The position numbers were made by a program, and so were the translations under genes. The notes under the pieces are model-generated. The model did not search any database, had not been told where the DNA came from, and saw only the letters and a list, made by a program, of their open reading frames with translations. A DNA stretch of 64,000 bases from positions 1 to 64,000 of the forward strand of contig JAFSHA010000094.1 in NCBI GenBank assembly GCA_017440565.1, written 5' to 3'. The stretch comes from Eggerthellaceae bacterium. GTDB lineage: Bacteria; Actinomycetota; Coriobacteriia; Coriobacteriales; Eggerthellaceae. Below are positions 1 to 64,000 of the stretch, one piece after another. Positions within the stretch are counted from its first letter, which is position 1. Every line of letters starts with the position of its first letter.

Positions 1-260
1 AGCTTGTCTTCGGAGAGCGCCGCGTTCCAGAAGTCGTCGAGCACTTTGTCGGCCTTCGGAATGCCGTGCACAATGAAGCTGCCGTCATCCTTGTCCTCCG
101 TCACGCCGAGAACGATGACGCCGCCCGCGGTGTTGGCGAAGGCCGACACCGTCTCCCACACGCTGCGAGGCAGCTCGCCCTGGCCGTCGCGCCCAAGCGC
201 CCTTTTAACCTCTAGGCGGTTGCCCTCCTTGTATGTCTTGAGTTTGTCGAGGTCAAACAT
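1..260 (-). CDS. AlbA_2/Schlafen-like DNA-binding domain protein, C-terminus cut by window edge
   Basis: The minus-strand frame opens at an ATG at 258-260 behind a purine-rich GGGGGCAGC and runs off the left edge, giving 86 residues. The visible part carries the hallmarks of the AlbA_2 (Schlafen-type, COG2865) N-terminal domain: an early EGNRLEVKRAL stretch (the ExK-like strand) and the conserved SAFANTAGGVIVLGV segment at about residues 39-53. Proteins of this family are putative DNA-binding regulators or helicase-like proteins and often sit in defence or mobile regions. The start lies 21 bp from the stop of the next gene upstream, the restriction-modification enzyme, so the two are probably co-transcribed. 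The missing C-terminus would decide the subtype. Confidence 0.72.
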   Translation of the reverse strand, partial: MFDLDKLKTYKEGNRLEVKRALGRDGQGELPRSVWETVSAFANTAGGVIVLGVTEDKDDGSFIVHGIPKADKVLDDFWNAALSEDK

Positions 261-281
261 GCTGCCCCCTTCGTGTTGGGA

Positions 282-3077
282 CTAAAGGTCGGATTGGGTT
301 AGTTCTGCGTAGAGCTTGAACAGGTGGGCGACGATTTTCTCCTCGTCGCCGTTGAAGTTCACGCCGTAGGCGGCTTCAACGGCTGCGTCGAGCGCCTTGT
401 GCGCGGAGAGCAGATCGGCGGGCATCTTGTCCGGGTCGTAGAGGTCGGCCAGACTCTTGCCGGGGTGGTTCTCGCGCGCATCGAGCACCGCCTGGGCGCA
501 TTGTTCGATGCGTTCCTTTTGCTCGGGCGTGGGGTTAGGCCAAGGGAATGTGTTGTAAACCATGCCACCTGAGTAGCGATAGTCGCTTTTAAGACGCCCC
601 GCCACGGTGCGCATCCAGGCATTATGCACTTGCGAATGCAGGATGCCGTAGTGGTAGAGGCCCGCATCGGGAATGAGGAACACGAGGTCAGAACAGAAGG
701 TGTCAGAGCCGATGAATCCCAGCGGGATGTAGCGACGGCGTTCGGAGGAGACTTTCGGGATGAGGATGGAGCTGCCCGACGGCATGTTCTCCACGTGAAA
801 ACGCGCGGGCTTCTCGGCTAATTTCCGAGTAGGGGCGCTTTTGCTGGAGAGTCTGAACTGGCGGACTGCCTCGATGCGTTCCCTGCACTTTGGCAAATCG
901 GCAAGCTCCGCTTCGGTTAGGTCGCCGAGCCACAGCACCGAACGCGGTCGGTTGTTGAGGAACTCGTCGGATCCCAGCCAGGTTTTAAAATGCTTTTCAG
1001 ACGCTGGCTCGGCCTTGATGAACGCGTCTTTTTCGTCGCCTTTGAATAGGTAGTATCCTCCGTCGATGGGCTTGTTCCCGATTCCGGTTTTGGGGACGCT
1101 GCAGATCGGCGCATTCCGGTTCCACACGAACACATCGGGTGCGGCCGAAAGGTAGGCGTTGATGTTATCGGGATGCAGCTCGACGGGCTGTGCGTCGGGG
1201 CCTTCGTAGTGGAAGAGGCGATGCGTCCCGTTCAGCGGCCCCAGCTTCGAGAATCCGACGATGACCACAAAGACATGCGCCTGGCCAGTGGCCTCGTTTC
1301 GCCAGCGGAAGGTGTCGTGGGCGAAGTCGATGCGCACGCCGAGGTCGTAGATGGGCGACCATATGTTGGCAACCTGCTCGCCCTGGCAAATGGAGTTCGT
1401 GGAAACGAACGCGCATCGGATGGGGTGCTCCTCGATGTACTCGGCGGCTTTCATGTACCATCCGGCCACGTAGTCGACGTTTCCGCAGTTCTTGGAGCCG
1501 TGGAACACCTCCATGATGTCTTCCTTCTGCTCCTTCGACTGCATGCGCGCGCCGTAGAAAGGCGGGTTGCCGATGATGTAGCTGCACCTTTCAGCGGGCA
1601 GGACGTCGTTCCAATCAATCCGCAGGGCGTTCGCGCACACGCTGTTGGTGATGCTCTTCAGGGGCAGGAAGTCGAAGCGCTGGTAAGGCAGGATCTCCTG
1701 GGTCTTCTCCATCATCTGCTGCTCGGCAATCCACAGCGCCGTCTTGCCGACGCTCACGGCGAAGTCGTTGATCTCGATGGCGTAGAACTGCCCGATGTTC
1801 ACCATGATGGGGCTGTCCACCAGGTCGAAGCTCGTCTGGTCGCCCTGCAGGTTCTCGATGACGCGCAGCTCCAGCTTGCGCAGGCTGATGTAGGTCTCGG
1901 TCAGGAAGTTGTGGGAGCCCGCCGCCGGGTCCAGGAACGTGAGGCTTGCGAGCTTTCGTTGGAAGATGCGCAGCTCGCGTACGCGGTCGCGCTCGGTCTT
2001 GATTCCCTCGATGGTGGCCAGTTCCGCCTTGAGGTCGTCCAGGAACAGCGGGTCGATGACCTTGTGGATGTTCTCGATGGACGTGTAGTGCATGCCGCCC
2101 GAGCGGCGCGTGTCGGGGTTCAGCGTGCTCTCGAACGCCGCGCCGAAGATGGTGGGCGAGATGTCGCGCCAGTCGAAGCCGGCGGACGCCTCGGCCAGAA
2201 GGTCCACCTTGATCTGGTCGGTGAGCTGCGGGATCACGATGTCCTCGTGCGTGAACAGGCCACCGTTGACGTAGGGGAAGGCCGCGAGCTCGGGGTCGAG
2301 GTAGGGGTCGCGCTGGCCTTCCGGCGTGTCGAGCACGTCGAACAGGTCGATGAGCGCGCCGCGCATGCGCGAGGGCGGCACGTTGCGCAGGTAGTCGTAG
2401 AACTGCCCGCGCTTGGCGAGCAGCCCCGCGTCCTCGGCGTACAGCAGGAACACCAGGCGCACGCACAGCACGTTCAGGGAGCGCTGCTCGCGCGGGTCGG
2501 TGTCGATGTTCTGGTACTGCCCGGAAAGCTCGTCGTAGAGGCGGCCCACCAGCTCGCCGGCCTTGACGGACAGGCGCTTCTCCTTCTCGATGCGCGAGTT
2601 GCTCACGTCGGTGAAGAAGCCGAACAGGTAGAGCGCGTCGGGCAGCTCCTCGAGCGCGACGCTGGTGTAGTCGGTGCCGGGGTTTTCCTTGTCGAGGTCG
2701 TGGATGCGGATCTCATCGAAGTTACAGGTGATTATCCAACGCGGGCGGATGGAGTAGGGCAGGTTGTCGGCGTACCAGCGCGCCTGCTGGTAGGGGGTCT
2801 CGGGGCCGGCCTTCTTGCTGCGCTCGTAGCGCTCGTCAAGCGAGCAGCCGCGGCTCTTGTTCTCGATGAGGATATGCATGTCCTCGTAGAACACGTCGAT
2901 CTTGCGGCCCTTCACGCGCCGTTCGAAGTCGAGCACGTAGGTGGCGTTGGGGATGCCCAGCAGCTCCTCGGCGAACTGAATCCAGAACGAGCGCGCCTCG
3001 CGGTCCTCGTTTCCCTCCGCCGCCTTCCAGCGCTCGACGAACGCGCGGGCATTGCGCTTCTGCTCGATAGGATTCAC
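282..3077 (-). CDS. Type IIL (MmeI-like) restriction-modification enzyme
   Basis: 931 residues, close to MmeI (about 920), in one polypeptide. Near the N-terminus D61, then E72-N-K74, form a D-x10-ExK nuclease motif after RRVKGRKIDV, as expected of the MmeI_N endonuclease. A helical linker follows. The adenine-methylase core has motif I as DPAAGSHNFL near residue 381 and motif IV as NPPF near residue 503. The last 350 residues correspond to target recognition and the C-terminal domain. Family knowledge: such enzymes methylate one strand for host protection and cut about 20 bp away, with specificity set by a swappable TRD. Motif I has AAGSHN where CGSGN is usual. A solitary PglX/DrmMI-like methylase is a less likely alternative, because the ExK motif and the size fit MmeI better. 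No separate endonuclease or specificity gene is nearby. Confidence 0.82.
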   Translation of the reverse strand: MNPIEQKRNARAFVERWKAAEGNEDREARSFWIQFAEELLGIPNATYVLDFERRVKGRKIDVFYEDMHILIENKSRGCSLDERYERSKKAGPETPYQQARWYADNLPYSIRPRWIITCNFDEIRIHDLDKENPGTDYTSVALEELPDALYLFGFFTDVSNSRIEKEKRLSVKAGELVGRLYDELSGQYQNIDTDPREQRSLNVLCVRLVFLLYAEDAGLLAKRGQFYDYLRNVPPSRMRGALIDLFDVLDTPEGQRDPYLDPELAAFPYVNGGLFTHEDIVIPQLTDQIKVDLLAEASAGFDWRDISPTIFGAAFESTLNPDTRRSGGMHYTSIENIHKVIDPLFLDDLKAELATIEGIKTERDRVRELRIFQRKLASLTFLDPAAGSHNFLTETYISLRKLELRVIENLQGDQTSFDLVDSPIMVNIGQFYAIEINDFAVSVGKTALWIAEQQMMEKTQEILPYQRFDFLPLKSITNSVCANALRIDWNDVLPAERCSYIIGNPPFYGARMQSKEQKEDIMEVFHGSKNCGNVDYVAGWYMKAAEYIEEHPIRCAFVSTNSICQGEQVANIWSPIYDLGVRIDFAHDTFRWRNEATGQAHVFVVIVGFSKLGPLNGTHRLFHYEGPDAQPVELHPDNINAYLSAAPDVFVWNRNAPICSVPKTGIGNKPIDGGYYLFKGDEKDAFIKAEPASEKHFKTWLGSDEFLNNRPRSVLWLGDLTEAELADLPKCRERIEAVRQFRLSSKSAPTRKLAEKPARFHVENMPSGSSILIPKVSSERRRYIPLGFIGSDTFCSDLVFLIPDAGLYHYGILHSQVHNAWMRTVAGRLKSDYRYSGGMVYNTFPWPNPTPEQKERIEQCAQAVLDARENHPGKSLADLYDPDKMPADLLSAHKALDAAVEAAYGVNFNGDEEKIVAHLFKLYAELTQSDL

Positions 3078-3185
3078 TGCTGCCTCGATTCCGATTGTCC
3101 GACTCTCTGCCCTATATTTTACAGAAGGCGACTTTTGAGCGAGGAGTGACGCCGTCGTCTTTTTGTCGGTCTGGTCCTTTGGCGG

Positions 3186-3884
3186 CTACGAAGGCGTGCG
3201 CCATTTCTGCGCTTTCAGCCTCGTTCTTGTTTTGTGCCTTGTGTGACTGTCTCGATAAACCTTGAACGGAAGACCTGCTGTTTCTAATTGGTTTTCCATT
3301 ATGGGATCTCTTTTGCCGTAAATCAGTATATAGCTCGGTCGAACGGAGAATACTTTTTCCAGGTAGCGAAGATCGTACGGGTTTTGTATCGGATTGCAGC
3401 CCAAAGTTCCCGATGCGCACATGATGCCAGGGGGAATCGATTTGAAGCAGTCGAGCGTTTCGTTGGAGCCGCATCTTATGTTTTGAATCACCTTGATGCC
3501 GTTCGTGGCTAACACTGCCAAAAACAGCTGGTTGAGAAGCATTATCTCTCGCTGCCATTCGACATCCATGTCCTCGGTAACTGTGAGGTCGGGTCCCACC
3601 ACGCCCATGTACTTCCGATATTCGTCGATCTCGTTGAACACTCTCTCAAACCGAGGGTAAATCCGCTCGTCCCCACAGAAGAAGCAGAGCGCCGCTCTTG
3701 AGATGTCTTTCACGAGGGTAGACTTCCTGTCCTTGTATGTCACCACGTCATCAGGAATCTCGCTGAGATAACAACTTCTAGGGATGATGGGAAACCCTCT
3801 TTCGTCAAACTCGCAGCCTGATTTACGCAGATACGAGTCAAGTGTGTCCACGAGTCTCATGATATCTTCAAGTGTTTGAATCAT
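3186..3884 (-). CDS. DUF4417 family protein
   Basis: 232 residues from the ATG at 3884, which overlaps the stop of the preceding gene by four bases (ATGA), so translation is probably coupled. A longer upstream reading is open but overlaps that gene, and I reject it. The core fits DUF4417: CFFCGDERIYPRFERVFN, a GVVGPDLTVTEDM segment, NGIKVIQNI, then a GTLGCN turn and a final YILIYGK strand. The family is of unknown function and is found mainly in phages, integrated elements and accessory islands. This copy closes a four-gene minus-strand operon of unknown small proteins. Base composition is visibly poorer in G+C than the flanking housekeeping genes, which suggests acquisition. Confidence 0.75.
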   Translation of the reverse strand: MIQTLEDIMRLVDTLDSYLRKSGCEFDERGFPIIPRSCYLSEIPDDVVTYKDRKSTLVKDISRAALCFFCGDERIYPRFERVFNEIDEYRKYMGVVGPDLTVTEDMDVEWQREIMLLNQLFLAVLATNGIKVIQNIRCGSNETLDCFKSIPPGIMCASGTLGCNPIQNPYDLRYLEKVFSVRPSYILIYGKRDPIMENQLETAGLPFKVYRDSHTRHKTRTRLKAQKWRTPS

Positions 3885-4273
3885 GCGGCATGCATTCCTT
3901 CCTCCGGAAGCATAATGCAAATGTGCGTCTCCGCGGGAAGGGCCTTCATCAACGCTTTTATCGCCTGCGCAACGCGTAAGCGATAAAACGAAACATGCAC
4001 TGTTCCGTGCGAGAGTGGTATGTAGTCGAGGCATATTGCGACCTTGTTGCAATCTTTCAGCCGCAAGGCGATTTCTGCGAGGTCCTCTTCTCTTTCTAGG
4101 GCCAGCAGCATCGTTAACTTTATCGACCTTTTGTACTCCAGCAGATCAAATAGGCACTTTTCCGTGGATACGTCCGGGTAGCAGGGGTCGTAGGGGGTGA
4201 TGGGCAGAGTGGCGATTTCCGAAGTCTCCCTTCTGTCCCAGAAGGCCCCGATAAGTTTGTAAGTGCTCTTCAT
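3881..4273 (-). CDS. Hypothetical protein, third gene of DUF4417 cassette
   Basis: 130 residues; I do not recognise the family. It starts with ATG at 4273, immediately after the stop of the upstream gene, and ends in a four-base overlap with the DUF4417 gene. The protein has alternating hydrophobic and charged stretches (LLEYKRSIKLTMLLALERE, then KVAICLDYIPLSHG) that suggest a small alpha/beta fold. There is no signal peptide, membrane segment or Cys cluster. The tight packing argues that it functions with its neighbours, but the sequence gives no activity. Confidence 0.6.
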   Translation of the reverse strand: MKSTYKLIGAFWDRRETSEIATLPITPYDPCYPDVSTEKCLFDLLEYKRSIKLTMLLALEREEDLAEIALRLKDCNKVAICLDYIPLSHGTVHVSFYRLRVAQAIKALMKALPAETHICIMLPEEGMHAA

Positions 4274-4621
4274 CTAAAGCTCCACCACAACGCCCGTGCC
4301 GAGCAGAATGGCGCGATCTGAGAACTCCTTGAGTTTCGTGTACAAAACAGCGAGCCGAGTATCCAGCGTTTGCCCCAGGCGGATTCCGAGCCAGTTGCTC
4401 AAAAGCGCACACTGTGCTTCGTTGAAGTAGTCGACGTCGCCGTTGTCGAGCAATGTTCCGCATAATGCGTTTATGGGATCGATGAAATCTTCGTCGAGCA
4501 AAAGCCAGTCGCTGGGGTCGAGCTCGAACGCCTCCGCCTTTCGACATGTTTCATGAGGAAGCTCGGGGATATGTCCGTAGTAGTCGACGTCGCTCAGATC
4601 GAGTGCCAAAATGAAGACCAT
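4274..4621 (-). CDS. Hypothetical protein, second gene of DUF4417 cassette
   Basis: 115 residues, family not recognised. The gene abuts both neighbours with zero spacing: its ATG at 4621 follows the stop of the 122-aa gene directly, and its stop touches the next ATG. The protein is acidic (DLSDVDYYGHIPEL, then DPSDWLLLDEDFIDP) with a leucine-rich C-terminal half. Small acidic proteins directly downstream of a basic partner are typical of immunity proteins or antitoxins. That role is only an inference here. Confidence 0.6.
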   Translation of the reverse strand: MVFILALDLSDVDYYGHIPELPHETCRKAEAFELDPSDWLLLDEDFIDPINALCGTLLDNGDVDYFNEAQCALLSNWLGIRLGQTLDTRLAVLYTKLKEFSDRAILLGTGVVVEL

Positions 4622-4990
4622 CTACATTCCCTCCCTTCTTAAGACCTTGAAGTGAGTGCTTCGGTTGTCTCCCGGTGATCCGTCGACCTTCACGTAACGC
4701 TTGGCCCGCTTATCCCATATTCTTAAGTAACCCGACGCCATATCTACTTTCACGGTATACTGGATTCCTTCGAATACGAATTTAACGCCCTCTTTTCTTC
4801 CTGAGTCACCTGGTGCGAATCGGTCGCAGATCTCATTGAGGTTGACAGGGTTCTTCTTCCACTCGTCGTTCCACTGAGCTTCTCGTCTTTTGCTGCGATC
4901 GAATCTCGCTTTGTCTCGATCCGATGTCGAAGTCGTGATTTCGACGTAGTACTGGGACGCCTCTGAATAGGCGCTCTTGTAATCAGACAT
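4622..4990 (-). CDS. Hypothetical basic protein, first gene of DUF4417 cassette
   Basis: 122 residues, rich in K and R, not assigned to a family. The first half is helical and charged (DRDKARFDRSKRREAQWNDE). The second half looks like a small beta domain: GVKFVFEGIQYTVKVD, SGYLRIWDKR, ending in STHFKVLRREGM. Short basic beta domains with such tails occur at the C-termini of polymorphic toxins, but I cannot make a confident match. The start at 4990 has AAGGTAAGCGC just upstream, a usable ribosome site. It is the first gene of the operon, so the promoter should lie in 4991-5130, where no strong -35/-10 pair is obvious. Confidence 0.6.
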   Translation of the reverse strand: MSDYKSAYSEASQYYVEITTSTSDRDKARFDRSKRREAQWNDEWKKNPVNLNEICDRFAPGDSGRKEGVKFVFEGIQYTVKVDMASGYLRIWDKRAKRYVKVDGSPGDNRSTHFKVLRREGM

Positions 4991-5136
4991 GCGCTTACCT
5001 TTCTGTGTCGCGCCAAACGGCTTGTTTTGACGCTATGGCTCAACAGTTTGGCTGGAAGCGCTGGGTTCTGTCCCTTGCGGCGGTGCCTTTGGGGTAAAAT
5101 GATGCTTGCTACTGGATCCCAGCGATCCGACCTCGG

Positions 5137-5164
5137 CGACACCTGTTGGCGCAGGTGTCGCCTC
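5137..5164 (-). terminator. Hairpin after the 213-aa gene
   Basis: GGCGACACCTG (5137-5147) pairs perfectly with CAGGTGTCGCC (5154-5164) around a 6-nt loop. It lies 8 bp past the stop at 5172. There is no clear U-run on the minus strand, so it may be a weak terminator or an mRNA-end stabiliser. Confidence 0.55.
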
Positions 5165-5171
5165 TTCGTTA

Positions 5172-5813
5172 TTAGTTGCGTTTTCTAACTTTTGCCGCCC
5201 CCTTTCCTTTTTCCTGCTCTTCGATGAGGTAATGCAAATCCGGTTCCGAACGTAAAAGATTCAACCAAGCCTTATCGGATTTCGAGGCGGTTGCAACCCG
5301 GGAATATTTTCCGCGTCCTACGCTTTCTAGAACGCCGATGGCGACAAGAGATGCAACCGTAAGCTGTACTTTGTAGGCTGGAACACCGGGCTTTGCGGCC
5401 TGCAGGTCGTTGATGGAGAAGAACTCATCTGAAGAGAGGAGCGGCGATATTGAGGCGCAGATACTCTCTACATCGCCGAAGGGTACGTTTTTCTTGTAGA
5501 GCTCGTCCGTGTCCTCGCCGCGCCGAGCAATTTTTACAAGCTTCTCGTCTCTTATGAAATATGCAGGAAGGCATATCTCGCGATCGTTGGAGGTTGCGTC
5601 GCGCTTGGGATCAGACGCGGAATTCGTCCCGCCACGCAGTGGCTTAAAGCCGCTCGCATCAGAGAGCCTCATGCGTATGGCTTTGATACTTTCGGCGATA
5701 TCAAGCGCTTGGTGCATTGCGTCGAAATCGGCATCAGGGCCGTTGCTGCCAATCTGCGCGAACAGTTCGATCTCTGCCTCCTTCAGATGGGAGATCGTCT
5801 TTGCGTAATCCAT
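5172..5813 (-). CDS. Hypothetical protein with winged-helix-like C-terminal half
   Basis: 213 residues from the ATG at 5813, which has GGAG five bases upstream. An ATG at 5831 and a TTG at 5852 are in frame but lack a ribosome site. The first 45 residues are helical (KTISHLKEAEIELFAQIG, then HQALDIAESIKAIRMRL). The middle is variable. Residues about 125-175 (FFSINDLQAAKPG, VQLTVASLVAIGVLESVGRGKYS) have the helix-helix-wing pattern of a winged-helix domain. No named family is recognised. A perfect 15-bp palindrome lies 39 bp upstream over the likely -10, so the gene may be regulated by a dimeric repressor, perhaps itself. Confidence 0.6.
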   Translation of the reverse strand: MDYAKTISHLKEAEIELFAQIGSNGPDADFDAMHQALDIAESIKAIRMRLSDASGFKPLRGGTNSASDPKRDATSNDREICLPAYFIRDEKLVKIARRGEDTDELYKKNVPFGDVESICASISPLLSSDEFFSINDLQAAKPGVPAYKVQLTVASLVAIGVLESVGRGKYSRVATASKSDKAWLNLLRSEPDLHYLIEEQEKGKGAAKVRKRN

Positions 5814-5851
5814 TGCCGCTCCATTGTCCATCGTCTGTGTCTGCGATTGCA

Positions 5852-5866
5852 ATTATACAGTATAAT
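5852..5866 (-). promoter_or_regulatory. Palindromic -10/operator ATTATAC-A-GTATAAT
   Basis: A perfect odd palindrome, ATTATACAGTATAAT, sits just upstream of the 213-aa gene. Read on the minus strand it contains TATACT, a good -10 hexamer, so a bound dimer would block the promoter. The inner TATACAGTATA is identical to that of the RelB/PIN promoter at 34448-34462. Confidence 0.55.
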
Positions 5867-5960
5867 ACATGGACAAGATAGACATATTAAATAGATTTGC
5901 GTCTGTAGTTTATTCTGTCTAAGATGTGATAATTACGTACGCTATAAGGCGACACAGATA

Positions 5961-5989
5961 CGACGCCCTCGCCCTGAGCAAGGGCGTCG
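5961..5989 (-). terminator. Hairpin downstream of the DUF4143 ATPase gene
   Basis: CGACGCCCT (5961-5969) pairs with AGGGCGTCG (5981-5989), loop 11 nt. It is 13 bp past the minus-strand stop at 6002. There is no U-run on that strand. The rest of 5867-6001 is AT-rich and holds no gene that I can support. Confidence 0.5.
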
Positions 5990-6001
5990 CGTCGTGCTGT
6001 T

Positions 6002-7285
6002 TTAGGCCGTCAGGCAGGTAATGGGCAGGACGAGAACGCCGTCTTCCCGCCTTGCGGCAAAGCCGCCCGGAATGATGACGGCGCAGAATGCGGGTGCGCC
6101 CATGACGGCGGTGTCAATCGTGGATGCCAGACGCTTCAGGCTCTCCGCGCCCTCCTCGACGAAGGACGCCCCTAGCTTCATTTCGAAGAGCGCGTAGCGA
6201 CCGTCGCGCAGTTGAACGACGGCGTCCGCCTCGCGTCCCGCCTCGTCGTGATAATGGAGAACCTCTCCGCCGAGGGCCTGCGCGTAGACCCTCAAATCGC
6301 GAACGCAAAGCGACTCGAAAAGCAGCCCCATGGTGGACGTGTCCATGAGCAGGGAGTGCGGGCTTGCTCCAAGCGCGGCGGCGGCGATGGACGGGCAGGT
6401 AAAATGCCTCGTCGGAGTTTTGGCGATCCTCGATTTCGCATGGAGCGACGGCGCCCACGCCGAAAGCTCCTGAATGACGTAGAGTCTTCTCAGCGCTGCG
6501 AGGTAGCCGTTGACCGTCTCTTTCGATAGGTCGATGTCGCGCGCTTTAAGGTCCTTGATGACGGTCGACTGGGTTGCCTGCGACGAGGTGAGGCGTGCGT
6601 ACTCTCTCATGATGAGGCGTGCGTATTGGGGATTTCGAGAAACGCCGTCAACGCGGGAGATGTCTTGCTCGGCGATGGTTGTGACGTAGTCGTAGGCCAT
6701 CTCCAGAGAGTCTTCGGGCGATAGCGTGGTCACCGCGCGCGGCCATCCGCCTCGGCAGATGAGGTGCGACATGAGCTCGATGTCGCAACTGGAATAGCCG
6801 ACGGGATCGACTGCTCCGTCGAAGAGGGCGGCTAGCGAAACCTCGCAGGTTGAGTCTCGTGATTCTGCGAGGGCCATCGGCGCCATATCCACCGAGACGA
6901 TTCGTCCTGCGCCGGAGTGGGAGGGGGGTGTTGTCGGAGTCGAGGAACCCGTGAGCATGAAGCGACCAGGCTGCGATTCGCCGTCGACGGCGAATCGAAC
7001 GGCGTCCCATAGCTGAGGTGCTTCCTGCCACTCGTCGATGAGCCGCGGGGCGGAGCCCCTGAGAAGCAGGGACGGTTTCGTTTCAGCGAGGAGTCGGTAG
7101 TCGTTTCGCTTGTCGGGATCTTGCATCATAAGAGAGCTCGCTGCGATTTGAAGGGCGGACTGCGTCTTTCCGCACCATTTCGGCCCTCGAATCTCGACGG
7201 CGCCCGCATAGCCGAGCTTGCGTCGGATTGTCGCATCGATGAATCGAGGAAGGTACTTTTCCTCGCTGAGTTTTGCGCTAGGCAT
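6002..7285 (-). CDS. AAA-type ATPase with DUF4143 domain
   Basis: 427 residues from the ATG at 7285, chosen because AGGAG lies eight bases upstream; an earlier ATG at 7309 lacks this. The N-terminal ATPase has a family-typical P-loop, GPKWCGKT, at residues 34-41, and a Walker-B-like PRLIDEWQEAP segment. A sensor-like LTGSSTPT follows. The C-terminal DUF4143 part includes GLLFESLCVRDLRVYAQALG and a nuclease-fold-like EADAVVQLRDGRYALFEMK. Such proteins are widespread in anaerobes, commonly in accessory regions, and their function is unknown. The last motif resembles the D-x(n)-ExK strand pair of PD-(D/E)XK folds. Transcription probably starts inside the repeat array at 7308-7393. Confidence 0.85.
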   Translation of the reverse strand: MPSAKLSEEKYLPRFIDATIRRKLGYAGAVEIRGPKWCGKTQSALQIAASSLMMQDPDKRNDYRLLAETKPSLLLRGSAPRLIDEWQEAPQLWDAVRFAVDGESQPGRFMLTGSSTPTTPPSHSGAGRIVSVDMAPMALAESRDSTCEVSLAALFDGAVDPVGYSSCDIELMSHLICRGGWPRAVTTLSPEDSLEMAYDYVTTIAEQDISRVDGVSRNPQYARLIMREYARLTSSQATQSTVIKDLKARDIDLSKETVNGYLAALRRLYVIQELSAWAPSLHAKSRIAKTPTRHFTCPSIAAAALGASPHSLLMDTSTMGLLFESLCVRDLRVYAQALGGEVLHYHDEAGREADAVVQLRDGRYALFEMKLGASFVEEGAESLKRLASTIDTAVMGAPAFCAVIIPGGFAARREDGVLVLPITCLTA

Positions 7286-7307
7286 CTGAACTGCTCCTAT
7301 TTGGTCC

Positions 7308-7393
7308 AACCGTCCGATTACGGAAATTATAACCGTCCGATTGCGGAAATTCTAGCCATCCGATTGTGGGAATATTTACCGTCCGTTTTCGGA
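7308..7393 (-). repeat. Four 23-bp direct repeats carrying TCCG-N4-CGGA sites
   Basis: Units begin at 7308, 7331, 7354 and 7377 (period exactly 23 bp). Units 1, 2 and 4 each contain the inverted repeat TCCG-N4-CGGA (TCCGATTACGGA, TCCGATTGCGGA, TCCGTTTTCGGA); unit 3 is degenerate. The array lies directly upstream of the DUF4143 ATPase. Its minus strand reads GGTTATAATTTCC between units 1 and 2, giving a TATAAT -10. Two-helical-turn spacing suggests cooperative protein binding. Confidence 0.7.
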
Positions 7394-7508
7394 TTGCGCT
7401 GATCGGGCTTTCTTCCCCAATTCCGCGCATGTGTCCGACTCCGTTTGCCAACCCGTTAAATTCCGCGGCCTTTAGCGGGAAGCGCGGCCGACACCGCGCG
7501 CGGCGGTG

Positions 7509-7514
7509 TACAAT
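7509..7514 (+). promoter_or_regulatory. Candidate -10 box for ilvE
   Basis: TACAAT lies 101 bp upstream of the ilvE ATG, inside GGTGTACAATTTGG. The -35 is unclear. The sequence around it (CACCGCGCGCGGCGGTG) is self-complementary. I saw no T-box or leader-peptide signature in 7400-7610. Confidence 0.35.
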
Positions 7515-7614
7515 TTGGCACGTTACCCGCAGGTGCCGGCCGTTCGCCCCGCGCGCGCCCGCCACCTGGAACAGTGGCCTTAAGCCGAAGGAATCTGCCG
7601 AGAAGGGAAGCGAA

Positions 7615-8535
7615 ATGGCTATTCAAGAGGTTGACTATATTTGGAAGAACGGCGAGCTGGTCCCGTGGCATGAGTGCACCACCCATGTCTTGACTCACTC
7701 CCTGCATTACGGCTCCGGCGTGTTCGAGGGCATCCGCTGCTACTACAACGAGGAGACGGGCAAGAGCTACGTCTTCCGCCTGCAGGAGCACATGGAGCGC
7801 CTCATCCGCAGCTGCAAGATTGCGCTCATCGACATCGACTACACCGCCGAAGAGCTGTGCGAGGCAACCCTCGAGGTCATTCGTGCCAATAAGCTTCCGT
7901 CTTGCTACATCCGCCCGCTGGTGTATCGCGGCTACGGCAACATGGGCGTGAACCCGGCCGGCTGCCCGACCGAGGTCATCATCGCCGTGTGGCCGTGGGG
8001 CGCTTACCTGGGCGACGACGCGCTTGAGAACGGCGTGTCCGTGGGCGTTTCCTCTTGGCGTCAGCGTTCCGTGAACGCCATTCCGCCGGCCATGAAGTCC
8101 ACCGCCTCCTACATGAACTCCATCCTCGCGAAGATGGAGGCTCTCGAGCACGGTTACGCCGAGGCCATCCTGCTTAACGAGGACGGCAAGGTGTGCGAGG
8201 GCTCTGGCGAGAATCTGTTCGTCGTGCGCAACGGCGTGCTTTCCACGCCTCCGCTGTCTGATGGCGTGCTCGAGGGCATCACCCGCGACACCGTGCTTTG
8301 CATCGCCGAGGACCTGGACATCCCCGCGCTTGAGGAGAGCCTGGTTCGCTCCGACCTTTACGTTGCCGACGAGGTGTTCATGACCGGCTCCGCCGCCGAG
8401 CTTACTCCCATCGGCGCCGTTGACGGCCGCACCATTGGCAAGCCGGGCGAGATCACGAAGGCCATCCAGGCGAAGTTCTTCGACATCGTGAGCGGCAAGG
8501 AAGAGGCTTACCTCGACTGGCTGACCGAGGTGTAA
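7615..8535 (+). CDS. ilvE: Branched-chain amino acid aminotransferase
   Basis: 306 residues, the size of E. coli-type IlvE. It transfers the amino group between glutamate and the keto acids of Leu, Ile and Val, using PLP in the cytoplasm. The PLP lysine is K161 in IPPAMKSTASYMNS. Other class IV signatures are HYGSGVFEGIRCY, CYIRPLVYRGYG and the cofactor-binding EGSGENLFVV. The frame is open much further upstream, to 7366, but the ATG at 7615 has GAAGGGAAG just before it and begins where the family begins (MAIQEVDYIWKNGELV). It stands alone between accessory genes. Citramalate synthase at 13.8 kb feeds the same isoleucine pathway. Confidence 0.95.
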   Translation: MAIQEVDYIWKNGELVPWHECTTHVLTHSLHYGSGVFEGIRCYYNEETGKSYVFRLQEHMERLIRSCKIALIDIDYTAEELCEATLEVIRANKLPSCYIRPLVYRGYGNMGVNPAGCPTEVIIAVWPWGAYLGDDALENGVSVGVSSWRQRSVNAIPPAMKSTASYMNSILAKMEALEHGYAEAILLNEDGKVCEGSGENLFVVRNGVLSTPPLSDGVLEGITRDTVLCIAEDLDIPALEESLVRSDLYVADEVFMTGSAAELTPIGAVDGRTIGKPGEITKAIQAKFFDIVSGKEEAYLDWLTEV

Positions 8536-8656
8536 GCCGCGGGTCTCTTATCCGAATCATCGAAGCGCCGTCGGGTTAGGCGGTTGGTCGTAAAGCAGCG
8601 AATCTGAAAATCACCGTTTTACGGCATCTGTCTGACAGGGCTGGAAAACAACTACG

Positions 8657-8698
8657 AAAAGAACGATGTCGAGTCGAAAGACTTGGCATCGTTCTTTT
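8657..8698. terminator. Bidirectional terminator with GAAA tetraloop
   Basis: A 19-bp stem (8657-8675 with 8680-8698, two G-U pairs) is closed by a GAAA tetraloop. AAAA opens the stem and TTTT closes it, so it can end both ilvE (+) and the convergent XRE-regulator gene (-), whose stop codon touches the stem. Confidence 0.85.
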
Positions 8699-10453
8699 CT
8701 ACTTAGCTCTTGTGAGCACATCGTCTTCCTCGGAGACCGGAATGGCCATGTTTTCCAGCGCGTCTCGCAGCTGCGGGTTGTGGATGACGAAGTGTATGGC
8801 CGGAGCCTTGCTCTTGGAAATGAGCACCCAATTCCCCTCGTGGATATGGATCTGTATGTTGCGGAAAGGATAGGCTCTGTTCTTTTTCACCGTGTAATTT
8901 TCGTGGTTAGCGCAATAGTTTTCGATTAGGGCCAGGTGCTCCTGATACTCCTCATAGCTGTAGGCGACATCCTTTTCCATGAACAGTTTCGCAAGCGGCA
9001 AATACATGGGATGCTGATGGAATTCCTCTCGCTCCATCACGGGAATCTCCTCCGTGAGAGCATCCCGTGCCAGCAGCGTTTCGTACTTCAGACGCTGTCG
9101 TGATACGAATTCGGTGATTTCCGTTTTTTCCTCTGCCGTCACGTCGTTGTGCGCCAGGATTCTTTCCAGAAGATCGTCGGTAAGGGTATGGATCGGCAGG
9201 GCGGAAAGGATGGATCTGCGCGTTCCAGGTGCAGAATCATGTTTCTCCATAAAAGCACGAAACGCCCCTGCCTGTTCCGCGCGGTAGATGTCCATGAGCG
9301 GCAGCGCCTTGGACAAAAGATCCTTTGCCCGCTGACGGTAATAGGCTACTTCTTCTTTGTTGTTGGTCAGATACATTTTGCCGTTCTCGTGGTGCCCTAT
9401 GATGCACTCTCCGGAGAGGGCGGCGGCGCCGCTGGAATAAATGAAATGCCCGAAGAGCTTGTTGTGCGTTCCGCTCAGATAATAGGGCGATATCTGGCCC
9501 GTCATGTACATGGGGATCCAGCCTTCCAACCCCATCATCATCTCTTCGAAGGGACGGTTGATGTTGTGGATGAAGTGGATGCGCAGGCCCTTTTTCAGCA
9601 TGAGCGCGACGCCGAAAATATACTTTTTCATGAAGTCTGTTCCCGCCGCCTTGTCGGCCATGGGCGTGTCGTCGTTGGCGATGAAATCCTCCATGGATTT
9701 GGACAGCACGGTCGCTTTGAAAAAGTCCAGCGTGCCCTTGCGCATTGCTTCGATCCCGTAATAGTTCTTGGAAGTCGGCAGTTGGAAAGGCGTGGTGGGC
9801 ACCTTCAGCTCGTCAAAGTGAATGCTGCGGATAAACTCATTGAGGTCAAATTCATCCAACTTGGTCAGAAACGGGACCGTGACGCTCTCTTTTTCCGCAG
9901 CCTCGCTTGCAAGCCAGCCGACCAGGTGCTTTATGCAGCTGTCCTTGTCGCGTAGTTCCTCTGCGGGGACACCTAGCAAACCCGCAAGCGTTTCCTCATC
10001 GGAAGGCGTTAGATGGGTAGCCACGAATTTCGCGACATCTGCGGAAAAGCGGATGGGATCGGCGGGCTTTCTCTGCCCGTTTCGGATGCGGGAGATGTAG
10101 GAGCTGTCAAAGTTCAGTGCGTGGGCAAGGTCGGCAACGTTTACGGAAAGGCGGGAGAGCAGTGTATCAAGGTTTTTCTGAAATTGCTCAAAGGGGAATG
10201 CCTGATCGGTCAGAACCTGCTGCAGTTTATTCCGGATAGCATCCTTCGTCAGACCTGTAATGTGCTTTTTCTCCGCCAGCAAGCAGATGCCGTTCACTAG
10301 CCCCTCAAGCTGCGCGCTTCCTACTTCGGGCGTACGAATGCCGCTGCGGTATCTGCTGATGACAGATTCGGAAAGCCCCGATGCTTCGGCGAGTTCTTTC
10401 GCGCTGCATTCCAGCGCAGAAATGTATTCGTTCAGTTGTTCATTGAAAGTCAT
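8699..10453 (-). CDS. Large XRE-type regulator with two HTH domains
   Basis: 584 residues from the ATG at 10453, preceded by GGAG at nine bases; a longer frame to 10567 has no ribosome site. Two Cro/C1-type HTHs are visible: residues about 15-42 (AKELAEASGLSESVISRYRS) and 104-130 (NVADLAHALNFDSSYISRIR), each with the usual RxP-like end. The remaining 400 residues are soluble and I cannot name them. They look like an all-helical/ligand-sensing part with many aromatic and His residues (RIHFIHNINRPFEEMMMG). The gene diverges from the SLH surface protein across 230 bp that hold a perfect 9+9 palindrome. I infer that it controls itself and that protein. Confidence 0.7.
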   Translation of the reverse strand: MTFNEQLNEYISALECSAKELAEASGLSESVISRYRSGIRTPEVGSAQLEGLVNGICLLAEKKHITGLTKDAIRNKLQQVLTDQAFPFEQFQKNLDTLLSRLSVNVADLAHALNFDSSYISRIRNGQRKPADPIRFSADVAKFVATHLTPSDEETLAGLLGVPAEELRDKDSCIKHLVGWLASEAAEKESVTVPFLTKLDEFDLNEFIRSIHFDELKVPTTPFQLPTSKNYYGIEAMRKGTLDFFKATVLSKSMEDFIANDDTPMADKAAGTDFMKKYIFGVALMLKKGLRIHFIHNINRPFEEMMMGLEGWIPMYMTGQISPYYLSGTHNKLFGHFIYSSGAAALSGECIIGHHENGKMYLTNNKEEVAYYRQRAKDLLSKALPLMDIYRAEQAGAFRAFMEKHDSAPGTRRSILSALPIHTLTDDLLERILAHNDVTAEEKTEITEFVSRQRLKYETLLARDALTEEIPVMEREEFHQHPMYLPLAKLFMEKDVAYSYEEYQEHLALIENYCANHENYTVKKNRAYPFRNIQIHIHEGNWVLISKSKAPAIHFVIHNPQLRDALENMAIPVSEEDDVLTRAK

Positions 10454-10519
10454 CGTCGCTGTTCTCCATTCCCGCACACGGACAGAACACTTCATTTCAA
10501 TTACATCGCATGTTGCCAC

Positions 10520-10541
10520 TTGCGGAAATAAGTTTCCGCAA
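10520..10541. promoter_or_regulatory. Palindromic operator TTGCGGAAA-N4-TTTCCGCAA
   Basis: A perfect 9-bp inverted repeat with a TAAG spacer lies in the divergent region between the XRE regulator and the SLH protein. A TTGACA (-35-like, plus strand) follows at 10548-10553, although no good -10 is spaced 16-18 bp from it. Confidence 0.55.
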
Positions 10542-10686
10542 AAGTCATTGACATTTCTGGCAATCATGTTGTTGCGTCAGATTCGCATAGTTAAATGGAT
10601 GTGTATGTGCAAATTGATTTTCGGCAAAACGGTGATAAAGCGAAAACATCTCTGGTTTACGTTCTGAGACCAAACGGAAGAAGGCG

Positions 10687-13584
10687 ATGAGCATGATCAA
10701 GGTGGGCAGGATAATAACGGGGTCTTTCGGTTTTCTCTTGGTGCTTCTCTTGCTGCTAGGCGTATTCAGCGCGCCAGCGCAGGCGTATGCGACCGGCGAA
10801 CCTGTTCAAAACACTGGGAAATCCGCCACCGTAACGATTAACTCCAACGTCGGCATAGCGGTTCAGTTCAGGAGCACGAAGGAAAAGACGGACGACACGG
10901 TCTACTATTCAACGGGCGATGGTTCGGGTTATCTCTTCGCAAGTGGCGACGTCAGCGGCTTGCCGGAGAGCGGGACGATTTACTTGGCGATAGAGCCGAA
11001 GCTCGGCAACTCCAATACGTATACCTCCATATTGATTGACGGCGAATCGAAGAAGTTTCACAACGGAACCGATCCAAACGTCTACGCCGTCCCAGTTGCG
11101 GGTAAGTACGAGATAATCGTCAGTGGAAAGGAGAGCGTAAGCTACACCATCATGTGGACGAACTCCGGCGCAACGAACGTCGAGGGCACTGATTTCGCCG
11201 GGTCTGATTGCGTCATTGGCAACGGCAAGGCCTACGTAAAAGCCGTTTACGATAACGCGACGGACATGAAGGACATTACCAGTACGATTGCCAATATCGA
11301 AAAGGGCTGCGTGGATGACGACGGCAAAGGCTATGTGGCGATAGAGGCGGGAAACATCGTCGACTTTGCGTTCATTCCGGACTACGGGTATCAGCTGACC
11401 AGCATCAAGGCGAATGATAACCCGCTGGTGGCGCAAGAGGAGCTGAATGAGTTTCGCTTCAAAATGCCCACCTCGCACATTCACTTCAGCGCTACTTTCA
11501 CGAAGACGGATGACGTCGTTTCGGCAAATGCGCAGAGCGTTTCGGGAGGCTCCGTCTCCTTGGCCGACGGTGAATTGAGCAGCGGTACTGCCAGGCTGGA
11601 CGTTAACGACGCCGAGGTAGGCAACCAGGACGCTTTCAAGGAAGCGGCACAGGGCTACATCGTCTCCGAATACCTCGATATCTCCCTGAGCAACGTTTTC
11701 TATAAGGGAACCGAGAATGCCGGGGATGTCTGGGCCACCAAGGTCGAGACGCTGGATAATCCTGCCGAAATCACTTTGAGGCTCAAAGAGGGCATCGATA
11801 CGGAAACGGTAAAGATCGTCCATGAAAAAGCCGAGGGGCAATTCGATCTGTTGGATGCAAGCTACAATCCCGAGACCCAGGAGGTTACCTTCAGTACTTC
11901 GAGCTTCTCCAAGTACGCCATTGCGTACGTGGAGTCCTCGAATGCACCGACAGATGCTACTTACTGGATCGATTTCGGGCCCGGGTTGTGGAGCGTGGGT
12001 GGCGTGGAGGTTGGCGTCCAGACAGAGGGGTTGAGCGACGACGACAAAAACGTGCAGCTTTCAATCGAGGATGCCATCACCTTGAGTAACTTCGATCCGA
12101 GCACGATGGATGCGATCCTCGTAGTAGATGAGGACGTCACGCTCTATTTGAATGTTGATGATAACGGCAACACCAAGCTCGCAGACGTTGAGGGCGGTGT
12201 CGAGGTTCTTCCGCCAGAAGGCTCCATGTGGTTTAGCGTAGTAGAGAAGCCGGTGGTTGCTCCTCCCAGCGTCGGTCCTTCCACCACCACCGTAACCATT
12301 CCCGTTTCGGGTGAGGAGAACACCGTCCACGCCGAGGTCGCTGTCTCCGGCGCCACGGTTGAGGTCAAGCCGCTTGACGTTGACGAGATCGGGAAAATCG
12401 TCGGTGACGACGTCCAGACGGGTGTCGTCGAGATCGACCTGTCCTCCCTTAACTCCGATGTCAAGCAGGTGCTGCTGCCCGTCGCCACCCTCGAGGCCAT
12501 CACCCAAGCGGCTGAAGATGCGGGCAACGATACCGAGTCCATCGCCATCATCACGCCGCAGGGCGCCGTTGAAATGGACGATGCCGCAATGCGCGCCGTC
12601 CTCGACCAAGCAGAGGGAGAGTCCGTCGTTCTCTCGCTCAACAACACCGGCAACAGCCAGCTCAGTGCCGCCCAAAACGCTGCGCTTGAGGGCATGGAGG
12701 TCCACGGCGGTTTCGAGGTCTACTTCGAGTGCCCGGTTACCGGCAATCGCATCGGCGACTTCCGCGGCGGCTCGGCAACCATCTCGATTCACTTCGAAGC
12801 TCCCGAGGGTAAAAAGGGCTCGGGCTTCAGCATCTGGTTCGTCTCTGATGAAGGCGATCTGCAGAAGATGAAGACCTTCCACGTCGGTGCTAAGCTGGTG
12901 ACTTCCGTTCCTCACATGTCCGACTATGTCATCGTCTACGAGGACCATCCGGCATATGAGGACTGCGAGAGAGGCTCCGAGTGCCCTATTGCGCAGTTCC
13001 CCGATGTGAAGGCTGGAGCTTGGTACCACGACGGCTTGCACTGGGCCGTTGAGAACGGCGTGCTCAAAGGCGGCGATGACGGCAAGATGACGCCGGGCGA
13101 GGCTATCGACCGCCAGATGCTCATGGTCATCCTGCATCGTTACGCGCAGGGTGCGGGAATGAGCACTTCCGTTTACGAGGACACCAACATCCTGTCCTAC
13201 GATGGAGCGGAAGACGTTTCGACCTGGGCTATGGAGTCCATGCAGTGGGCCTGCGGCGCGGGCATCATGAAGGGTTACAACGGCACCGACCTGGCTCCCA
13301 AAGACGAGCTTACCCGCGAGCAGATGGCGACTTTCCTGCATCGTTTCGCGATTTTCATGGGGTTTGACGTGAGCGTGGGCGAGGACACCAACATCCTGTC
13401 CTACGACGATGCCGACCAGATCAGCGGCTGGGCCATGGAGGCCATGCAATGGGCCTGCGGCGCGGGCGTCATCACCGGATACACCGATGCTGCAGGCAAC
13501 CATGCCGGCGAACTCGGCCCGATCGACGACTGCAGCCGTGCCCAAGCTGCGACCATGATGATGCGCTTCGACGCCGTCTCGTAA
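10687..13584 (+). CDS. Secreted S-layer homology (SLH) domain surface protein
   Basis: 965 residues. The N-terminus is a signal peptide: MSMIKVGR, a hydrophobic run FGFLLVLLLLLGVF, then APAQA-YA, giving likely cleavage near residue 33. The body is beta-rich repeats without a named family. Three SLH modules close the protein: from about residue 776 (FPDVKAGAWYHDGLHWAVENG), 840 (DVSTWAMESMQWACGAGIM) and 905 (QISGWAMEAMQWACGAGVI), each followed by a TREQMATFLHRF-like helix. SLH domains hold proteins non-covalently to pyruvylated wall polymers, so this should be exported and wall-bound. The start is chosen at the ATG behind GAAGAAGGCG. Two strong terminators follow. The divergent XRE gene is its probable regulator. 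Confidence 0.85.
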   Translation: MSMIKVGRIITGSFGFLLVLLLLLGVFSAPAQAYATGEPVQNTGKSATVTINSNVGIAVQFRSTKEKTDDTVYYSTGDGSGYLFASGDVSGLPESGTIYLAIEPKLGNSNTYTSILIDGESKKFHNGTDPNVYAVPVAGKYEIIVSGKESVSYTIMWTNSGATNVEGTDFAGSDCVIGNGKAYVKAVYDNATDMKDITSTIANIEKGCVDDDGKGYVAIEAGNIVDFAFIPDYGYQLTSIKANDNPLVAQEELNEFRFKMPTSHIHFSATFTKTDDVVSANAQSVSGGSVSLADGELSSGTARLDVNDAEVGNQDAFKEAAQGYIVSEYLDISLSNVFYKGTENAGDVWATKVETLDNPAEITLRLKEGIDTETVKIVHEKAEGQFDLLDASYNPETQEVTFSTSSFSKYAIAYVESSNAPTDATYWIDFGPGLWSVGGVEVGVQTEGLSDDDKNVQLSIEDAITLSNFDPSTMDAILVVDEDVTLYLNVDDNGNTKLADVEGGVEVLPPEGSMWFSVVEKPVVAPPSVGPSTTTVTIPVSGEENTVHAEVAVSGATVEVKPLDVDEIGKIVGDDVQTGVVEIDLSSLNSDVKQVLLPVATLEAITQAAEDAGNDTESIAIITPQGAVEMDDAAMRAVLDQAEGESVVLSLNNTGNSQLSAAQNAALEGMEVHGGFEVYFECPVTGNRIGDFRGGSATISIHFEAPEGKKGSGFSIWFVSDEGDLQKMKTFHVGAKLVTSVPHMSDYVIVYEDHPAYEDCERGSECPIAQFPDVKAGAWYHDGLHWAVENGVLKGGDDGKMTPGEAIDRQMLMVILHRYAQGAGMSTSVYEDTNILSYDGAEDVSTWAMESMQWACGAGIMKGYNGTDLAPKDELTREQMATFLHRFAIFMGFDVSVGEDTNILSYDDADQISGWAMEAMQWACGAGVITGYTDAAGNHAGELGPIDDCSRAQAATMMMRFDAVS

Positions 13585-13619
13585 GGAGAGGCAGGTCGCT
13601 TCACCCATCGTGTGCCTGC

Positions 13620-13663
13620 GAGGCCCCACCCCCGATTGAGATTTCGGAGGTGGGGCCTCTTTT
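13620..13663 (+). terminator. Rho-independent terminator 1 after SLH gene
   Basis: GAGGCCCCACC (13620-13630) pairs with GGTGGGGCCTC (13649-13659), followed by TTTT. Confidence 0.85.
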
Positions 13664-13681
13664 GCGCTCCGCGAGACCATT

Positions 13682-13713
13682 ACAGCCCGAACCATCGAGG
13701 TTCGGGCTGTTTT
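13682..13713 (+). terminator. Rho-independent terminator 2 after SLH gene
   Basis: ACAGCCCGAACC (13682-13693) pairs perfectly with GGTTCGGGCTGT (13699-13710), loop 5 nt, ending in TTTT. It is the second terminator within 100 bp and insulates cimA from the SLH gene. Confidence 0.85.
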
Positions 13714-13800
13714 ACGATCACCGAGCATTTCCGACGGCGCTTCTTTGTTATTCTGATCCCCAAACGAAAAGCCGACGTCATTGCAGAAAGCTGACCATCC

Positions 13801-15387
13801 ATGAACACGCGCGTTTACACCTACGATAGCACCCTTCGCGATGGCGAGCAGTGCGAGGGCATCACGCTCTCGCTTGAGGACAAGCTGCGCATCGCGCGCC
13901 GCCTCGACGACTTCGGCATCGACTACATCGAAGGCGGTTTCCCCGCCTCGAATCCCAAGGACATCGCCTTCTTCAAGCGCATGAGCGAGATGCCGCTTGC
14001 GCACGCCCAGGTGGTGGCGTTCGGCTCGACGTGCCGCAAGGGCGTCGCCGCCGCAGAAGACCAGGGTCTTGCCGACCTGCTCGAGAGCGGCGCACCGGTG
14101 GTCGCCATCGTGGGCAAGACGTGGGACGCGCAGGTCACGCGCGCGCTGCAGACCACGCTCGAGGAGAACCTGCGCATGATCTCGGAATCGGTCGCGTACC
14201 TGAAGGCGGCCGGCCGCCGCGTGGTGTTCGACGCCGAGCACTTCTTCGACGGCTACAAGGCCAACCCCGAATACGCGCTCGCATGCGTGCGCGCGGCGTC
14301 CGAGGCGGGCGCCGACTCGGTCGACTTGTGCGAGACCAACGGCGGCGCGCTGCCGTTCGAGGTTGAGGAAATCGTCGCCGCGGTGGCGCGCGAACTGCCC
14401 GATCAGGCACTTGGCGTGCACTGCCACAACGACTCGGGCTGCGCGGTGGCCAACGCGTTGGCGGCTGTGCGGGCGGGCGCGACGCAGGTGCAGGGCACCG
14501 TCAACGGCATTGGCGAGCGCGTGGGCAACACCGATCTGCTGACGGTCATCGCCGACTTGGAACTCAAGATGGGGCGTGAGTGCGTAGGTCCCGAAAAGCT
14601 GCGCGAACTGACGCGCGTTTCCCACTACGTGGCCGAGATGTGCAACGTGAGCGTTCCGGGGAACCACCCGTACACGGGCGCCTCGGCGTTCGCGCACAAG
14701 GGCGGGCTGCATGCGAGCGCCATCGCGCGCTTCCGCGAGGCCTACGAGCATGCGAGCCCCGCAAGCGTGGGCAACGACACGCGCATGATCGTGAGCGAGC
14801 TTGCGGGTAAGGCCTCGCTTGTGCAAAAGGCCGCTGCGATGGGCATCGACCTATCCGACGAGGGCGTCGACGTGCAGGCCATTCTCGACGACATTAAGGC
14901 GCGCGAGGCAGTGGGCTACTCCTATGAGGTAGCTGACGGATCGCTTGCGTTGCTTTTGCTGCGGGCGCTTGGTAAGTACGAGCCCGCGTTTTCGCTCGAG
15001 AGCTTCCGCGTGATCGTGGACGACTTCACTTATATGGGCGCGGCGGCGCAGGGTGCCATGTCCGAAGCTACCATCAAGATTCACGTGGGCGAAAAGCGCT
15101 TCGTCGCGACGGGCGAGGGAACCGGCCCGGTTGGCGCGCTCGACAGCGCGCTGCGCATGGTGCTCGCCGAGTCGTACCCGGAGGTCGCAGGCATGGAGCT
15201 TATCGACTACAAAGTTCGCCTGCTTGACGAAAGCCAGGGTACCGACGCCATCACGCGCGTCACCATTACCACCGCCGACGCACGTGGCAGCTGGGGTACC
15301 GTGGGCGTTTCCGAGAACGTGATCGAGGCGTCGTGGAACGCGCTGGTCGACTCCATAGAGTACGGCCTCCTGCGTATGGCCGAATAG
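13801..15387 (+). CDS. cimA: (R)-citramalate synthase
   Basis: 528 residues, normal for the CimA branch of the HMGL/LeuA family. It condenses pyruvate with acetyl-CoA to citramalate, the first step of a threonine-independent route to 2-oxobutyrate and isoleucine. Signatures: [13 protein letters not shown] at residues 8-20, the catalytic/metal stretch [14 protein letters not shown] near 205 and a [12 protein letters not shown] segment near 235. The C-terminal third (from about 400) is the LeuA_dimer allosteric domain. The long TIM barrel plus the sequence after the DGEQ motif favour CimA over 2-isopropylmalate synthase, although homocitrate-like activity cannot be excluded by eye. The ribosome site is weak. 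It is monocistronic between terminators and yerC. Confidence 0.9.
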
Positions 15388-15453
15388 CTGCTCGGAGCCG
15401 ACCGACGCGCGGGTCGCTTTCGTTTCCTCGCGGGTTTCCTGCGGCATTCGCGG

Positions 15454-15459
15454 TACAAT
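15454..15459 (+). promoter_or_regulatory. Candidate -10 for yerC-like gene
   Basis: TACAAT within GCGGTACAATGTCC, about 67 bp upstream of the ATG at 15526. The -35 is not convincing. Confidence 0.35.
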
Positions 15460-15525
15460 GTCCTAGCGCACGGTGGAGCGCTAAAGTGCGCATGCGCGGG
15501 GAAGGCGCAGGTGAAAGGGGTTTGC

Positions 15526-15822
15526 ATGGGCGACATCAGGACCAAAGAAGTTGACGATCTCCTTGCCGTGTTGGCGGCGCTTGACGACGAGGACGCTATC
15601 TTCGCCCTGCTCGAGGACCTGTTCACCATTCGCGAGATTCGCGAGACGTCGCAGCGTCTGGCTGTGGCCCGCTTGCTTTCATCGGGGAAGTCCTACGCGG
15701 TTATCGAGGATGCCACGGGCGCTTCCGCTACCACTATCGCGCGCGTGTCGAAATGCTTAAGCTACGGCGCCGGCGGCTACGCCAAAGCGCTCGCCGTTCT
15801 GGAAGATCTTCCTGCGGAATAG
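15526..15822 (+). CDS. YerC/YecD family TrpR-related DNA-binding protein
   Basis: 98 residues. It matches the short TrpR-like YerC/YecD family: the helical N-terminus TKEVDDLLAVLAALDDEDAI, then FTIREIRETSQRLAVARLL, and the HTH SYAVIEDATGASATTIARVS with SKCLSYGAGGY as recognition end. The family is a presumed DNA-binding regulator of unknown target. ATG 15526 is preferred to GTG 15511 because GAAAGGGG lies six bases upstream and MGDIRTKEVDD is the family-like start. Oddly, its last three codons and stop lie within the first unit of a 38-bp tandem repeat. Confidence 0.85.
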   Translation: MGDIRTKEVDDLLAVLAALDDEDAIFALLEDLFTIREIRETSQRLAVARLLSSGKSYAVIEDATGASATTIARVSKCLSYGAGGYAKALAVLEDLPAE

Positions 15823-15934
15823 ATCGCGCGCCGAAAACCGGCATCACGACTGCAGAATAGGTCGCGCACCGAAAGCTGGTGTCGCGACTGCAGAATGGAT
15901 CGCGCGCCGAAAGCTTTCATCACGGCTGCAGAAT
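15814..15934. repeat. 38-bp tandem repeat (minisatellite), three units plus partial
   Basis: Units of exactly 38 bp start at 15814, 15852 and 15890, with a partial fourth at 15928 (GCAGAAT). They share GC(A/G)GAATAG/GATCGCGC, CCGAAA and TCRCGRCT segments with scattered substitutions. Unit 1 contains the last codons and the TAG of the yerC-like gene. No ORF or palindrome explains the periodicity. Confidence 0.75.
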
Positions 15935-15959
15935 ATCCCTCGCGAATGCGATTTCGGCG

Positions 15960-16163
15960 AGTTGTGTGCAAAAACCCCAACGATTGGACAACTTGAGAGG
16001 CGAAAAGCGCTCGTATTCGGCTCATTTCAGCCTCAGTGATCCAATGCAAGTAAAGTTGTTTGCATTTGCCCAGTTCAGAGAACCGCAACCTGTAAGATAG
16101 GCATTGCCTGCAAGTTCCTGCGGTCTAAAAAACATCCAATCGTTAAGGTTTTTGCACACAACT
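15960..16163. mobile_element. Inverted-repeat element copy 1 (204 bp, MITE/REP-like)
   Basis: The left end at 15960-15988 begins AGTTGTGTGCAAAAACC and continues AACGATTGGA. The right end at 16135-16163 is its reverse complement, matching 27 of 29 positions. The interior codes for nothing convincing and includes no transposase. Copies 2 and 3 (17161-17344 and 26790-26993) share the terminal AGTTGTGTGCAAAA. No clear target-site duplication is visible. It lies between convergent yerC-like and NUDIX genes. Confidence 0.65.
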
Positions 16164-16207
16164 TCGGAAACGGTGCTTCCAAAGCGGTTGCGAACGGGCT
16201 TTCCAGG

Positions 16208-16846
16208 TTACAAAACCTCGATATGGCGTGCGATTTCGAGCAGCAATTGGCCGCGCGTGCCGATGGGGATCGTGTTCGTCTCCAGAAACGTCGGGATCTC
16301 CTCTCGCTTGAGCGTGAACGGCTCGATGAGCTCGATGGGCTCGGGCGACGCCTCGCCATCCTTCTCTACGTACGCGATGACGATTTGCACGCTTTCGCCG
16401 GACATGCCCATCGACGAGTAGCCCGCCTGCGGCAGCGGGCGCACGGCCGCTTCACCCAGCTCGGCGCGCACGCGGTAGCCGGTTTCCTCGTGAAGCTCCC
16501 GATCAACGCAGGTGATGAGGCTTTCGCCTGCCTCGAGCAAACCAGCGGGGAAGGCGATGGTCCAGGAGTTCAGGGGGTAGCGGAACTCGCGGATAAGCAG
16601 CACGCTTCCGTCGGGCAGGATGGGAACTACGCATACGGCATCGGCGGGCGATTTTTCGCCGCGCGCGTTGGCCTCGAGCTCGGCTCGATAGGCTTCAGTG
16701 CTTTTCCGCGATACGCTTTCGTAGCTGAAAATCTCGCCGTTCGGCAGTTGGTAGACAAGGGCGTATTTCTTGATCCAGCCGTCGTGGACCAGCTTCACAT
16801 CGATGAGCTGCGGAAGGGGGCGCTCGGAGCGTGCGGTTTTGGTCAT
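16208..16846 (-). CDS. NUDIX hydrolase, probable ADP-ribose pyrophosphatase
   Basis: 212 residues, cytoplasmic. The NUDIX box G-x5-E-x7-REUxEExGU is intact: GLLEAGE, then RELHEETGY at about residues 104-126. An upstream IREFRYPLNSWTIAFPAG strand is characteristic of the ADP-ribose pyrophosphatase subgroup, which recycles nucleoside diphosphate sugars to AMP and sugar phosphate. The start at 16846 has AGAGG at eight bases. The substrate is inferred from subgroup features only. The gene stands alone between element copy 1 downstream and a hairpin-rich spacer upstream. Confidence 0.88.
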   Translation of the reverse strand: MTKTARSERPLPQLIDVKLVHDGWIKKYALVYQLPNGEIFSYESVSRKSTEAYRAELEANARGEKSPADAVCVVPILPDGSVLLIREFRYPLNSWTIAFPAGLLEAGESLITCVDRELHEETGYRVRAELGEAAVRPLPQAGYSSMGMSGESVQIVIAYVEKDGEASPEPIELIEPFTLKREEIPTFLETNTIPIGTRGQLLLEIARHIEVL

Positions 16847-16955
16847 GACGGGTCCTCTCTTCCGATGGCGCCGTTGCGTTCGCTTGCGCGCAGCGGCTTG
16901 AGGCTAGCTTACATCATCGACGCGCTTGATTTGGCGAAACTGCCTCAAGACATGC

Positions 16956-17024
16956 GAAAAGGCGGCCAAGGAGGAGGGGGAGCCGCCTTTTCGAAGGGCG
17001 GGTGTCGCCGAGTTAATTCGACAC
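16956..17024. terminator. Two adjacent hairpins and a purine tract upstream of the NUDIX gene
   Basis: GAAAAGGCGGC (16956-16966) pairs with GCCGCCTTTTC (16982-16992), loop 15 nt. A second stem, GGGTGTCG with CGACACCC, follows at about 17000-17024. A purine tract of A and G runs from 17029 to 17062. In the 585-bp stretch 16847-17431 these, element copy 2 and the rubrerythrin terminator are all I can see; there is no gene. Confidence 0.5.
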
Positions 17025-17160
17025 CCTAAGGAGAGAGAGGAGAGAAAGGAGGAAGGGGAAGTCCTTTGCTCTGGTACCCAGTATAGGTGCGTTCGCGCAG
17101 CTTGGCGCCTGCGCGCGCGTTCGGTAACCGCGCCGTTGCCGTTTGTTGGGCGCGCTGTCG

Positions 17161-17344
17161 AGTTGTGTGCAAAATGGGTCTCGCGTGCGGGGTGATCCAA
17201 CGCGAGATCACCCTGAATCGCCGCATTGGAGGACCTGAGAGCCGCAGTTTCGGGTTCGTGGCGCTTTCCGACTGCTATATTTGGCGTTCTTCGTGGGGTT
17301 GCAGCCCGATCCTCTCGCACGCGAGGCCGGTTTTGCACACAACT
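17161..17344. mobile_element. Inverted-repeat element copy 2 (184 bp)
   Basis: Ends: AGTTGTGTGCAAAA at 17161-17174 and its exact complement at 17331-17344. The inverted repeat extends about 37 bp with six mismatches (both ends continue through CTCGCGTGCG to GATC). It is shorter than copies 1 and 3, and its interior and inner TIR differ from theirs. Only the outer 14 bp are common to all. Confidence 0.65.
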
Positions 17345-17380
17345 CGCAGTTGGCACGGCGGCTCACAACACGGCGGCTCA

Positions 17381-17406
17381 CAAAAAAGGCCGCCCGGAGG
17401 CGGCCT
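17381..17406 (-). terminator. Terminator of rubrerythrin gene
   Basis: On the minus strand AGGCCGCC-TCCG-GGCGGCCT is followed by TTTTTT, 26 bp past the stop at 17432. A 15-bp direct repeat, CACGGCGGCTCACAA, occurs twice just beyond it (about 17355-17383). Confidence 0.85.
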
Positions 17407-17431
17407 GTGGCGGCTGTCTTACGCGCAGGAT

Positions 17432-18040
17432 TTAGAAAGCGCGGAACTTGGCCTTCGGGACGAAGCAGATGGGGCACTTCTCGAAGTCGTCGCCCTTGTG
17501 GATGTAACCGCAAACGGGGCAGAGGTAGAAGGTGTCGTCATCCTCGGCGTCGATGTCGTTGTAGGCGGCCAGGTACAGCTCGGCGTGCACGGCCTCGGCC
17601 AGCTTCGCGCGAGTGAACACCTGCACGGCCTTGGTCTCGCCTTCCTCGATGGCCTTCTCGATGAACGCCGGGTACATATCGGAGGTCTCGTAGATCTCGC
17701 CCAGGGCGCCCGAGATGAGGTTGAGGTCGGTAGCGATACCCTCGGCGGCCGGCGGCTCGGGCTTGACGTAGTCGGGCTCGGCAGCGGTGATGAGCGCGGC
17801 CTCCATGCCAATGTGGATCTGCTCGGCGGCGGCGGTTGCCTCGAACAGGCGGGCGATCTGGTTGTAGCCCTGCTCCTTGGCGGCGGCGGCAAACGCGGTG
17901 TACTTGGCGGATGCGCCGGTTTCGCCGCAGACGGCGGCCTTCAGGTTCTCAAGCGTGGTGCCGACGACGGTGGTGCTGCCAGCGGCGACGCTGAAGTTAG
18001 TTGCGTTCTCGTGGTTGGGGGTAGTTGCGCGGACCTTCAT
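17432..18040 (-). CDS. rbr: Rubrerythrin
   Basis: 202 residues, cytoplasmic peroxide scavenger of anaerobes. It reduces H2O2 at a diiron site using electrons passed through a rubredoxin centre. The ferritin-like domain shows E40 (CGETGAS), an E73-x2-H76 pair (AAEQIHIG) and a second ExxH (AEAVHAELY) near residue 150. The C-terminal rubredoxin-like knuckles are CPVCG and CPICF, from about 176. The start at 18040 has GGAGG eight bases upstream; the frame is open to 18181 but that extension has no ribosome site. It is monocistronic with its own terminator. Confidence 0.93.
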   Translation of the reverse strand: MKVRATTPNHENATNFSVAAGSTTVVGTTLENLKAAVCGETGASAKYTAFAAAAKEQGYNQIARLFEATAAAEQIHIGMEAALITAAEPDYVKPEPPAAEGIATDLNLISGALGEIYETSDMYPAFIEKAIEEGETKAVQVFTRAKLAEAVHAELYLAAYNDIDAEDDDTFYLCPVCGYIHKGDDFEKCPICFVPKAKFRAF

Positions 18041-18230
18041 GGGGCCAGCCTCCTTTTCCTCGTCTAGTTGGCGAACATGTGAAATGATCGCGGCTAATTC
18101 GCGTCTTTGCATTATACGCAAAGGTTTGTCACCGATTCGTTTCGTTCGGATGATACAGTTCTGCCACCATTGATTTAGCACGGTTTACGAGCCCTCGCGT
18201 GGTAGGGGGCTTTCGATAGAAGGGACGAAC

Positions 18231-19703
18231 ATGGAACGTGAAGTTGCCTGGAAGAAATACGACGAGGCGAGCCTGGCGGCGCTCGAGGAGCTTGCCTGCG
18301 GCTACATCGATTTCATTTCCGAGAACAAGACCGAGCGCGAGTGCGCTTCTGCGGCTATCAAGTTGGCGCAGGATGCGGGCTACGAATCGCTTGATGAGGC
18401 CGTTTCGGCTGGCCGTGAGTTAAAGCCGGGCGACAAGTTGTGGGTGCAGGCACACGGAAAGGCACTCATGCTGGTGCATGTGGGTGCCCGCCCGATGGCC
18501 GAGGGCATGAACATCCTGGGCGCGCATGTGGACTCGCCGCGTCTTGACCTGAAGCAGAATCCGCTGTACGAGAGCAACGGTTTCGCGCTGCTTGACACGC
18601 ACTACTACGGCGGCATTAAGAATTACCAGTGGGTGGCGTTGCCGCTTGCGCTGCATGGCGTGGTGGCGAAGACCGATGGGACCGTGGTCGAGGTGAACAT
18701 CGGCGAGGATGCTTCCGATCCGGTTTTCTGCGTGACTGATTTGCTGCCGCATTTGGGCGCTGCGCAGATGGACAAGAAGGGGTCGAAGGTCGTCGAAGGC
18801 GAGGATCTCGACTTGCTGGTGGGGAACAGGCCCTCTGACTGCGGGACGGGCTCTGGGCGACTGGACACTCCCGCCCAGAGCCCTGATGCGGCTTTGGAGG
18901 CTGCGGGCGAGGAGAAGCCGGAGGCGCCGAAGGAGCCGGTGAAGGCGCTCGTTCTCGAGATCCTGAACGAGAAGTACGGCATCGAGGAGGAGGACTTCCT
19001 CTCGGCCGAGCTTGAGGTGGTGCCGGCGGGCCGCGCGCGTGAGCTGGGCTTTGATCGCAGCATGGTCATCGGGTACGGACAGGATGACCGCGTGTGCGCC
19101 TACACGTCGCTGGTGGCGCAGCTGGCGCTGGCGGCCGACGAAGAGCCGCCCGCTAAAACAGCGGTCACCATTTTGGTTGACAAGGAGGAAATCGGCAGCG
19201 TGGGCGCCACGGGTATGTGCTCGCGTTTCTTTGAGAACGCAATTGCCGAGATCATGGAGCTGGCGGGCGAGGGCGGCGCGCTGCCGTTGCGTCGTGCGCT
19301 GGCAGCATCGAGCATGCTGTCCTCCGATGTTTCCGCTGGTTTCGATCCGGCGTATGCCAGCGTCTTCGAGGCGAAGAACTCGGCGTTTTTGGGCAAGGGC
19401 CTGGTGTTCAATAAGTACACGGGCGCGCGCGGTAAGAGCGGCTCCAACGACGCGAGCGCCGAGTACGTGGCGCGCATTCGCCGCGTGATGGCCGATGCCG
19501 GCGTGACGTTCCAGACCGCTGAGCTGGGTCGCGTCGATGCGGGCGGCGGCGGGACTATCGCCTATATCCCAGCCGAGTATGGCATGAATGTAATTGACTC
19601 GGGCGTGGCGGTGCTTTCCATGCACGCGCCGTGGGAGGTTACCAGCAAGGCTGACATCTACGAGGCACGTCGCGGCTACGAGGCCTTCCTTCGCAACATG
19701 TAA
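18231..19703 (+). CDS. M18 family aminopeptidase (aspartyl aminopeptidase type)
   Basis: 490 residues; the M18 family is usually 430-470. It is a dinuclear zinc exopeptidase that removes N-terminal residues, often acidic, in the cytoplasm. Metal-site and catalytic motifs: GAHVDSPRLD, a DKEEIGSVGATG stretch and SSMLSSDVSAG; the C-terminal GVAVLSMHAPWE holds the last His. The extra length is an insertion at about residues 202-237 between LLVGNRP and VKALVLEIL, low in complexity and encoded by DNA with a perfect 12-bp inverted repeat. ATG 18231 has GAAGGGACG upstream. Confidence 0.9.
   Translation: MEREVAWKKYDEASLAALEELACGYIDFISENKTERECASAAIKLAQDAGYESLDEAVSAGRELKPGDKLWVQAHGKALMLVHVGARPMAEGMNILGAHVDSPRLDLKQNPLYESNGFALLDTHYYGGIKNYQWVALPLALHGVVAKTDGTVVEVNIGEDASDPVFCVTDLLPHLGAAQMDKKGSKVVEGEDLDLLVGNRPSDCGTGSGRLDTPAQSPDAALEAAGEEKPEAPKEPVKALVLEILNEKYGIEEEDFLSAELEVVPAGRARELGFDRSMVIGYGQDDRVCAYTSLVAQLALAADEEPPAKTAVTILVDKEEIGSVGATGMCSRFFENAIAEIMELAGEGGALPLRRALAASSMLSSDVSAGFDPAYASVFEAKNSAFLGKGLVFNKYTGARGKSGSNDASAEYVARIRRVMADAGVTFQTAELGRVDAGGGGTIAYIPAEYGMNVIDSGVAVLSMHAPWEVTSKADIYEARRGYEAFLRNM
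18848..18883. repeat. 12-bp inverted repeat inside the M18 peptidase gene
   Basis: GGGCTCTGGGCG (18848-18859) is the exact complement of CGCCCAGAGCCC (18872-18883), 12-nt loop. It lies in frame in a segment that looks inserted relative to the M18 family, and encodes roughly residues 206-218. Confidence 0.6.
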
Positions 19704-19735
19704 TCGATTGGCTGAAGCAAGCTGAAAGGTTTGAA

Positions 19736-19757
19736 GGGCCGATGGGTCAGTCGGCCC
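19736..19757 (+). terminator. Short hairpin after M18 peptidase
   Basis: GGGCCGA pairs with TCGGCCC, loop 8 nt, 33 bp past the stop. There is no U-run, so it is a weak candidate. Confidence 0.35.
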
Positions 19758-19871
19758 GTCGCGACATTGTCCCGTGCTCGTGGTGTCGACGATGTCGAAT
19801 TACTCGAAGGTCAGGGGGGGGAGGTAGCACCTGCGCGCCTCCCTTCGAAAGTCCCCGCCGACGGGCGATAT

Positions 19872-19903
19872 GATTCTGCATTGTGCAATGCAATTAGAGA
19901 ATC
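19872..19903. other. Two-part stem-loop in 19704-20000 spacer
   Basis: GATTCT...AGAATC encloses GCATTG-TG-CAATGC. An eight-G run occurs at about 19813-19820. No ORF or riboswitch was recognised in the 297-bp spacer. Confidence 0.3.
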
Positions 19904-20000
19904 AAAGCCGATGGCGATGTGATTTCGGAATGATCGGTGGGGTGTGGTTTATGGTGGGTGCTAGTGGAGGGGCATGGTGCGTGAAGGAGGTGCGGGCTTG

Positions 20001-20600
20001 ATGGGGCTTGACGAACTGGAGCGGCAGCGTGACTTGGCGGTTTGCGGATACTCGCTGGCGGAGGGCGCGCAAACTCGCTTTGCGGCGGAAGGAGCGCACG
20101 ACCCCACGGCTACGCGCTATTTCGTGCTCGAGAAGCTGTTTTCCCAGATGGAATTTGATGTTGACTCGCATCTGCTCGATGTGGGCTGCGGTGCGGGCAG
20201 GGCGCTAGCGTATTATGTGGAAGTCGGGCTGCCGGGGCGGGCGACGGGCGTTGAGCTTGACCCGGTGCTTGCGCGACGTGCTAGCACGTGGGCGAGGAAC
20301 TTCCCGCAGCTAGCCGTGGTCGAGGGCAGCGTGCTGGATGTTTCGTTGCGTCCGTATACGCACTTCTACCTGTTCAACCCCTTCGACAGCTGCGTTCTCG
20401 AGCGTTTCGTCGAGAAGCTGGAGGCCGAGGTGCGCGGCTGTGTCACGCTGTGCCATATGTCCGACAATGGCGAGAACTACCTGTTCTGGGGCCGTGCGGG
20501 CTGGCGCTTGCAAACCGAGGGTTGGATTCACGAATACGAGGGCAGCCCTGCGTTCAACTGCCCGCAACACTGGTCTATCTGGCAGTTTGACCGAGCGTGA
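20001..20600 (+). CDS. SAM-dependent methyltransferase
   Basis: 199 residues. A class I Rossmann methyltransferase fold is shown by motif I SHLLDVGCGAGRALAYYV, motif II ATGVELDPVLARRA and a motif IV-like THFYLFNPFDS. The substrate is not evident; a small-molecule or protein methylase is possible. The start is placed at ATG 20001 with GGAGG about 11 bases upstream; ATG 19974 is in frame but has a poorer site. It is followed by a strong terminator shared with the convergent zinc-ribbon gene. Confidence 0.78.
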   Translation: MGLDELERQRDLAVCGYSLAEGAQTRFAAEGAHDPTATRYFVLEKLFSQMEFDVDSHLLDVGCGAGRALAYYVEVGLPGRATGVELDPVLARRASTWARNFPQLAVVEGSVLDVSLRPYTHFYLFNPFDSCVLERFVEKLEAEVRGCVTLCHMSDNGENYLFWGRAGWRLQTEGWIHEYEGSPAFNCPQHWSIWQFDRA

Positions 20601-20619
20601 CGAGGGGACGCCGAGCAAG

Positions 20620-20671
20620 GGCTCTTCCGTTGGCGACGCAAGGGGGAAGGCGCGACGGTAACGGAAGAGCC
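20620..20671. terminator. Bidirectional hairpin between methyltransferase and zinc-ribbon genes
   Basis: GGCTCTTCCGTT (20620-20631) pairs perfectly with AACGGAAGAGCC (20660-20671), loop 28 nt, placed between convergent genes. Confidence 0.6.
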
Positions 20672-20683
20672 GCGTTGGGGGCG

Positions 20684-20893
20684 CTACTGCCCCGGGGCCT
20701 TCGGTGCCGCGGGAGCGCCGGGAGCGCCAGGTGCCGCGGGAGCGCCGGGGGCGCCAACACCGGGAATCGCATAGGGGCTTGCCTCGGGAAGCTCGGCTCC
20801 GCACTGGGGGCATGCCTTTGCCGTGGCGGGGCACTTCGCACCGCACTGAGGGCAGTTCCTGTCCGCCTCGATGGCTGCTGGCCTAAAACACAT
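20684..20893 (-). CDS. Small zinc-ribbon protein with collagen-like Gly-Ala-Pro tail
   Basis: 69 residues. Two CPQCGA knuckles (C14 to C17 and C28 to C31, with an extra CPATAKAC between) make a zinc ribbon. After residue 40 the chain is almost wholly G, A and P in GAPGAP/AAPGAP triplets. The start at 20893 has GGAGAACATC before it, a good ribosome site. Function unknown. Short double-knuckle proteins often act as adaptors or metal-binding parts. It diverges from the molybdoenzyme operon across 306 bp, so shared control is possible. Confidence 0.7.
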   Translation of the reverse strand: MCFRPAAIEADRNCPQCGAKCPATAKACPQCGAELPEASPYAIPGVGAPGAPAAPGAPGAPAAPKAPGQ

Positions 20894-21024
20894 GATGTTC
20901 TCCTATCGTTAAGGGGCTTCGGCGTAGCAGCTCGCCGAAGCCGAATTCAGGTGCCTCGGCAACGATTCTATAGCCCTCTTCCACGCCTGTGAATTTCCTT
21001 CTTTTCCATAATCTGATTCCCGTT

Positions 21025-21068
21025 TGGAAACAGAGAATGTAACGTTCGAAGAAGGGAATCTGTTTCCA
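21025..21068. promoter_or_regulatory. Inverted repeat TGGAAACAGA...TCTGTTTCCA in molybdoenzyme upstream region
   Basis: A perfect 10-bp dyad separated by 24 bp. A further CCAGAAACAG follows at 21071-21080, and ATTCCC half-sites flank it. It lies 130 bp upstream of the molybdoenzyme ATG and about as far from the zinc-ribbon start. A LysR-type or other dimeric regulator could bind here. Confidence 0.45.
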
Positions 21069-21100
21069 TTCCAGAAACAGCAATGTTTCGCAATCATCGA

Positions 21101-21129
21101 TTCACACGACCGAATACGCCCTGTATATT
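21101..21129 (+). promoter_or_regulatory. Promoter for the molybdopterin oxidoreductase operon
   Basis: TTCACA (21101-21106), 17-bp spacer, TATATT (21124-21129). It predicts a leader of about 65 nt before the ATG at 21200. Confidence 0.5.
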
Positions 21130-21199
21130 GCGCCTTAGGGTGCCCGCAAGGATTCGCGTAAAGCAGCTTCGCGGATCAAAGCAATGCAGAGGAGGAAGA

Positions 21200-23545
21200 A
21201 TGGAGTTTGTTAACGACATCGGCAAGCCTTGGCGATTCGAAGACGAAGGACTGACGGTTACCCGTTCCTGCGTGTGGTCGCCTCCGGGATGCCATCCGGT
21301 TGGCTGCGGCGTGAAGTTCTACGCTGACGCTGAAGGCAAGCTGGTCAAGGTCGAGGGCGACGAGAACCAGCCGGTCACCAAGGGCCGTCTGTGCGTGCGC
21401 TGCCTGACTTTGAAGGACTACGTCAACCACCCCGACCGCATCAAGTATCCCATGAAGCGCGACCCGCAGTTCCGCGGTCAGGCCGACAAGTGGGAGCGCA
21501 TCAGTTGGGAAGAGGCCTTCGATCTTATCGAGAGCGAGTGGAAGCGCATCACCGGCAAGTACGGCCCCACCTCGGTTGCCGTATGGGCCGGCACCGGCCG
21601 TGAGGGCGGTACCTTCATGCCCTATGCTGCGGCCATCTTCGCAACGCCGAACTACTGCTACACTCAGTCCGGCTACGCCTGCTACCTGCCGCGCATGGCC
21701 GCTTCGGCCTACGTGCTGGGTGCCGTGTATCCCGAGATCGACTTCGCCGGCGGCCTTGAGGGCACTTACGACAACCCCGAGTTCGTGGTTCCGGAAGTCA
21801 TCATGCTGGTTGGCAAGGATCCGCTGCCCTCCAACCCCGACGGCTTCTTCGGCCATTCGGTCATCGACCTCATGAAGCGCGGCGCGAAGCTCATCACCGT
21901 CGACCCGCGTTCCAACTGGGTGTCCACGCGCGCCGAGTACAACCTGCGCCTGCGTCCCGGCACCGACACGGCCCTGCTCATGGCCATGCTCAACGTCATC
22001 ATCGACGAGGACCTTTACGACCACGAGTGGGTTGAGAAGTGGACTTACGGCTTCGAGCAGCTCGCCGAGCGCGTTCAGGCCATCACGCCCGCCATCGCCG
22101 CCGAGATCTGCGACGTCCCCGAAGAGGACATCATCGGCGCTGCTCGCATGTACGCCGCCGCTAAGCCGGCCTCCATTGCCTGGGGCCTTGCCACCGACCA
22201 GAAGGCCAACGGCCAGCAGATGGCGCACTGCGTCATGGCCCTCATGGCTATCACCGGCAACATCGACGTGCCCGGCGGCAACATCATCGGCGGTTTCGCC
22301 GACTCGCTGAACGAGCCTGGCTTCGGCTTCAGCATCATGTCCGACGAGACGAAGGACGCCCTGCTCGGTCTACACGACTACCCGGCCTACTGCGGCATGC
22401 TGCTCAACGCCCATGCCGACCTCATGCTCAAGGCGCTTGAGACCGAGGAGCCCTATCCCATCAAGATGGGCCTGTTCGCGGGCAACAACCTGGTTGCCTG
22501 CACCTCCGCCGAGCCGCGCCGCTGGCATGACGCCATGATCAAGAGCCTCGAGTTCAACATCGGCTTCGACGTGTGGATGACCCCGTCTGTCCAGGCAACC
22601 TGCGACCTCATGCTTCCGCTGCCCACCGTTGCCGAACGCGACGGCATCGTGTTCACGCACTACAGCTCGCTGCCCGTCACCTACGGCGTCATGACCCCGG
22701 CTATCGTCCGCGTCGGCGAGACCAAGTCCGACATGGAGTTTGGCTGGGAGCTCGGCCATCGTTTGCAGCCCGATTTCTGGAACGAGCAGTTCACCGACTT
22801 CACCAACTTCATCGAGAAGTTCCGCCTGCAGGGCAACATCTCCCTCGAGGACGCTCGCGAGAAGGTGTGCGTCCAGCGCGGTCATACCTATCGCAAGTAC
22901 GAGAAGGGCCTCTTGCGCGGCGACGGCGCCCTGGGCTTCAACACGCCCACCGGCCGCGTCGAGCTGTGGTCGACCATGTTCCAGCGCTTCGGCGACGATC
23001 CGCTGCCTTACTACGAGGAGCCGCAGTACAGCCCGCTTTCCACGCCCGAGCTGCTTGAGGACTACCCGTTCGTGCTCACTTCGGGCGCCCGCCGCTACGA
23101 GTACTTCCACTCCGAGGGCAGGCAGATCCCGTATCTGCGCGAGATTCATCCCGAGCCGACGTTCGACATTCACCCCGTTGACGCCGAGGCGCTGGGCATC
23201 TCCCAGAACGACATGTGCATCCTCGAGAACCAGTACGGCTTCTGCGAGCTGCGCGCCAACCTTTCACCCATCGTGAAGCCCGGCGTCGTGCATGCCGACC
23301 ACGGCTGGTGGTATCCCGAGGAAGACCCCAACGAGCCGCACCTCTACGGCGTGTTCCGCTCCAACGTCAATAACCTGGTTCCCAACTTCCACTTCGGCAA
23401 GATGGGCTTCGGCGCCCCCTTCAAGTGCATTCTCTGCAGCGTGAAGAAGGGCAGCCTCGCCGACAAGCTGAGCCATGAGGAGCTTATCGCCGGCGGGTAC
23501 GATCGCCCGGCAGTCATCAACTGGAAGGAGGGGCGCAATGCCTAA
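21200..23545 (+). CDS. Molybdopterin-dependent oxidoreductase, catalytic subunit (DMSO-reductase superfamily)
   Basis: 781 residues from ATG 21200, which sits behind AGAGGAGGAAGA; an upstream extension to 21083 lacks such a site. There is no Tat signal, so it should work in the cytoplasm. An N-terminal 4Fe-4S site uses C24, C31, C36 and C65 in VWSPPGCHPVGCGVKF and KGRLCVRC. Bis-MGD-binding domains follow: SVAVWAGTGREGG, LITVDPRSNW, PGTDTALLMAML, GNIDVPGGN. C161 in YACYLPRMA is a candidate molybdenum ligand. The C-terminal molydop-binding domain is near VLTSGARRYEYFHSEG. Sequence style recalls the PadB/transhydroxylase/catechol-dehydroxylase side of the family, but the substrate cannot be read. 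It overlaps its Fe-S partner by 8 bp. Confidence 0.85.
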   Translation: MEFVNDIGKPWRFEDEGLTVTRSCVWSPPGCHPVGCGVKFYADAEGKLVKVEGDENQPVTKGRLCVRCLTLKDYVNHPDRIKYPMKRDPQFRGQADKWERISWEEAFDLIESEWKRITGKYGPTSVAVWAGTGREGGTFMPYAAAIFATPNYCYTQSGYACYLPRMAASAYVLGAVYPEIDFAGGLEGTYDNPEFVVPEVIMLVGKDPLPSNPDGFFGHSVIDLMKRGAKLITVDPRSNWVSTRAEYNLRLRPGTDTALLMAMLNVIIDEDLYDHEWVEKWTYGFEQLAERVQAITPAIAAEICDVPEEDIIGAARMYAAAKPASIAWGLATDQKANGQQMAHCVMALMAITGNIDVPGGNIIGGFADSLNEPGFGFSIMSDETKDALLGLHDYPAYCGMLLNAHADLMLKALETEEPYPIKMGLFAGNNLVACTSAEPRRWHDAMIKSLEFNIGFDVWMTPSVQATCDLMLPLPTVAERDGIVFTHYSSLPVTYGVMTPAIVRVGETKSDMEFGWELGHRLQPDFWNEQFTDFTNFIEKFRLQGNISLEDAREKVCVQRGHTYRKYEKGLLRGDGALGFNTPTGRVELWSTMFQRFGDDPLPYYEEPQYSPLSTPELLEDYPFVLTSGARRYEYFHSEGRQIPYLREIHPEPTFDIHPVDAEALGISQNDMCILENQYGFCELRANLSPIVKPGVVHADHGWWYPEEDPNEPHLYGVFRSNVNNLVPNFHFGKMGFGAPFKCILCSVKKGSLADKLSHEELIAGGYDRPAVINWKEGRNA

Positions 23546-24065
23546 CTACGGACTTCTGATCGACTACGAATACTGCTCCGGCTGCCACAGCTGCGAAGTC
23601 GCCTGCAAGGAGGAGCACGGCTTTCCGGTAGGCAAGCACGGCATCCGCGTGTTCAACGACGGCCCGTGGCCCATCGACAACCGCAAGATGAACTGGAACA
23701 AGATTCCGATTCCGACCGACCTGTGCGATCTGTGCGCCGACCGCGTGGCCAAGGGGAAGGTTCCCACCTGCGTGCATCACTGCCTCTGCCAAGCCATGAA
23801 GTTCGGCACCATCGACGAGCTGTGCGAGGACCTGAAGCGCAAGCACAAGCAGGTGCTGTGGGTGCCGCGCGAGGGCGAGCCGCTTAACTGGCAGGAGGAG
23901 ATCGACACCACGAGCGTCGTCGAGAAGCTCAAGCATGTCAAGCATGACATCACCTACTCGGTAGCCGATGATTCTGCTCTTAAGGGCGGCGAGGCCAACA
24001 CGAGCTTCAAGCTGGCTCTTCAGCGCGAGGAGCAGAAGCTTGACGAGCGCCAGAAGGTCGAGTAG
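23538..24065 (+). CDS. 4Fe-4S ferredoxin-type electron transfer subunit
   Basis: 175 residues. Its ATG lies inside the last codons of the catalytic-subunit gene, behind GGAAGGAGGGGC, so the two are co-translated. It begins with YCSGCHSCEVACKEEHG, one four-Cys cluster motif, and has a second Cys group (LCDLCADRV, TCVHHCLCQ). That is fewer clusters than a full four-cluster DmsB. The C-terminal 55 residues are charged and helical. It probably shuttles electrons to or from the molybdoenzyme. No membrane anchor gene follows, consistent with a soluble complex. Confidence 0.82.
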   Translation: MPNYGLLIDYEYCSGCHSCEVACKEEHGFPVGKHGIRVFNDGPWPIDNRKMNWNKIPIPTDLCDLCADRVAKGKVPTCVHHCLCQAMKFGTIDELCEDLKRKHKQVLWVPREGEPLNWQEEIDTTSVVEKLKHVKHDITYSVADDSALKGGEANTSFKLALQREEQKLDERQKVE

Positions 24066-24079
24066 GAAAGCGAGGGGCT

Positions 24080-24493
24080 ATGAGCGTCATCACCTTCCAC
24101 TACGTCGGCCGCACCGAGGACGGAGAGGTATTCTTCGACAGCCATAAGGGCGAGCCCTTCCAGCTGACGCTTGGCATGCACATGGTCATGCCGAAGCTCG
24201 AAGAGGGCCTTGTCGGAGCCTTGCCAGGCGAGAAGCGGGTCATCGACGTGGGCATGGCCTACGGCGACATCGACCCGAGCGCCGTCCAGAAGCGCATCCT
24301 CAAGGAGACCATCGAGGACGGCTTCAGCCTTCAGGAGGGCATGGAGGTGATGTGGACGAGCCCCCGCAACACCCACAAGCCCGTTCCCGCGAGGATCGTG
24401 CGAGCCGATGATCTGACCTTCGACATCGACTTCAACCATCCCCTGGCTGGTAAGATCCTCGTTTACGAGGTCGAGGTGCTCGCCGTTTCCTAA
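24080..24493 (+). CDS. SlyD-like FKBP-type peptidyl-prolyl isomerase
   Basis: 137 residues. The split FKBP domain is clear: an N-terminal ITFHYVGRTEDGEVFFDS with LTLGMHMVMPKLEEGLVG, then an insert-in-flap region at about 70-120, then DIDFNHPLAGKILVYEVEV closing the fold. These proteins catalyse prolyl isomerisation and act as chaperones; SlyD also helps metalloenzyme maturation. There is no His-rich metal tail here. The gene starts 14 bp after the Fe-S subunit with GAGGGG upstream, and so is in the operon. I infer that it helps fold or load the molybdoenzyme. Confidence 0.88.
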   Translation: MSVITFHYVGRTEDGEVFFDSHKGEPFQLTLGMHMVMPKLEEGLVGALPGEKRVIDVGMAYGDIDPSAVQKRILKETIEDGFSLQEGMEVMWTSPRNTHKPVPARIVRADDLTFDIDFNHPLAGKILVYEVEVLAVS

Positions 24494-24504
24494 GGCGAAT
24501 TGAA

Positions 24505-24548
24505 CTGACCCGCTTGGTCGTTGAAGGGCTGGGCGGGTCAGGCTGTTT
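24505..24548 (+). terminator. Terminator after FKBP gene
   Basis: CTGACCCGC (24505-24513) pairs with GCGGGTCAG (24533-24541), followed by GCTGTTTT. Confidence 0.6.
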
Positions 24549-24562
24549 TCGAGGGGGAAGAT

Positions 24563-24880
24563 ATGTGCTGGGGTTGCAATCCGCTGTGCGGGGGATGCCG
24601 GCCGCCAAGGCAGAAAGCGGCGGTGTGCCCGGAATGCGGATGGATGAACATACTTGCTCTGCAGGACAAGGGCAGGCCCGAGTCCGTCGCTTGCGAGAAG
24701 TGCGCCTGCGACATGACGCCGCTGTCGGTGCCCGTGGGCAAGCGGTGCGCTCGTTTCGGCGGCTTAGAATGCGCTAATCCTTGCGGCCTTGCGGATAGGG
24801 TTCCCGAAACGGGCAGCTTGGAGAGGTGCCTGAATCGCGTTGAACCCGATGAGTGGCATGCGATCGCGCCCCCTTCTTGA
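24563..24880 (+). CDS. Small Cys-rich (zinc-ribbon-like) protein
   Basis: 105 residues from ATG 24563, which has GAGGGGGAAG immediately upstream; the frame is open to 24521 but that part overlaps the terminator. Cys motifs run MCWGCNPLCGGC, VCPECGW, ACEKCACD and ECANPCG, eleven Cys in all, suggesting two metal sites. No family is recognised. It lies between the molybdoenzyme operon and the LysR gene, and mirrors the zinc-ribbon gene on the operon's other side. Confidence 0.65.
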   Translation: MCWGCNPLCGGCRPPRQKAAVCPECGWMNILALQDKGRPESVACEKCACDMTPLSVPVGKRCARFGGLECANPCGLADRVPETGSLERCLNRVEPDEWHAIAPPS

Positions 24881-24964
24881 TGCAGGTTGGGAAAGAATGT
24901 AACCTTGGCATCGGGCGAGCATGGCGCACCCAGCTTTGGGGTGCTTCCGTGAAATGGGGGATTC

Positions 24965-25867
24965 ATGGAAATACAGTGGTTGAGGGAGTTTCTCCAGCTG
25001 ACGAAAACGCTCAATTATCGTCAGACGGCTGAGCAGCTGCACATAACGCCGTCGACCTTGAGCAAACACATCATGCTCATCGAGAAAGAGCTGGACACCC
25101 AGCTGTTCATTCGCGACACCAAGTCGGTTGAGCTAACCGACAGTGGGCGAATCTTCCGCGATGGTGCCTCCAACATGCTTCGCGAATACGAGGCGTCTAT
25201 CAGCCAGATGAATCGGGGCGGCTCGGTGGTGGGCGACCTGCGCATCGGCGGCGGCCTGCGATTCACGAAGCTCAACGAGATCATCCACCCCATGATTGCC
25301 CATTTTGAGAAAAAATACCCCGACGTTCGGCTGACCATCGTCGATACGCAGTACCAGGACTATCGGGAGACGCTGGTGCGCGGTGGATTCGACGTGGTGT
25401 TTTCCATCCGCCTTCCCACCATGGACGAAACGGGGCTCGAGTATCGCGACCTGTTCGAGCTGCCGCTGTGCGCCTGGATTACCTCTGCCAATAGGTACGC
25501 CGATTGCGAATCGGTCACGCTCGAGCAGCTTTCCACGCTTGACCTGCGCATCCTTGAGGAGGAGAAGTGCAAGTCTTACGCGAACTACCTTAAGGATCTT
25601 TTTGCCGAGCGCGGCCTTGAGGCGAAGGTTGGCAAGTCGATGAACCAGGCCATGGTGTTTGGCGGCGATGATTACGGCCTGACACCCAATTTCAACCCCG
25701 CCGATCATTTCGGTTTCGGCATGCGCTCCATTCCCGTTTCTGACGGCGGCTCGATTCGCTTCAGCATGGTGCGCAAGCGTAGCATTGGAAACCCCATCAC
25801 CGCGCTGTTCTGTGCTGAGTTCGAGTCTCTCTTCGCGCCCGATTCCATGATCGAACAGGTACGCTGA
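24965..25867 (+). CDS. LysR-type transcriptional regulator
   Basis: 300 residues, the standard length. The N-terminal winged HTH covers residues 1-60 (LNYRQTAEQLHITPSTLSKHIMLIE is the HTH, followed by LDTQLFIRDTKSVELTD). The effector domain begins near GDLRIGGGLRF and has the usual two-lobed pattern. The start has GGGGGATTC upstream. Its position 3' of the molybdoenzyme operon, in the same direction, suggests that it senses the enzyme's substrate; the dyad at 21025-21068 is a candidate site. A small GC hairpin (GCACCC...GGGTGC, about 24926-24945) lies in the spacer before it. Confidence 0.9.
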   Translation: MEIQWLREFLQLTKTLNYRQTAEQLHITPSTLSKHIMLIEKELDTQLFIRDTKSVELTDSGRIFRDGASNMLREYEASISQMNRGGSVVGDLRIGGGLRFTKLNEIIHPMIAHFEKKYPDVRLTIVDTQYQDYRETLVRGGFDVVFSIRLPTMDETGLEYRDLFELPLCAWITSANRYADCESVTLEQLSTLDLRILEEEKCKSYANYLKDLFAERGLEAKVGKSMNQAMVFGGDDYGLTPNFNPADHFGFGMRSIPVSDGGSIRFSMVRKRSIGNPITALFCAEFESLFAPDSMIEQVR

Positions 25868-25929
25868 GCACGTGTTCTTGCCCAGCTGTGAATGTTCGGC
25901 GGCTGGGAGAGGCGGGTTGCTTGCTGCAG

Positions 25930-26760
25930 CTAGCGGCGCAGTTGCCAGAAGGCAACGGCGCTGGCGGCGGCAACGTTGAGGGAATCGACGCCATGGGCCA
26001 TGGGGATGCGCACCGTGTAATCGCAGCGTGCGATGGTGGCCGGCGCCAAACCGTCGCCTTCCGTTCCCAGCACCAGGGCGATCTTTTCCGCGGAATTCAG
26101 CGCTGGGTCATCGAGGGATACCGAGTCGTCGGAAAGTGCCATGGCGGCAGTGGTGAAGCCCATGCTCTTCAGAAGCGGGATGCCCTCGGCTGCCCAGTCG
26201 CGTACGTCGGTGCCGATGCGCGTCCACGGCACCTGGAACACCGTTCCCATGGAGACGCGCACGGCACGGCGATACAGCGGGTCGTAGCAGGCGGGCGTGA
26301 CCAGCACGGCGTCGACGCCGAGCGCCGCGGCCGAGCGGAAGATGGCTCCCACGTTGGTGTGATTCGTGATGTCTTCGAGTACCGCCACTAGGCGCGCTTC
26401 GGCTAGCACCTCGCGCACGTCACGCAAGGCGGGCCTGCGGAAGGCGCCTAACGCTCCGCGCGTCAACTCGAAGCCGGTGAGCTTTTCGAGTTCATCGTGC
26501 GGGGCCACGAATACGGGCAGTTCCGGGTGCGCCGCTTCCATGCGTGCGATGAGCTGGGCCATGCTCTCGAGCCACTTTTCCTCCATGAGCAGGGAAAGCG
26601 GCTCCATGCCGCCTTCGAAAGCTCGCTCGATCACCTTGCCGCTTTCCGCGATGAAAAGCGCCTTCTCGGGTTCGAGCTTGTTGCGAAGCTGTGCTTCGGT
26701 AAGCCGCGCGTATGCATCAAGGCGCGAATCCTCAAGCGAATCGATGCGAATTAGCGGCAT
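25930..26760 (-). CDS. TrmH/SpoU family RNA 2'-O-methyltransferase
   Basis: 276 residues from ATG 26760, behind AAGGAGG. The N-terminal 100 residues are a substrate-binding domain (LEDSRLDAYARLTEAQLRN, VFVAPHDELEKLTGF). The C-terminal SPOUT knot has the three motifs: EDITNHTNVGAIFRSAAALG, LVLGTEGDGL and IPMAHGVDSLNVAAA. It methylates a ribose in rRNA or tRNA using SAM; the exact target is not readable. Element copy 3 begins only 30 bp upstream of the start, so the promoter must lie in or beyond it. Confidence 0.9.
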   Translation of the reverse strand: MPLIRIDSLEDSRLDAYARLTEAQLRNKLEPEKALFIAESGKVIERAFEGGMEPLSLLMEEKWLESMAQLIARMEAAHPELPVFVAPHDELEKLTGFELTRGALGAFRRPALRDVREVLAEARLVAVLEDITNHTNVGAIFRSAAALGVDAVLVTPACYDPLYRRAVRVSMGTVFQVPWTRIGTDVRDWAAEGIPLLKSMGFTTAAMALSDDSVSLDDPALNSAEKIALVLGTEGDGLAPATIARCDYTVRIPMAHGVDSLNVAAASAVAFWQLRR

Positions 26761-26789
26761 GCGCGGCCTCCTTTTCACGGAGTTAGTGA

Positions 26790-26993
26790 AGTTGTGTGCA
26801 AAAACATCAACCATTGTATCTTTTTGAGGCTGTTTAGAGTGTGTTCGTGTTGCTTTTGAAGTCCTAAAGCACGAGGGTTTGAAACACGAAATACAAAACC
26901 GCAGGTCAGGTTCTTGTCACTTTTATCCTTGCTAGGGATTTGCTTGAGGGCTTCCAGAAAAAGATCCAACCGTTGCTGTTTTTGCACACAACT
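26790..26993. mobile_element. Inverted-repeat element copy 3 (204 bp)
   Basis: Both ends begin AGTTGTGTGCAAAAACA and stay complementary, with four mismatches, for about 33 bp (through CAAC, TTG, ATCTTTTT). The length, 204 bp, equals copy 1. It fills the divergent spacer between the SpoU gene and mobAB (26761-27133), which holds no other gene. Confidence 0.65.
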
Positions 26994-27133
26994 TGGCAAA
27001 TAGGCTGCGAAAGGCATTCCTTCGCGGATGTTGGCTTGGCCAGCTGCACCGTGACCTTGTTCGGGCAGCCGTATCGGCGGGTAGTGCTATGATACTCCCG
27101 AACAATTCGCGCCCATCGTTCAAGGGAGAGAAC

Positions 27134-28474
27134 ATGGCCAAGCTCAACGTACCCTCGCCGGCGGTTGCCATCGTCGGCCGTCACAACTCTGGAAAAACCA
27201 CCATCATCGAGAAGCTCATCGCTGAGCTGGTCTCACGCGGCCTTGACGTGGGCAGCGTCAAGCATCATTCGCATGCGGGTTTCGAGGTGGACTATCCGGG
27301 CAAGGACTCGTTCCGCCACCGCGCGGCTGGCGCATCCGAGACGGTCATCGCAGCGCCTGGCAAGATGGCCTGCATCAAGACCCTCGAGGGCGAGATGGAG
27401 TGCTCGGAAATCGTGCGCAACATGCGCGGCCACGACATTATCGTGGTCGAGGGGTATCGCAAGAGCGGCCTGCCCACCATCGAGGTTATGCGCGCGGGCA
27501 ACGAGGCTGATCTGGCCGTGGCTGCCGCGTTCATTGAGGGTGCGCGTCAGGGCTGCTCGTTGGGATCGGACTTCACGCAGATCTCGCGTGCGAAGGCGGG
27601 TGGGCGCAAGCACGCCAACCTGGTCGAGCCCGAGGAGCTTGCGGCGCCGGCGCAGATCGAGGAATTGTCTCCTGAAGAGGTCGAGCGTCGCGAGCGCATC
27701 AAGGAGAAGATGCCCACGGCCGACACGGTGGCAATCGTGACCGACATTCCCGAGGCGCGCGAGGCGGCGCTGTTGTTCAACATTCCCGCGCTTGACCTCG
27801 ACGACACCGAGGGTCTGGCCGATTTCGTGCAGGCGCGTTTCGCCCGCCCGCGCATCTCGGTGGTCATCCAGGCGGGTGGCGAGAGTCGTCGCATGGGCCG
27901 TTCGAAGGCTACGGTGCCCTTCGCCGGGCGTCCGCTTATCATGCGCCTTGTCGATCGTCTGTCTCCGGTGGCGGACGAGCTCATCATTACCACCAACGAG
28001 CAGGAAAACCTGCAGTTCCTCTACGACGAGTACCCCAACCTCAACCTCAAACTCGTCCCCGACGCCTTCAAGTTCCGCGGCGCGCTGCCCGGCCTCTACA
28101 CCGCCATGCAGGCGTCGCAAAACCCCTACGTGGCCGTAGTCGCCTGCGACATGATCTTTGCCAGCGCCTCGCTCGTGGTGGCGCAGTCCATTACCATGTC
28201 GCGCACCGGCGCCGACGTGGTGGTTCCCGTCAACAATCACGGTTTCGAGCCCTTCCATGCACTGTACCGTCGAGAAACGTGCGTGCCGGCTATCCGCCGC
28301 AAGCTCGACGAGGGCGACAAGCGCGCCCAGTCGCTGCTTTCCGACCCCAAGCTCAACGTGTTCGAGTTCAGCCAGGATCGCGTGCTCGAGGCCGAGCCGC
28401 GCGGCGGCTGTTTCATCAACGCGAACACGCCCGAAGAGCTTAGGCGCATCGAGGAATCGTATCTGGGCGAGTAG
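27134..28474 (+). CDS. mobAB: MobB-MobA fusion: molybdenum cofactor guanylyltransferase
   Basis: 446 residues. The MobB half has a P-loop GRHNSGKTT at residues 15-23 and a SVKHHSHAGFEVDYPGKDS segment. After a linker rich in E and R (residues 175-225), the MobA half starts at about 243 with VVIQAGGESRRMGRSK, the GTP/Mo-MPT-binding signature, and has VVACDMIF and GFEPFHALYRRE further on. MobA adds GMP to Mo-molybdopterin to give bis-MGD, needed by both DMSO-reductase-type enzymes in this window. ATG 27134 has AAGGGAGAG upstream. Separate MobA and MobB are commoner; the fusion order B-A is notable. Confidence 0.92.
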   Translation: MAKLNVPSPAVAIVGRHNSGKTTIIEKLIAELVSRGLDVGSVKHHSHAGFEVDYPGKDSFRHRAAGASETVIAAPGKMACIKTLEGEMECSEIVRNMRGHDIIVVEGYRKSGLPTIEVMRAGNEADLAVAAAFIEGARQGCSLGSDFTQISRAKAGGRKHANLVEPEELAAPAQIEELSPEEVERRERIKEKMPTADTVAIVTDIPEAREAALLFNIPALDLDDTEGLADFVQARFARPRISVVIQAGGESRRMGRSKATVPFAGRPLIMRLVDRLSPVADELIITTNEQENLQFLYDEYPNLNLKLVPDAFKFRGALPGLYTAMQASQNPYVAVVACDMIFASASLVVAQSITMSRTGADVVVPVNNHGFEPFHALYRRETCVPAIRRKLDEGDKRAQSLLSDPKLNVFEFSQDRVLEAEPRGGCFINANTPEELRRIEESYLGE

Positions 28475-28519
28475 CTGACGGTTGGTTGAAGGCGGGTTAG
28501 GGCAGCGGAAAGGCGCAGG

Positions 28520-29680
28520 ATGGCGAACGTTTCGGATATTGTGGAATTGGCGAAAGCCCTTGAGGAGAAGTACGTCATGCCCGCCGAGGCGCGTTGCGTT
28601 GTCGTGCGCAATCGCAATGCGAAGTGCCGTCGATGCATCGATGTGTGCATCAACGAGGCCATAACGGTGCAGAACAACAAGATCGAGCTGAGCCCGTTTG
28701 CCTGCGTGGGTTGCGGAAGCTGCGTTGCGGTGTGCCCCACCGAGACCATGGTGCCGGTCAATCCGCTCGAGGATGAGCTGTTTGCCCAGGTGGCGGCTTC
28801 GACCAGTAATACAGGAGCAGCTGTGGTGGCTTGCGCGCGCGCCGCTTCGTGGGGCTATGCCGACCCGACGAAGTACGCGAGCGTACCCTGCCTGGGGCGC
28901 ATTGACGAGACGCTGCTTTTGGAACTGGTGGCGCGCGATGTCGATGAAATCTATCTGGTCGATGGCGACTGCACCACGTGCAAGTACGGTGCCGCCTCGG
29001 AAAATCTCGAAACTACGCTCGACTCGGCATGCGGCCTCCTGTGGGCGTTTGGCTGCGATGCGCAAATTGAGCGCATGTCCGATTTCCCCGAGCTTGCCAT
29101 GCATGCAAGCGAGCGAGAGGCGCTGGGCGCGTCGCGCCGCGGCTTCTTCGCAAGCGCGGGCGACAAGGCCAAGAACGTGGCCGTGACCGCGGCCGAGAAG
29201 ACAGTCTCCGACACACTCAACATGGGAAAGGCGCAGCGCATTGCCTCGTTGCGCGAGCGCTTGGGCATGCAGAAGGGCGCGGGCGGCAAGCTGCCGCATT
29301 TTGACGCGCGTCGTAACATGCGCGTGATGAATGTGTTGGCTGAGCTGGGCGAATGTCAGGAAGAAGTGCTCGAGACGCGCCTGTTCGGGAGCATCTCCGT
29401 CGATGCTGAGAAGTGCAACGGCTGCGGTATGTGCACCATGTTCTGCCCCACGAGCGCCATTCGCAAGAGCGAGGAAGAGCATCCTGAAGAGGGGAAGTGC
29501 TGGGGCGAGTTCTTCGCGGCCGACTGCGTGCAGTGCGGTCTGTGCGTTGACGCGTGTCTGAAGAAGTGCATCACGCTGACAACCGAGGTGCGCGTTTCCG
29601 AGTTGTTCGACTTTGAGCCTCGCATGATCGAGATGAGCAAGCCCCCCAAGCGAGGCAGCCTTTTCGGTCGTAAGAAATAG
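28520..29680 (+). CDS. Multi-cluster 4Fe-4S electron-transfer protein
   Basis: 386 residues. N-terminal double cluster: KCRRCIDVC with CVGCGSCVAVCP, residues about 35-75. The central part has a Cys-bearing domain (VACARAA, ASVPCLGRIDETLL, DGDCTTCKYG) that resembles the HdrB/MvhD-like sulfur-binding segments of electron-bifurcating partners. The C-terminal double cluster is CNGCGMCTMFCP and CVQCGLCVDACLKKC. There is no signal peptide or membrane segment. It lies 45 bp after mobAB in the same direction and may share its transcript. A role in passing electrons to molybdoenzymes is inference only. Confidence 0.75.
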   Translation: MANVSDIVELAKALEEKYVMPAEARCVVVRNRNAKCRRCIDVCINEAITVQNNKIELSPFACVGCGSCVAVCPTETMVPVNPLEDELFAQVAASTSNTGAAVVACARAASWGYADPTKYASVPCLGRIDETLLLELVARDVDEIYLVDGDCTTCKYGAASENLETTLDSACGLLWAFGCDAQIERMSDFPELAMHASEREALGASRRGFFASAGDKAKNVAVTAAEKTVSDTLNMGKAQRIASLRERLGMQKGAGGKLPHFDARRNMRVMNVLAELGECQEEVLETRLFGSISVDAEKCNGCGMCTMFCPTSAIRKSEEEHPEEGKCWGEFFAADCVQCGLCVDACLKKCITLTTEVRVSELFDFEPRMIEMSKPPKRGSLFGRKK

Positions 29681-29751
29681 GACGCACCTTGTCCACCCTT
29701 CCGCTTACGGACGCGCTTGGCCCTTTCTTTGCCTTGATGTTTCGAAATTGC

Positions 29752-29778
29752 TTGCCAAGTGAGCGCCTGTGCTATACT
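29752..29778 (+). promoter_or_regulatory. Promoter of ABC substrate-binding protein gene
   Basis: TATACT (29773-29778) as -10. TTGCCA at 29752 (spacer 15) or TTGCTT at 29748 (spacer 19) as -35. Confidence 0.5.
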
Positions 29779-29809
29779 TCCCCTGTCGCTTTACCGTGGT
29801 AGAGTGATA

Positions 29810-29838
29810 AAGCAACGGCGCGCTCGAGGCCGTTGCTT
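29810..29838 (+). other. Leader stem-loop upstream of ABC substrate-binding gene
   Basis: AAGCAACGGC (29810-29819) pairs perfectly with GCCGTTGCTT (29829-29838), loop 9 nt, in the 5' leader. It may stabilise the mRNA or act as an attenuator; no U-run follows. Confidence 0.5.
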
Positions 29839-29868
29839 GGGGAAAGGAACCGAGAGGATCTGATTTAT

Positions 29869-30705
29869 ATGAAGAAGAAGTTTACCGTTTTGGCAACGCT
29901 TGCTGCCGCTCTGTGCATGAGCGTTGCGCTGATGGCTGGCTGCAGCTCTGACGAGCCGGCTGGTGGCGACGCCCCCGCTGATGGCGAAGAGGCCATGACG
30001 TTGGTCGTCGGCTTCGACGCTGGTTATCCGCCGTACGGCTACATCGCCGACGACGGCAGCTATGTTGGCCTCGACCTCGACCTTGCCGCCGAGGTGTGCG
30101 AGCGTAACGGCTGGGCCCTTGAGACCACGCCCATCGACTGGGATGCCAAGGACGCTCTGCTCAACGACGGCTCCATCACCTGCGTGTGGAACGGCTTCAC
30201 CTATGAGGGCCGTGAGGATCTGTACGCTTGGACCGAGCCCTACATGCTGAACGCTCAGGTTATGGTCGTGAAGGCTGACTCCGGCATCGCGAGCCTTGAG
30301 GATCTGGCTGGCAAGAACGTCATCACCCAGGTTGAGTCCGCCGCTCTCGACGTGCTCGAGGCTGAGGAGAACGCCGCGCTGGTCGCTTCCTTCGCCAACG
30401 GCGCCGTGCAGACCATCGCCACCTACAATGATGCGTTCATGCAGCTCGAGACCGGCCTGGTCGACGCTGTTGCCTGCGACCTGTCCATCGCCGCCTTCCA
30501 GATGGCCGCCAACCCCGACGTTTACACCCAGATCGCCGAGCTTTCCGCCGAGCACTATGCTGTCGGCTTCAAGCTGGGCAACGAGGATCTGGCCGCTCAG
30601 GTGACCGCCACCCTGAAGGAAATGGTTGCCGACGGTACCGCTCAGCAGATCTGCGAGAAGTACGCCGACCAGGGCATCACCTGGGAAGGCTGGTGCCTGA
30701 AGTAG
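29869..30705 (+). CDS. Amino-acid ABC transporter substrate-binding lipoprotein
   Basis: 278 residues. It is a lipoprotein: MKKKFTVLATLAAAL, then lipobox LMAGC with Cys25. The rest is a family 3 solute-binding protein: VVGFDAGYPPYGYIADDGSYVGLDLDL in separate stretches, then a DAVACDLSIAA hinge and a C-terminal lobe. It is anchored outside the membrane and hands polar amino acids to the permease encoded next. ATG 29869 has GAGAGGA about 11 bases before it. A strong terminator follows, so the lipoprotein is probably made in excess over the permease and ATPase, a common pattern. Confidence 0.92.
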   Translation: MKKKFTVLATLAAALCMSVALMAGCSSDEPAGGDAPADGEEAMTLVVGFDAGYPPYGYIADDGSYVGLDLDLAAEVCERNGWALETTPIDWDAKDALLNDGSITCVWNGFTYEGREDLYAWTEPYMLNAQVMVVKADSGIASLEDLAGKNVITQVESAALDVLEAEENAALVASFANGAVQTIATYNDAFMQLETGLVDAVACDLSIAAFQMAANPDVYTQIAELSAEHYAVGFKLGNEDLAAQVTATLKEMVADGTAQQICEKYADQGITWEGWCLK

Positions 30706-30752
30706 CGCGGGCAAACCCGCTGCTCGAAACGCCGCAATAGGCATTGAGCTTC

Positions 30753-30786
30753 AAGCCCCCGAGCGCACCTGCGCCGGGGGCTTTTT
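30753..30786 (+). terminator. Terminator between substrate-binding protein and permease genes
   Basis: AAGCCCCCG (30753-30761) pairs with CGGGGGCTT (30775-30783), with an inner GCGC/GCGC stem and ACCT loop, then TTTTT. Confidence 0.85.
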
Positions 30787-30888
30787 GCGTATGCGAAGCT
30801 TTCGGGAAATTGTTGCGTTATCGCAACGATTATCGACTCGAATTGGACTCGATGGGAAAGCCTAGCGAGTGGGTGAGATTCTCGGCGT

Positions 30889-30920
30889 GCCGCTTTAGTG
30901 CTGTAGTACAATAAAGCGGC
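30889..30920 (+). promoter_or_regulatory. Permease promoter flanked by 9-bp inverted repeat
   Basis: GCCGCTTTA (30889-30897) and TAAAGCGGC (30912-30920) enclose TACAAT (30907-30912), a -10 box. A leader hairpin GCGGGCGA/TCGCCCGC follows at 30934-30959. Confidence 0.5.
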
Positions 30921-30988
30921 AAAGCAAACGGATGCGGGCGAGGGCGTTTCTTCGCCCGCTATGCTGTCTAAAGGAGCCCTTCTTGGAG

Positions 30989-31636
30989 ATGTCGGTCATG
31001 CTGGAGATTCTCTTCTCCGGCTTCCTGTTCACCGCGCAAATATTTATCACCACGCTTATCGGCGCTTTGCCGCTGGGCGTCATCGTGGCGCTGTGCCGCA
31101 TGAGTAAGTTCAAGCCGCTTGCGCTTATCACGCGCGGCTATATTTCCATCATGCGCGGCACGCCGCTCATGCTGCAGCTCATGGCCTGGGCGTATGGTCC
31201 GTACTACCTGTTCGGGCTGTCTATGGGCGCCGATTGGAAGTTCGTGGCATGCTCCATCGGCTTCATTCTGAATTACGCCGCCTACTTCGCCGAGATCTAC
31301 CGCAGCGGCATTCAGTCCATTCCGAAGGGCCAGTACGAGGCTGCGAGCGTCCTTGGCTACACGCGCGCTCAGACGTTCATGAAGATCGTGCTGCCGCAGG
31401 TCATCAAGCGCATTCTGCCCGCCATGGGCAACGAGATCATCACGCTGGTGAAGGATACGTCGCTTGCGTTCGTGCTTGGCATCATGGAGATGTTCTCGCA
31501 GGCCAAGGCGCTTGCGTCCTCGCAGGTGAGCATGCTGCCCTACCTCTTGGCCGGTGCCATATACTGGGTGTTCAACCTAGTGGTGGAGATGGCGCTCGTG
31601 CGCATCGAGAAGAAACTCTCTTATTATCACGACTAG
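30989..31636 (+). CDS. Amino-acid ABC transporter permease
   Basis: 215 residues, integral membrane. It has about five hydrophobic segments, beginning with [21 protein letters not shown], and the HisMQ-type EAA loop: [21 protein letters not shown] with the downstream [20 protein letters not shown]. That loop contacts the ATPase. The start is uncertain: ATG 30989 is used here, but TTG 30983 (AAGGAG six bases upstream) and ATG 30998 (GGAG nine bases upstream) are equally plausible. It ends 10 bp before the ATPase gene. Only one permease is encoded, so it should form a homodimer. Confidence 0.9.
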
Positions 31637-31646
31637 GAGTGCCGCA

Positions 31647-32414
31647 ATGCAACCGATCGTAAAGCTTGAGCATGCAAAGAAAAGCTTCGGTGACAACGAG
31701 GTTTTGAAGGACATCTCGCTCACGGTGAACAAGGGCGACGTGCTGGCCATCATCGGCCCTTCGGGCGGCGGCAAGTCGACGCTTCTACGCTGCCTTACAC
31801 TGCTTGAGACGCTTGATGCGGGCGACCTTTCCTATGGCGACCTCGAGGTGACGAAGACAGACGCGTCGGGCAAGGCTGTTTACGGCGGAAAGGACGTGCT
31901 CAAGCAGGCGCGTACCAAGTTCGGTTTGGTGTTCCAGAACTTCAATCTGTTCCCGCACTACACGGTAATCAAGAACGTTACCGACGCTCCCATAAACGTG
32001 CAGAAGCGCGACAAGGCCGAGGCGCTGGCGGCGGGTCGCGCCCTTTTGGAGAAGATGGGCCTGGCCGAGAAGGAGGACATGGTTCCCTGCGAGCTTTCCG
32101 GCGGTCAGCAGCAGCGCGTGGCCATTGCGCGTGCCCTGGCCATGAACCCGGACGTGCTGTTCTTCGACGAGCCCACTTCCGCGCTTGACCCCGAGCTTAC
32201 GCAGGACGTGCTCAAGGTCATCCGCGAGCTGGCGGCCGAGAAGATGACCATGGTCATCGTCACGCACGAGATGAATTTCGCGCGCGACGTGGCCGACTAC
32301 CTCATCTTCATGGACGGCGGCGTTATCGTGGAGCAGGGCCGCGCGGAAGACGTCATCAACAACCCGCAGCAGGAGCGCACCCGCGCCTTCCTCTCGAAAT
32401 ACGAAGAGGAATAG
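31647..32414 (+). CDS. Amino-acid ABC transporter ATP-binding protein
   Basis: 255 residues of the GlnQ/HisP type. Walker [10 protein letters not shown] at residues 37-45, the signature [16 protein letters not shown] near 149 and Walker [15 protein letters not shown] near 170, with the switch His in [15 protein letters not shown]. It powers uptake by the neighbouring permease and lipoprotein. An unusually long insert ([19 protein letters not shown]) follows the first subdomain. GGAG lies seven bases before the ATG. Downstream is a 100-bp imperfect palindrome. Confidence 0.95.
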
Positions 32415-32457
32415 GGTGTTCCGCCCGCCTGACGGCGGTCGGACCCCTCGACGCTGC

Positions 32458-32557
32458 GCGGGCCCGTGGCACCCGGCCTTGCCGCTTTCTTGCTTACCTT
32501 CGCGTACGAAGTACGCTCAGCCGCAAGACGCGGCAATTCCGGGCACCACAGGCCCGC
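32458..32557. repeat. 100-bp imperfect long inverted repeat
   Basis: The left arm GCGGGCCCGTGGCACCCGG, then TTGCCGC...TTGC, is complementary to the right arm, which in reverse complement reads GCGGGCCTGTGGTGCCCGG, then TTGCCGC...TTGC. The centre is a perfect GCGTAC-GAA-GTACGC (32502-32516). It could fold into a single long hairpin in the spacer after the ABC operon. The absence of a U-run makes a plain terminator unlikely. Confidence 0.7.
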
Positions 32558-32611
32558 TCGCTGACTTACTACGCCAACCTGCGAGTACATTCTGAGTGAA
32601 ATGAGGCTTTC

Positions 32612-33538
32612 ATGCGCTGTTCCCATAGGCAAAGCGAGCCGCGGAGGGCTTATGTGTCGCAGGTGGCAGACCTTGAGTTCGTGCAGGATTTCATTCGCAT
32701 GTGCGAGGGTGGCTGGCGGCAGGGTTGGCACGAGCGCAACGGAGGCAACGCTTCGTATCGTCTGACGCTCGAGGACATTGAAGCCGTTAAGGCGTGTTTG
32801 GGGTTGGGCGGTCATGCCTTCGGCTTTGCCGTTGGGGCTCCTGAGCCTGCCGCGTTCGACGAGTCGGGCGAGTGGGTTTCCCTTGGCGTGGAGGCGCCAA
32901 CGCTTGGCGGCGAGTGGCTGCTCATCACGGCCACGGGTTCGTTCATGCAAAACGTCGCCCGACTGCCCGAGCAGTGCTTGGGAATCATCGAGCTTTCCGA
33001 AGCGGGTGATGCGTACCGCATGGTCTGGGGTTTCGAGGGTGATGGGCGCCCGACCAGCGAGGTTTCGGGGCACGTGCTTATACACGAGCGGAAGAAGGCG
33101 GCCACGCAAGGCGCCTTCCGTGTCGTGTACCACTGCCATCCGACCGTCATCAACGCGCTTGGCCTGGCTCTTCCGCATGACGCGCGCGAGATAACGCGTG
33201 CGCTGTGGAAGACCATGACCGAATGCGTCATAGTGTTTCCCGAGGGCGTGGGAGTTGTGGGGTGCCTTGTTCCCGGCTCGCTTGAGCTTGCGCGCGCCAC
33301 TGCCGAGGCGGCAGGGGAGCACAACGCCATCATCTGGGCTCACCACGGGCTATGCGCTACGAGCTCTACGTGCGATGAGGCGTTTGGCCTCGCGCATGTG
33401 ATCGTGAAGGCGGCGCAAATTTACGAAAGCGCCTGCACCCTGTGCGCTGGGCCGTATTTCCGCCAAGCCATCTCTGATGAAGACCTGCTTCGCATTGCCG
33501 AAGCATACGGCCTGACCCCCAATCCGAAGTACCTGTAA
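32612..33538 (+). CDS. rhaD: Rhamnulose-1-phosphate aldolase (class II aldolase)
   Basis: 308 residues, slightly longer than E. coli RhaD (274). It cleaves L-rhamnulose 1-phosphate to dihydroxyacetone phosphate and lactaldehyde with a zinc ion. The match is strong along the whole chain: WHERNGGNASYRL, LITATGSFMQNV, YRMVWGF then RPTSEVSGH (catalytic Glu), VYHCHPT (two zinc His), LWKTMTECVIVFPEGVG and AHHGL (third zinc His). ATG 32612 has GAGG five bases before it. No rhamnose kinase, isomerase or transporter is encoded nearby, so it may serve lactaldehyde metabolism or another ketose phosphate. Confidence 0.88.
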   Translation: MRCSHRQSEPRRAYVSQVADLEFVQDFIRMCEGGWRQGWHERNGGNASYRLTLEDIEAVKACLGLGGHAFGFAVGAPEPAAFDESGEWVSLGVEAPTLGGEWLLITATGSFMQNVARLPEQCLGIIELSEAGDAYRMVWGFEGDGRPTSEVSGHVLIHERKKAATQGAFRVVYHCHPTVINALGLALPHDAREITRALWKTMTECVIVFPEGVGVVGCLVPGSLELARATAEAAGEHNAIIWAHHGLCATSSTCDEAFGLAHVIVKAAQIYESACTLCAGPYFRQAISDEDLLRIAEAYGLTPNPKYL

Positions 33539-33564
33539 GCCGGTTGCGCATGTGGCGTCAAGTG

Positions 33565-34062
33565 TCAGCTCTGCTCGTGGGCCGTGAGGAGGGCGAGCAT
33601 GTCGGGGGATGAGAGCGTGGGTAGGGGGGACCTGCCCAGGAAGTCCTTGTCGTTGGTGATGAGGAAGTCGACTTCCGCTCGAAGTCCGGCGGCTATGACC
33701 AGGTCGTCCTCGAGATCGTCGTGAAGAGCGCGATGCTTCATGCCTACGCGCACGTCGGCTGAATCAAGCGGCGCGATGGCCGCCAGCTCGGTCATGTTGT
33801 CTGCACATGCCCAGCTTATTTCGTTGATTGCCCTGAAATAACCCTCGGTCATCTCCTGCCCGCTTTCGCGCAGCGACCGCTTCAGCGTTGCGGCCACGAT
33901 GTAGGTGACGTCGGAAAGCGCGCTTGCGGGGTAGAGGATGGCACTTTCCTGCTCGATGAGCTTGGCGAGCAGCGCGCTTGAAGCCCTGTGGTTTTCCCGA
34001 TCGCCCAAATAGACGTCGAGCCAGATGTTCGTGTCGAGAAGATAGCGTTTCTGCCTGCTCAC
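33565..34062 (-). CDS. PIN domain toxin of RelB-type TA pair
   Basis: 165 residues from GTG 34062, which overlaps the antitoxin stop by four bases (GTGA) and has GAGGGGG upstream. The PIN nuclease residues are visible: D10 in YLLDTNIWLDVYLG, acidic residues in DDLEDDLVIAAG and the terminal LITNDKDFLG. PIN toxins cleave RNA and are held inactive by the cognate antitoxin. RelB/DinJ-like antitoxins usually pair with RelE-fold toxins, but a PIN partner is also known in anaerobes. The frame is open far upstream, through the antitoxin gene, but that reading is a shadow. Confidence 0.88.
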   Translation of the reverse strand: MSRQKRYLLDTNIWLDVYLGDRENHRASSALLAKLIEQESAILYPASALSDVTYIVAATLKRSLRESGQEMTEGYFRAINEISWACADNMTELAAIAPLDSADVRVGMKHRALHDDLEDDLVIAAGLRAEVDFLITNDKDFLGRSPLPTLSSPDMLALLTAHEQS

Positions 34063-34424
34063 AAAAGCCCCCTCTCTTGATAGCGCTCCCAAAGGGCTTC
34101 CTCTTTGAGTTCGTGAAACGGCCTGTTGACAAGGGCCGGGGGGGCGGCCAGCTGGGCTTCCACGAGAAATTCGTCGACGATGGAGCTTGCGCGAGACGCA
34201 AGCTGAAGCTTGCGCGCGACTTCCTGGTTTTTGGCAGGCTCGCTGCTTTCCAGGTGGACTTTGAAGAAGCGGTCGATTTTCTCTGGATCGTGCGCCTGCG
34301 AAGCCGCCCAACCCCAAAGAAGGCGCACGGCCTCCGTGGGCGTGTATCCGGCCTTCGCGAGCGCGGCGTCGCCTCGGGTTTTCAGGTCTTTGCTGATTCG
34401 TGTGTTCATCTGGACGGCTGGCAT
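34059..34424 (-). CDS. RelB/DinJ-type ribbon-helix-helix antitoxin
   Basis: 121 residues. The N-terminal strand-helix-helix MNTRISKDLKTRGDAALAKAGY, then TPTEAVRLLWGWAA, is the DinJ/RelB DNA-binding fold. The C-terminal half (HELKEEALWERY) should wrap the toxin. GGAGGTAGGGT precedes the ATG. The palindrome at 34448-34462, over the -10, is the expected autoregulatory operator. Its four-base overlap with the PIN gene couples their synthesis. Confidence 0.88.
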   Translation of the reverse strand: MPAVQMNTRISKDLKTRGDAALAKAGYTPTEAVRLLWGWAASQAHDPEKIDRFFKVHLESSEPAKNQEVARKLQLASRASSIVDEFLVEAQLAAPPALVNRPFHELKEEALWERYQERGLL

Positions 34425-34447
34425 ACCCTACCTCCGATCTTTCGTTA

Positions 34448-34462
34448 GCTATACAGTATAGC
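34448..34462 (-). promoter_or_regulatory. Palindromic operator GCTATAC-A-GTATAGC over TA promoter
   Basis: A perfect odd palindrome 24 bp upstream of the antitoxin ATG. On the minus strand it contains TATACT as -10. It shares the 11-bp core TATACAGTATA with 5852-5866. Confidence 0.65.
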
Positions 34463-34516
34463 AAATGAGAGACCGGAGGAAAACGCCGCCGCTTGCCTCA
34501 GCGCCGCCCCTTCGCC

Positions 34517-35950
34517 TTAGCGCATGAGCAGGCGCAGGAGCTTGATCTTATCGCCGAAGGGCGGGGTGCGTACGGGCAGCTCGAGCCAGGTGCCTTTGCG
34601 AAGCGTACTCTTGTAATGCGTGAAGCAGTCGAAGCCCGCCTTGCCGTGGTAGGCGCCCATGCCCGACTCGCCTACGCCGCCGAAGCCCATGTGATTGTTC
34701 GCCAGGTGGATAACCACATCGTTGATGGTGGCGCCGCCGAAGGGCAGCTCGCGCAGAACTCGCTGCTGCACCTGCTTGCTCTCGGAAAACGCGTAGCAGG
34801 CAAGCGGTTTTTCGAACGTGCGCACAATGGCGAAGGCCTCGTCGAGCGTGCGGTAGGTGATCATCGGAAGCACTGGACCGAAGATCTCTTCGCCCATGAC
34901 GGCGTCCTCAAGCGTCACACCCACAAGGCACGTCGGCTCGATTTTGAGAGACTCGGCATTACCGCGTCCGCCGAATGCCACGTGCGCGTTTGGTCCGCGC
35001 CTCTCGATAAGGCCCGTGATGCGGTCGAAGTGCCGACGGTTGACGATGCGCGGCCATTCTGGGTTCTCCAAGGCATCCGCGCCGTAGTAGCGGCGAAAAC
35101 ACTCTTCAAGCTGGCTCACCAGCTCGTTCGCCACGTCTTCGTGCACGAGGAAGTAATCGGGTGCCACGCATGTCTGACCTGCGTTGATTCCCTTTCCCCA
35201 GGCAATGCGCTCGGCTGCGCGGCGCACGTTGGCTGTCTCGTCCACGATGCAGGGGCTCTTTCCGCCCAGCTCGAGTGTGACGGGCGTGAGGTGCGCGGCT
35301 GCCGCCGCCATGACCGTGCGCCCGATGGCGGGGCTGCCCGTGAAGAAGATATGATCCCAACGTGCCTCGAGCAGCCAGTCGTTCATCTCGCTTGATCCGG
35401 GGAAGGCGCACACGAACTCCGGCATGAACAGCTGCCCCAGCATTTCGATCAGAAGATCGCTGGTGGCGCGCGAAGTGCGCGATGGCTTGAGCGCCACGCA
35501 ATTGCCCGCCGCAATGGCGTCGACCAGTGGGACGAGCGCCAGCTGCAGGGGGTAGTTCCACGGTGAGAGCACGAGCACTGCGCCAAGGGGGCTGGGGTAG
35601 ACCTTCGATGACGAGGGGAAATGCACGATAGGCGTGCGCACGCGCCTCGGACGCGCCCATTTCGCCATATTGCTCAGACACAGACGGATCTCGTCGTAAA
35701 CGATGCCGAGCTCGGTGGCATAGCCCTCGAAGGGCGCCTTGCCTAAGTCGGCGGCAAGCGCCTCGAGAACGCGTGACTCGTTGGACTTGAGCCAGTCTCT
35801 CAGCGTGATGAGGGCTTCGCGGCGCCGTTCGATGGGCAGGGTGTCACCCGTCGCGTGATAGGCGCGCATGCGCTCGGCTTGGCGGACCACATCTTCGACG
35901 CTGTCGAATCCGGGCTTGCTGGATGCGGGCGCCGTTTCAGATACGCTCAT
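34517..35950 (-). CDS. Aldehyde dehydrogenase (class 3/fatty-aldehyde type)
   Basis: 477 residues. NAD(P)-dependent oxidation of aldehydes to acids. The catalytic thiol is C261 (NAGQTCVAPDY) and the general base E227 (TLELGGKSP), 34 residues apart as in class 3 enzymes. The nucleotide-binding stretches are SPWNYPLQLALVPL and FFTGSPAIGRTV. The short N-terminus and a C-terminal GMGAYHGKAGFDCFTHYKS also fit class 3. ATG 35950 has AGGAGG upstream. It is monocistronic; a link with lactaldehyde from RhaD is possible but unproven. Confidence 0.93.
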   Translation of the reverse strand: MSVSETAPASSKPGFDSVEDVVRQAERMRAYHATGDTLPIERRREALITLRDWLKSNESRVLEALAADLGKAPFEGYATELGIVYDEIRLCLSNMAKWARPRRVRTPIVHFPSSSKVYPSPLGAVLVLSPWNYPLQLALVPLVDAIAAGNCVALKPSRTSRATSDLLIEMLGQLFMPEFVCAFPGSSEMNDWLLEARWDHIFFTGSPAIGRTVMAAAAAHLTPVTLELGGKSPCIVDETANVRRAAERIAWGKGINAGQTCVAPDYFLVHEDVANELVSQLEECFRRYYGADALENPEWPRIVNRRHFDRITGLIERRGPNAHVAFGGRGNAESLKIEPTCLVGVTLEDAVMGEEIFGPVLPMITYRTLDEAFAIVRTFEKPLACYAFSESKQVQQRVLRELPFGGATINDVVIHLANNHMGFGGVGESGMGAYHGKAGFDCFTHYKSTLRKGTWLELPVRTPPFGDKIKLLRLLMR

Positions 35951-36155
35951 GAAAAGGCCTCCTTCGAGCCGTGATGATTTATCCTTCAGGTAGTTTTAAG
36001 CTGTTTGCGGTATTCTCTCACTCGAATGCTTGTATTTCGTGACGCGAAGATGACGATTTTGCGTGAGGTGGGTAGCGCTTTGCGCGTGATGCTATCGTGT
36101 TCGACGTAAAACGGCTATTTTCCAAGGAACTATCCTTCAGGCGTAAGGAGCACAT

Positions 36156-37646
<1,491 letters not shown>

Positions 37647-37675
37647 AGAGATCTAGCCGGAAAGCCGGCCTGCGG

Positions 37676-37712
37676 GCACCCCCTTTTCGCTGAGAAAGGG
37701 GGGTGCTTTTTT
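37676..37712 (+). terminator. Terminator of HtrA gene
   Basis: GCACCCCCTTT (37676-37686) pairs with AAAGGGGGGTGC (37695-37706), one bulged G, then TTTTTT. Confidence 0.85.
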
Positions 37713-37871
37713 GTGCACGGCGAAGATGGAGGTGAAGGGCCTGAGGTCGGGGCATTGGGGTGTAATCGAATTGCATTCAACTCGACCGCCGGGCAATGGT
37801 GGTATTCTTTGGCGTAGCGCTTTGAGCAGAAGGGCGGCGTGAGTTGCGGGCGATCGAAAGGGAGGGTGCGC

Positions 37872-39047
37872 ATGGACGCGGAGCGTCTTTGGAGCAAGGA
37901 CTTCGTGGTGCTCATGATCATTCAGATGTGCGACCTTCTTACTTACTATATGGTTACGCCCATCGTCGCGCAGTATGCCACTTTGCAGGGCGCTTCCATT
38001 GTGGATGCGGGCATTTTGGCTGGCGCGTTCATGTTGGTCGCTATTTTGGCGAGGCCGTTCAGCGGCTATATTTCTGATCGCGTGAGCAGAAAGCGCGTGA
38101 TCTTCGCCACCATCGCAGGTGCCTGCATTGCTTTATTCGGCTACGCGGTAAGCCCGAATCTTGCTTGGTTTTTCGCATTCAGGGTCTTGCATGGCTTCAG
38201 CTATGCGGTGTTCGGTACTGCAGTTGCCGCGGCGGCCACGAACTTCATTCCCGAGTCGAGAAGGGGCGAGGGTTTGGGCTACCTGGGTTTGACGTACGTG
38301 CTCGGTGGTGCCGCCGGCCCCGCCATAGGCGTATCCGTCAGCGACGCCTTCGGTTATCCCGTGTTGTTTACGGTGGCGGGCGCGTTCATGCTGGCGAACT
38401 TGGTGCTCTGCGCGACGCTGGGCAAGACGCCGATTCCGGAGGCATCGGCGAAAAAACGTGTCGGCGTAGGCGACTTTATCAGCGTCAAGGCGCTGCCGTT
38501 CATGGTGATCATCGCGTGCTTCTGCCTCAATTGGGGCATCGTCAACACCTTCGTCGTTTTGGTGGGCGACGCGCGTGGCGTTGCGGGAATCGCGCTGTTC
38601 TTCACCTTCAACGCAATAGCGCTTGGGATTAACCGACCTATTGCGGGGAGGATCGCCGATAAAAGGGGCCTTTCCGTGGTGTATTACCCGGCGGTTGTTT
38701 GCGAGACTGTGGCCATGGTTGGCATTGCTTTCGCGCAAAACCTCGTCGCCTTCGTGGCGTTCGGTGTATTGAAGGCCTTCGGGCAGGGCGCGGCGCAACC
38801 GGCGCTGCAGGCGCGCTGCGCTTCCCTCGAGTCCGAGGATCGGGCGGGCGTGGCCATGTCGACTTTCCTTCTGGGAACCGACATCGGCTATGGGTTGGGG
38901 CCGGTTCTCGGCGGTGCGGTGGCGGCATCCGCCGGCTATGAGGCCATGTTCCTCGTGAGCGTTCCCATCATGACGGTTGCCCTTATAACTTACATCCTGT
39001 GGTCGCGCTCCCTCGCGCGCGACGCGCGGAATCATCCTGCCAGCTAG
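37872..39047 (+). CDS. MFS transporter
   Basis: 391 residues, twelve hydrophobic segments. The loop 2-3 motif is RPFSGYISDRVSRKRVIF, near residues 70-85, and a related NRPIAGRIADKRGLSV starts the second half; both are typical of major facilitator drug or metabolite exporters. The start at ATG 37872 has AAAGGGAGGG upstream; the frame opens earlier at 37839 without a site. The substrate is unknown. It sits alone before pyrH. Confidence 0.9.
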   Translation: MDAERLWSKDFVVLMIIQMCDLLTYYMVTPIVAQYATLQGASIVDAGILAGAFMLVAILARPFSGYISDRVSRKRVIFATIAGACIALFGYAVSPNLAWFFAFRVLHGFSYAVFGTAVAAAATNFIPESRRGEGLGYLGLTYVLGGAAGPAIGVSVSDAFGYPVLFTVAGAFMLANLVLCATLGKTPIPEASAKKRVGVGDFISVKALPFMVIIACFCLNWGIVNTFVVLVGDARGVAGIALFFTFNAIALGINRPIAGRIADKRGLSVVYYPAVVCETVAMVGIAFAQNLVAFVAFGVLKAFGQGAAQPALQARCASLESEDRAGVAMSTFLLGTDIGYGLGPVLGGAVAASAGYEAMFLVSVPIMTVALITYILWSRSLARDARNHPAS

Positions 39048-39225
39048 GGAGCACGCAAAATCATTCCTGATCCGATTACGCGCTTAGGCAATTCCGTCGT
39101 CCCCGGTCTTGTCTTTCGCGTAACTGGCATGGAGAAGGGCGGCATTCGGGCGGGTTGCGCTTATTGTGGCGGCTGTTTGGGTTATGATGAAGGGCAGCGA
39201 AAAACCACGGCAAAGGGGAGGTCGT

Positions 39226-39942
39226 ATGTCCAACGACTATCAGTACAAACGGGTGCTGCTGAAGCTTTCCGGCGAGGCTTTGGCGGGTGATATGGGCTAC
39301 GGCATCGATCCTAAGGTCGTCGATGACTTGGCCGAGCAGATTGCCGAGGTCGTTAACGACGGCGTGCAGCTTGCCATTGTCGTAGGCGGCGGCAACATCT
39401 TCCGCGGCGTGGCCGGCGCTACCAAGGGCATGGACCGCGCGCAGGCCGACTACATGGGCATGCTCGCAACGGTTATGAACTCGCTTGCGCTGCAGGACTC
39501 CTTCGAGCGCCACGGCGTGTTCACGCGCGTGCAGAGCGCCATCACCATGCAGGAGGTTTCCGAGCCCTACATTCGCCGCAAGGCTGTGCGCCACTTGGAG
39601 AAGGGCCGTGTGGTCATTCTGGCTGCGGGAACGGGCAACCCCTACTTCACCACCGACACTGCCGCTGCGCAGCGCGCCTGCGAGCTGGGCGTTGACTGCC
39701 TGATGAAGGCCACGAAGGTCGACGGCGTGTACGACAGCGACCCGAAGGCCAACCCCGATGCGAAGCGCTTCGACCGCATCAGCTACAAGGAGGTCATCGA
39801 GCGCGAACTGCACGTGATGGACACCACCGCCACGGCACTGTGCATGGACAACAACATCCCGATGATCGTCTTCGACCTCACCAAGCGCGGCAATATTTCC
39901 CGCGCGCTCAAGGGCGAGCCCATCGGAACCACGATAGAATAA
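39226..39942 (+). CDS. pyrH: UMP kinase
   Basis: 238 residues, hexameric amino-acid-kinase fold. It phosphorylates UMP to UDP. Motifs: [38 protein letters not shown] and [13 protein letters not shown] 39226 has AAAGGGGAGG upstream. It starts the conserved pyrH-frr-uppS-cdsA-dxr run; frr follows 87 bp on. Confidence 0.97.
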
Positions 39943-40029
39943 CGCTAGCGAATTTCGGCGGCGGTTTTGCCCGTCGCATCTGACTGGACGAATGCATGCA
40001 AGGGCATGCTGAAAGGAAAAGGGGAAACC

Positions 40030-40587
40030 ATGGTTGACGAGATTTTGATGACGGCTGAGGAGAAGATGGAGAAGGCGCTTTTCGCGCTGGGTGAAAACTT
40101 CGTTGCCGTGCGCACCGGCCGTGCCAATGCGAAGATGCTCGACCGCATTCGCGTTGACTACTACGGCGTGCCCACGCCCATCAATCAGATGGCCGGCGTG
40201 AAGACCCCCGAGGCTCATATGCTGGTCATCGAGCCGTGGGACAAGGGCGTTCTGCGCGCTATCGAGCAGGCCATCATGGCCTCTGACCTGGGCGTGACCC
40301 CGTCCAACGACGGCGAGCGCATCCGCCTGCCCTTCCCGGCGCTTACCGAGGAGCGCCGTCGCGAGCTGGCCAAGCAGTGCAAGGGCCTGGCCGAGGACGC
40401 ACGCGTGGCCGTGCGCAACGCCCGTCGCGACGCCAACGATGCCATCGGCAAGGCGAAGAAGAACGACGGTCTGCCCGAGGACGACGCCAAGCGCGCCGAA
40501 GCTGACGTGCAGAAGCTCACCGACAAGTACATCGAGAAGATCGAAGCTGCCTTCAAGAAGAAGGAAGCCGAGGTCATGGAGATCTAG
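40030..40587 (+). CDS. frr: Ribosome recycling factor
   Basis: 185 residues, the universal length. It splits post-termination ribosomes together with EF-G. Signatures: ALGENFVAVRTGRANAKMLD, YYGVPTPINQMAGV, PFPALTEERRRELAKQ and the terminal helix IEKIEAAFKKKEAEVMEI. ATG 40030 is preceded by AAAGGAAAAGGGG. A terminator follows, separating it from uppS. Confidence 0.97.
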   Translation: MVDEILMTAEEKMEKALFALGENFVAVRTGRANAKMLDRIRVDYYGVPTPINQMAGVKTPEAHMLVIEPWDKGVLRAIEQAIMASDLGVTPSNDGERIRLPFPALTEERRRELAKQCKGLAEDARVAVRNARRDANDAIGKAKKNDGLPEDDAKRAEADVQKLTDKYIEKIEAAFKKKEAEVMEI

Positions 40588-40622
40588 TTCGTTGAATCTG
40601 AGCAGACGAGCTTTTGGAATCG

Positions 40623-40650
40623 AAAAGGGCCCTGCGGGGCCCTTTTCTTT
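40623..40650 (+). terminator. Terminator after frr
   Basis: AAAAGGGCCC (40623-40632) pairs with GGGCCCTTTT (40637-40646), loop TGCG, then CTTT. Confidence 0.9.
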
Positions 40651-40878
40651 GGAGGGGCTTGGGCGAATGGCGCCGATCGATTGCGCTAAGCGCTTCGAGA
40701 GTCACCTTTTAATCATTGCTCCTTCCGCTTGGATGATTCGTGCGGGCGGCCTCCTTATTTCGAGACCTTTGGTGTGAACTCGACGCGAGGTGCCCCGTGA
40801 TTTGGAAAATGTGGCATCATATAGGCAACGTACTGAATTGCGGCGCAGAGCGCTTTTGCGGCGTTGGAGGAACGTGGT

Positions 40879-41658
40879 ATGAACCAACCGCTTGAATACA
40901 TTTTTCCAAATCCTCCCGAGGGGCTTGACCCTCGGGAGCTTCACATTGAGGGCATTCCCGAGCACGTGGCCGTCATCATGGATGGTAACGGTCGTTGGGC
41001 GAAGAAGCGTGCGCTTAACCGACTGAAGGGCCACAAGGCCGGCATCGAGGCGGTGCGCGAGACCATTCGCTGCGCATCAGATCTGGGCGTGCGCTACCTT
41101 ACGCTGTACTCTTTTTCCACCGAGAACTGGAAGCGTCCCGAGGAGGAGGTCGTCGGTCTCATGGACTTGTTTGCCAAGACCATGCTGGCTGAAGTGGATG
41201 CGCTGCACGCGGAAGGCGTGCGCGTGCGCACCATCGGCGATCTTTCCATCCTTCCCGAGGAAACCCGCGCGGCTTTCGATAAAGCATGGGAAAAGACGCG
41301 CGAAAACGAGGGCATGACGCTTATCGTCGCCATCAACTACGGCTCGCGCCAGGAGATGCTGCATGCGGCTCAGTGCCTTATGCGTCACGCCGTGCTGCAA
41401 GCAGAAGAGACGGGCGAGGTGCCCCAGGCCACCGAGGAGCTGTTCGAGCGCGGGCTGTATACGGCCGGAATCCCCGACCCTGACCTGCTTATTCGCACAA
41501 GTGGCGAGATGCGCATATCGAACTTCCTGCTGTGGCAGATCGCCTATTCGGAGATCGTGGTCACCGACGTCTTGTGGCCCGATTTCGATCGGTACGAGTT
41601 CTTGCGTGCTCTGCTTGAGTTCCAGGGTCGCGACAGGCGATTCGGGGCGGTGGCGTAA
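40879..41658 (+). CDS. uppS: Isoprenyl transferase (undecaprenyl diphosphate synthase)
   Basis: 259 residues. It builds the C55 lipid carrier for cell-wall synthesis from FPP and IPP. The catalytic D35 lies in HVAVIMDGNGRWAKKR, with YSFSTENWKRP and the C-terminal IRTSGEMRISNFLLWQ typical of cis-prenyl transferases. ATG 40879 has GGAGG nine bases upstream. Its stop overlaps the cdsA start (TAATG), so the two are translationally coupled. Confidence 0.96.
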   Translation: MNQPLEYIFPNPPEGLDPRELHIEGIPEHVAVIMDGNGRWAKKRALNRLKGHKAGIEAVRETIRCASDLGVRYLTLYSFSTENWKRPEEEVVGLMDLFAKTMLAEVDALHAEGVRVRTIGDLSILPEETRAAFDKAWEKTRENEGMTLIVAINYGSRQEMLHAAQCLMRHAVLQAEETGEVPQATEELFERGLYTAGIPDPDLLIRTSGEMRISNFLLWQIAYSEIVVTDVLWPDFDRYEFLRALLEFQGRDRRFGAVA

Positions 41659-42632
41659 TGGCCGGCATCGAAGAGCGCGAAGGGCGCGAGGAGCTCATGG
41701 TGGAAGACGAGCCGAAACGTGCGGGTCGCGCGAAGGCTGCCGCATGGAGTGAGCGCACGGCCGCACGTGCCAGGAAGGCCGTTAAGGAAAACACTCCTAA
41801 GCAACTGAAAAACCCATCCGACCTGCAGGTTCGCACGCGTACCGCCGTGGTGTACACGCTCATCACCGTCACGTGCGTGCTAGCGGGCGACATTCCGCTC
41901 GTTCTCATGCTCATGGTCCTTTCGGGCGTTTGCGCGGGAGAGTTCTTCTATATGCTGCGCAAGGATGCGAAGCTTCCCAACGAGGCGCTGGGCATTGCGG
42001 GGGCGGTGCTGTTTGCCCCGAGCATGTACCTTTTGGGCTTGGAAGGCGCGTTGGTCGTCACCTTGCTTATGATGCTGGCGCTGCTTGTGTGGTACGTGTT
42101 CTTCCTGCGTGCACGCGTTTCCGACGTAGCCATCAGCTTCTTCGGCGCGGTGTACTGTGGCTTGCTCTTAAGCACGCTCGTGCTTTTGCGCCAGGCGCTC
42201 GAGAACCCGTGGGGCGGCGTGCTGGTTTTGCTGGTGTACGTGAGCGTGTGGGCGAATGACTCCTTTGCATATCTGGTTGGACGCAAGATCGGCAAGCACA
42301 AGTTGGCCCCGCGCATCAGCCCGAAGAAGAGCTGGGAGGGCTTCATTGCCGGCTTGGTGGGCTCGATGCTGGTTTGGTGCGTCATTACGTTCGTGCCTGG
42401 CGTGGACATGAACATTCCTATGGCGGTTTCATTTGGCCTTATCTGCGGCTTGATGTCGGTTTTGGGCGACTTGGCCGAAAGCCGAATCAAGCGCAACTCG
42501 GGCGTAAAGGACTCGGGCACCATCATGCCCGGCCATGGCGGTCTGCTCGATCGCTGCGATTCGCTGTTCCTGGCAGCTTCGACGGCGGCTATCCTGCTGG
42601 TCGGCGGTGGCTGCATCCCGTACGTGTATTAA
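41658..42632 (+). CDS. cdsA: Phosphatidate cytidylyltransferase
   Basis: 324 residues, about 50 more than the usual membrane core because of a basic, Ala-rich cytoplasmic N-terminus of about 65 residues. It converts phosphatidate and CTP to CDP-diacylglycerol in the membrane. The CDS signature is complete: SPKKSWEGFIAG, then ESRIKRNSGVKDSGTIMPGH followed by GGLLDRCDS. About eight membrane segments. It starts on the uppS stop codon. Confidence 0.95.
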   Translation: MAGIEEREGREELMVEDEPKRAGRAKAAAWSERTAARARKAVKENTPKQLKNPSDLQVRTRTAVVYTLITVTCVLAGDIPLVLMLMVLSGVCAGEFFYMLRKDAKLPNEALGIAGAVLFAPSMYLLGLEGALVVTLLMMLALLVWYVFFLRARVSDVAISFFGAVYCGLLLSTLVLLRQALENPWGGVLVLLVYVSVWANDSFAYLVGRKIGKHKLAPRISPKKSWEGFIAGLVGSMLVWCVITFVPGVDMNIPMAVSFGLICGLMSVLGDLAESRIKRNSGVKDSGTIMPGHGGLLDRCDSLFLAASTAAILLVGGGCIPYVY

Positions 42633-42690
42633 TGATCGAATGTGATGGGATGCGGGACGCCTCCCGCATTCTGGTTCGGAAGGAGCGCTC

Positions 42691-43881
42691 ATGAGGCGCG
42701 TCGTTGTTTTGGGTTCGACCGGCTCCATTGGCACCCAGACGCTTGATGTGGTTCGCCAGCATGCCGATAAGTTGGAGATCGTCGCGCTTGCGGTGAATTC
42801 GAGCATTGACACGCTTGCCAAGCAGGCGGGCGAGTTCGGGGTGAAGCACCTTGCGGTGGGCGACGAACGTCTGGCTGGAGACGCGCGCGCGGTTGAATTG
42901 GCTCAGCTGGCGAACGCCGCGGGCGGTAGCTTCGGTTGCGGTGCTTCGGCGGTGGCCGATTTGGTGCGCCTTCCCGAAGCAGACATCGTGGTAAACGCCC
43001 TGGTGGGTGCGGCTGGGTTGCGCGCCAGCTACGAGACGCTGGCTGCGGGCAAGGTTTTGGCGCTTGCCAACAAGGAATCGCTCGTGGTGGGCGGCGACCT
43101 CATCATGCCGCTTGCGCGCAAGCTCGACGCCGCAGCTGGCTTCCAGCACGCGCTCATGCCCATCGATTCTGAGCATGGCGCTATCTACCAGTGTCTTCTG
43201 GGGGAGGACGCCGCTGAAGTTACGCGTCTTTGGGTAACGGCTTCGGGCGGTCCTTTCCGCGGGCGCACGCGTGCCGAGCTGAAGGACATCACGCCTGCTC
43301 AGGCGCTTGCGCACCCGACGTGGAACATGGGCGCGAAAATCTCCATCGATTCCTCGACGCTTATGAACAAAGGTCTCGAGGTCATCGAGGCGCATCACTT
43401 GTTCGACATGCCCTACGAAAAGATAGAGGTCGTGGTGCAGCCTCAGAGCGCCATCCACTCCATGGTCGAGTTCGCCGACGGCAGCGTGAAGGCGCATCTG
43501 GGCACCACCGACATGCGCATCCCCATTCAATTCGCGCTTTCCTACCCGGCGCGTTGGAAGGCACCGGTCGAGCCTCTTGACTTCCGAAAGCTGGGCACGC
43601 TCGAGTTCGCTGCGCCCGATGTTGAGACGTTCCGCTGCCTGGAACTGGCTCGTATTGCCGGCAAAACGGGCGGTACGCTGCCGTGCGTCATGAACGCGGC
43701 GAACGAAGTGGCCGTGGCAACGTTTTTAGCCGAACGCAACAGCTACCTGGGTATTGCCGAGTGCGTCGAGTACGTCATGGACGCTCACGAGGTGCAAACG
43801 GTTGAATCGCTCGAGCAGCTCGAGCAGCTTGACGCATGGGCGCGTGCTTGCGCGATGAGCTGGGTGGACGCTCGCGTGTAG
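42691..43881 (+). CDS. dxr: 1-deoxy-D-xylulose 5-phosphate reductoisomerase
   Basis: 396 residues. Second enzyme of the MEP isoprenoid pathway; makes 2-C-methylerythritol 4-phosphate with NADPH and a divalent metal. Motifs: LGSTGSIGTQTLDV (NADPH), ALANKESLVVGG, PIDSEHGAIYQCL (metal Glu), TASGGPFRGR and HPTWNMGAKISIDSSTLMNK. GGAAGGAGC precedes the ATG. The genes that usually follow (rseP, ispG, proS) are absent; two HicAB modules on the other strand come next, suggesting an insertion point. Confidence 0.97.
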   Translation: MRRVVVLGSTGSIGTQTLDVVRQHADKLEIVALAVNSSIDTLAKQAGEFGVKHLAVGDERLAGDARAVELAQLANAAGGSFGCGASAVADLVRLPEADIVVNALVGAAGLRASYETLAAGKVLALANKESLVVGGDLIMPLARKLDAAAGFQHALMPIDSEHGAIYQCLLGEDAAEVTRLWVTASGGPFRGRTRAELKDITPAQALAHPTWNMGAKISIDSSTLMNKGLEVIEAHHLFDMPYEKIEVVVQPQSAIHSMVEFADGSVKAHLGTTDMRIPIQFALSYPARWKAPVEPLDFRKLGTLEFAAPDVETFRCLELARIAGKTGGTLPCVMNAANEVAVATFLAERNSYLGIAECVEYVMDAHEVQTVESLEQLEQLDAWARACAMSWVDARV

Positions 43882-43919
43882 ACTCTTGCCGCGGGGGTTA
43901 CGCTCGGAGGTTCGCCCCC

Positions 43920-44381
43920 TCAGGCTTGCACGGCATTCCTTCTGGGGCGGCCTGCCTTGCGGGTGTTTTGGCGGCGCTCTTCGACGGATCGGGTGCTGAC
44001 GTATGTGCGCCGACCGCGACGGTAGCCTTGGAGTATTCCCGCATCGATCATGTGCGTAACGCGAGCGGGGGAGACGCCCAGCTCGCGTGCGGCTTGTGCT
44101 GCCGAGATGACAGGACCTTCCACGATGTAGCTCGCATCGGCTTCGAAGAATATGAATATGCCCTCGCATCCCGCGGGCGTTTCGTTCTGGCCGGGTTCGG
44201 GTGCCGGCTCACCATGTAGGAGGAGCGAGGCTACGTAGGTTTTCGCCGCATCGGCTGCCATGGCAACGGTCTCCATGTAGTCGTCTCCGCAGGTGAAGCA
44301 ACCCGGCAAGTCAGGGAATTCGACGCTGTAGCCGCCATCTTCCTCGGTCGTCAGAATGGCCTTGTATATGAACTTGCCCAT
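43920..44381 (-). CDS. HicB-type antitoxin (module 1)
   Basis: 153 residues. The HicB partial RNase-H fold is at the N-terminus (YKAILTTEEDGGYSVEFPDL, PGCFTCGDDYMETVAMAADA). A MerR/excisionase-like HTH follows (SAAQAARELGVSPARVTHMI, then YRRGRRTYVS). The tail GRPRRNAVQA is nearly identical to that of module 2. It lies 22 bp after the HicA gene, toxin first as in most HicAB operons, and should neutralise it and repress the promoter. Confidence 0.85.
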   Translation of the reverse strand: MGKFIYKAILTTEEDGGYSVEFPDLPGCFTCGDDYMETVAMAADAAKTYVASLLLHGEPAPEPGQNETPAGCEGIFIFFEADASYIVEGPVISAAQAARELGVSPARVTHMIDAGILQGYRRGRRTYVSTRSVEERRQNTRKAGRPRRNAVQA

Positions 44382-44403
44382 ATGCCCCCTTTGCGATGCG
44401 TGC

Positions 44404-44595
44404 CTAATCCAGCCATCCGGCCAGCTTCGCTATGTTACGGTAGGTTCCTTGCTTCTGCTCTTTTCGGGAGGCGGGTACGCTAAGTGTTACGCCTTCTTTC
44501 CTAAACACAAGATGGCTGCCCTTGCCGCTTTCCATTGACCAGCCTTCCTTGAGAAGCCGCTTGACGATTTCCCTCGTCTCCCATTCGGTAGGCAT
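44404..44595 (-). CDS. HicA-type toxin (module 1)
   Basis: 63 residues. dsRBD-like mRNA interferase fold: REIVKRLLKEGWSMESGKGS, then H28 (the catalytic His of the family) in GSHLVFRKEG and a final TYRNIAKLAGWLD helix. GAAGGGAGAG precedes the ATG. A textbook promoter is at 44625-44653. Confidence 0.88.
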   Translation of the reverse strand: MPTEWETREIVKRLLKEGWSMESGKGSHLVFRKEGVTLSVPASRKEQKQGTYRNIAKLAGWLD

Positions 44596-44624
44596 CGGCT
44601 CTCCCTTCGCGAGCGAGCGATAAA

Positions 44625-44653
44625 ATTATAAAATGTTTATAAATAAAAGGCAA
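44625..44653 (-). promoter_or_regulatory. Promoter of HicAB module 1
   Basis: Minus strand: TTGCCT (-35, 44648-44653), 17-bp spacer, TATAAT (-10, 44625-44630), 30 bp upstream of the toxin start. The spacer (TTTATTTATAAACATTT) is a likely operator. Confidence 0.7.
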
Positions 44654-44660
44654 CAAGCCC

Positions 44661-45107
44661 TCAGGCTTGCACGGCATTCTTTCTGGGGCGGCCGCGTCGA
44701 GGCGCCTTTTCGAGGCGGGCGAGGACGGAATCTCGCAGGATCATGCGTTTGCTTCCTTCGCGCCAAGATACAAGCTGGCCGCGTTCGCACATCTGGGCGA
44801 CACGGGCGCTCGAAACGCCCAGCATTCGGGCGGCGTCGGCTGCCGTCATGGCGGTGGCTCTCGTGAGATCGGCGTTGACGGATACGGCTATGACGCGCCC
44901 TTCGTGTTGAGGATGGTGTCCGAGTCTTCCTCCGGGCGTGCTGCGGCCAAAGGCGAGGTCGTTGATTACCGTCTCGTACAGCCAGTCCGTAGCCGACTCT
45001 ACGGCATCCTGCAGGTTTTCACCGAAGGTGCCGCCCTCCATGTCGAGGGGGACGGCCAGCATGATGCCGTCGCTTTCGTAGAGCTCAAATTCCCTGATGA
45101 AAACCAT
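44661..45107 (-). CDS. HicB-type antitoxin (module 2)
   Basis: 148 residues from ATG 45107 (GGGAG seven bases upstream). A beta-rich N-terminus (FIREFELYESDGIMLAVPLD, GTFGENLQDAVESATDWL) is a divergent HicB domain. The HTH AADAARMLGVSSARVAQMCE precedes a C-terminal GRPRKNAVQA tail. The 3' end shares over 25 near-identical bases with module 1 (CAGGCTTGCACGGCATTC on the plus strand). It lies 26 bp after its HicA gene. Confidence 0.75.
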   Translation of the reverse strand: MVFIREFELYESDGIMLAVPLDMEGGTFGENLQDAVESATDWLYETVINDLAFGRSTPGGRLGHHPQHEGRVIAVSVNADLTRATAMTAADAARMLGVSSARVAQMCERGQLVSWREGSKRMILRDSVLARLEKAPRRGRPRKNAVQA

Positions 45108-45133
45108 ATTATGCTCCCGATTTGGTAAACCGA

Positions 45134-45307
45134 TCATTTGAGGCCTGCCTGCCGCAGGATTTTCGAGGCAATCTCATCCGGTATCTTGCGGTGGCGCTTT
45201 ACGAGAACGGTGACCTTTCCGTTGGTGAAGTGTTCGTGCTTGGTTCCGCCGATGGAGTAAAAGCCCCCTTCGATGAGAATACGGACGAGGTCTCTTCTTT
45301 TCGTCAT
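45134..45307 (-). CDS. HicA-type toxin (module 2)
   Basis: 57 residues from ATG 45307 with GGAG seven bases upstream. Pattern: MTKRRDLVRILIEGGFYSIG, then H24 and H26 in GTKHEHFTNGK, and RHRKIPDEIASKILRQAGL, the HicA C-terminal helix. It should be a ribosome-associated mRNA interferase. The two modules are tandem in the same direction but clearly divergent in the toxin. Confidence 0.82.
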   Translation of the reverse strand: MTKRRDLVRILIEGGFYSIGGTKHEHFTNGKVTVLVKRHRKIPDEIASKILRQAGLK

Positions 45308-45322
45308 GCGCTTTCTCCGCAA

Positions 45323-45351
45323 ATAATATTACCAAACGCTTATATTTTCAA
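45323..45351 (-). promoter_or_regulatory. Promoter of HicAB module 2
   Basis: Minus strand: TTGAAA (-35, 45346-45351), 17-bp spacer, TATTAT (-10, 45323-45328). AACG/CGTT half-sites flank the -35. Confidence 0.6.
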
Positions 45352-45381
45352 CGTTTACGTGTGACTTCGATGTATCCGAGG

Positions 45382-45410
45382 CGGGTCGTGCGGGGGTGCC
45401 GCACGACCCG
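45382..45410. terminator. Terminator hairpin after sortase gene
   Basis: CGGGTCGTGCGG (45382-45393) pairs perfectly with CCGCACGACCCG (45399-45410), loop 5 nt, between the sortase stop and HicA2. The T-rich side (TTGTTTG) is on the plus strand. Confidence 0.6.
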
Positions 45411-45426
45411 TTGTTTGATCACCTCC

Positions 45427-46275
45427 TCACTCCTCGTCTTCGGGGGTGGCATACACCAGGGTTCGCTCGTTTTCGGATCCGTAGCTGCAGGTGACGAAGC
45501 AGAACACCTGGTGATAGATGGCTGTGCCGGAATAGTCGAGGATCACCTCTGATTCGCTTATGCGCTTTTGGAGGTACGCGGTAAGCTCGTTTTCGTCGGC
45601 GAAGCTGGTTTGGATAAGCTCCTGGTTCGCATCGACGACGTTGACGGCCAGAGCCTTGAGCTTGACGACGCCTCCAGGGGTCTCGATAAAAATGACGCTG
45701 TGCTCGCGCGCGTAATCTGCGTTGGCGAACTTGGCGAAATCGGAGAACATCTGCCCGTTTATCAGGTGATGCCCGTAGATGATGGGGAAGGACGCCGCCA
45801 GCCCTCCCTGGCTGGCGGCGTCGGCATCCAGGTAGGGGCAGCCGTAGGGTGATTCTTGGTGTGCGACATCGTGGTACAGATAATGCTGCGGATCCTGCCT
45901 GCTAGCCTGGACGATTGCATAGTCGATGCGCGTTCCGGGAACGCTTATCCATCCGATGACATCGGGGTTTGCCCGCCTGAGGCCCTCCCAGTCGATGCCG
46001 GGAGCCAGCGCTTCCTTCGGAGCGCCTTCTCGACTCGTGTCCTCCGGTGATACGGGGGCGGACTCGAACTCGCTGTTTTCTGCGCTCCTTTCTCCGACAA
46101 GGACGTCCCGTACCTGCCAAGCGGGGCTTACCTGCTGGCGATACTGCATGATGGATTCGGCCGAAGCTTCGCCTTCGATGTAGGGAGCAGCCAGCGTGGC
46201 TCCAGCCAACCCGATGCACGCGGCAAACGAGACCGCCATGGCGAGTCTGACCTTTCCCACCTTGCCTAGCTTCAT
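45427..46275 (-). CDS. Class B sortase
   Basis: 282 residues. One N-terminal membrane anchor (LAMAVSFAACIGLAGATLAA). The catalytic domain shows H169 (IIYGHHLING), C263 in FVTCSYGSENER and R270, the sortase triad, with class B spacing and the NPDVIGWISVPGT motif typical of SrtB. It covalently attaches surface proteins to the wall or polymerises them. It lies directly downstream, on the same strand, of the 1601-aa surface protein, its likely substrate, with a hairpin between them. Confidence 0.9.
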   Translation of the reverse strand: MKLGKVGKVRLAMAVSFAACIGLAGATLAAPYIEGEASAESIMQYRQQVSPAWQVRDVLVGERSAENSEFESAPVSPEDTSREGAPKEALAPGIDWEGLRRANPDVIGWISVPGTRIDYAIVQASRQDPQHYLYHDVAHQESPYGCPYLDADAASQGGLAASFPIIYGHHLINGQMFSDFAKFANADYAREHSVIFIETPGGVVKLKALAVNVVDANQELIQTSFADENELTAYLQKRISESEVILDYSGTAIYHQVFCFVTCSYGSENERTLVYATPEDEE

Positions 46276-46299
46276 GCTTCGTGCCTTTCTGTGAGGTTT

Positions 46300-46324
46300 G
46301 CGACGAGGGGCAAGCCCTCGTCGC
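46300..46324 (-). terminator. Hairpin between surface protein and sortase genes
   Basis: GCGACGAGGG (46300-46309) pairs with CCCTCGTCGC (46315-46324), loop 5 nt. With no U-run, it probably only tunes sortase expression. Confidence 0.5.
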
Positions 46325-46353
46325 CCGTGCGTTTTCGAATGCCGTCTAATCGC

Positions 46354-49300
46354 TTACTCGTTGCGACCTGCCAAGCGGGGGACGAACCAGCAAGCCAACG
46401 TGCAGCTTCCGAGGGCTACCAGCAGCCACTGCCAGCTGCTTGAAAGCCATGCGGCCAGCTGATCGCCGGTTTTGTCGAGGCCCTTGAGCGTGTTATGCGT
46501 ATTTGCGTCGCTCCCATTGGGTTTGCCGTCTTCGTTGGGATCGGAACCCAAGCCGTCCTGCGGCTCATCCTGATTGCCCGAAACCAGGTCTATGAGGATG
46601 TCGATGACGTTGTTGTTTTCGTTGTCGTTGTTGTTCTCATTGACGTTCTCGTTGTTGATGTCGATGTCGATTCTTCCATCGTGGTTGGGGCCGAGAGCGT
46701 CGGGCCTTTCGTCTTCGATGGGCGGCTTGGCCGGAATGTTGCCGTCAACGCGTACGTCATGCTCGTCGTTGGCCTTGCCCGTGTTGTCGGCTGCGGCCCA
46801 GCAGGCGTTTCCGATCTGCGTGCCTTGCGCAACGCCCTCGTCGATCTTGACCTGGTAAACGATTTCGATGGCTTCGTCCGCCGTCAAGCCTCCGGGAACC
46901 TCAACGTCGAACGAGGTTATGCGCCCTGCGTCGTTCTGCCCGTAGACCACCTGCGCTGCGCGTGCGTTGCCGGCTTCGTCGTATACGCGCACCGAACCCT
47001 TGACGATGCCCGCGATGCCGGAGGATGCGGCATCGAGCTCGTCGTGGATGCGCACGTTCTCGGCCGAGACCTCGTCGCTGCCATTGGTTACGCGCAGGCT
47101 GTAGGTAGCGAAGCTTCCGGGGGCATAGGTTTGGGCGTCGCTGCCCTTGGCGATGAGCAAGCTGCTTCGGTCGGCATCGGCCGGCCATGTTTCGTGCTCG
47201 TCACTTGCTTCGGGGGCGTTGTCGGCCTGGGCCTTCGCGACGTTCACAATGGCGTCAGACCCGTTTGCGCTCAGGTACTTCACTTCGTAGGAAAGGATTA
47301 TCTTTCCGGAAGATGCCAGGTCGTAGCCGGTTTCCACGGAAAAGCCGATGATGTTGCCCGACTCGTTGCGCGTATATTCAGCCTTCCAACCCTCGATGGG
47401 AGTGCCGCTGGCATCGCGAAGCTTAAGGCTTCCCTCGACCACCATGGCGGCACCGGCCTTCGCGGTGGTGAAAGCGTCTTCGATGCGTACGTTTTCGGCT
47501 ACGGTGCCCGTTGCCATGTTCGTTACCACGACCTCATAAGCTGCCACGTCACCCACTTCGAAGCTGCCACCGTCGTTGGAGTTTTTCTCGACGGAAAGCT
47601 GCGCGCCGATAGCTGTGACCTCGGCCGTGTCGCTTGCGGGGTAGCCCTCGAGGCTCGTCGCCGTAACCTCGTTCACGATGATCTCGTTTTGCAGGGCCAT
47701 GTTGTCGAGACTCGCCTCGTAAAGAACCTTGAAGTAGCTGTGCTCGGTTGCCCCTAGCGGGTTTTGCGCGCTCTGGCGCGTAAGCGCTCCGTCGGCCCAC
47801 ACGAAGTAAGGCTCGTCGTTGATCCAGTAGCCGGTCTCGTCTCCGTACACCTGCGTCATGTCAATGCGCCAGCTCTGGTCTCCTACGTAGCGGTTGAGCT
47901 CGACGGAGTCGGCGATGTTGAGCGCCTGCTCGGGCTTGTCGGTGATAACGAAGCTTCCTTCGATGATGGAGGTGCCCTGCGTTGCGAAGGCATCGGCCAG
48001 GACGGTTTGGCGTGCGACGGTGCCGGGCGTCAAGAGATCGTGCAGGATTATCTGATAGGTTGCGGTGTCGCCAACCTGATAGGCCTGGTCGGTTTTGGAG
48101 ACGAACTTTTCCACGTCGAATTCCGGCGTGTTGATCCAGACGCAAGGCGTCTCGGAGACGAACACGTCATTCGGCTGGTTGTCCGCCGTGGCTCGGGCTT
48201 GGTTGTAGATCTCCCAGCCGTTCACCTCGGCGGTGGGTTTTACAGTCCAGGTGACGGTGACGGGGTAGTTGGCCGGCAGGTAGTCGATGTTAAGCTCCCA
48301 GCCCCAGGTGCCCGCCGCCTCGTTTCGGACGGGGGAAATTCCCCAGTTGATGGTGCGTGTCTCGCCTTCCCCGTGGATGGCGTCGGATGTACCGGCAAGC
48401 GGGTAGAACACCTGCTTGTTCTTTCCCTTGTCGGAAAGGCCGCTTACCTGCACATCGCCGATAAGCTCAAGGCCTTCGGGCATGCCGTCGTCGGTGAGCA
48501 TGAGGTTGTGGGCGAAGGTTCCCGCGGCGGTGTTCACGAGCGTGACGGTGTAGGTGATCTCGTCGTCGACGCGGTACTCCTCGCGCTGCTGCCCCTCGCT
48601 TCCCTGATAGTCGTTATTTTGCACGGCCGATTCGGAAACGACCTTGGTTACTTCGATGACGGGGTCGTTGATGTAGATTTCTCCGTCATCGGCGGCGGGT
48701 TTGTCTTCGGCGCCCGTCGTGTCCAGATGTACGTTGGTGGCCCAAACCTGCGCTGTGTTCACCACTTCGAGGCCGTTGCCGGCGTCGGTGGTTTTGCACT
48801 CGTATTCGTAGGTTACCTCTTCCCAGTCCTCGAGCGCCTCGACGGTGATGGCGATGGTCTGGTGCTCGGTGTCCTCGGCAATGGTGATGCTTTCGGCGCC
48901 TGCGGCTTTTACGCTTTCGGGCACGAGCTCAAGGCCAGCGGGAAGCTTGTCGGTGAAGGTGACGTTCTTGGCGCGCGTGCGATCGGCGATGTTGGCGAAG
49001 CTGCCCTCGAAATGCACGAGGGAGTGATCGTCGGGATTCTGTGAGCCGCTGAGGTATTCGAAGTCGGCGATGACGCTGGCAAGCTCGTGCTCGAGGTCGG
49101 CGTGCTTCTCTACGGTGAGCTCGGGGGTCTCGGGCAGGTATTCCACCACGTTGGTCTTCTCGGTTACGTCGTTTGCCGTGACGAGGGCGTGGTTCTTGAC
49201 GGTCTCGAGGTCGTCGGCCGGCTGGTCGACGGCGCGTGCCTTAAAGCTGAAGGCGTAGCTTCCGCCGTTGTAGACCATGCCGTTTTGCAGGTATTCGCTG

Positions 49301-51159
49301 GTAAACGCGTAGCTGACGGTGTTCGAGGCGGCGTCGTAGGCGAAGGTGCCGGCGCTATCGTCGACCAGCTTGCCGTAGGGGTCGCGCACCTCGAAGCTGC
49401 CCTCTACGTACTCCACGTATTCGGGCAGAGTATCGCTTACGCTGAAGGCGCGGTACTTCGTCAGCTTGTCCCAGTCGATGTTGTGCACCTGTTGTTCGAT
49501 GGCGTAGGTGACGGTATCGCCGAGACGAACGTTGCGCACCAGTTCGGTATCTCCGTTGATGGTCTTTTTCGGGGCGAACATCTCGGCGTACACGGGCTCG
49601 GATTCCACGGATTCGCCGATGATGAAGATGCGCGCCACGTTGGGAATGGGCAGGCGCGTCTCGTCCCATACTTTGGGGCTGGGATAGTCAAGTGCGACGG
49701 TGTCGAAATCGATGACGATCTGCTGGCCTTGGCAGCGCAGGCTCTCCAGGTAGTCGCGCGTGAATGCGCACTCGATGGTCCACTGTCCGCTGCCGGGATC
49801 CTGATAGCTTACGAAAGAGTAGGCGCTTTTGGGGAGCGGCTGGCCATCCATGGAGACCGTGGCCGAGCCGAGGCTGTAGGCTAGGTACTCGGAGAGGTCG
49901 TCGGTGATGACGAGGCTTTCGAGTTCGTAACCCGTGCGCACGTGGATGCCTTCCTGCGGCAGCGTGGCGGTGATGCGCCAGGAAACGGTGTCGCCGGTGT
50001 CGACGGGGCTTTCGGTGAGCACTTCCTTCACGATGGTTGCCCCGCCGCCTTCATGCTTAGGCGGGTTGGCCAGATACTCCGGCGTCATGGAGAAGAAACC
50101 CACCGGGTTGAGCACGTATTGGCATTGGTCGGCTTCGGACCACACGCCCATGGAGGGATCGAGCGTTCGAGCCTCGGGGGAGAGGCGCACGCCGTAAGGG
50201 GTCGAGAAGGTGAGCTCGATGGGCTTTGCGCCGTTGCGCCCGGTGTCGAAGTAGGTGCCCACGAGGCCTCTCTGGTAGTTGCGGTCGGAGTCGTCGGCGA
50301 GGATGCTTAAGCTCGAACCGTACACGGCGCTGCCCCGATCGACGATGTTGAGCCAGCTTGTCAGGCCGTCGACCTGCGATTGCGCGTCGATGGCCGCGCA
50401 TGTTGCGGTGGATTTCTGCGCGATCTCGACGATCTCGACGGCTCCGCCAAAGCTAAACGACTGCATGCAGTCAAGGTCGGTGCAGGTCATGTGGCCGGCC
50501 ACCTGGACGGGGTTGCTCGTACCCGCTTCGACGAACACCACGCTTACGGTGAACGAGCGCATGCCCGACGAGAAGAAATTGAGGTTGTTCAGGGTGCTTG
50601 GCCACGTGCCGCTTTCGATAAGCGACGAATCGGAGGTCCAGTTGGGGTTGAAGTAAATGGCGCCGCGGTCGGCTAGACCCCAGGTTGCCGAGGTGAAGTA
50701 CTTGCTTGCGCCGACGCTTCCGTCGGCGGGGCCATCCCAGTAATCCCAGTCGGAGATGCTGACCAGCGCGTCGATGGGCGTGCCGTCGTAGCTGCCGCCG
50801 GTCATGCGCAGGGTGAAGTCGGCGCTTGCGGGTGTGCTCTCGTCGATGAACGCGGCGAAGCCGTCCTGGCCAGGCTGGATGACGTCGGGCGCGAAGTAAC
50901 TGCCGATGTGGCCGTCGCTCAGGTCGTCGATATGCTGCCAGCCGCTTTCTATCTCGATTCCGGTAAAGTCGAGGAACCATTCATAGCCCTTCGGGGCGAA
51001 CGAGTCGTCGGCAACCACGTTGACTGTGGTTGCGGCAAGTGCCTTTTCGGGCGTGCAGGCCATGCTCACGAAAAAGGTGCCGATGGCAACGAGCAGGGCG
51101 GTAAGCACGCGTAGCAGTGTTTTGCCCAGGTTGGTGAGGGTTGTGGCGTCGTGGATCAT
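46354..51159 (-). CDS. Giant sortase-anchored surface protein with DUF11/isopeptide-type repeats
   Basis: 1601 residues. The signal peptide has the hydrophobic run LLRVLTALLVAIGTFFVSMA and a likely ALA-A cleavage near residue 43. The first 370 residues are a unique, probably ligand-facing head. From about 370 to 1480 come repeated beta modules of the DUF11/fimbrial isopeptide type, each with a VSWRITATLP-, YEVVVTNMATGTVAENVRI- or YSLRVTNGSDEV-like strand and a D/N-rich end. An Asn-rich linker (ENVNENNNDNENNN) precedes the sorting signal LDKTG at 1561-1565, a hydrophobic run and the tail GRNE. The sorting motif is not canonical LPxTG. GAAGGGGGTGG precedes the ATG. Role: adhesion or pilus-like stalk (inference). 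Confidence 0.85.
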   Translation of the reverse strand: MIHDATTLTNLGKTLLRVLTALLVAIGTFFVSMACTPEKALAATTVNVVADDSFAPKGYEWFLDFTGIEIESGWQHIDDLSDGHIGSYFAPDVIQPGQDGFAAFIDESTPASADFTLRMTGGSYDGTPIDALVSISDWDYWDGPADGSVGASKYFTSATWGLADRGAIYFNPNWTSDSSLIESGTWPSTLNNLNFFSSGMRSFTVSVVFVEAGTSNPVQVAGHMTCTDLDCMQSFSFGGAVEIVEIAQKSTATCAAIDAQSQVDGLTSWLNIVDRGSAVYGSSLSILADDSDRNYQRGLVGTYFDTGRNGAKPIELTFSTPYGVRLSPEARTLDPSMGVWSEADQCQYVLNPVGFFSMTPEYLANPPKHEGGGATIVKEVLTESPVDTGDTVSWRITATLPQEGIHVRTGYELESLVITDDLSEYLAYSLGSATVSMDGQPLPKSAYSFVSYQDPGSGQWTIECAFTRDYLESLRCQGQQIVIDFDTVALDYPSPKVWDETRLPIPNVARIFIIGESVESEPVYAEMFAPKKTINGDTELVRNVRLGDTVTYAIEQQVHNIDWDKLTKYRAFSVSDTLPEYVEYVEGSFEVRDPYGKLVDDSAGTFAYDAASNTVSYAFTSEYLQNGMVYNGGSYAFSFKARAVDQPADDLETVKNHALVTANDVTEKTNVVEYLPETPELTVEKHADLEHELASVIADFEYLSGSQNPDDHSLVHFEGSFANIADRTRAKNVTFTDKLPAGLELVPESVKAAGAESITIAEDTEHQTIAITVEALEDWEEVTYEYECKTTDAGNGLEVVNTAQVWATNVHLDTTGAEDKPAADDGEIYINDPVIEVTKVVSESAVQNNDYQGSEGQQREEYRVDDEITYTVTLVNTAAGTFAHNLMLTDDGMPEGLELIGDVQVSGLSDKGKNKQVFYPLAGTSDAIHGEGETRTINWGISPVRNEAAGTWGWELNIDYLPANYPVTVTWTVKPTAEVNGWEIYNQARATADNQPNDVFVSETPCVWINTPEFDVEKFVSKTDQAYQVGDTATYQIILHDLLTPGTVARQTVLADAFATQGTSIIEGSFVITDKPEQALNIADSVELNRYVGDQSWRIDMTQVYGDETGYWINDEPYFVWADGALTRQSAQNPLGATEHSYFKVLYEASLDNMALQNEIIVNEVTATSLEGYPASDTAEVTAIGAQLSVEKNSNDGGSFEVGDVAAYEVVVTNMATGTVAENVRIEDAFTTAKAGAAMVVEGSLKLRDASGTPIEGWKAEYTRNESGNIIGFSVETGYDLASSGKIILSYEVKYLSANGSDAIVNVAKAQADNAPEASDEHETWPADADRSSLLIAKGSDAQTYAPGSFATYSLRVTNGSDEVSAENVRIHDELDAASSGIAGIVKGSVRVYDEAGNARAAQVVYGQNDAGRITSFDVEVPGGLTADEAIEIVYQVKIDEGVAQGTQIGNACWAAADNTGKANDEHDVRVDGNIPAKPPIEDERPDALGPNHDGRIDIDINNENVNENNNDNENNNVIDILIDLVSGNQDEPQDGLGSDPNEDGKPNGSDANTHNTLKGLDKTGDQLAAWLSSSWQWLLVALGSCTLACWFVPRLAGRNE

Positions 51160-51457
51160 GCGGAACCACCCCCTTCACTTACGGCGCCTCCGGGCGCCGT
51201 CTTGAGGCATGCCGTTTGCGGGGCGCGTGCTCGGGGGTGTGTCGTTGCGCGGCTTTTGGCTTTCACGAGCCTCGGGCCCGCTGCGTCCCTTGGGGTTCCG
51301 CTTGCTCTCATGGCGTCTTCCTTTCCTCGATGGATGCAAGTTGCGCCATCATACGGATCGCAAACCGTCAAATCGGCGCCGCAACCTTGCAGATTCGCCG
51401 TCTGGGAAGCGGGCGCCGGGCGGCCTGTTGGAGGTTCGGGAGTCGTCGTGCGTATCC

Positions 51458-51512
51458 GCCGCAAGTCGGCCTGAAGGAAACGCATTGTCGGCCGCAAGTC
51501 GGCCTGAAGGAA
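51458..51512. repeat. Two identical 22-bp direct repeats
   Basis: GCCGCAAGTCGGCCTGAAGG plus AA at 51458-51479 and 51491-51512, period 33 bp. The rest of the 495-bp spacer 51160-51654 shows only the palindromic promoter at 51613 and no gene; short open frames there read through these repeats. Confidence 0.55.
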
Positions 51513-51612
51513 GCGATTCGGCGGGTCTGCTCGGATTCGCGTCGCAGCATATCAACGGGGGAGTGACATATTAGTAGAGCGATCGTGTTTTCTTTTAGCG
51601 AGCCCTTCCGCT

Positions 51613-51627
51613 CGCCTATAATAGGCG
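51613..51627 (+). promoter_or_regulatory. Palindromic promoter of YtxH gene, CGCCTAT-A-ATAGGCG
   Basis: A perfect odd palindrome enclosing TATAAT (51617-51622), with TTTAGC 17 bp upstream as weak -35. The ATG is 33 bp downstream of the -10, behind GTAGAGGAGG. Confidence 0.55.
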
Positions 51628-51654
51628 CGTGAACTTACGCGTAGAGGAGGCATC

Positions 51655-52167
51655 ATGGCCAACAAGATCGGATCGTTTATCGTCGGCAGCATCGCGGGCG
51701 CCGTCGTCGCGCTCATGTTCGCGCCGCGCAAGGGCGCCGAAACCCGCCAGATGGTGGCGGATCGCGCCAATGTCGCATGGGGCGAGGCGCAGGAGTGGGG
51801 CACCAACGCCTCCGCCAACGTGCAGCACGTGTATCAGCAGGCCGCCGAAAAGGGCCAGGAAATTATCTCTGAAGTTGCCAGCAAGAGCCAGGCCGTCTAC
51901 GGTGAGGCCGCGGCTCGCGTTCAGCAGGCCGCCGAAAGCGCCAAGCCCGTCGTGGTCGAGAAGAACGACGAGCTGCGTGAGAAGATCGAGGCCGCACGCC
52001 AGCGCATTGCTGCGCAGGTGGCCAAGAACGCCGAGGAGTCCTCTGCCGCCGCCGCTGAAACTATCGACGCTGTGGCCGAGGTCGCCCAGGACGCCGTGGT
52101 CGAAGCCGAGGTTGTCGCCGAGGTTGCGGCCGAGGTCATCGAGCCTGTGGCTGACGAGCAGAAATAG
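51655..52167 (+). CDS. YtxH-like envelope protein
   Basis: 170 residues. It starts with the YtxH signature: MANKIGSFIVGSIAGAVVAL, a short membrane segment, then FAPRKGAETRQMV. The rest is Ala-, Glu- and Val-rich amphipathic helix, largely coiled coil. YtxH proteins are general-stress, membrane-associated proteins of unclear function. GAGGAGG lies seven bases before the ATG. Next comes the PRC-barrel gene, after a hairpin. Confidence 0.85.
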   Translation: MANKIGSFIVGSIAGAVVALMFAPRKGAETRQMVADRANVAWGEAQEWGTNASANVQHVYQQAAEKGQEIISEVASKSQAVYGEAAARVQQAAESAKPVVVEKNDELREKIEAARQRIAAQVAKNAEESSAAAAETIDAVAEVAQDAVVEAEVVAEVAAEVIEPVADEQK

Positions 52168-52224
52168 CCGGTTGACGCGCGGTTCGCGTCACGCGCCGCG
52201 AGCAACCGCAACATACAGTACCGT

Positions 52225-52262
52225 AATGCGATCGGGAAGGCCCTAGGGCGCCCGGTCGCATT
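52225..52262 (+). terminator. Hairpin after YtxH gene
   Basis: AATGCGATCGGG (52225-52236) pairs with CCCGGTCGCATT (52251-52262), one G-U; an inner GCCCTAGGGC palindrome strengthens it. TTTCG follows. Confidence 0.6.
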
Positions 52263-52291
52263 TCGCCGCGCAGGGTAAAGGAAGGGGCCTC

Positions 52292-53704
52292 ATGCCCGCA
52301 AAGCTTATCAGCACCAAGGAGCTCACCGGGCTTCGCGTGGTGTCCAATCGCGTGAAGGTTAAAAAGGGCGAGGAAATCGAGTCGACGCGCAAGATCGGCA
52401 AAGTGCGCGCGTGCGTGTTCCACCCGTACGAGAAGCGATTCGTGGGCGTCATCGTGAAGCGTCCCGACGCCGCGCTCATGTTCCACCGCAAGGACCTTTT
52501 CGTTGCCTACGATGCCTACGATATCACCGACGGGCGCATGGTGCTGCGCGAGGGGGGCCTTACCGACGGCGCCGCCTGCAAGGCCATGAACATCAGCTGG
52601 GACGACTGCGTCCTGTGGGTTGGCATGCCCGTCATGACCAAGCGCGGCGACACGCTGGGCTACGTGGGCGACATCGTGGTCGAGCGCGAAAGCGGCGCCA
52701 TCGTCACGCTCGAGGTCACGGCTGGCGCCACCGCCAACGCCATCTTGGGCGTTCGCTCCATTCCGGTCGACCTCATCAAGGGGTTCAGGCAGGGCATCGG
52801 CATGGCGCTTTCCACCTACGATGAAGAGGGCGAAGAGCGCATCTTGGGCGCCATTTTGGTCGATGACGCCGCGGCCGCCATTCCCACCGAGGGCGGTGTG
52901 GCCGAGAAGGCCGGCGAGGCCACCGCGAAGGTCACTCACAAGGCGCACGAGGCCGTCGAGACCGTCAAGCCCGCCGTGAGCGAGGCCGCGGCCGTTACGG
53001 GCAAGGCCGTGAACAAGGGCGCATACGTGACCGGCCGCCAGCTGGTGCGTGCGAAGGGCATGTTCTCGGGCTTTAAGGAGGAGTACCAGAAGGCTTCGGG
53101 CAAGAAGGTGACGAAGAAAAAGCCCGTCAAGAAGGCAGTTGCGTCTGCCGGCGCTGCGCATGCGGCCGAGGAAGAGGTCGAGATCGTCTATGTCGACGAA
53201 GCTGGCAACGTCATCGAGAACTATGTTGAAGAAGTGGTCATCTACCAGGACGAAGACGGCACCTTCTACGATGAGCAGGGTCGCGTGGTGGATGAGGACG
53301 GCAACCTGGTCGAGGGCGTCGTTTACGTTGACGAGGACGGCTTGCTGGTAGATGCGTACGGCAACTACGTCGACGAAGAGGGCAATCTCGTCGAGTACGT
53401 TGAAGAGGAGCTTGAGGGTGAGGCTTTCGTGACCCCCGAAGGCGACATCGTGGTTTCGGGCCTTGGTGGTGATGAGTTCGGTCACTACGACGAGGCGGGC
53501 AACTACGTTGATGCGCAGGGCAACGTGTTCGACCTGGCTGACGAGCCCGACATGGAGATTCTCTACCAAGACGAGGACGGCAACTACTACGACGAAGAGG
53601 GCAACCTGCTCGAGTTCGTCGACGAGGACGGCAACCCGGTCGACCTCGACGACGATGACGACGTGGTCATCTTCGCCGGCGCGTCCGATGAATCGCAGCG
53701 ATAA
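52292..53704 (+). CDS. PRC-barrel protein with acidic DxDG-repeat C-terminal tail
   Basis: 470 residues. Two PRC-barrel-like halves occupy residues 1-190: STKELTGLRVVSNRV with KIGKVRACVFHP, and GDTLGYVGDIVVERESGAIV with VDLIKGFRQGIG. A helical Ala/Lys linker (200-285, ending in KKVTKKKPVKK) follows. The final 180 residues are a highly acidic repeat: DEDGTFYDEQGRVVDEDGN, VDEDGLLVDAYGNYVDEEGN, DEAGNYVDAQGN, DEDGNYYDEEGN. Each unit is about ten residues with DE-x-G-N/x-hydrophobic, reminiscent of calcium-binding or cell-wall repeats. No signal peptide, so it is cytoplasmic or membrane-peripheral. Function unknown. Confidence 0.8.
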   Translation: MPAKLISTKELTGLRVVSNRVKVKKGEEIESTRKIGKVRACVFHPYEKRFVGVIVKRPDAALMFHRKDLFVAYDAYDITDGRMVLREGGLTDGAACKAMNISWDDCVLWVGMPVMTKRGDTLGYVGDIVVERESGAIVTLEVTAGATANAILGVRSIPVDLIKGFRQGIGMALSTYDEEGEERILGAILVDDAAAAIPTEGGVAEKAGEATAKVTHKAHEAVETVKPAVSEAAAVTGKAVNKGAYVTGRQLVRAKGMFSGFKEEYQKASGKKVTKKKPVKKAVASAGAAHAAEEEVEIVYVDEAGNVIENYVEEVVIYQDEDGTFYDEQGRVVDEDGNLVEGVVYVDEDGLLVDAYGNYVDEEGNLVEYVEEELEGEAFVTPEGDIVVSGLGGDEFGHYDEAGNYVDAQGNVFDLADEPDMEILYQDEDGNYYDEEGNLLEFVDEDGNPVDLDDDDDVVIFAGASDESQR

Positions 53705-53716
53705 GCGGAGCCTTTG

Positions 53717-54511
53717 ATGAGCGAAACGCACGAGGATAATGAAACAGGTCGAATACGGGCCAAGAAGGCCCAGCTGATCGAGAAGGGCCGCCGTCCGGTT
53801 TCGGTGCGCGGCCATGCCATGGATGCGGCCGACGTATACAAGTTCGTCGGGCTTATCGCGTTTTTCGTGCTCATGCTGGTCATGTGCGTGGCGCTGTGGC
53901 CCTACATTTCCGAGATCACCGAGCCCGGTGGGGTGGACCGCGTGATCGACCGCGTGCAGAGCGCGGGCGCCCCTGGCGTGTTCATCTTGCTTGCCATCCA
54001 GTTTCTGCAAATCGTGGTGGCCTTCATTCCCGGCGAGGTGGTGCAGGTTGCCGCCGGCATGATCTACGGCCCGTGGATGGGTGCCGTGGTGGTGCTCATC
54101 GGCTGCGTGATTTCGAGCGCCTTCGTGTTCGTGCTGGTCAAGAAGCTAGGCGCTCCCTTCGTGCAGAAGATGGTCCCCGAGAAGTACATGGACAAGTTCC
54201 AGAACTTCGAGCGCTCGGGCAAGCTGAGCATCGCTGTGTTCGTCCTGTTCTTCATCCCCGGGCTGCCGAAGGACGTGTTCACCTACCTGGTGCCGCTTAC
54301 GCACATGCGCATGGGGGCGTTTCTGCTGCTGTCCAACGTGGGACGCATTCCCGGCGTGGTCATGTCCACGTATGCGGCGGGAAGCATCGTCGAAGGCGAC
54401 TACATGGTTGCCATCGTCATATTCGTCATCTCGGCCATCATCGCGGGCGTGGGCCTGCTCAACCAGAAGCGCCTCATGGCCTTCTTCGAGAAGCGTCGCC
54501 ATAAGGGGTAG
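53717..54511 (+). CDS. VTT/TVP38-TMEM64 family membrane protein
   Basis: 264 residues, about five membrane segments, the first at residues 36-58 (FVGLIAFFVLMLVMCVAL). The VTT (SNARE-associated/DedA-related) core is clear: FIPGEVVQVAAGMIYGPWMG, AVFVLFFIPGLPKDVFTYLV and the VGRIPGVVMSTYAAGSI loop. The family is linked to lipid scrambling or transport across the membrane. ATG 53717 has GCGGAG seven bases upstream. It lies 12 bp after the PRC-barrel gene and is probably co-transcribed. Confidence 0.9.
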   Translation: MSETHEDNETGRIRAKKAQLIEKGRRPVSVRGHAMDAADVYKFVGLIAFFVLMLVMCVALWPYISEITEPGGVDRVIDRVQSAGAPGVFILLAIQFLQIVVAFIPGEVVQVAAGMIYGPWMGAVVVLIGCVISSAFVFVLVKKLGAPFVQKMVPEKYMDKFQNFERSGKLSIAVFVLFFIPGLPKDVFTYLVPLTHMRMGAFLLLSNVGRIPGVVMSTYAAGSIVEGDYMVAIVIFVISAIIAGVGLLNQKRLMAFFEKRRHKG

Positions 54512-54675
54512 GGTCCAACCGCCGCCCATTTCGAGGTCCGAGGTGCGCAGCTTGCGCTTCGCCCTGCGCGCTTATCCGACGAATTGGCCCCGCGCGAACC
54601 TTCGCCGCTTTAATTTGAGTACAATGAACGGGTTATAGCTGAAAGCTTCGACTCAAATCCCTAAGGAGGATTGTC

Positions 54676-55614
54676 ATGCCCAAGATCACTCGCGATCAGG
54701 TTCGCGTCCCGGCTGATGTCATGCCCGAGATGCGCGAGGTGTACATCGACAACTACATGAAGGCCACGCGCGAGACCGGCCGCCTCATGCTGTTCGCGTG
54801 CGACCAGAAGATCGAGCATCTGAACGACGATTTCTACGGTGAGGGCATCGACATTGCCGACGCCGAGCCCGAGCATCTGTTCCGCATCGGCAGCCAGGGC
54901 GTGTGCGGTGTGGTTGCCGGCCAGCGCGGCCTTATCGCGCAGTACGCGGCCGACTATCCCGAGATCAACTACCTGGTGAAGATGAACTCCAAGACGCACC
55001 TGGTGAAGACCTCGCAGGAAGATCCGTACTCCCCGCAGCTTACCTGCCTGGATGCTGTGCTTTCCATGCGCGACGCAGGCGTGAACATCGTGGGTCTGGG
55101 CTACACCATCTACCTGGGTTCCGAGTACGAATCCACCATGATGGCCGAGGCCGGCGAGCTTATCGCTCAGGCGCATGCGCAGGGCCTGCTGGTGGTCCTG
55201 TGGATCTACCCGCGCGGCAAGGCCGTTACCGCCGAGAAGGATCCAGGTCTCATTGCCGGAGCCGCGGGCGTGGCTCTGTGCCTGGGTGCCGACTTCGTGA
55301 AGGTCAACCCGCCGAAGCCCGAGGATGGCCGCACTTCCGCCGAGGCGCTCAAGGTTGCCTCCATGGCCTCCGGCCGCTGCGGTTTGGTGTGCGCAGGTGG
55401 CTCCACCGTCGACGCCGAGACCTTCCTCACGCAGCTGCATGATCAGATTCACGTGGGCGGTGCCGTGGGCAACGCCACCGGGCGCAACATCCATCAGCGC
55501 TCGCTTGACGAGGCCGTGCGCCTCACGAAGGCTATCAGCGCCATTACGCTGGCAGACTACAGCGTGGCTGACGCGTTGGCCGTCTTCAACGGCGAGGCCG
55601 ATTTCGCCCTGTAG
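54676..55614 (+). CDS. Class I fructose-bisphosphate aldolase, archaeal/DhnA type
   Basis: 312 residues, DeoC/FbaB-like TIM barrel. It cleaves or forms fructose 1,6-bisphosphate through a Schiff base. The lysine is K209 in GADFVKVNPPKP. Family marks: MLFACDQKIEH, near the N-terminus, NYLVKMNSKTHLVK, VVLWIYPRG and a VCAGGSTVDAETF phosphate-binding turn. GGAGG lies in CTAAGGAGGATTGTC before the ATG. A TACAAT (about 54618) may be its -10. A strong terminator follows. Confidence 0.92.
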   Translation: MPKITRDQVRVPADVMPEMREVYIDNYMKATRETGRLMLFACDQKIEHLNDDFYGEGIDIADAEPEHLFRIGSQGVCGVVAGQRGLIAQYAADYPEINYLVKMNSKTHLVKTSQEDPYSPQLTCLDAVLSMRDAGVNIVGLGYTIYLGSEYESTMMAEAGELIAQAHAQGLLVVLWIYPRGKAVTAEKDPGLIAGAAGVALCLGADFVKVNPPKPEDGRTSAEALKVASMASGRCGLVCAGGSTVDAETFLTQLHDQIHVGGAVGNATGRNIHQRSLDEAVRLTKAISAITLADYSVADALAVFNGEADFAL

Positions 55615-55636
55615 GGTTTCCTGACATCAGGTTTTG

Positions 55637-55664
55637 AAAAGCGCTCCCACGGGGGCGCTTTTTT
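55637..55664 (+). terminator. Terminator of FBP aldolase gene
   Basis: AAAAGCGCTCCC (55637-55648) pairs with GGGGGCGCTTTT (55652-55663) with a short loop, followed by TT. Confidence 0.85.
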
Positions 55665-55666
55665 CG

Positions 55667-55723
55667 ATTGGAACCGGGGTCTGTAACTGGGCTACGACCC
55701 CTGTTCCAGACCCCTGTTCCAAA
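55667..55723. repeat. GGAACAGGGG repeat, copy 1
   Basis: Contains ATTGGAACCGGGGTC facing GACCCCTGTTCC, and a second CCCCTGTTCC copy. The 19 bases at 55689-55707 are the exact complement of 59418-59436. Noncoding. Confidence 0.6.
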
Positions 55724-55747
55724 CCGACGGCTTTCCAGGGAAAATGA

Positions 55748-55773
55748 AAAAGCCCTTCGTACGAAGGGCTTTT
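55748..55773 (-). terminator. Terminator of tRNA-Leu
   Basis: AAAAGCCCTTCGT (55748-55760) and ACGAAGGGCTTTT (55761-55773) form a perfect palindrome ending in a minus-strand U-run, 10 bp past the tRNA. Confidence 0.85.
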
Positions 55774-55782
55774 GAATGCAAG

Positions 55783-55866
55783 TGGTACCCGAGGTGGGAT
55801 TCGAACCCACACGTGTTTCCACATCGGTTTTTGAGACCGACACGTCTGCCATTCCGTCACTCGGGC
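55783..55866 (-). tRNA. tRNA-Leu (anticodon CAA)
   Basis: 84 nt including an encoded CCA. The acceptor stem is GCCCGAG (5') with CTCGGGT. The anticodon loop CTCAAAA gives anticodon CAA, reading UUG. A long variable arm (GATGTGGAAACACGT region) marks a class II tRNA, and the T arm has GGTTCGAATCC. Its own terminator follows. Confidence 0.95.
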
Positions 55867-56089
55867 GCACCGACGAATTCTACCACAAAGCATGATGCGC
55901 GCCAATGAGAATCGCATAACGTGGCATTTGGGGTTCTTGCGAGCGAAGGCGTGCGGCTTCGCAGATGATTACGGCAAGCCTTCGCTTCCGTATGAAACGA
56001 AACGTCCTCGACTGGTGCGGCTTGCTGGTGCGAATGCTTCGTCTGGGTGATAATGAACGAAAACCGCATTTCGCATGATAGGAGCAGCC

Positions 56090-57559
56090 ATGGTTGAATC
56101 TGCCGGCAATTACGAGCCCGGGGCCCTCGAGGCCTTTGCCGCCAAGGCGCGTGCGTACGTTGACGAGAACTGGGAAGCCATCGTGGCCGACATCGATGCG
56201 CTTGTGAGCATTCCCAGCGTTGAGGATCGCAGCGCGGCAGCTGAGCCCGATGCGCCTTACGGCCCTGGACCTCGTGAGGCCTTGACGGCGGCTCTGCAAA
56301 TGGCCGAGCGTCTGGGCTTTGATGCGCACGATGTTGAGGGACGCATCGGCTACGCCGACCTTTCCGGAGAAACCGATACGCAAATTGGCATCATCGGGCA
56401 TGTGGACGTTGTCCCCGCCGGCCCTGCTTGGACCTTCGAGCCCTTCGCCGTCACGCGTAAGGACGGCTACCTGATAGGGCGCGGCGTGATGGACGACAAG
56501 GGGCCTTCTGTCGTTGCCCTGCACGCCATGAAGATGCTTGCCGAGGCGGGTGTGCCGCGTCCTTACACCGTGCGCTTTCTGTTCGGCGCCAACGAAGAGA
56601 CGGGCATGGCCGACGTGGCCTACTACCGCGAGCGTTTCGCCGACCCGGCGTTTCTGTTCACGCCCGATGCCGATTTCCCCGTGTGCAACGGCGAGAAGGG
56701 CGGCATTCAGGGCTGGCTGGAAAGTGCCCCTGTGACGGACGGCCGACTTGTGGAATTGGCGGGAGGCATGGCGGCTAACGCGGTGCCTGGCGTGGCGCAC
56801 GCGGTGGTGCGCGTGGGGGAGGGCGAAGGCGTTTTGCCGTGCGCCGAGCGCTTGACCTTCGAAGATGGCGGTATGCTCGAGGCGACTCTCGAGGCTGATG
56901 GATGCTTGCGCATCGAGGCGCAGGGGAAGAGCGCGCACGCCTCGCTTCCTCATTTGGGCGTGAACGCGGCGAGCTTGGTGGTCGATTACCTGCTTGATCG
57001 CGACCTTGTTTCCGCGCAGGAGCGCGTGTTTCTGGAAGCTGCCCGCAAGCTGCTTTCGCATACCGACGGCAGCGGGGTTGGCTTGGCCTGCGCCGACGAG
57101 CATTTCGGCGCGCTGACTATTGTCGGCGGCGTCATCAAGCTCGAGGAGGGCCGCCTGCGCTTAAGCTTTGACAGCCGCTACCCTACGTGCATTACGGCTG
57201 ATCGCATCGAAGACGCCATGCGTGCTTTGGCCGAGTCGGCTGGCGGAAGCGTGAGCGTTGGCCACATAATGGAGCCGTTTCTGGTCGACGCGCAGGCTCC
57301 TGCCATCCAGGCGATGCTTCGCGCTTATAACCAGGTGACGGGCGAGGGCGCCAAGCCGTTTACCATGGGAGGCGCCACGTATGCGCGCGAGTTCACGGCT
57401 GGCGCAAGCTTCGGCCCGGCCATGCCCTGGCTTGAGATGCCGGAATGGGCGGGCGGCATTCATGCGCCTAACGAGGCCGCAAGCGAAGAGGTGCTCAAGA
57501 CGGCGTTTTGTGCCTACGCCTGCGCTCTCTTCGAGCTTATGCGCATCGACTTGGGTTAG
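56090..57559 (+). CDS. M20 family dipeptidase (PepV-like)
   Basis: 489 residues from ATG 56090 (AGGAGC upstream). Zinc metallopeptidase. Metal ligands appear in IIGHVDVVPAG (His), GRGVMDDKGPSVVAL (bridging Asp) and LFGANEETGMADVAYY (catalytic EE). A lid/dimerisation domain follows the first 180 residues (GMAANAVPGVAHAVV, ALGKSAHAS-like QGKSAHASLPHLG). The last His lies in the MPEWAGGIHAPNEA segment. It hydrolyses dipeptides in the cytoplasm. A long terminator hairpin follows. Confidence 0.9.
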   Translation: MVESAGNYEPGALEAFAAKARAYVDENWEAIVADIDALVSIPSVEDRSAAAEPDAPYGPGPREALTAALQMAERLGFDAHDVEGRIGYADLSGETDTQIGIIGHVDVVPAGPAWTFEPFAVTRKDGYLIGRGVMDDKGPSVVALHAMKMLAEAGVPRPYTVRFLFGANEETGMADVAYYRERFADPAFLFTPDADFPVCNGEKGGIQGWLESAPVTDGRLVELAGGMAANAVPGVAHAVVRVGEGEGVLPCAERLTFEDGGMLEATLEADGCLRIEAQGKSAHASLPHLGVNAASLVVDYLLDRDLVSAQERVFLEAARKLLSHTDGSGVGLACADEHFGALTIVGGVIKLEEGRLRLSFDSRYPTCITADRIEDAMRALAESAGGSVSVGHIMEPFLVDAQAPAIQAMLRAYNQVTGEGAKPFTMGGATYAREFTAGASFGPAMPWLEMPEWAGGIHAPNEAASEEVLKTAFCAYACALFELMRIDLG

Positions 57560-57584
57560 CGGCTTTCGGTTGGGAGAGCATGCG

Positions 57585-57631
57585 AAGGCCCCGTGCCGGT
57601 GAACCGAAAGCGGTTCCCGGCACGGGGCCTT
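57585..57631 (+). terminator. Long terminator hairpin after M20 peptidase
   Basis: AAGGCCCCGTGCCGG (57585-57599) pairs with CCGGCACGGGGCCTT (57617-57631); an inner GAACCG/CGGTTC stem with loop AAAG extends it. It also serves the convergent minus-strand gene. Confidence 0.8.
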
Positions 57632-57670
57632 CTTCGCGAATCGCGCAGCTTGCGGCGCGGGTTGCAAGGG

Positions 57671-58228
57671 CTACATGATGGGCATGTCCTTGCGAACGGA
57701 AAGGGGATCGCCGTCGCCCATGGCGCGGTCGAGCTTATCCTGCGCGGCGGCATGGCGTTCGCCCATGGCCTGCATCTCGGCCTCGTGCTTACCATCGAGG
57801 CATTCGCCACGGCAGTCTTCCATGCGCGCATCGGCGCGCTCATGCTCGGAGGCGTGGCGTGCCTTCATGTCATCGCGTTCGGCTTCCTGCTCGGCGTTCA
57901 TGCGATCCTCGACGTGCTCGCGTTTGGCCTGCATCTTCTGCTCGTCGGTCATGTTGGCGTAGTCGAGGTGCTTGTCGATCTTCTCCTCGGCTCGTCTTTC
58001 GCGGTCAAGTTCGCGCATGTCACGCTTGAAGTCGCGCTCCTGCTGCTTCATCTCGCGGTTCGTCTCTTTCATGTCGTGCTTCATCTCGCGCTTGATTTCG
58101 TGGCGCTCCTCGCGCATGGCCTTCTCGACCTGATGCTCGGCTTTCTTGTCACGGAAACCGTCGACGACGTTCTCGCCGAGCTCCTCGATCTTTTCCTTCG
58201 TTTCGCGAATGGCATCGGTGATTGTCAT
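57671..58228 (-). CDS. Highly charged coiled-coil protein
   Basis: 185 residues from ATG 58228, with AGGAG upstream; the frame continues upstream to 58324 without a site. About half the residues are D, E, K or R. Residues 1-30 (MTITDAIRETKEKIEELGEN, VVDGFRDKK) precede a long helical stretch (AEHQVEKAMREERHEIKREM and so on) that reads as heptad coiled coil. A Met/His-rich end (ARMEDCRGECLDGKHEAEMQ) closes it. No membrane segment or known family. Possibly a stress or structural protein; function unknown. Confidence 0.7.
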   Translation of the reverse strand: MTITDAIRETKEKIEELGENVVDGFRDKKAEHQVEKAMREERHEIKREMKHDMKETNREMKQQERDFKRDMRELDRERRAEEKIDKHLDYANMTDEQKMQAKREHVEDRMNAEQEAERDDMKARHASEHERADARMEDCRGECLDGKHEAEMQAMGERHAAAQDKLDRAMGDGDPLSVRKDMPIM

Positions 58229-58518
58229 AATGCTCCTGCTTTCCGCGCCTTTGCGGCGCTTTGTGGGATAAGGATGCTGAAAGCGTACGGCGGGTTTGGC
58301 GCGAGAGGCGGCGGTGCGGGGCATCGGTTGACGAACGCTTGCTTATTTGCGGGCGATCCGACACGGATCAGCGCGTTTTGATGGGGTGACGCGACGGGCG
58401 ACGTGCCGTGAGAAGCGGGATGAGCCGAAACGCACGGCGAAGCACATCCAATGGGGTGGTGTGAAGGTGAACGGTTGCCTAAAGACAATCAGCGGTCGAA
58501 TTTCAAGGTTAGTGGTAC

Positions 58519-58589
58519 TTGACAATCTTGAAAATTAGTCGAAATATTCCCGTTAATTTTCGGTCACATTCGCGGTGGTGCTATATAAT
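58519..58589 (+). promoter_or_regulatory. Promoter region of LytTR regulator
   Basis: TTGACA (58519-58524), 17-bp spacer, AAATAT; and further down an extended -10 TGCTATATAAT (TATAAT 58584-58589). ATTTCAAG (58499-58506) and CTTGAAAAT (58527-58535) form an inverted repeat over the first. The spacer 58229-58630 also holds GATCCG-ACA-CGGATC at 58355-58369 and no gene. Confidence 0.5.
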
Positions 58590-58630
58590 AGATCGGAAAC
58601 ATTAAAAGCAATCGAGTTTTGGAGGTACCA

Positions 58631-59344
58631 GTGCTTAAGGCTATCATCGTCGACGACGAGGCACCCGCGCGCTCCGAGCTTCGATTTCTGCTAGACGAAA
58701 TTGGTCAGGTGGACGTTGTCGCCGAGGCGGCAAGTGTGCGCGAGGCAATCGAGAAGCTGAAGGAATATCCCTGCGATGTCATGTTCCTTGATGTGAACAT
58801 GCCCGAGGCAACGGGCCTGCAGCTTGCCGAGGCCCTGCAGCATCTGAAGTTCCCGCCGGCCGTGGTTTTCGTGACCGCCTACAGCGAGCACGCTCTCGAT
58901 GCGTTCAAGGTCAACGCCATCGATTACCTGGTGAAGCCGGTCGAGACCGAAAGACTTGCCCAGGCCATTGTGCGCGTGCGCGAGCAGGTGGCCCTGCACA
59001 TGCAGGCGCAGAAATCCGAGCGCATTCCCGTCGAAAAGGGCGGCAAGAAGATTCTCATCGGCATCGACAAGATCCGGTTCGTCATGGCGCGCGATGACTA
59101 CGCGTATCTGCAGACCGACGCCGATCGCTATTTCTCGACGGTCAGCCTTGCGCAGCTTGAGAAGCGCCTCGACGGCCACGGGTTCTTCCGCGTGCACCGC
59201 GGCTACTTGGTGAACCTGTCCATGGTCGAGGAGATCGAGTCGGTTTCGGGCGGCACGCTGCTGCTTACTCTGAACGGCGTCGAGGAGAAGATCCCCGTCA
59301 GCCGCCGCCGCGTAAGCGCCCTGAAGAAGGCCCTCGGCCTCTAG
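58631..59344 (+). CDS. LytTR-family response regulator (orphan)
   Basis: 237 residues from GTG 58631, chosen because GGAGG lies five bases upstream; a TTG at 58619 is in frame but overlaps that site. The receiver domain (1-120) has VDDE near the start, the phospho-acceptor D54 in VMFLDVNMPEA, the Thr of VFVTAYSEHA and the Lys of DYLVKPVETERL. The LytTR DNA-binding domain spans about 135-237 (IRFVMARDDYAYLQT, FFRVHRGYLVNLSMVEEIE). LytTR regulators often control surface, virulence or peptide-signal genes. No sensor kinase is encoded nearby. Confidence 0.92.
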   Translation: MLKAIIVDDEAPARSELRFLLDEIGQVDVVAEAASVREAIEKLKEYPCDVMFLDVNMPEATGLQLAEALQHLKFPPAVVFVTAYSEHALDAFKVNAIDYLVKPVETERLAQAIVRVREQVALHMQAQKSERIPVEKGGKKILIGIDKIRFVMARDDYAYLQTDADRYFSTVSLAQLEKRLDGHGFFRVHRGYLVNLSMVEEIESVSGGTLLLTLNGVEEKIPVSRRRVSALKKALGL

Positions 59345-59414
59345 CGCTTCCGCGAACTCCCAAGCACTCATCGTAGGCGGCCCGCGTGGCCGCCTACGTT
59401 CGTTTAGGAACTGA

Positions 59415-59445
59415 ATTGGAACAGGGGTCGTAGCCCTGTTCCAAT
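59415..59445. repeat. GGAACAGGGG repeat, copy 2 (hairpin)
   Basis: ATTGGAACAGGG (59415-59426) pairs perfectly with CCCTGTTCCAAT (59434-59445), loop GTCGTAG. It may end the LytTR transcript. It shares an exact 19-mer with 55689-55707 in opposite orientation. Confidence 0.65.
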
Positions 59446-59564
59446 CATATGCTGATGAAGATAACTCACCGACGCGTCTGATTTCTTCCGCAGCTAGTAT
59501 GCCAAGCTTTGTCGCGCGATAAAGCAAGCGCCTGCCGATGCTTCTCATAGTGCTCAATCGTGCA

Positions 59565-59774
59565 CTAATCGATCCTTCGTTTTAGGAGACAAGGCTCTTT
59601 CAGCAAGTCATAGATTTCACTAGGAACTGCCCGAATGATGCATTCCGCCATTGTTTCAACGGGCGGCTCGAAGTTGCCGATTCGCCACCAATTGAGGCTC
59701 TCTGTTAAAGAGAAAACCCACCTAAATTCCTGTCTCGTAAGTAACCTCCAATCGATCAGGTGATTCGAAAGGAT
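59565..59774 (-). pseudogene. Remnant of an unidentified gene, possibly a regulator's C-terminal end
   Basis: An open stretch of 70 codons without a start codon reads like real protein: NHLIDWRLLTRQEFRWVFSL, then TESLNWWRIGNFEPPVETMA and AECIIRAVPSEIYDLL. An overlapping frame upstream (ISDFAKSINPFESPDRLEVT) also looks protein-like, so a frameshift may separate them. The ending loosely recalls TetR C-terminal domains; I cannot confirm it. The remainder of 59345-59911 holds copy 2 of the hairpin repeat and nothing else recognisable. Confidence 0.3.
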
Positions 59775-59911
59775 TTATTGACTTTGCAAAGTCCGAAATA
59801 CCGCCTCGGGCAGTTCCGTATGCAATCTGTTACCAGAGGCTGTCTTCTACTCACTGAATTTGCGCATAGGGCGAACCGTTCTGCACTGCGTGAGCGAATC
59901 GATTGGAAACT

Positions 59912-60556
59912 CTAACGATAGTAGCGGGGATAAACGACGTGCAGACCCTCCTGATTTTTGATGCCTTCGAGCGATGCGTCTGTCAGAACCGCTAGGGAAT
60001 GGTAGAAGGGATGACTGCTCGCATCTGCAAACAGCGCGAGGAAGTGGTGGGACCATGTCAGCAGATGATCCTCCAGGTACTCGCAAAGAAGCTCTGGGCG
60101 GTAGCGTGCAATGAAGGCCATTTGAGCAAGCATGAGGCCGATGTGATCCTCGGGCACCTTATCCCTTGTCCGCCGCTCGAGGCCTTTCTCGCGCATCCAC
60201 CTTACCAGCTCTATCTCGGTAACGCCGAACACGACGCAATCCCGGTCCATGTACACCGAACCCCACGGCGGCGCCGGACGAGCCGCAGGGCCGACGAACA
60301 GCCTGCGGTACTCCCATATGAGCTCCTCGCGATCGCCTTCGGCGACGGCGCGCTTCATGGAAGCCAGACACTCCTCGGCAAGCTCACGATCAACGAAAGG
60401 CCAGTCGCCGCCCGCCTGCGAAGGGTCGATACTGGCAATTGCCTCGAGCATGGCCGATGCCGCCTCGTCCTTCGGATCCACGAGGAAGAAGGGCGCAAGC
60501 GTAAGCCCCACAAATTCGACGGCTTCCAAGCTCTTTTCTTTTATGGCACCGCTCAT
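59912..60556 (-). CDS. TorD/DmsD family molybdoenzyme chaperone
   Basis: 214 residues, all-helical. These proteins bind the signal peptide or apo-form of a Tat-exported molybdoenzyme until bis-MGD is inserted. Family marks: EYRRLFVGPAARPAPPWGSV with YMDRDCVVFG, and VPEDHIGLMLAQMAF. It is the last gene of the minus-strand DMSO-reductase operon, 37 bp after the anchor subunit. The presence of this chaperone suggests that the catalytic subunit has a Tat signal beyond the window. Confidence 0.9.
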   Translation of the reverse strand: MSGAIKEKSLEAVEFVGLTLAPFFLVDPKDEAASAMLEAIASIDPSQAGGDWPFVDRELAEECLASMKRAVAEGDREELIWEYRRLFVGPAARPAPPWGSVYMDRDCVVFGVTEIELVRWMREKGLERRTRDKVPEDHIGLMLAQMAFIARYRPELLCEYLEDHLLTWSHHFLALFADASSHPFYHSLAVLTDASLEGIKNQEGLHVVYPRYYR

Positions 60557-60593
60557 ATCAATCGGCTCCTTCCATGGCTTTGTGCGTCGCTCG

Positions 60594-61448
60594 CTAGACG
60601 CCGACGGTCATATACGTCTGATAGAACAGGTCTCTTACAAGAAACACACCCCAAAGCGCTGCGAAAGCTGATGCGCAGGCAAGCGCAAGCCTCGTCTTTG
60701 TCGAAATCTCTTCGCGAAATGAAGCATTAAAGAGCGCACAAAGCGCACCTGCACTCGATATCGCATAGAATCCCAGGCGAACGTCATAGCCCATAGCAAG
60801 GCCGGATGCCTTTGCCACGAAGGTGGTAATGGTATCTAGCTCGATGCGCAAGAGGACCATTGCCGTCAAGACAACGAGGCATGATAGGGCATAGGCCACT
60901 AGCAGCACCGTGCTGCGCGTCGGCTTGAGACCGCCGGCGAACAGGTAGATGCCCTCGGAGAGAAGGCATCCCGCCCCCAGCGCCCCGGCAACCAAGGCAA
61001 GTGGCGTGTAAATCGTGTTCCATGTCGGTATTGTCTCGATGGAGTACGCAATCGACGTGAAGCCAACCGCGATGATCGCAGCAACCGATCCCGCGGCAAT
61101 CCATGCCCCGGCCACCTGGCGCGGCAGATCTCGGCTGATTGCGGCCATCCAATACGACCCGGCTAGGAACAGGAAGGCCAGCACCGAGACAACCTCGTTA
61201 GAAAGAGGCGAACGGCCGGCGCCCGTGATCACGTAGAGCGCGTTCGTGGGCGTACCGAGATGGGCAGTCGAGGTGATGAAACCGCTCAACACAAGGAGGA
61301 AGGGGATTGCGAGCAGGTGGTCGACGCGCCGCTTGCCCGCATGGTCGGCAACGGTCGAGCGCAAGAGCGCCATGACGACAAAGGCCACCATCCCCGCAGG
61401 AGCAAGCGTCGTAAACACCGCAAGCGATGTACTGTCAAGCTCGAGCAT
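60594..61448 (-). CDS. dmsC: DmsC-like membrane anchor subunit
   Basis: 284 residues, eight hydrophobic helices, as in DmsC of E. coli. It anchors the catalytic and Fe-S subunits and oxidises menaquinol. Typical features are the N-terminal SLAVFTTLAPAGMVAFVVMA, the STAHLGTPTNALY loop between helices 2 and 3, and SPLSNEVVSVLAF. There is no heme-binding His pattern. It starts two bases after the second DmsB stop. Confidence 0.88.
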   Translation of the reverse strand: MLELDSTSLAVFTTLAPAGMVAFVVMALLRSTVADHAGKRRVDHLLAIPFLLVLSGFITSTAHLGTPTNALYVITGAGRSPLSNEVVSVLAFLFLAGSYWMAAISRDLPRQVAGAWIAAGSVAAIIAVGFTSIAYSIETIPTWNTIYTPLALVAGALGAGCLLSEGIYLFAGGLKPTRSTVLLVAYALSCLVVLTAMVLLRIELDTITTFVAKASGLAMGYDVRLGFYAISSAGALCALFNASFREEISTKTRLALACASAFAALWGVFLVRDLFYQTYMTVGV

Positions 61449-61450
61449 CG

Positions 61451-62074
61451 TTACACCTCCCCTTCGTTAGCAACCCAGCCGCCTTGCTCTTGGGCCATTT
61501 CCGAAGCGGGGCATGGCCCCACATAAAGATTAGGCCCCGTGAAAGACGGATCGGGCAGGGGCGGAACGCAGCGAACGGAATCGGGATGCGCACTGAGCAC
61601 CTCCGATTCAAGGCCGAACTCCAAAGCGCGCACAGGGCATGCCTCCACGCAAACAGGCTTGCCGCCATCCGCCACGCGACCGGTGCAACCATCGCATTTG
61701 GAGCTTTTCTTCGCCTCTAGGTCAAGGGACGGCGCTCCGTACGGGCATGCCATGGAGCAGTATCCGCACCCCACGCACTTGTCGTGATCGGGCCACACAA
61801 GGCCCTGCTCGTCGCGATGCATGGCACCCGTCGGGCACACCTCCATGCACACGCCGAAGTCGCAATGGCAGCACGCCAGCGAAACGTGGTAGACGTACAC
61901 GCCCTGCCTCACAGCAGGACCACCACCCGCAGGAAGCTCCCAAGAGCCGCCCTCGATGTCGAAAACCCTTCTGAACGTGATACCTTCATCCAGATCATGG
62001 TAATCCTTGCACGCGAGCTCGCAGGTCTTGCAACCTGTGCAAAGCGCGCTATCGAAATAGAAGGCTTTTCCCAT
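61451..62074 (-). CDS. dmsB: DmsB-like 4Fe-4S subunit, second copy
   Basis: 207 residues. Four 4Fe-4S motifs: LCTGCKTCELACKD, HCDFGVCMEVCP, CVGCGYCSMACPYG and KCDGCTGRVADGGKPVCVEA. The last ends CPVRALEFG. It passes electrons from the anchor to the molybdenum centre. Compared with the first copy it has a longer first loop (GSWELPAGGGPAVRQG). Two DmsB genes in one operon is unusual. A hairpin (62121-62150) separates the two. Confidence 0.9.
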   Translation of the reverse strand: MGKAFYFDSALCTGCKTCELACKDYHDLDEGITFRRVFDIEGGSWELPAGGGPAVRQGVYVYHVSLACCHCDFGVCMEVCPTGAMHRDEQGLVWPDHDKCVGCGYCSMACPYGAPSLDLEAKKSSKCDGCTGRVADGGKPVCVEACPVRALEFGLESEVLSAHPDSVRCVPPLPDPSFTGPNLYVGPCPASEMAQEQGGWVANEGEV

Positions 62075-62120
62075 GCATGCACCACTCGACTAAGGCAGTA
62101 TCCCGTCCATGATAGACAAA

Positions 62121-62150
62121 TCGAACCCCGGGAGCTATCCCGGGGTTCGA
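62121..62150 (-). terminator. Hairpin between the two DmsB-like genes
   Basis: TCGAACCCCGGGA (62121-62133) pairs perfectly with TCCCGGGGTTCGA (62138-62150), loop GCTA, then TTTGTC on the minus strand. It is a possible attenuator within the operon. Confidence 0.65.
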
Positions 62151-62167
62151 CAATAAGCGACAAACGA

Positions 62168-62803
62168 CTAGTTGGCCGCGACTTCCCACTCGTTGGCCAC
62201 GAATCCCTCGGTGTCGCCAGGCATCTTGGCGGCAGGGCAGGTCGCGATGACGATAGCAGGAACGGTCTCCGTGCCAGCCGGCATCGGCGCGATGCCGTCA
62301 ACGGCGTCGGGATGAGCAGCGCGAAGCTCCTCGACAGGGCCGAACTCCAGAGCACGCAGCGGGCAGGACTCGACGCAGATGGGCTGCTTGCCAGCGGCCA
62401 CGAGGTCGATGCACATGTCGCACTTCACGCTCTTCTCGGTATCCGGATTGACGGCGGGAACGCCATAGGGGCACACCTGCACGCAGGTTCCGCAGCCAAT
62501 GCAGGTCTCCTCGGCGCCAGAGATTACCGCGCCGGTCGCCTCGTCCTTGCTGATGGAGCCTGTGGGGCAATTTTCGAGGCAGGCAGGATTCTCGCAATGG
62601 TTGCAAGCCAGAGAGAGATGGTACATGAAGGCAGTCGTCTGATACGTGCCGTTCGCACCCTGCTCCCACATGCCGCCCTCGTAGTCGAACACCTTGCGGT
62701 ACACCAGATTGGTGGGCAGGTCCTTCTTGTCCTTGCAAGCAAGCGTGCAAGTCTTGCAACCCGTGCAGCGGGTGCTGTCAAAATAAAAACCGTACTGAGT
62801 CAT
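62168..62803 (-). CDS. dmsB: DmsB-like 4Fe-4S subunit, first copy
   Basis: 211 residues, four-cluster ferredoxin subunit. Cluster motifs: RCTGCKTCTLACKDKKD, HCENPACLENCPTG, CIGCGTCVQVCPYG and KCDMCIDLVAAGKQPICVES followed by CPLRALEFG. It lies 11 bp after the catalytic subunit gene, the usual DmsA-DmsB order, so it is the probable main partner. It is clearly homologous to the second copy, so they probably arose by duplication. Confidence 0.93.
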   Translation of the reverse strand: MTQYGFYFDSTRCTGCKTCTLACKDKKDLPTNLVYRKVFDYEGGMWEQGANGTYQTTAFMYHLSLACNHCENPACLENCPTGSISKDEATGAVISGAEETCIGCGTCVQVCPYGVPAVNPDTEKSVKCDMCIDLVAAGKQPICVESCPLRALEFGPVEELRAAHPDAVDGIAPMPAGTETVPAIVIATCPAAKMPGDTEGFVANEWEVAAN

Positions 62804-62814
62804 GATGATTCACC

Positions 62815-64000
62815 TTACGCCTTCGACACCTGAACGATAATGGAGTGCGAGGGATTCGCCTTCGCCAACGGAGTCGGGTTAGGCATAAGGAGCGTGTTCA
62901 CGCATCCACCGTGATCGATGCGATCGCCGTCCATGTCAGCATCGTGCCAGGCACCCTCGGGAATGCAGACCACACCGGGGATGACGCGCGGAGTCACACG
63001 CGCCTCGATGCGGACCTCGCCGTGCGGGCTGCGCACAGCAACGATCTCGCCGTGCTCGATGCCCCTGGTCTCGGCGTCGATCGGGTTGATCCACACCTGC
63101 TGGGTGTTGCACTGCTTGATGATCTCCATGAAGCCGAAGGAGGAGTGCGTGCGGCCCTTGAAGTGGTAGCCGGAGCACAGGAGCGGGTACTCCTCGGTGA
63201 GGTCGGTATAGCCCTCGCGGCCGGGATCGAACGCGGGGATGGGCAGAATGACGTCGCGCTCGTCGAGCTCCCAGGTGTCGGCGATCTCCTGCAGGGACTC
63301 GGAGTAGATCTCGATCTTGCCCGACGGCGTGGAAAGCGGGTTGGCAGCCGGGTCGCTCACAAAGGCCTCGAGGCCGATGGCGGGCGCCATGTCGCGCTTG
63401 TAGAAGCCATCCACCTTAAGCGTCTCAAGCTCAGGCAGGGTAGGATCAGCCTCGCGGGCTTGGGCGTACATGTACTCGATCCACTGCTCGTTCGTACGAC
63501 CCTCGGTGAACGCCTCGCCCACGCCCATCTTCTCGGCGATGGCCGCATTGATGTCGTAGTTGAACTTGGCCTCGAAGGCAGGCGCCTGAGCAGGCATGCC
63601 GTAGTTAACGCCCGTGTACCACTCGGCATAGCCGTTGGTGTCAAGGTTCTCATGCTCGGCACGCATGGCGTCGGGCAGCAGGATGTCGGCGTACTTGGCG
63701 GAGTCGGTCAGCACCGTGTCAATGACGACGATGAACTCGCACTTGGTGTCGTCGACGAGCACGTCATGGGTGCCGTTGATGTCGCCATGCTGGTTGGTCA
63801 GGCAGTTGTTGGCGAACACCCACAGAAACTTGATGCCCGTGGAAAGCTTGTCAGCACCGCGAACGCCGTCGCGCAGAGCGGTCATCTCCGGGCCGTGATC
63901 GATGGCGTTGACCCACTCGTAGCAAGAGATGGAGGTCTTCACCGGGTTCTCGAGGCTCGGCACAAAGGAAACCGGCGCGATGGGGTTGGCCTCACGCAGG
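62815..64000 (-). CDS. dmsA: DMSO-reductase-type molybdopterin catalytic subunit, N-terminus beyond window
   Basis: The frame is open from the stop at 62815 to the right edge (about 395 residues of the C-terminal part). A GTG at 63963 would be a start, but the codons upstream to 63999 stay open and homology-like, so it is only partial. Features: NNCLTNQHGDINGTHDVL, DTVLTDSAKYADILLPDAMR, the AEHENLDTNG loop and the C-terminal molydop-binding domain (LCSGYHFKGRTHSSFG, GEIVAVRSPHGEVRIEARV, CIPEGAWHDADMDGDRIDHG). It should be exported by Tat and reduce an S- or N-oxide or similar acceptor. Substrate unknown. Confidence 0.9.
   Translation of the reverse strand, partial: LREANPIAPVSFVPSLENPVKTSISCYEWVNAIDHGPEMTALRDGVRGADKLSTGIKFLWVFANNCLTNQHGDINGTHDVLVDDTKCEFIVVIDTVLTDSAKYADILLPDAMRAEHENLDTNGYAEWYTGVNYGMPAQAPAFEAKFNYDINAAIAEKMGVGEAFTEGRTNEQWIEYMYAQAREADPTLPELETLKVDGFYKRDMAPAIGLEAFVSDPAANPLSTPSGKIEIYSESLQEIADTWELDERDVILPIPAFDPGREGYTDLTEEYPLLCSGYHFKGRTHSSFGFMEIIKQCNTQQVWINPIDAETRGIEHGEIVAVRSPHGEVRIEARVTPRVIPGVVCIPEGAWHDADMDGDRIDHGGCVNTLLMPNPTPLAKANPSHSIIVQVSKA

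What the first reader, a model, noticed from the sequence alone, without database searches (positions are those of the whole stretch)
3186..4990. Compact four-gene cassette ending in DUF4417 beside a restriction-modification enzyme
Genes of 122, 115, 130 and 232 residues have spacings of 0, 0 and -4 bp, are AT-richer than their surroundings and lie between a type IIL enzyme and a DUF4143 ATPase. The first protein is basic and the second acidic, resembling a toxin-immunity or toxin-antitoxin order. DUF4417 has no known function. An uncharacterised defence or conflict module is plausible.
Basis: partly seen in the sequence, partly recalled or inferred. Interest (0 to 1): 0.55.

Follow-up and report, generated by a model that had tools for sequence, protein, structure and literature searches.

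The report
Toxin-immunity cassette built on DUF4417
Four small bacterial genes travel together as a unit: a toxin domain also found at the tip of weapons that bacteria use on each other, its probable antidote, a helper, and a protein of unknown function (DUF4417) that elsewhere sits beside many different toxin-antidote pairs, which gives a first clue to what DUF4417 is for.

Summary
In detail: four minus-strand genes (122, 115, 130, 232 aa), spacings 0, 0, -4 bp, DUF4417 last, beside a type IIL (MmeI) enzyme. It is a real, horizontally mobile unit, found in 22 genomes (26 loci) of Coriobacteriia, Bifidobacteriaceae, a Clostridiales MAG and an uncultured lineage, in two gene orders, often with an XRE + ImmA/IrrE pair and, more than chance, near R-M or BREX genes. 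Gene 1 is the stand-alone form of a polymorphic-toxin C-terminal domain that Pfam and NCBIfam lack: the same domain ends a CdiA-like protein (Moraxella), a PAAR-like toxin (Psychrobacter) and a MuF-like fragment, each followed by a small acidic gene. Gene 2 is the probable immunity protein. DUF4417 looks like the constant part of a wider modular system: at 23 of 25 other Coriobacteriia DUF4417 loci a 100-225 aa gene starts at its stop codon (20 with a Gly-rich leader); 6 of 18 scanned carry LHH, Ntox50 or DUF6883 domains, and most are followed by an acidic gene. So this is a toxin-immunity locus. Toxicity, nuclease chemistry and a role in phage defence are inferred. Of the three open papers found that mention DUF4417, the two I read into do not describe this.

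The parts
4622..4990 (-). g1, 122 aa, basic: stand-alone polymorphic-toxin domain, putative toxin (not in Pfam or NCBIfam)
   Evidence: Homologous to the C-termini of a CdiA-like and a PAAR-like toxin (hhalign E 3.8e-11 and 3.5e-11); AlphaFold2 model pLDDT 89.9; W44, P60, K70, D83, H113 invariant in 23 rows
4274..4621 (-). g2, 115 aa, acidic (net -14): putative immunity protein
   Evidence: Directly downstream of g1; g2 family found with g1 in 25 of 27 cassettes; g1-g2 distance correlation r 0.91 over 17 loci
3881..4273 (-). g3, 130 aa: accessory protein of unknown fold, member of the unit
   Evidence: Found in 23 of 27 cassettes; fused to DUF4417 in the Slackia MAG
3186..3884 (-). g4, 232 aa: DUF4417 protein, TIM-barrel-like model, proposed constant component of a modular toxin-immunity system
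   Evidence: PF14386 57.4 bits; present in 25 of 27 cassettes, fused to g2 in L058 and L060; model pLDDT 86; other DUF4417 loci
5172..5852 (-). 226-aa gene upstream, possible regulator in place of the XRE + ImmA/IrrE pair of relatives; membership uncertain
   Evidence: Weak AbiEi-like match below cut-off, E 0.0078 in Pfam and 0.017 in PADLOC; same low GC; not seen at other cassettes
282..3077 (-). Context: MmeI-type (type IIL) restriction-modification enzyme
   Evidence: MmeI domains in Pfam; PADLOC REase_MTase_IIG 1104 bits
6002..7309 (-). Context: DUF4143/AAA_14 ATPase
   Evidence: Pfam; a DUF4143 ATPase also lies near the L061 cassette

Best explanation
The cassette is a mobile toxin-immunity locus. 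g1 corresponds to the C-terminal toxin domain of polymorphic toxins, without any delivery module (shown by homology). g2 binds and neutralises it (inferred from position, charge and co-inheritance). g3 and DUF4417 belong to the same unit (shown by co-occurrence and fusions) and probably hold toxin and immunity protein in a controlled complex (inferred). DUF4417 is the constant part of a wider modular class in which different toxin-immunity pairs follow it directly (shown for Coriobacteriia). In most relatives an XRE gene and an ImmA/IrrE-type protease gene sit beside the cassette; the protease would cleave the repressor on stress or infection and release expression (inferred by analogy with known ImmA/IrrE systems, recalled). 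The likely activity is cleavage of nucleic acid with K70, D83, R90 and H113 at the active site (inferred). The likely use is self-intoxication of infected cells next to R-M or BREX systems, i.e. abortive infection (inferred, about even odds).
For: g1 = toxin domain: tblastn to CdiA-like C-terminus E 5e-17 and PAAR-like C-terminus E 0.06, confirmed by profile comparison, prob 97%; MuF-like fragment with a g1-like end, E 1.1e-8. Small acidic gene immediately after the toxin domain in all three. Four families together in most of 27 cassettes, fusions g3+g4 and g2+g4, tandem g1-g2 duplications. Distances correlate, r 0.74-0.91. g1 damaged with g2 open in L061, L066, second copy of L062, and without a standard start in L052. 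Enrichment near N6_Mtase genes: 5 of 26 loci within 10 kb, 0.48 expected; PglX and BrxC on either side in L061. DUF4417 loci with other toxins.
Against: No experiment shows toxicity, neutralisation or phage protection. Fold search gave no decisive match for g1. Most cassette loci (about 16 of 26) show no R-M or BREX gene in the stretches read. The window copy lacks the XRE/ImmA pair. The role of DUF4417 and g3 is unknown; g2 has no recognised immunity family. Distance correlation was not corrected for host relatedness.
Confidence: 0.72

Rival explanations
1. R-M guard: the cassette senses inhibition or loss of the neighbouring R-M or BREX system and then kills the cell, as PrrC does inside EcoprrI.
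For: In L057 and L063 the cassette lies between the hsdS/hsdM side and hsdR (hsdM of both and hsdR of L057 by PADLOC; hsdS and the L063 hsdR by eye); in L061 it lies between BrxC and PglX genes, all on one strand; MmeI beside the window cassette and an MmeI-like enzyme beside L067. PrrC is described as embedded in a type IC locus and activated when the enzyme is inhibited (PMC12707154, passages).
Against: The partner systems differ in type, and many cassettes have none nearby; L057 and L063 may be one event; no PrrC-like NTPase domain is present.
Confidence: 0.2
2. Exported or phage-delivered weapon: g1 is a short antibacterial effector released by an unknown route, g2 protects the producer, DUF4417 is an adaptor or packaging factor.
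For: The g1 domain is part of exported CdiA-like and PAAR-like proteins; in phages DUF4417 is often fused to ParB-CTPase folds (PMC12704722, passages) and in one phage lies two genes before the terminase genes (PMC8066415, table passage); other DUF4417-linked small proteins share a Gly-rich leader.
Against: The window cassette has no secretion or delivery gene beside it; g1 lacks a recognisable delivery domain; cassettes sit in chromosomes beside R-M genes under XRE/ImmA-type regulators.
Confidence: 0.15
3. Selfish addiction module: a toxin-antitoxin-like unit that maintains itself or the island it lives in, with no benefit against phage.
For: Patchy, mobile distribution (2 of 138 genomes of the family; 15 of 189 in Bifidobacteriaceae); damaged g1 with g2 kept.
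Against: Two-component addiction does not need g3, DUF4417 and a protease-linked regulator; R-M/BREX enrichment.
Confidence: 0.2
4. Prophage structural or packaging genes.
For: DUF4417 occurs in phages; the window protein matches PHROG 940, annotated nuclease, E 7.9e-10.
Against: No g1 or g2 match in 50,697 phage records or of g1 in viral contigs; neighbours are R-M, BREX and ordinary chromosomal genes.
Confidence: 0.03

Closest known systems
Polymorphic toxin systems (CdiA-type, PAAR-linked, MuF toxins)
   Same: g1 is homologous to the toxin domain at the C-terminus of such proteins, with a small acidic gene directly downstream
   Different: g1 stands alone with no trafficking domain and is tied to g3, DUF4417 and usually an XRE/ImmA regulator pair; the toxin domain is not in Pfam or NCBIfam
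Type II toxin-antitoxin systems
   Same: Small adjacent genes, a basic putative toxin and an acidic putative antidote, patchy and mobile
   Different: Four conserved genes instead of two; toxin gene first; no DNA-binding domain recognised in g2
PrrC/EcoprrI and other R-M guard systems
   Same: Some cassettes lie inside type I R-M loci or between BREX genes; a killing effector is proposed
   Different: No PrrC-type NTPase; different neighbours, and often none; trigger unknown
DUF4417 genes of phages and other bacteria
   Same: Same Pfam family; other Coriobacteriia DUF4417 genes also have a small toxin-like gene and an acidic gene beside them
   Different: The window cassette carries g1/g2 instead of a Gly-led protein, adds g3, and has DUF4417 last instead of before the toxin
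DMP12 DNA-mimic family (PF16779)
   Same: A DMP12 homologue holds the immunity position after the Psychrobacter toxin that carries the g1 domain; g2 is equally small and acidic
   Different: No convincing sequence relation between g2 and DMP12

Membership tests
Polymorphic toxin systems | Toxin domain shared as C-terminus by proteins with unrelated N-terminal delivery parts | tested here: met
   CdiA-like and PAAR-like hosts; MuF-like fragment
Polymorphic toxin systems | Immunity gene directly downstream of the toxin | tested here: inconclusive
   Position and acidic charge met; neutralisation not testable
Polymorphic toxin systems | N-terminal trafficking domain in the toxin itself | tested here: not met
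   g1 is 122 aa with no Pfam, NCBIfam or PHROG delivery domain, so it is filed as a stand-alone relative, not a full polymorphic toxin
Type II toxin-antitoxin | Toxin toxic in the producing cell, neutralised by the partner protein | not testable with these tools
   Needs expression tests
DUF4417 (PF14386) | Profile score above the curated cut-off | tested here: met
   57.4 bits against 28.9
PrrC-like R-M guard | Gene embedded in a type I R-M locus | tested here: inconclusive
   Seen in L057 and L063; the window cassette lies beside, not inside, a type IIL enzyme
PrrC-like R-M guard | NTPase domain with anticodon-nuclease part (recalled) | tested here: not met
   No NTPase domain in g1-g4
BECR-fold RNases (barnase, EndoU, colicin E5/D, RelE; name recalled) | Shared helical N-terminus plus antiparallel sheet | tested here: inconclusive
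   Model has three helices and an antiparallel sheet, but the best match is Z 4.2, rmsd 3.0, 63 aligned to polymorphic toxin PT7, tied with unrelated rows
DMP12 family (PF16779) | Sequence relation of g2 to DMP12 | tested here: inconclusive
   No Pfam match; hhalign prob under 1%; the g2 HMM touches the Psychrobacter DMP12 gene at E 7.5e-4 in a small ORF set
XRE + ImmA/IrrE controlled locus | XRE and M78-type peptidase genes next to the window cassette | tested here: not met
   None beside the window cassette; in relatives 6 peptidase genes scanned all hit Peptidase_M78, 5 above the cut-off

The most novel reading that the evidence does not exclude
DUF4417 is the constant protein of an undescribed class of short modular toxins in bacteria and phages: a regulator, DUF4417, an exchangeable small toxin (often with a shared Gly-rich leader) and its immunity gene. 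The window cassette is one cargo type, with a toxin domain new to Pfam, used as an internal death switch beside R-M and BREX systems.
Probability: 0.5. Interest if true: 0.82.

Novelty: new variant of a known kind. Interest (0 to 1): 0.7.

Why it matters
DUF4417 is found in phages and in 34 of 286 Coriobacteriia genomes searched and has no assigned function; linking it to exchangeable toxin-immunity pairs makes its role directly testable. The g1 domain would be a new toxin domain shared by CDI-type, PAAR-type and MuF-like proteins and by chromosomal cassettes. If the cassette is an abortive-infection module, it shows weapons of competition reused inside defence islands. A side lead is that the DMP12 'DNA mimic' family may be immunity proteins.

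Tried and rejected
Viral contigs with DUF4417 alone and with the g1 alignment: no relatives. The L046 MuF-like fragment in viral contigs: no pattern match; in phages only its first 26 residues match, across a portal gene and the next gene of a Curtobacterium phage, hence 'MuF-like' only. g1 of the window against plasmids: none; the more distant L014 g1 found the toxins. Profile search of g1 in PDB sequences gave only a designed repeat protein with short scattered matches: rejected. Fold searches of g1 in PDB and in BFVD and of DUF4417 in PDB: nothing decisive; PT7 (8owu_C) for g1 and tRNA-guanine transglycosylase for DUF4417 are only tied top rows. g2 profiles in PDB sequences: chance rows. 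Weak g1 hits judged chance after looking: L047 (phosphatase-like), L048 (PriA-like helicase), L007 (glycosyltransferase cluster); L022, L023 and L024 (E 0.004-0.008) were not opened. A second class search with the wider profile (396 genomes) added nothing to the four known places. The Gly-led protein of L073 has no other phage record. Prophage-structural reading: rejected. Paper searches. Only three held papers contain DUF4417; I read the DUF4417 passages of two, neither speaks of toxins; PMC5478533 was seen in the listing only. Most subscription papers are not held, so absence from print is not shown.
Full report
OBSERVATION. The four ORFs are exactly as described: g1 4622-4990, g2 4274-4621, g3 3881-4273, g4 3186-3884, all minus strand, spacings 0, 0, -4. 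g4 is DUF4417 (PF14386, 57.4 bits). g1, g2 and g3 have no credible match in Pfam, NCBIfam, PHROGs or PADLOC. GC is lower than in the MmeI and DUF4143 genes, but an upstream 226-aa gene shares this and other parts of the window are AT-rich too.

CONSERVATION. A g1 search of 138 genomes of the window's family found the window genome and one more, 52% identical, whose neighbourhood holds all four genes with g3 and g4 in one frame. A class search (396 genomes: 5 matches at E <= 0.01, of which 3 cassettes, one MuF-like fragment, one chance hit) added a third cassette. A scan of one genome for each of 84,980 species by two short peptide patterns returned 5 loci: Bifidobacterium vansinderenii, a Slackia MAG, a Clostridiales MAG, Atopobium deltae and an uncultured bacterium. 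Profile searches then found matches in 15 of 189 genomes in the family of the Bifidobacterium locus, 4 of 161 in the order of the uncultured bacterium (three convincing, one judged chance), and 5 of 391 in the class of the Clostridiales MAG (only the seed convincing). I count 26 cassette loci in 22 genomes, two contig-end pieces of one genome counted as one. On the 26 stretches given to (27 cassettes, because L052 holds two and the two contig-end pieces L055 and L056 are counted apart here), the HMMs found g2 with g1 in 25 (L056 ends at the contig end; L068 has a 131-aa ORF in the place), g4 in 25 (not in L056, L066) and g3 in 23. Two orders exist: g1-g2-g3-g4 and g4-g1-g2-g3; L052 has a third, disturbed one. 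g1-g2 is duplicated in tandem in L059 and L062; g3 and g4 are fused in the Slackia MAG, g2 and g4 in L058 and L060. Pairwise distances of the four proteins correlate (r 0.74-0.91, 16-17 loci chosen for open frames, 0 of 5000 permutations); an earlier run with a wrong frame for L060 and two more loci gave 0.63-0.86. Host relatedness was not controlled. The window's g1 is about as close to Bifidobacterium (53%) and the Clostridiales MAG (48%) as to its own family (50-52%), so the unit moves horizontally.

NEIGHBOURHOOD. An XRE gene and an ImmA/IrrE-like gene lie beside most cassettes by eye; six such peptidase genes were scanned and all hit Peptidase_M78, five above the cut-off. A second group (L057, L063, L064, L065, and the second copy of L052 less clearly) has instead another upstream protein of about 134-145 aa, also seen before a DUF4417 gene in L100; one was scanned, no Pfam match. 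R-M or BREX genes are near in the window (MmeI), L014 (Dcm-type), L051 (HsdS), L054 (HsdM), L057 (HsdR, HsdM), L061 (PglX, BrxC), L063 (HsdM), L067 (MmeI-like) and L068 (type II methyltransferase). N6_Mtase genes number 54 in the 22 genomes; 5 of 26 cassette loci lie within 10 kb of one, 0.48 expected, P 9e-5; 4 within 5 kb, 0.27 expected, P 1.3e-4 (genome sizes rounded). L057 and L063 share one arrangement and may be one event. At the other loci I saw no R-M gene in the stretches read.

WHAT g1 IS. tblastn of the L014 g1 against 72,556 plasmids gave two hits: a Moraxella bovis hemagglutinin-repeat (CdiA-like) protein, E 5e-17, and a Psychrobacter DUF4150 protein, E 0.06. In both the match is at the protein's C-terminus and a small acidic ORF follows directly (in the Moraxella record only its first 69 residues lie before the record's end). 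Profile comparison confirms both: prob 97%, E 3.8e-11 with the six cassette rows alone, E 3.5e-11 with the 23-row profile. Pfam sees Tox-PAAR-like in the Psychrobacter protein but no domain where g1 matches in either. In a Coriobacteriia genome (G315) a g1-like end (E 1.1e-8) follows a piece whose first 26 residues match the portal/next-gene region of a Curtobacterium phage, hence MuF-like, and is followed by an acidic 118-aa gene that the g2 HMM touches at E 3.5e-4. W44, P60, K70, D83 and H113 are invariant, R90 and T112 nearly so, in 23 rows. The AlphaFold2 model (pLDDT 89.9; six sequences) has three helices and an antiparallel sheet; no fold match is decisive. Damaged g1 with an open g2 was seen in L061 (N-terminal part missing), L066 (core deleted), the second copy of L062 (truncated), and L052 (open frame without a standard start). 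I saw no damaged g2 apart from L068, where none was recognised, and contig ends; I did not test g2 frames systematically. This fits toxin and immunity, but the number is small.

WHAT DUF4417 IS. DUF4417 occurs in 34 of 286 Coriobacteriia genomes; three of these (G000, G106, G310) carry the g1 cassette. The search returned 45 places and 30 loci; I printed the 29 new ones (L075-L103). Leaving out two g1-type loci (L101, L103) and two cut by contig ends (L090, L102), 25 were tested: 23 have a 100-225 aa ORF starting at -15..+13 bp from the DUF4417 stop, 20 of these with a Gly-rich leader by a simple pattern. The two scored 'none' are L081, where one search does show a Gly-led 126-aa ORF at -1 (reason for the miss not examined), and L091, where the Gly-led ORF lies on the other side. 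Controls: 3 of 38 window genes and 18 of 103 genes of L049-L068 (not filtered for cassette genes) have such an ORF, none Gly-led. The downstream protein has positive net charge in 22 of 24 loci with a candidate. Of 18 downstream proteins scanned, 6 have a Pfam domain above the cut-off: LHH nuclease in L075, L077, L099, Ntox50 (bacterial toxin 50) in L082, DUF6883 in L096 and L100; 12 have none. Of 22 located, 18 have a following ORF by the script's rule, 15 of them with negative charge; the one scanned is SUKH_5, E 7.2e-35, a known immunity superfamily (recalled). Two scaffolds deposited as phage, L073 and L074, show XRE - ImmA/IrrE - DUF4417 - Gly-led protein - small protein. In phages DUF4417 is often fused to ParB-CTPase folds (PMC12704722, passages); in a S. 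pyogenes phage table a gene of about 137 aa overlaps the end of DUF4417 (PMC8066415, passage). The DUF4417 model (pLDDT 86) resembles a TIM-barrel-like arrangement, best Z 7.3, rmsd 5.0 over 184 residues, tied with many unrelated barrels; no function follows from it.

READING. Shown: the unit and its mobility, the identity of g1 as a polymorphic-toxin domain, the position of g2, the membership of g3 and DUF4417, the link of DUF4417 to other toxin-immunity pairs in Coriobacteriia, the enrichment near R-M genes. Inferred: toxicity, nuclease chemistry, neutralisation by g2, control by the ImmA/IrrE protease, abortive infection. The window copy lacks the XRE/ImmA pair; its 226-aa neighbour may replace it. 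Statements on ImmA/IrrE mechanism, the BECR fold and PrrC's domains are recalled; the PrrC guard account was read in passages of PMC12707154, MuF toxins in passages of PMC5576092, DMP12 in passages of PMC5722371. The DMP12 status of the Psychrobacter downstream gene rests on PF16779, E 5.4e-19 and phmmer to 3w1o, E 6.4e-19. That the window organism is close to Slackia and Atopobium is inferred from kinship labels.

VERDICT. A genuine toxin-immunity locus, a new variant of polymorphic-toxin and toxin-antitoxin biology, with DUF4417 as its most interesting part. Interest 0.7.

Noticed in passing
L070:1512-2878 (Psychrobacter plasmid p3): A DMP12-family 'DNA mimic' gene lies directly after a PAAR-like toxin whose C-terminus is the g1 domain, in the immunity position. 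The DMP12 family, reported to bind HU, may be immunity proteins.
   Followed up: partly
L057:3716-4132, L063:6299-6703, L064:3737-4141, L065:6325-6762, L100:829-1239: A small family of 134-145 aa proteins with no Pfam match (one scanned) precedes DUF4417 genes where the XRE + ImmA/IrrE pair is missing; possibly an alternative regulator.
   Followed up: no
window:6002-7309 and L061:6054-7280: A DUF4143/AAA_14 ATPase gene stands one gene away from the cassette in two unrelated genomes.
   Followed up: no
L073 (MT835546.1) and L074 (MT837061.1): Faecal scaffolds deposited as phage look like bacterial chromosome by eye (phosphate transport and DNA polymerase III subunit genes) and carry XRE - ImmA/IrrE - DUF4417 - Gly-led protein loci.
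   Followed up: partly
window:8699-10567: A 622-aa protein with an XRE-like N-terminus by eye lies in another AT-rich stretch a few kb from the cassette; not scanned.
   Followed up: no
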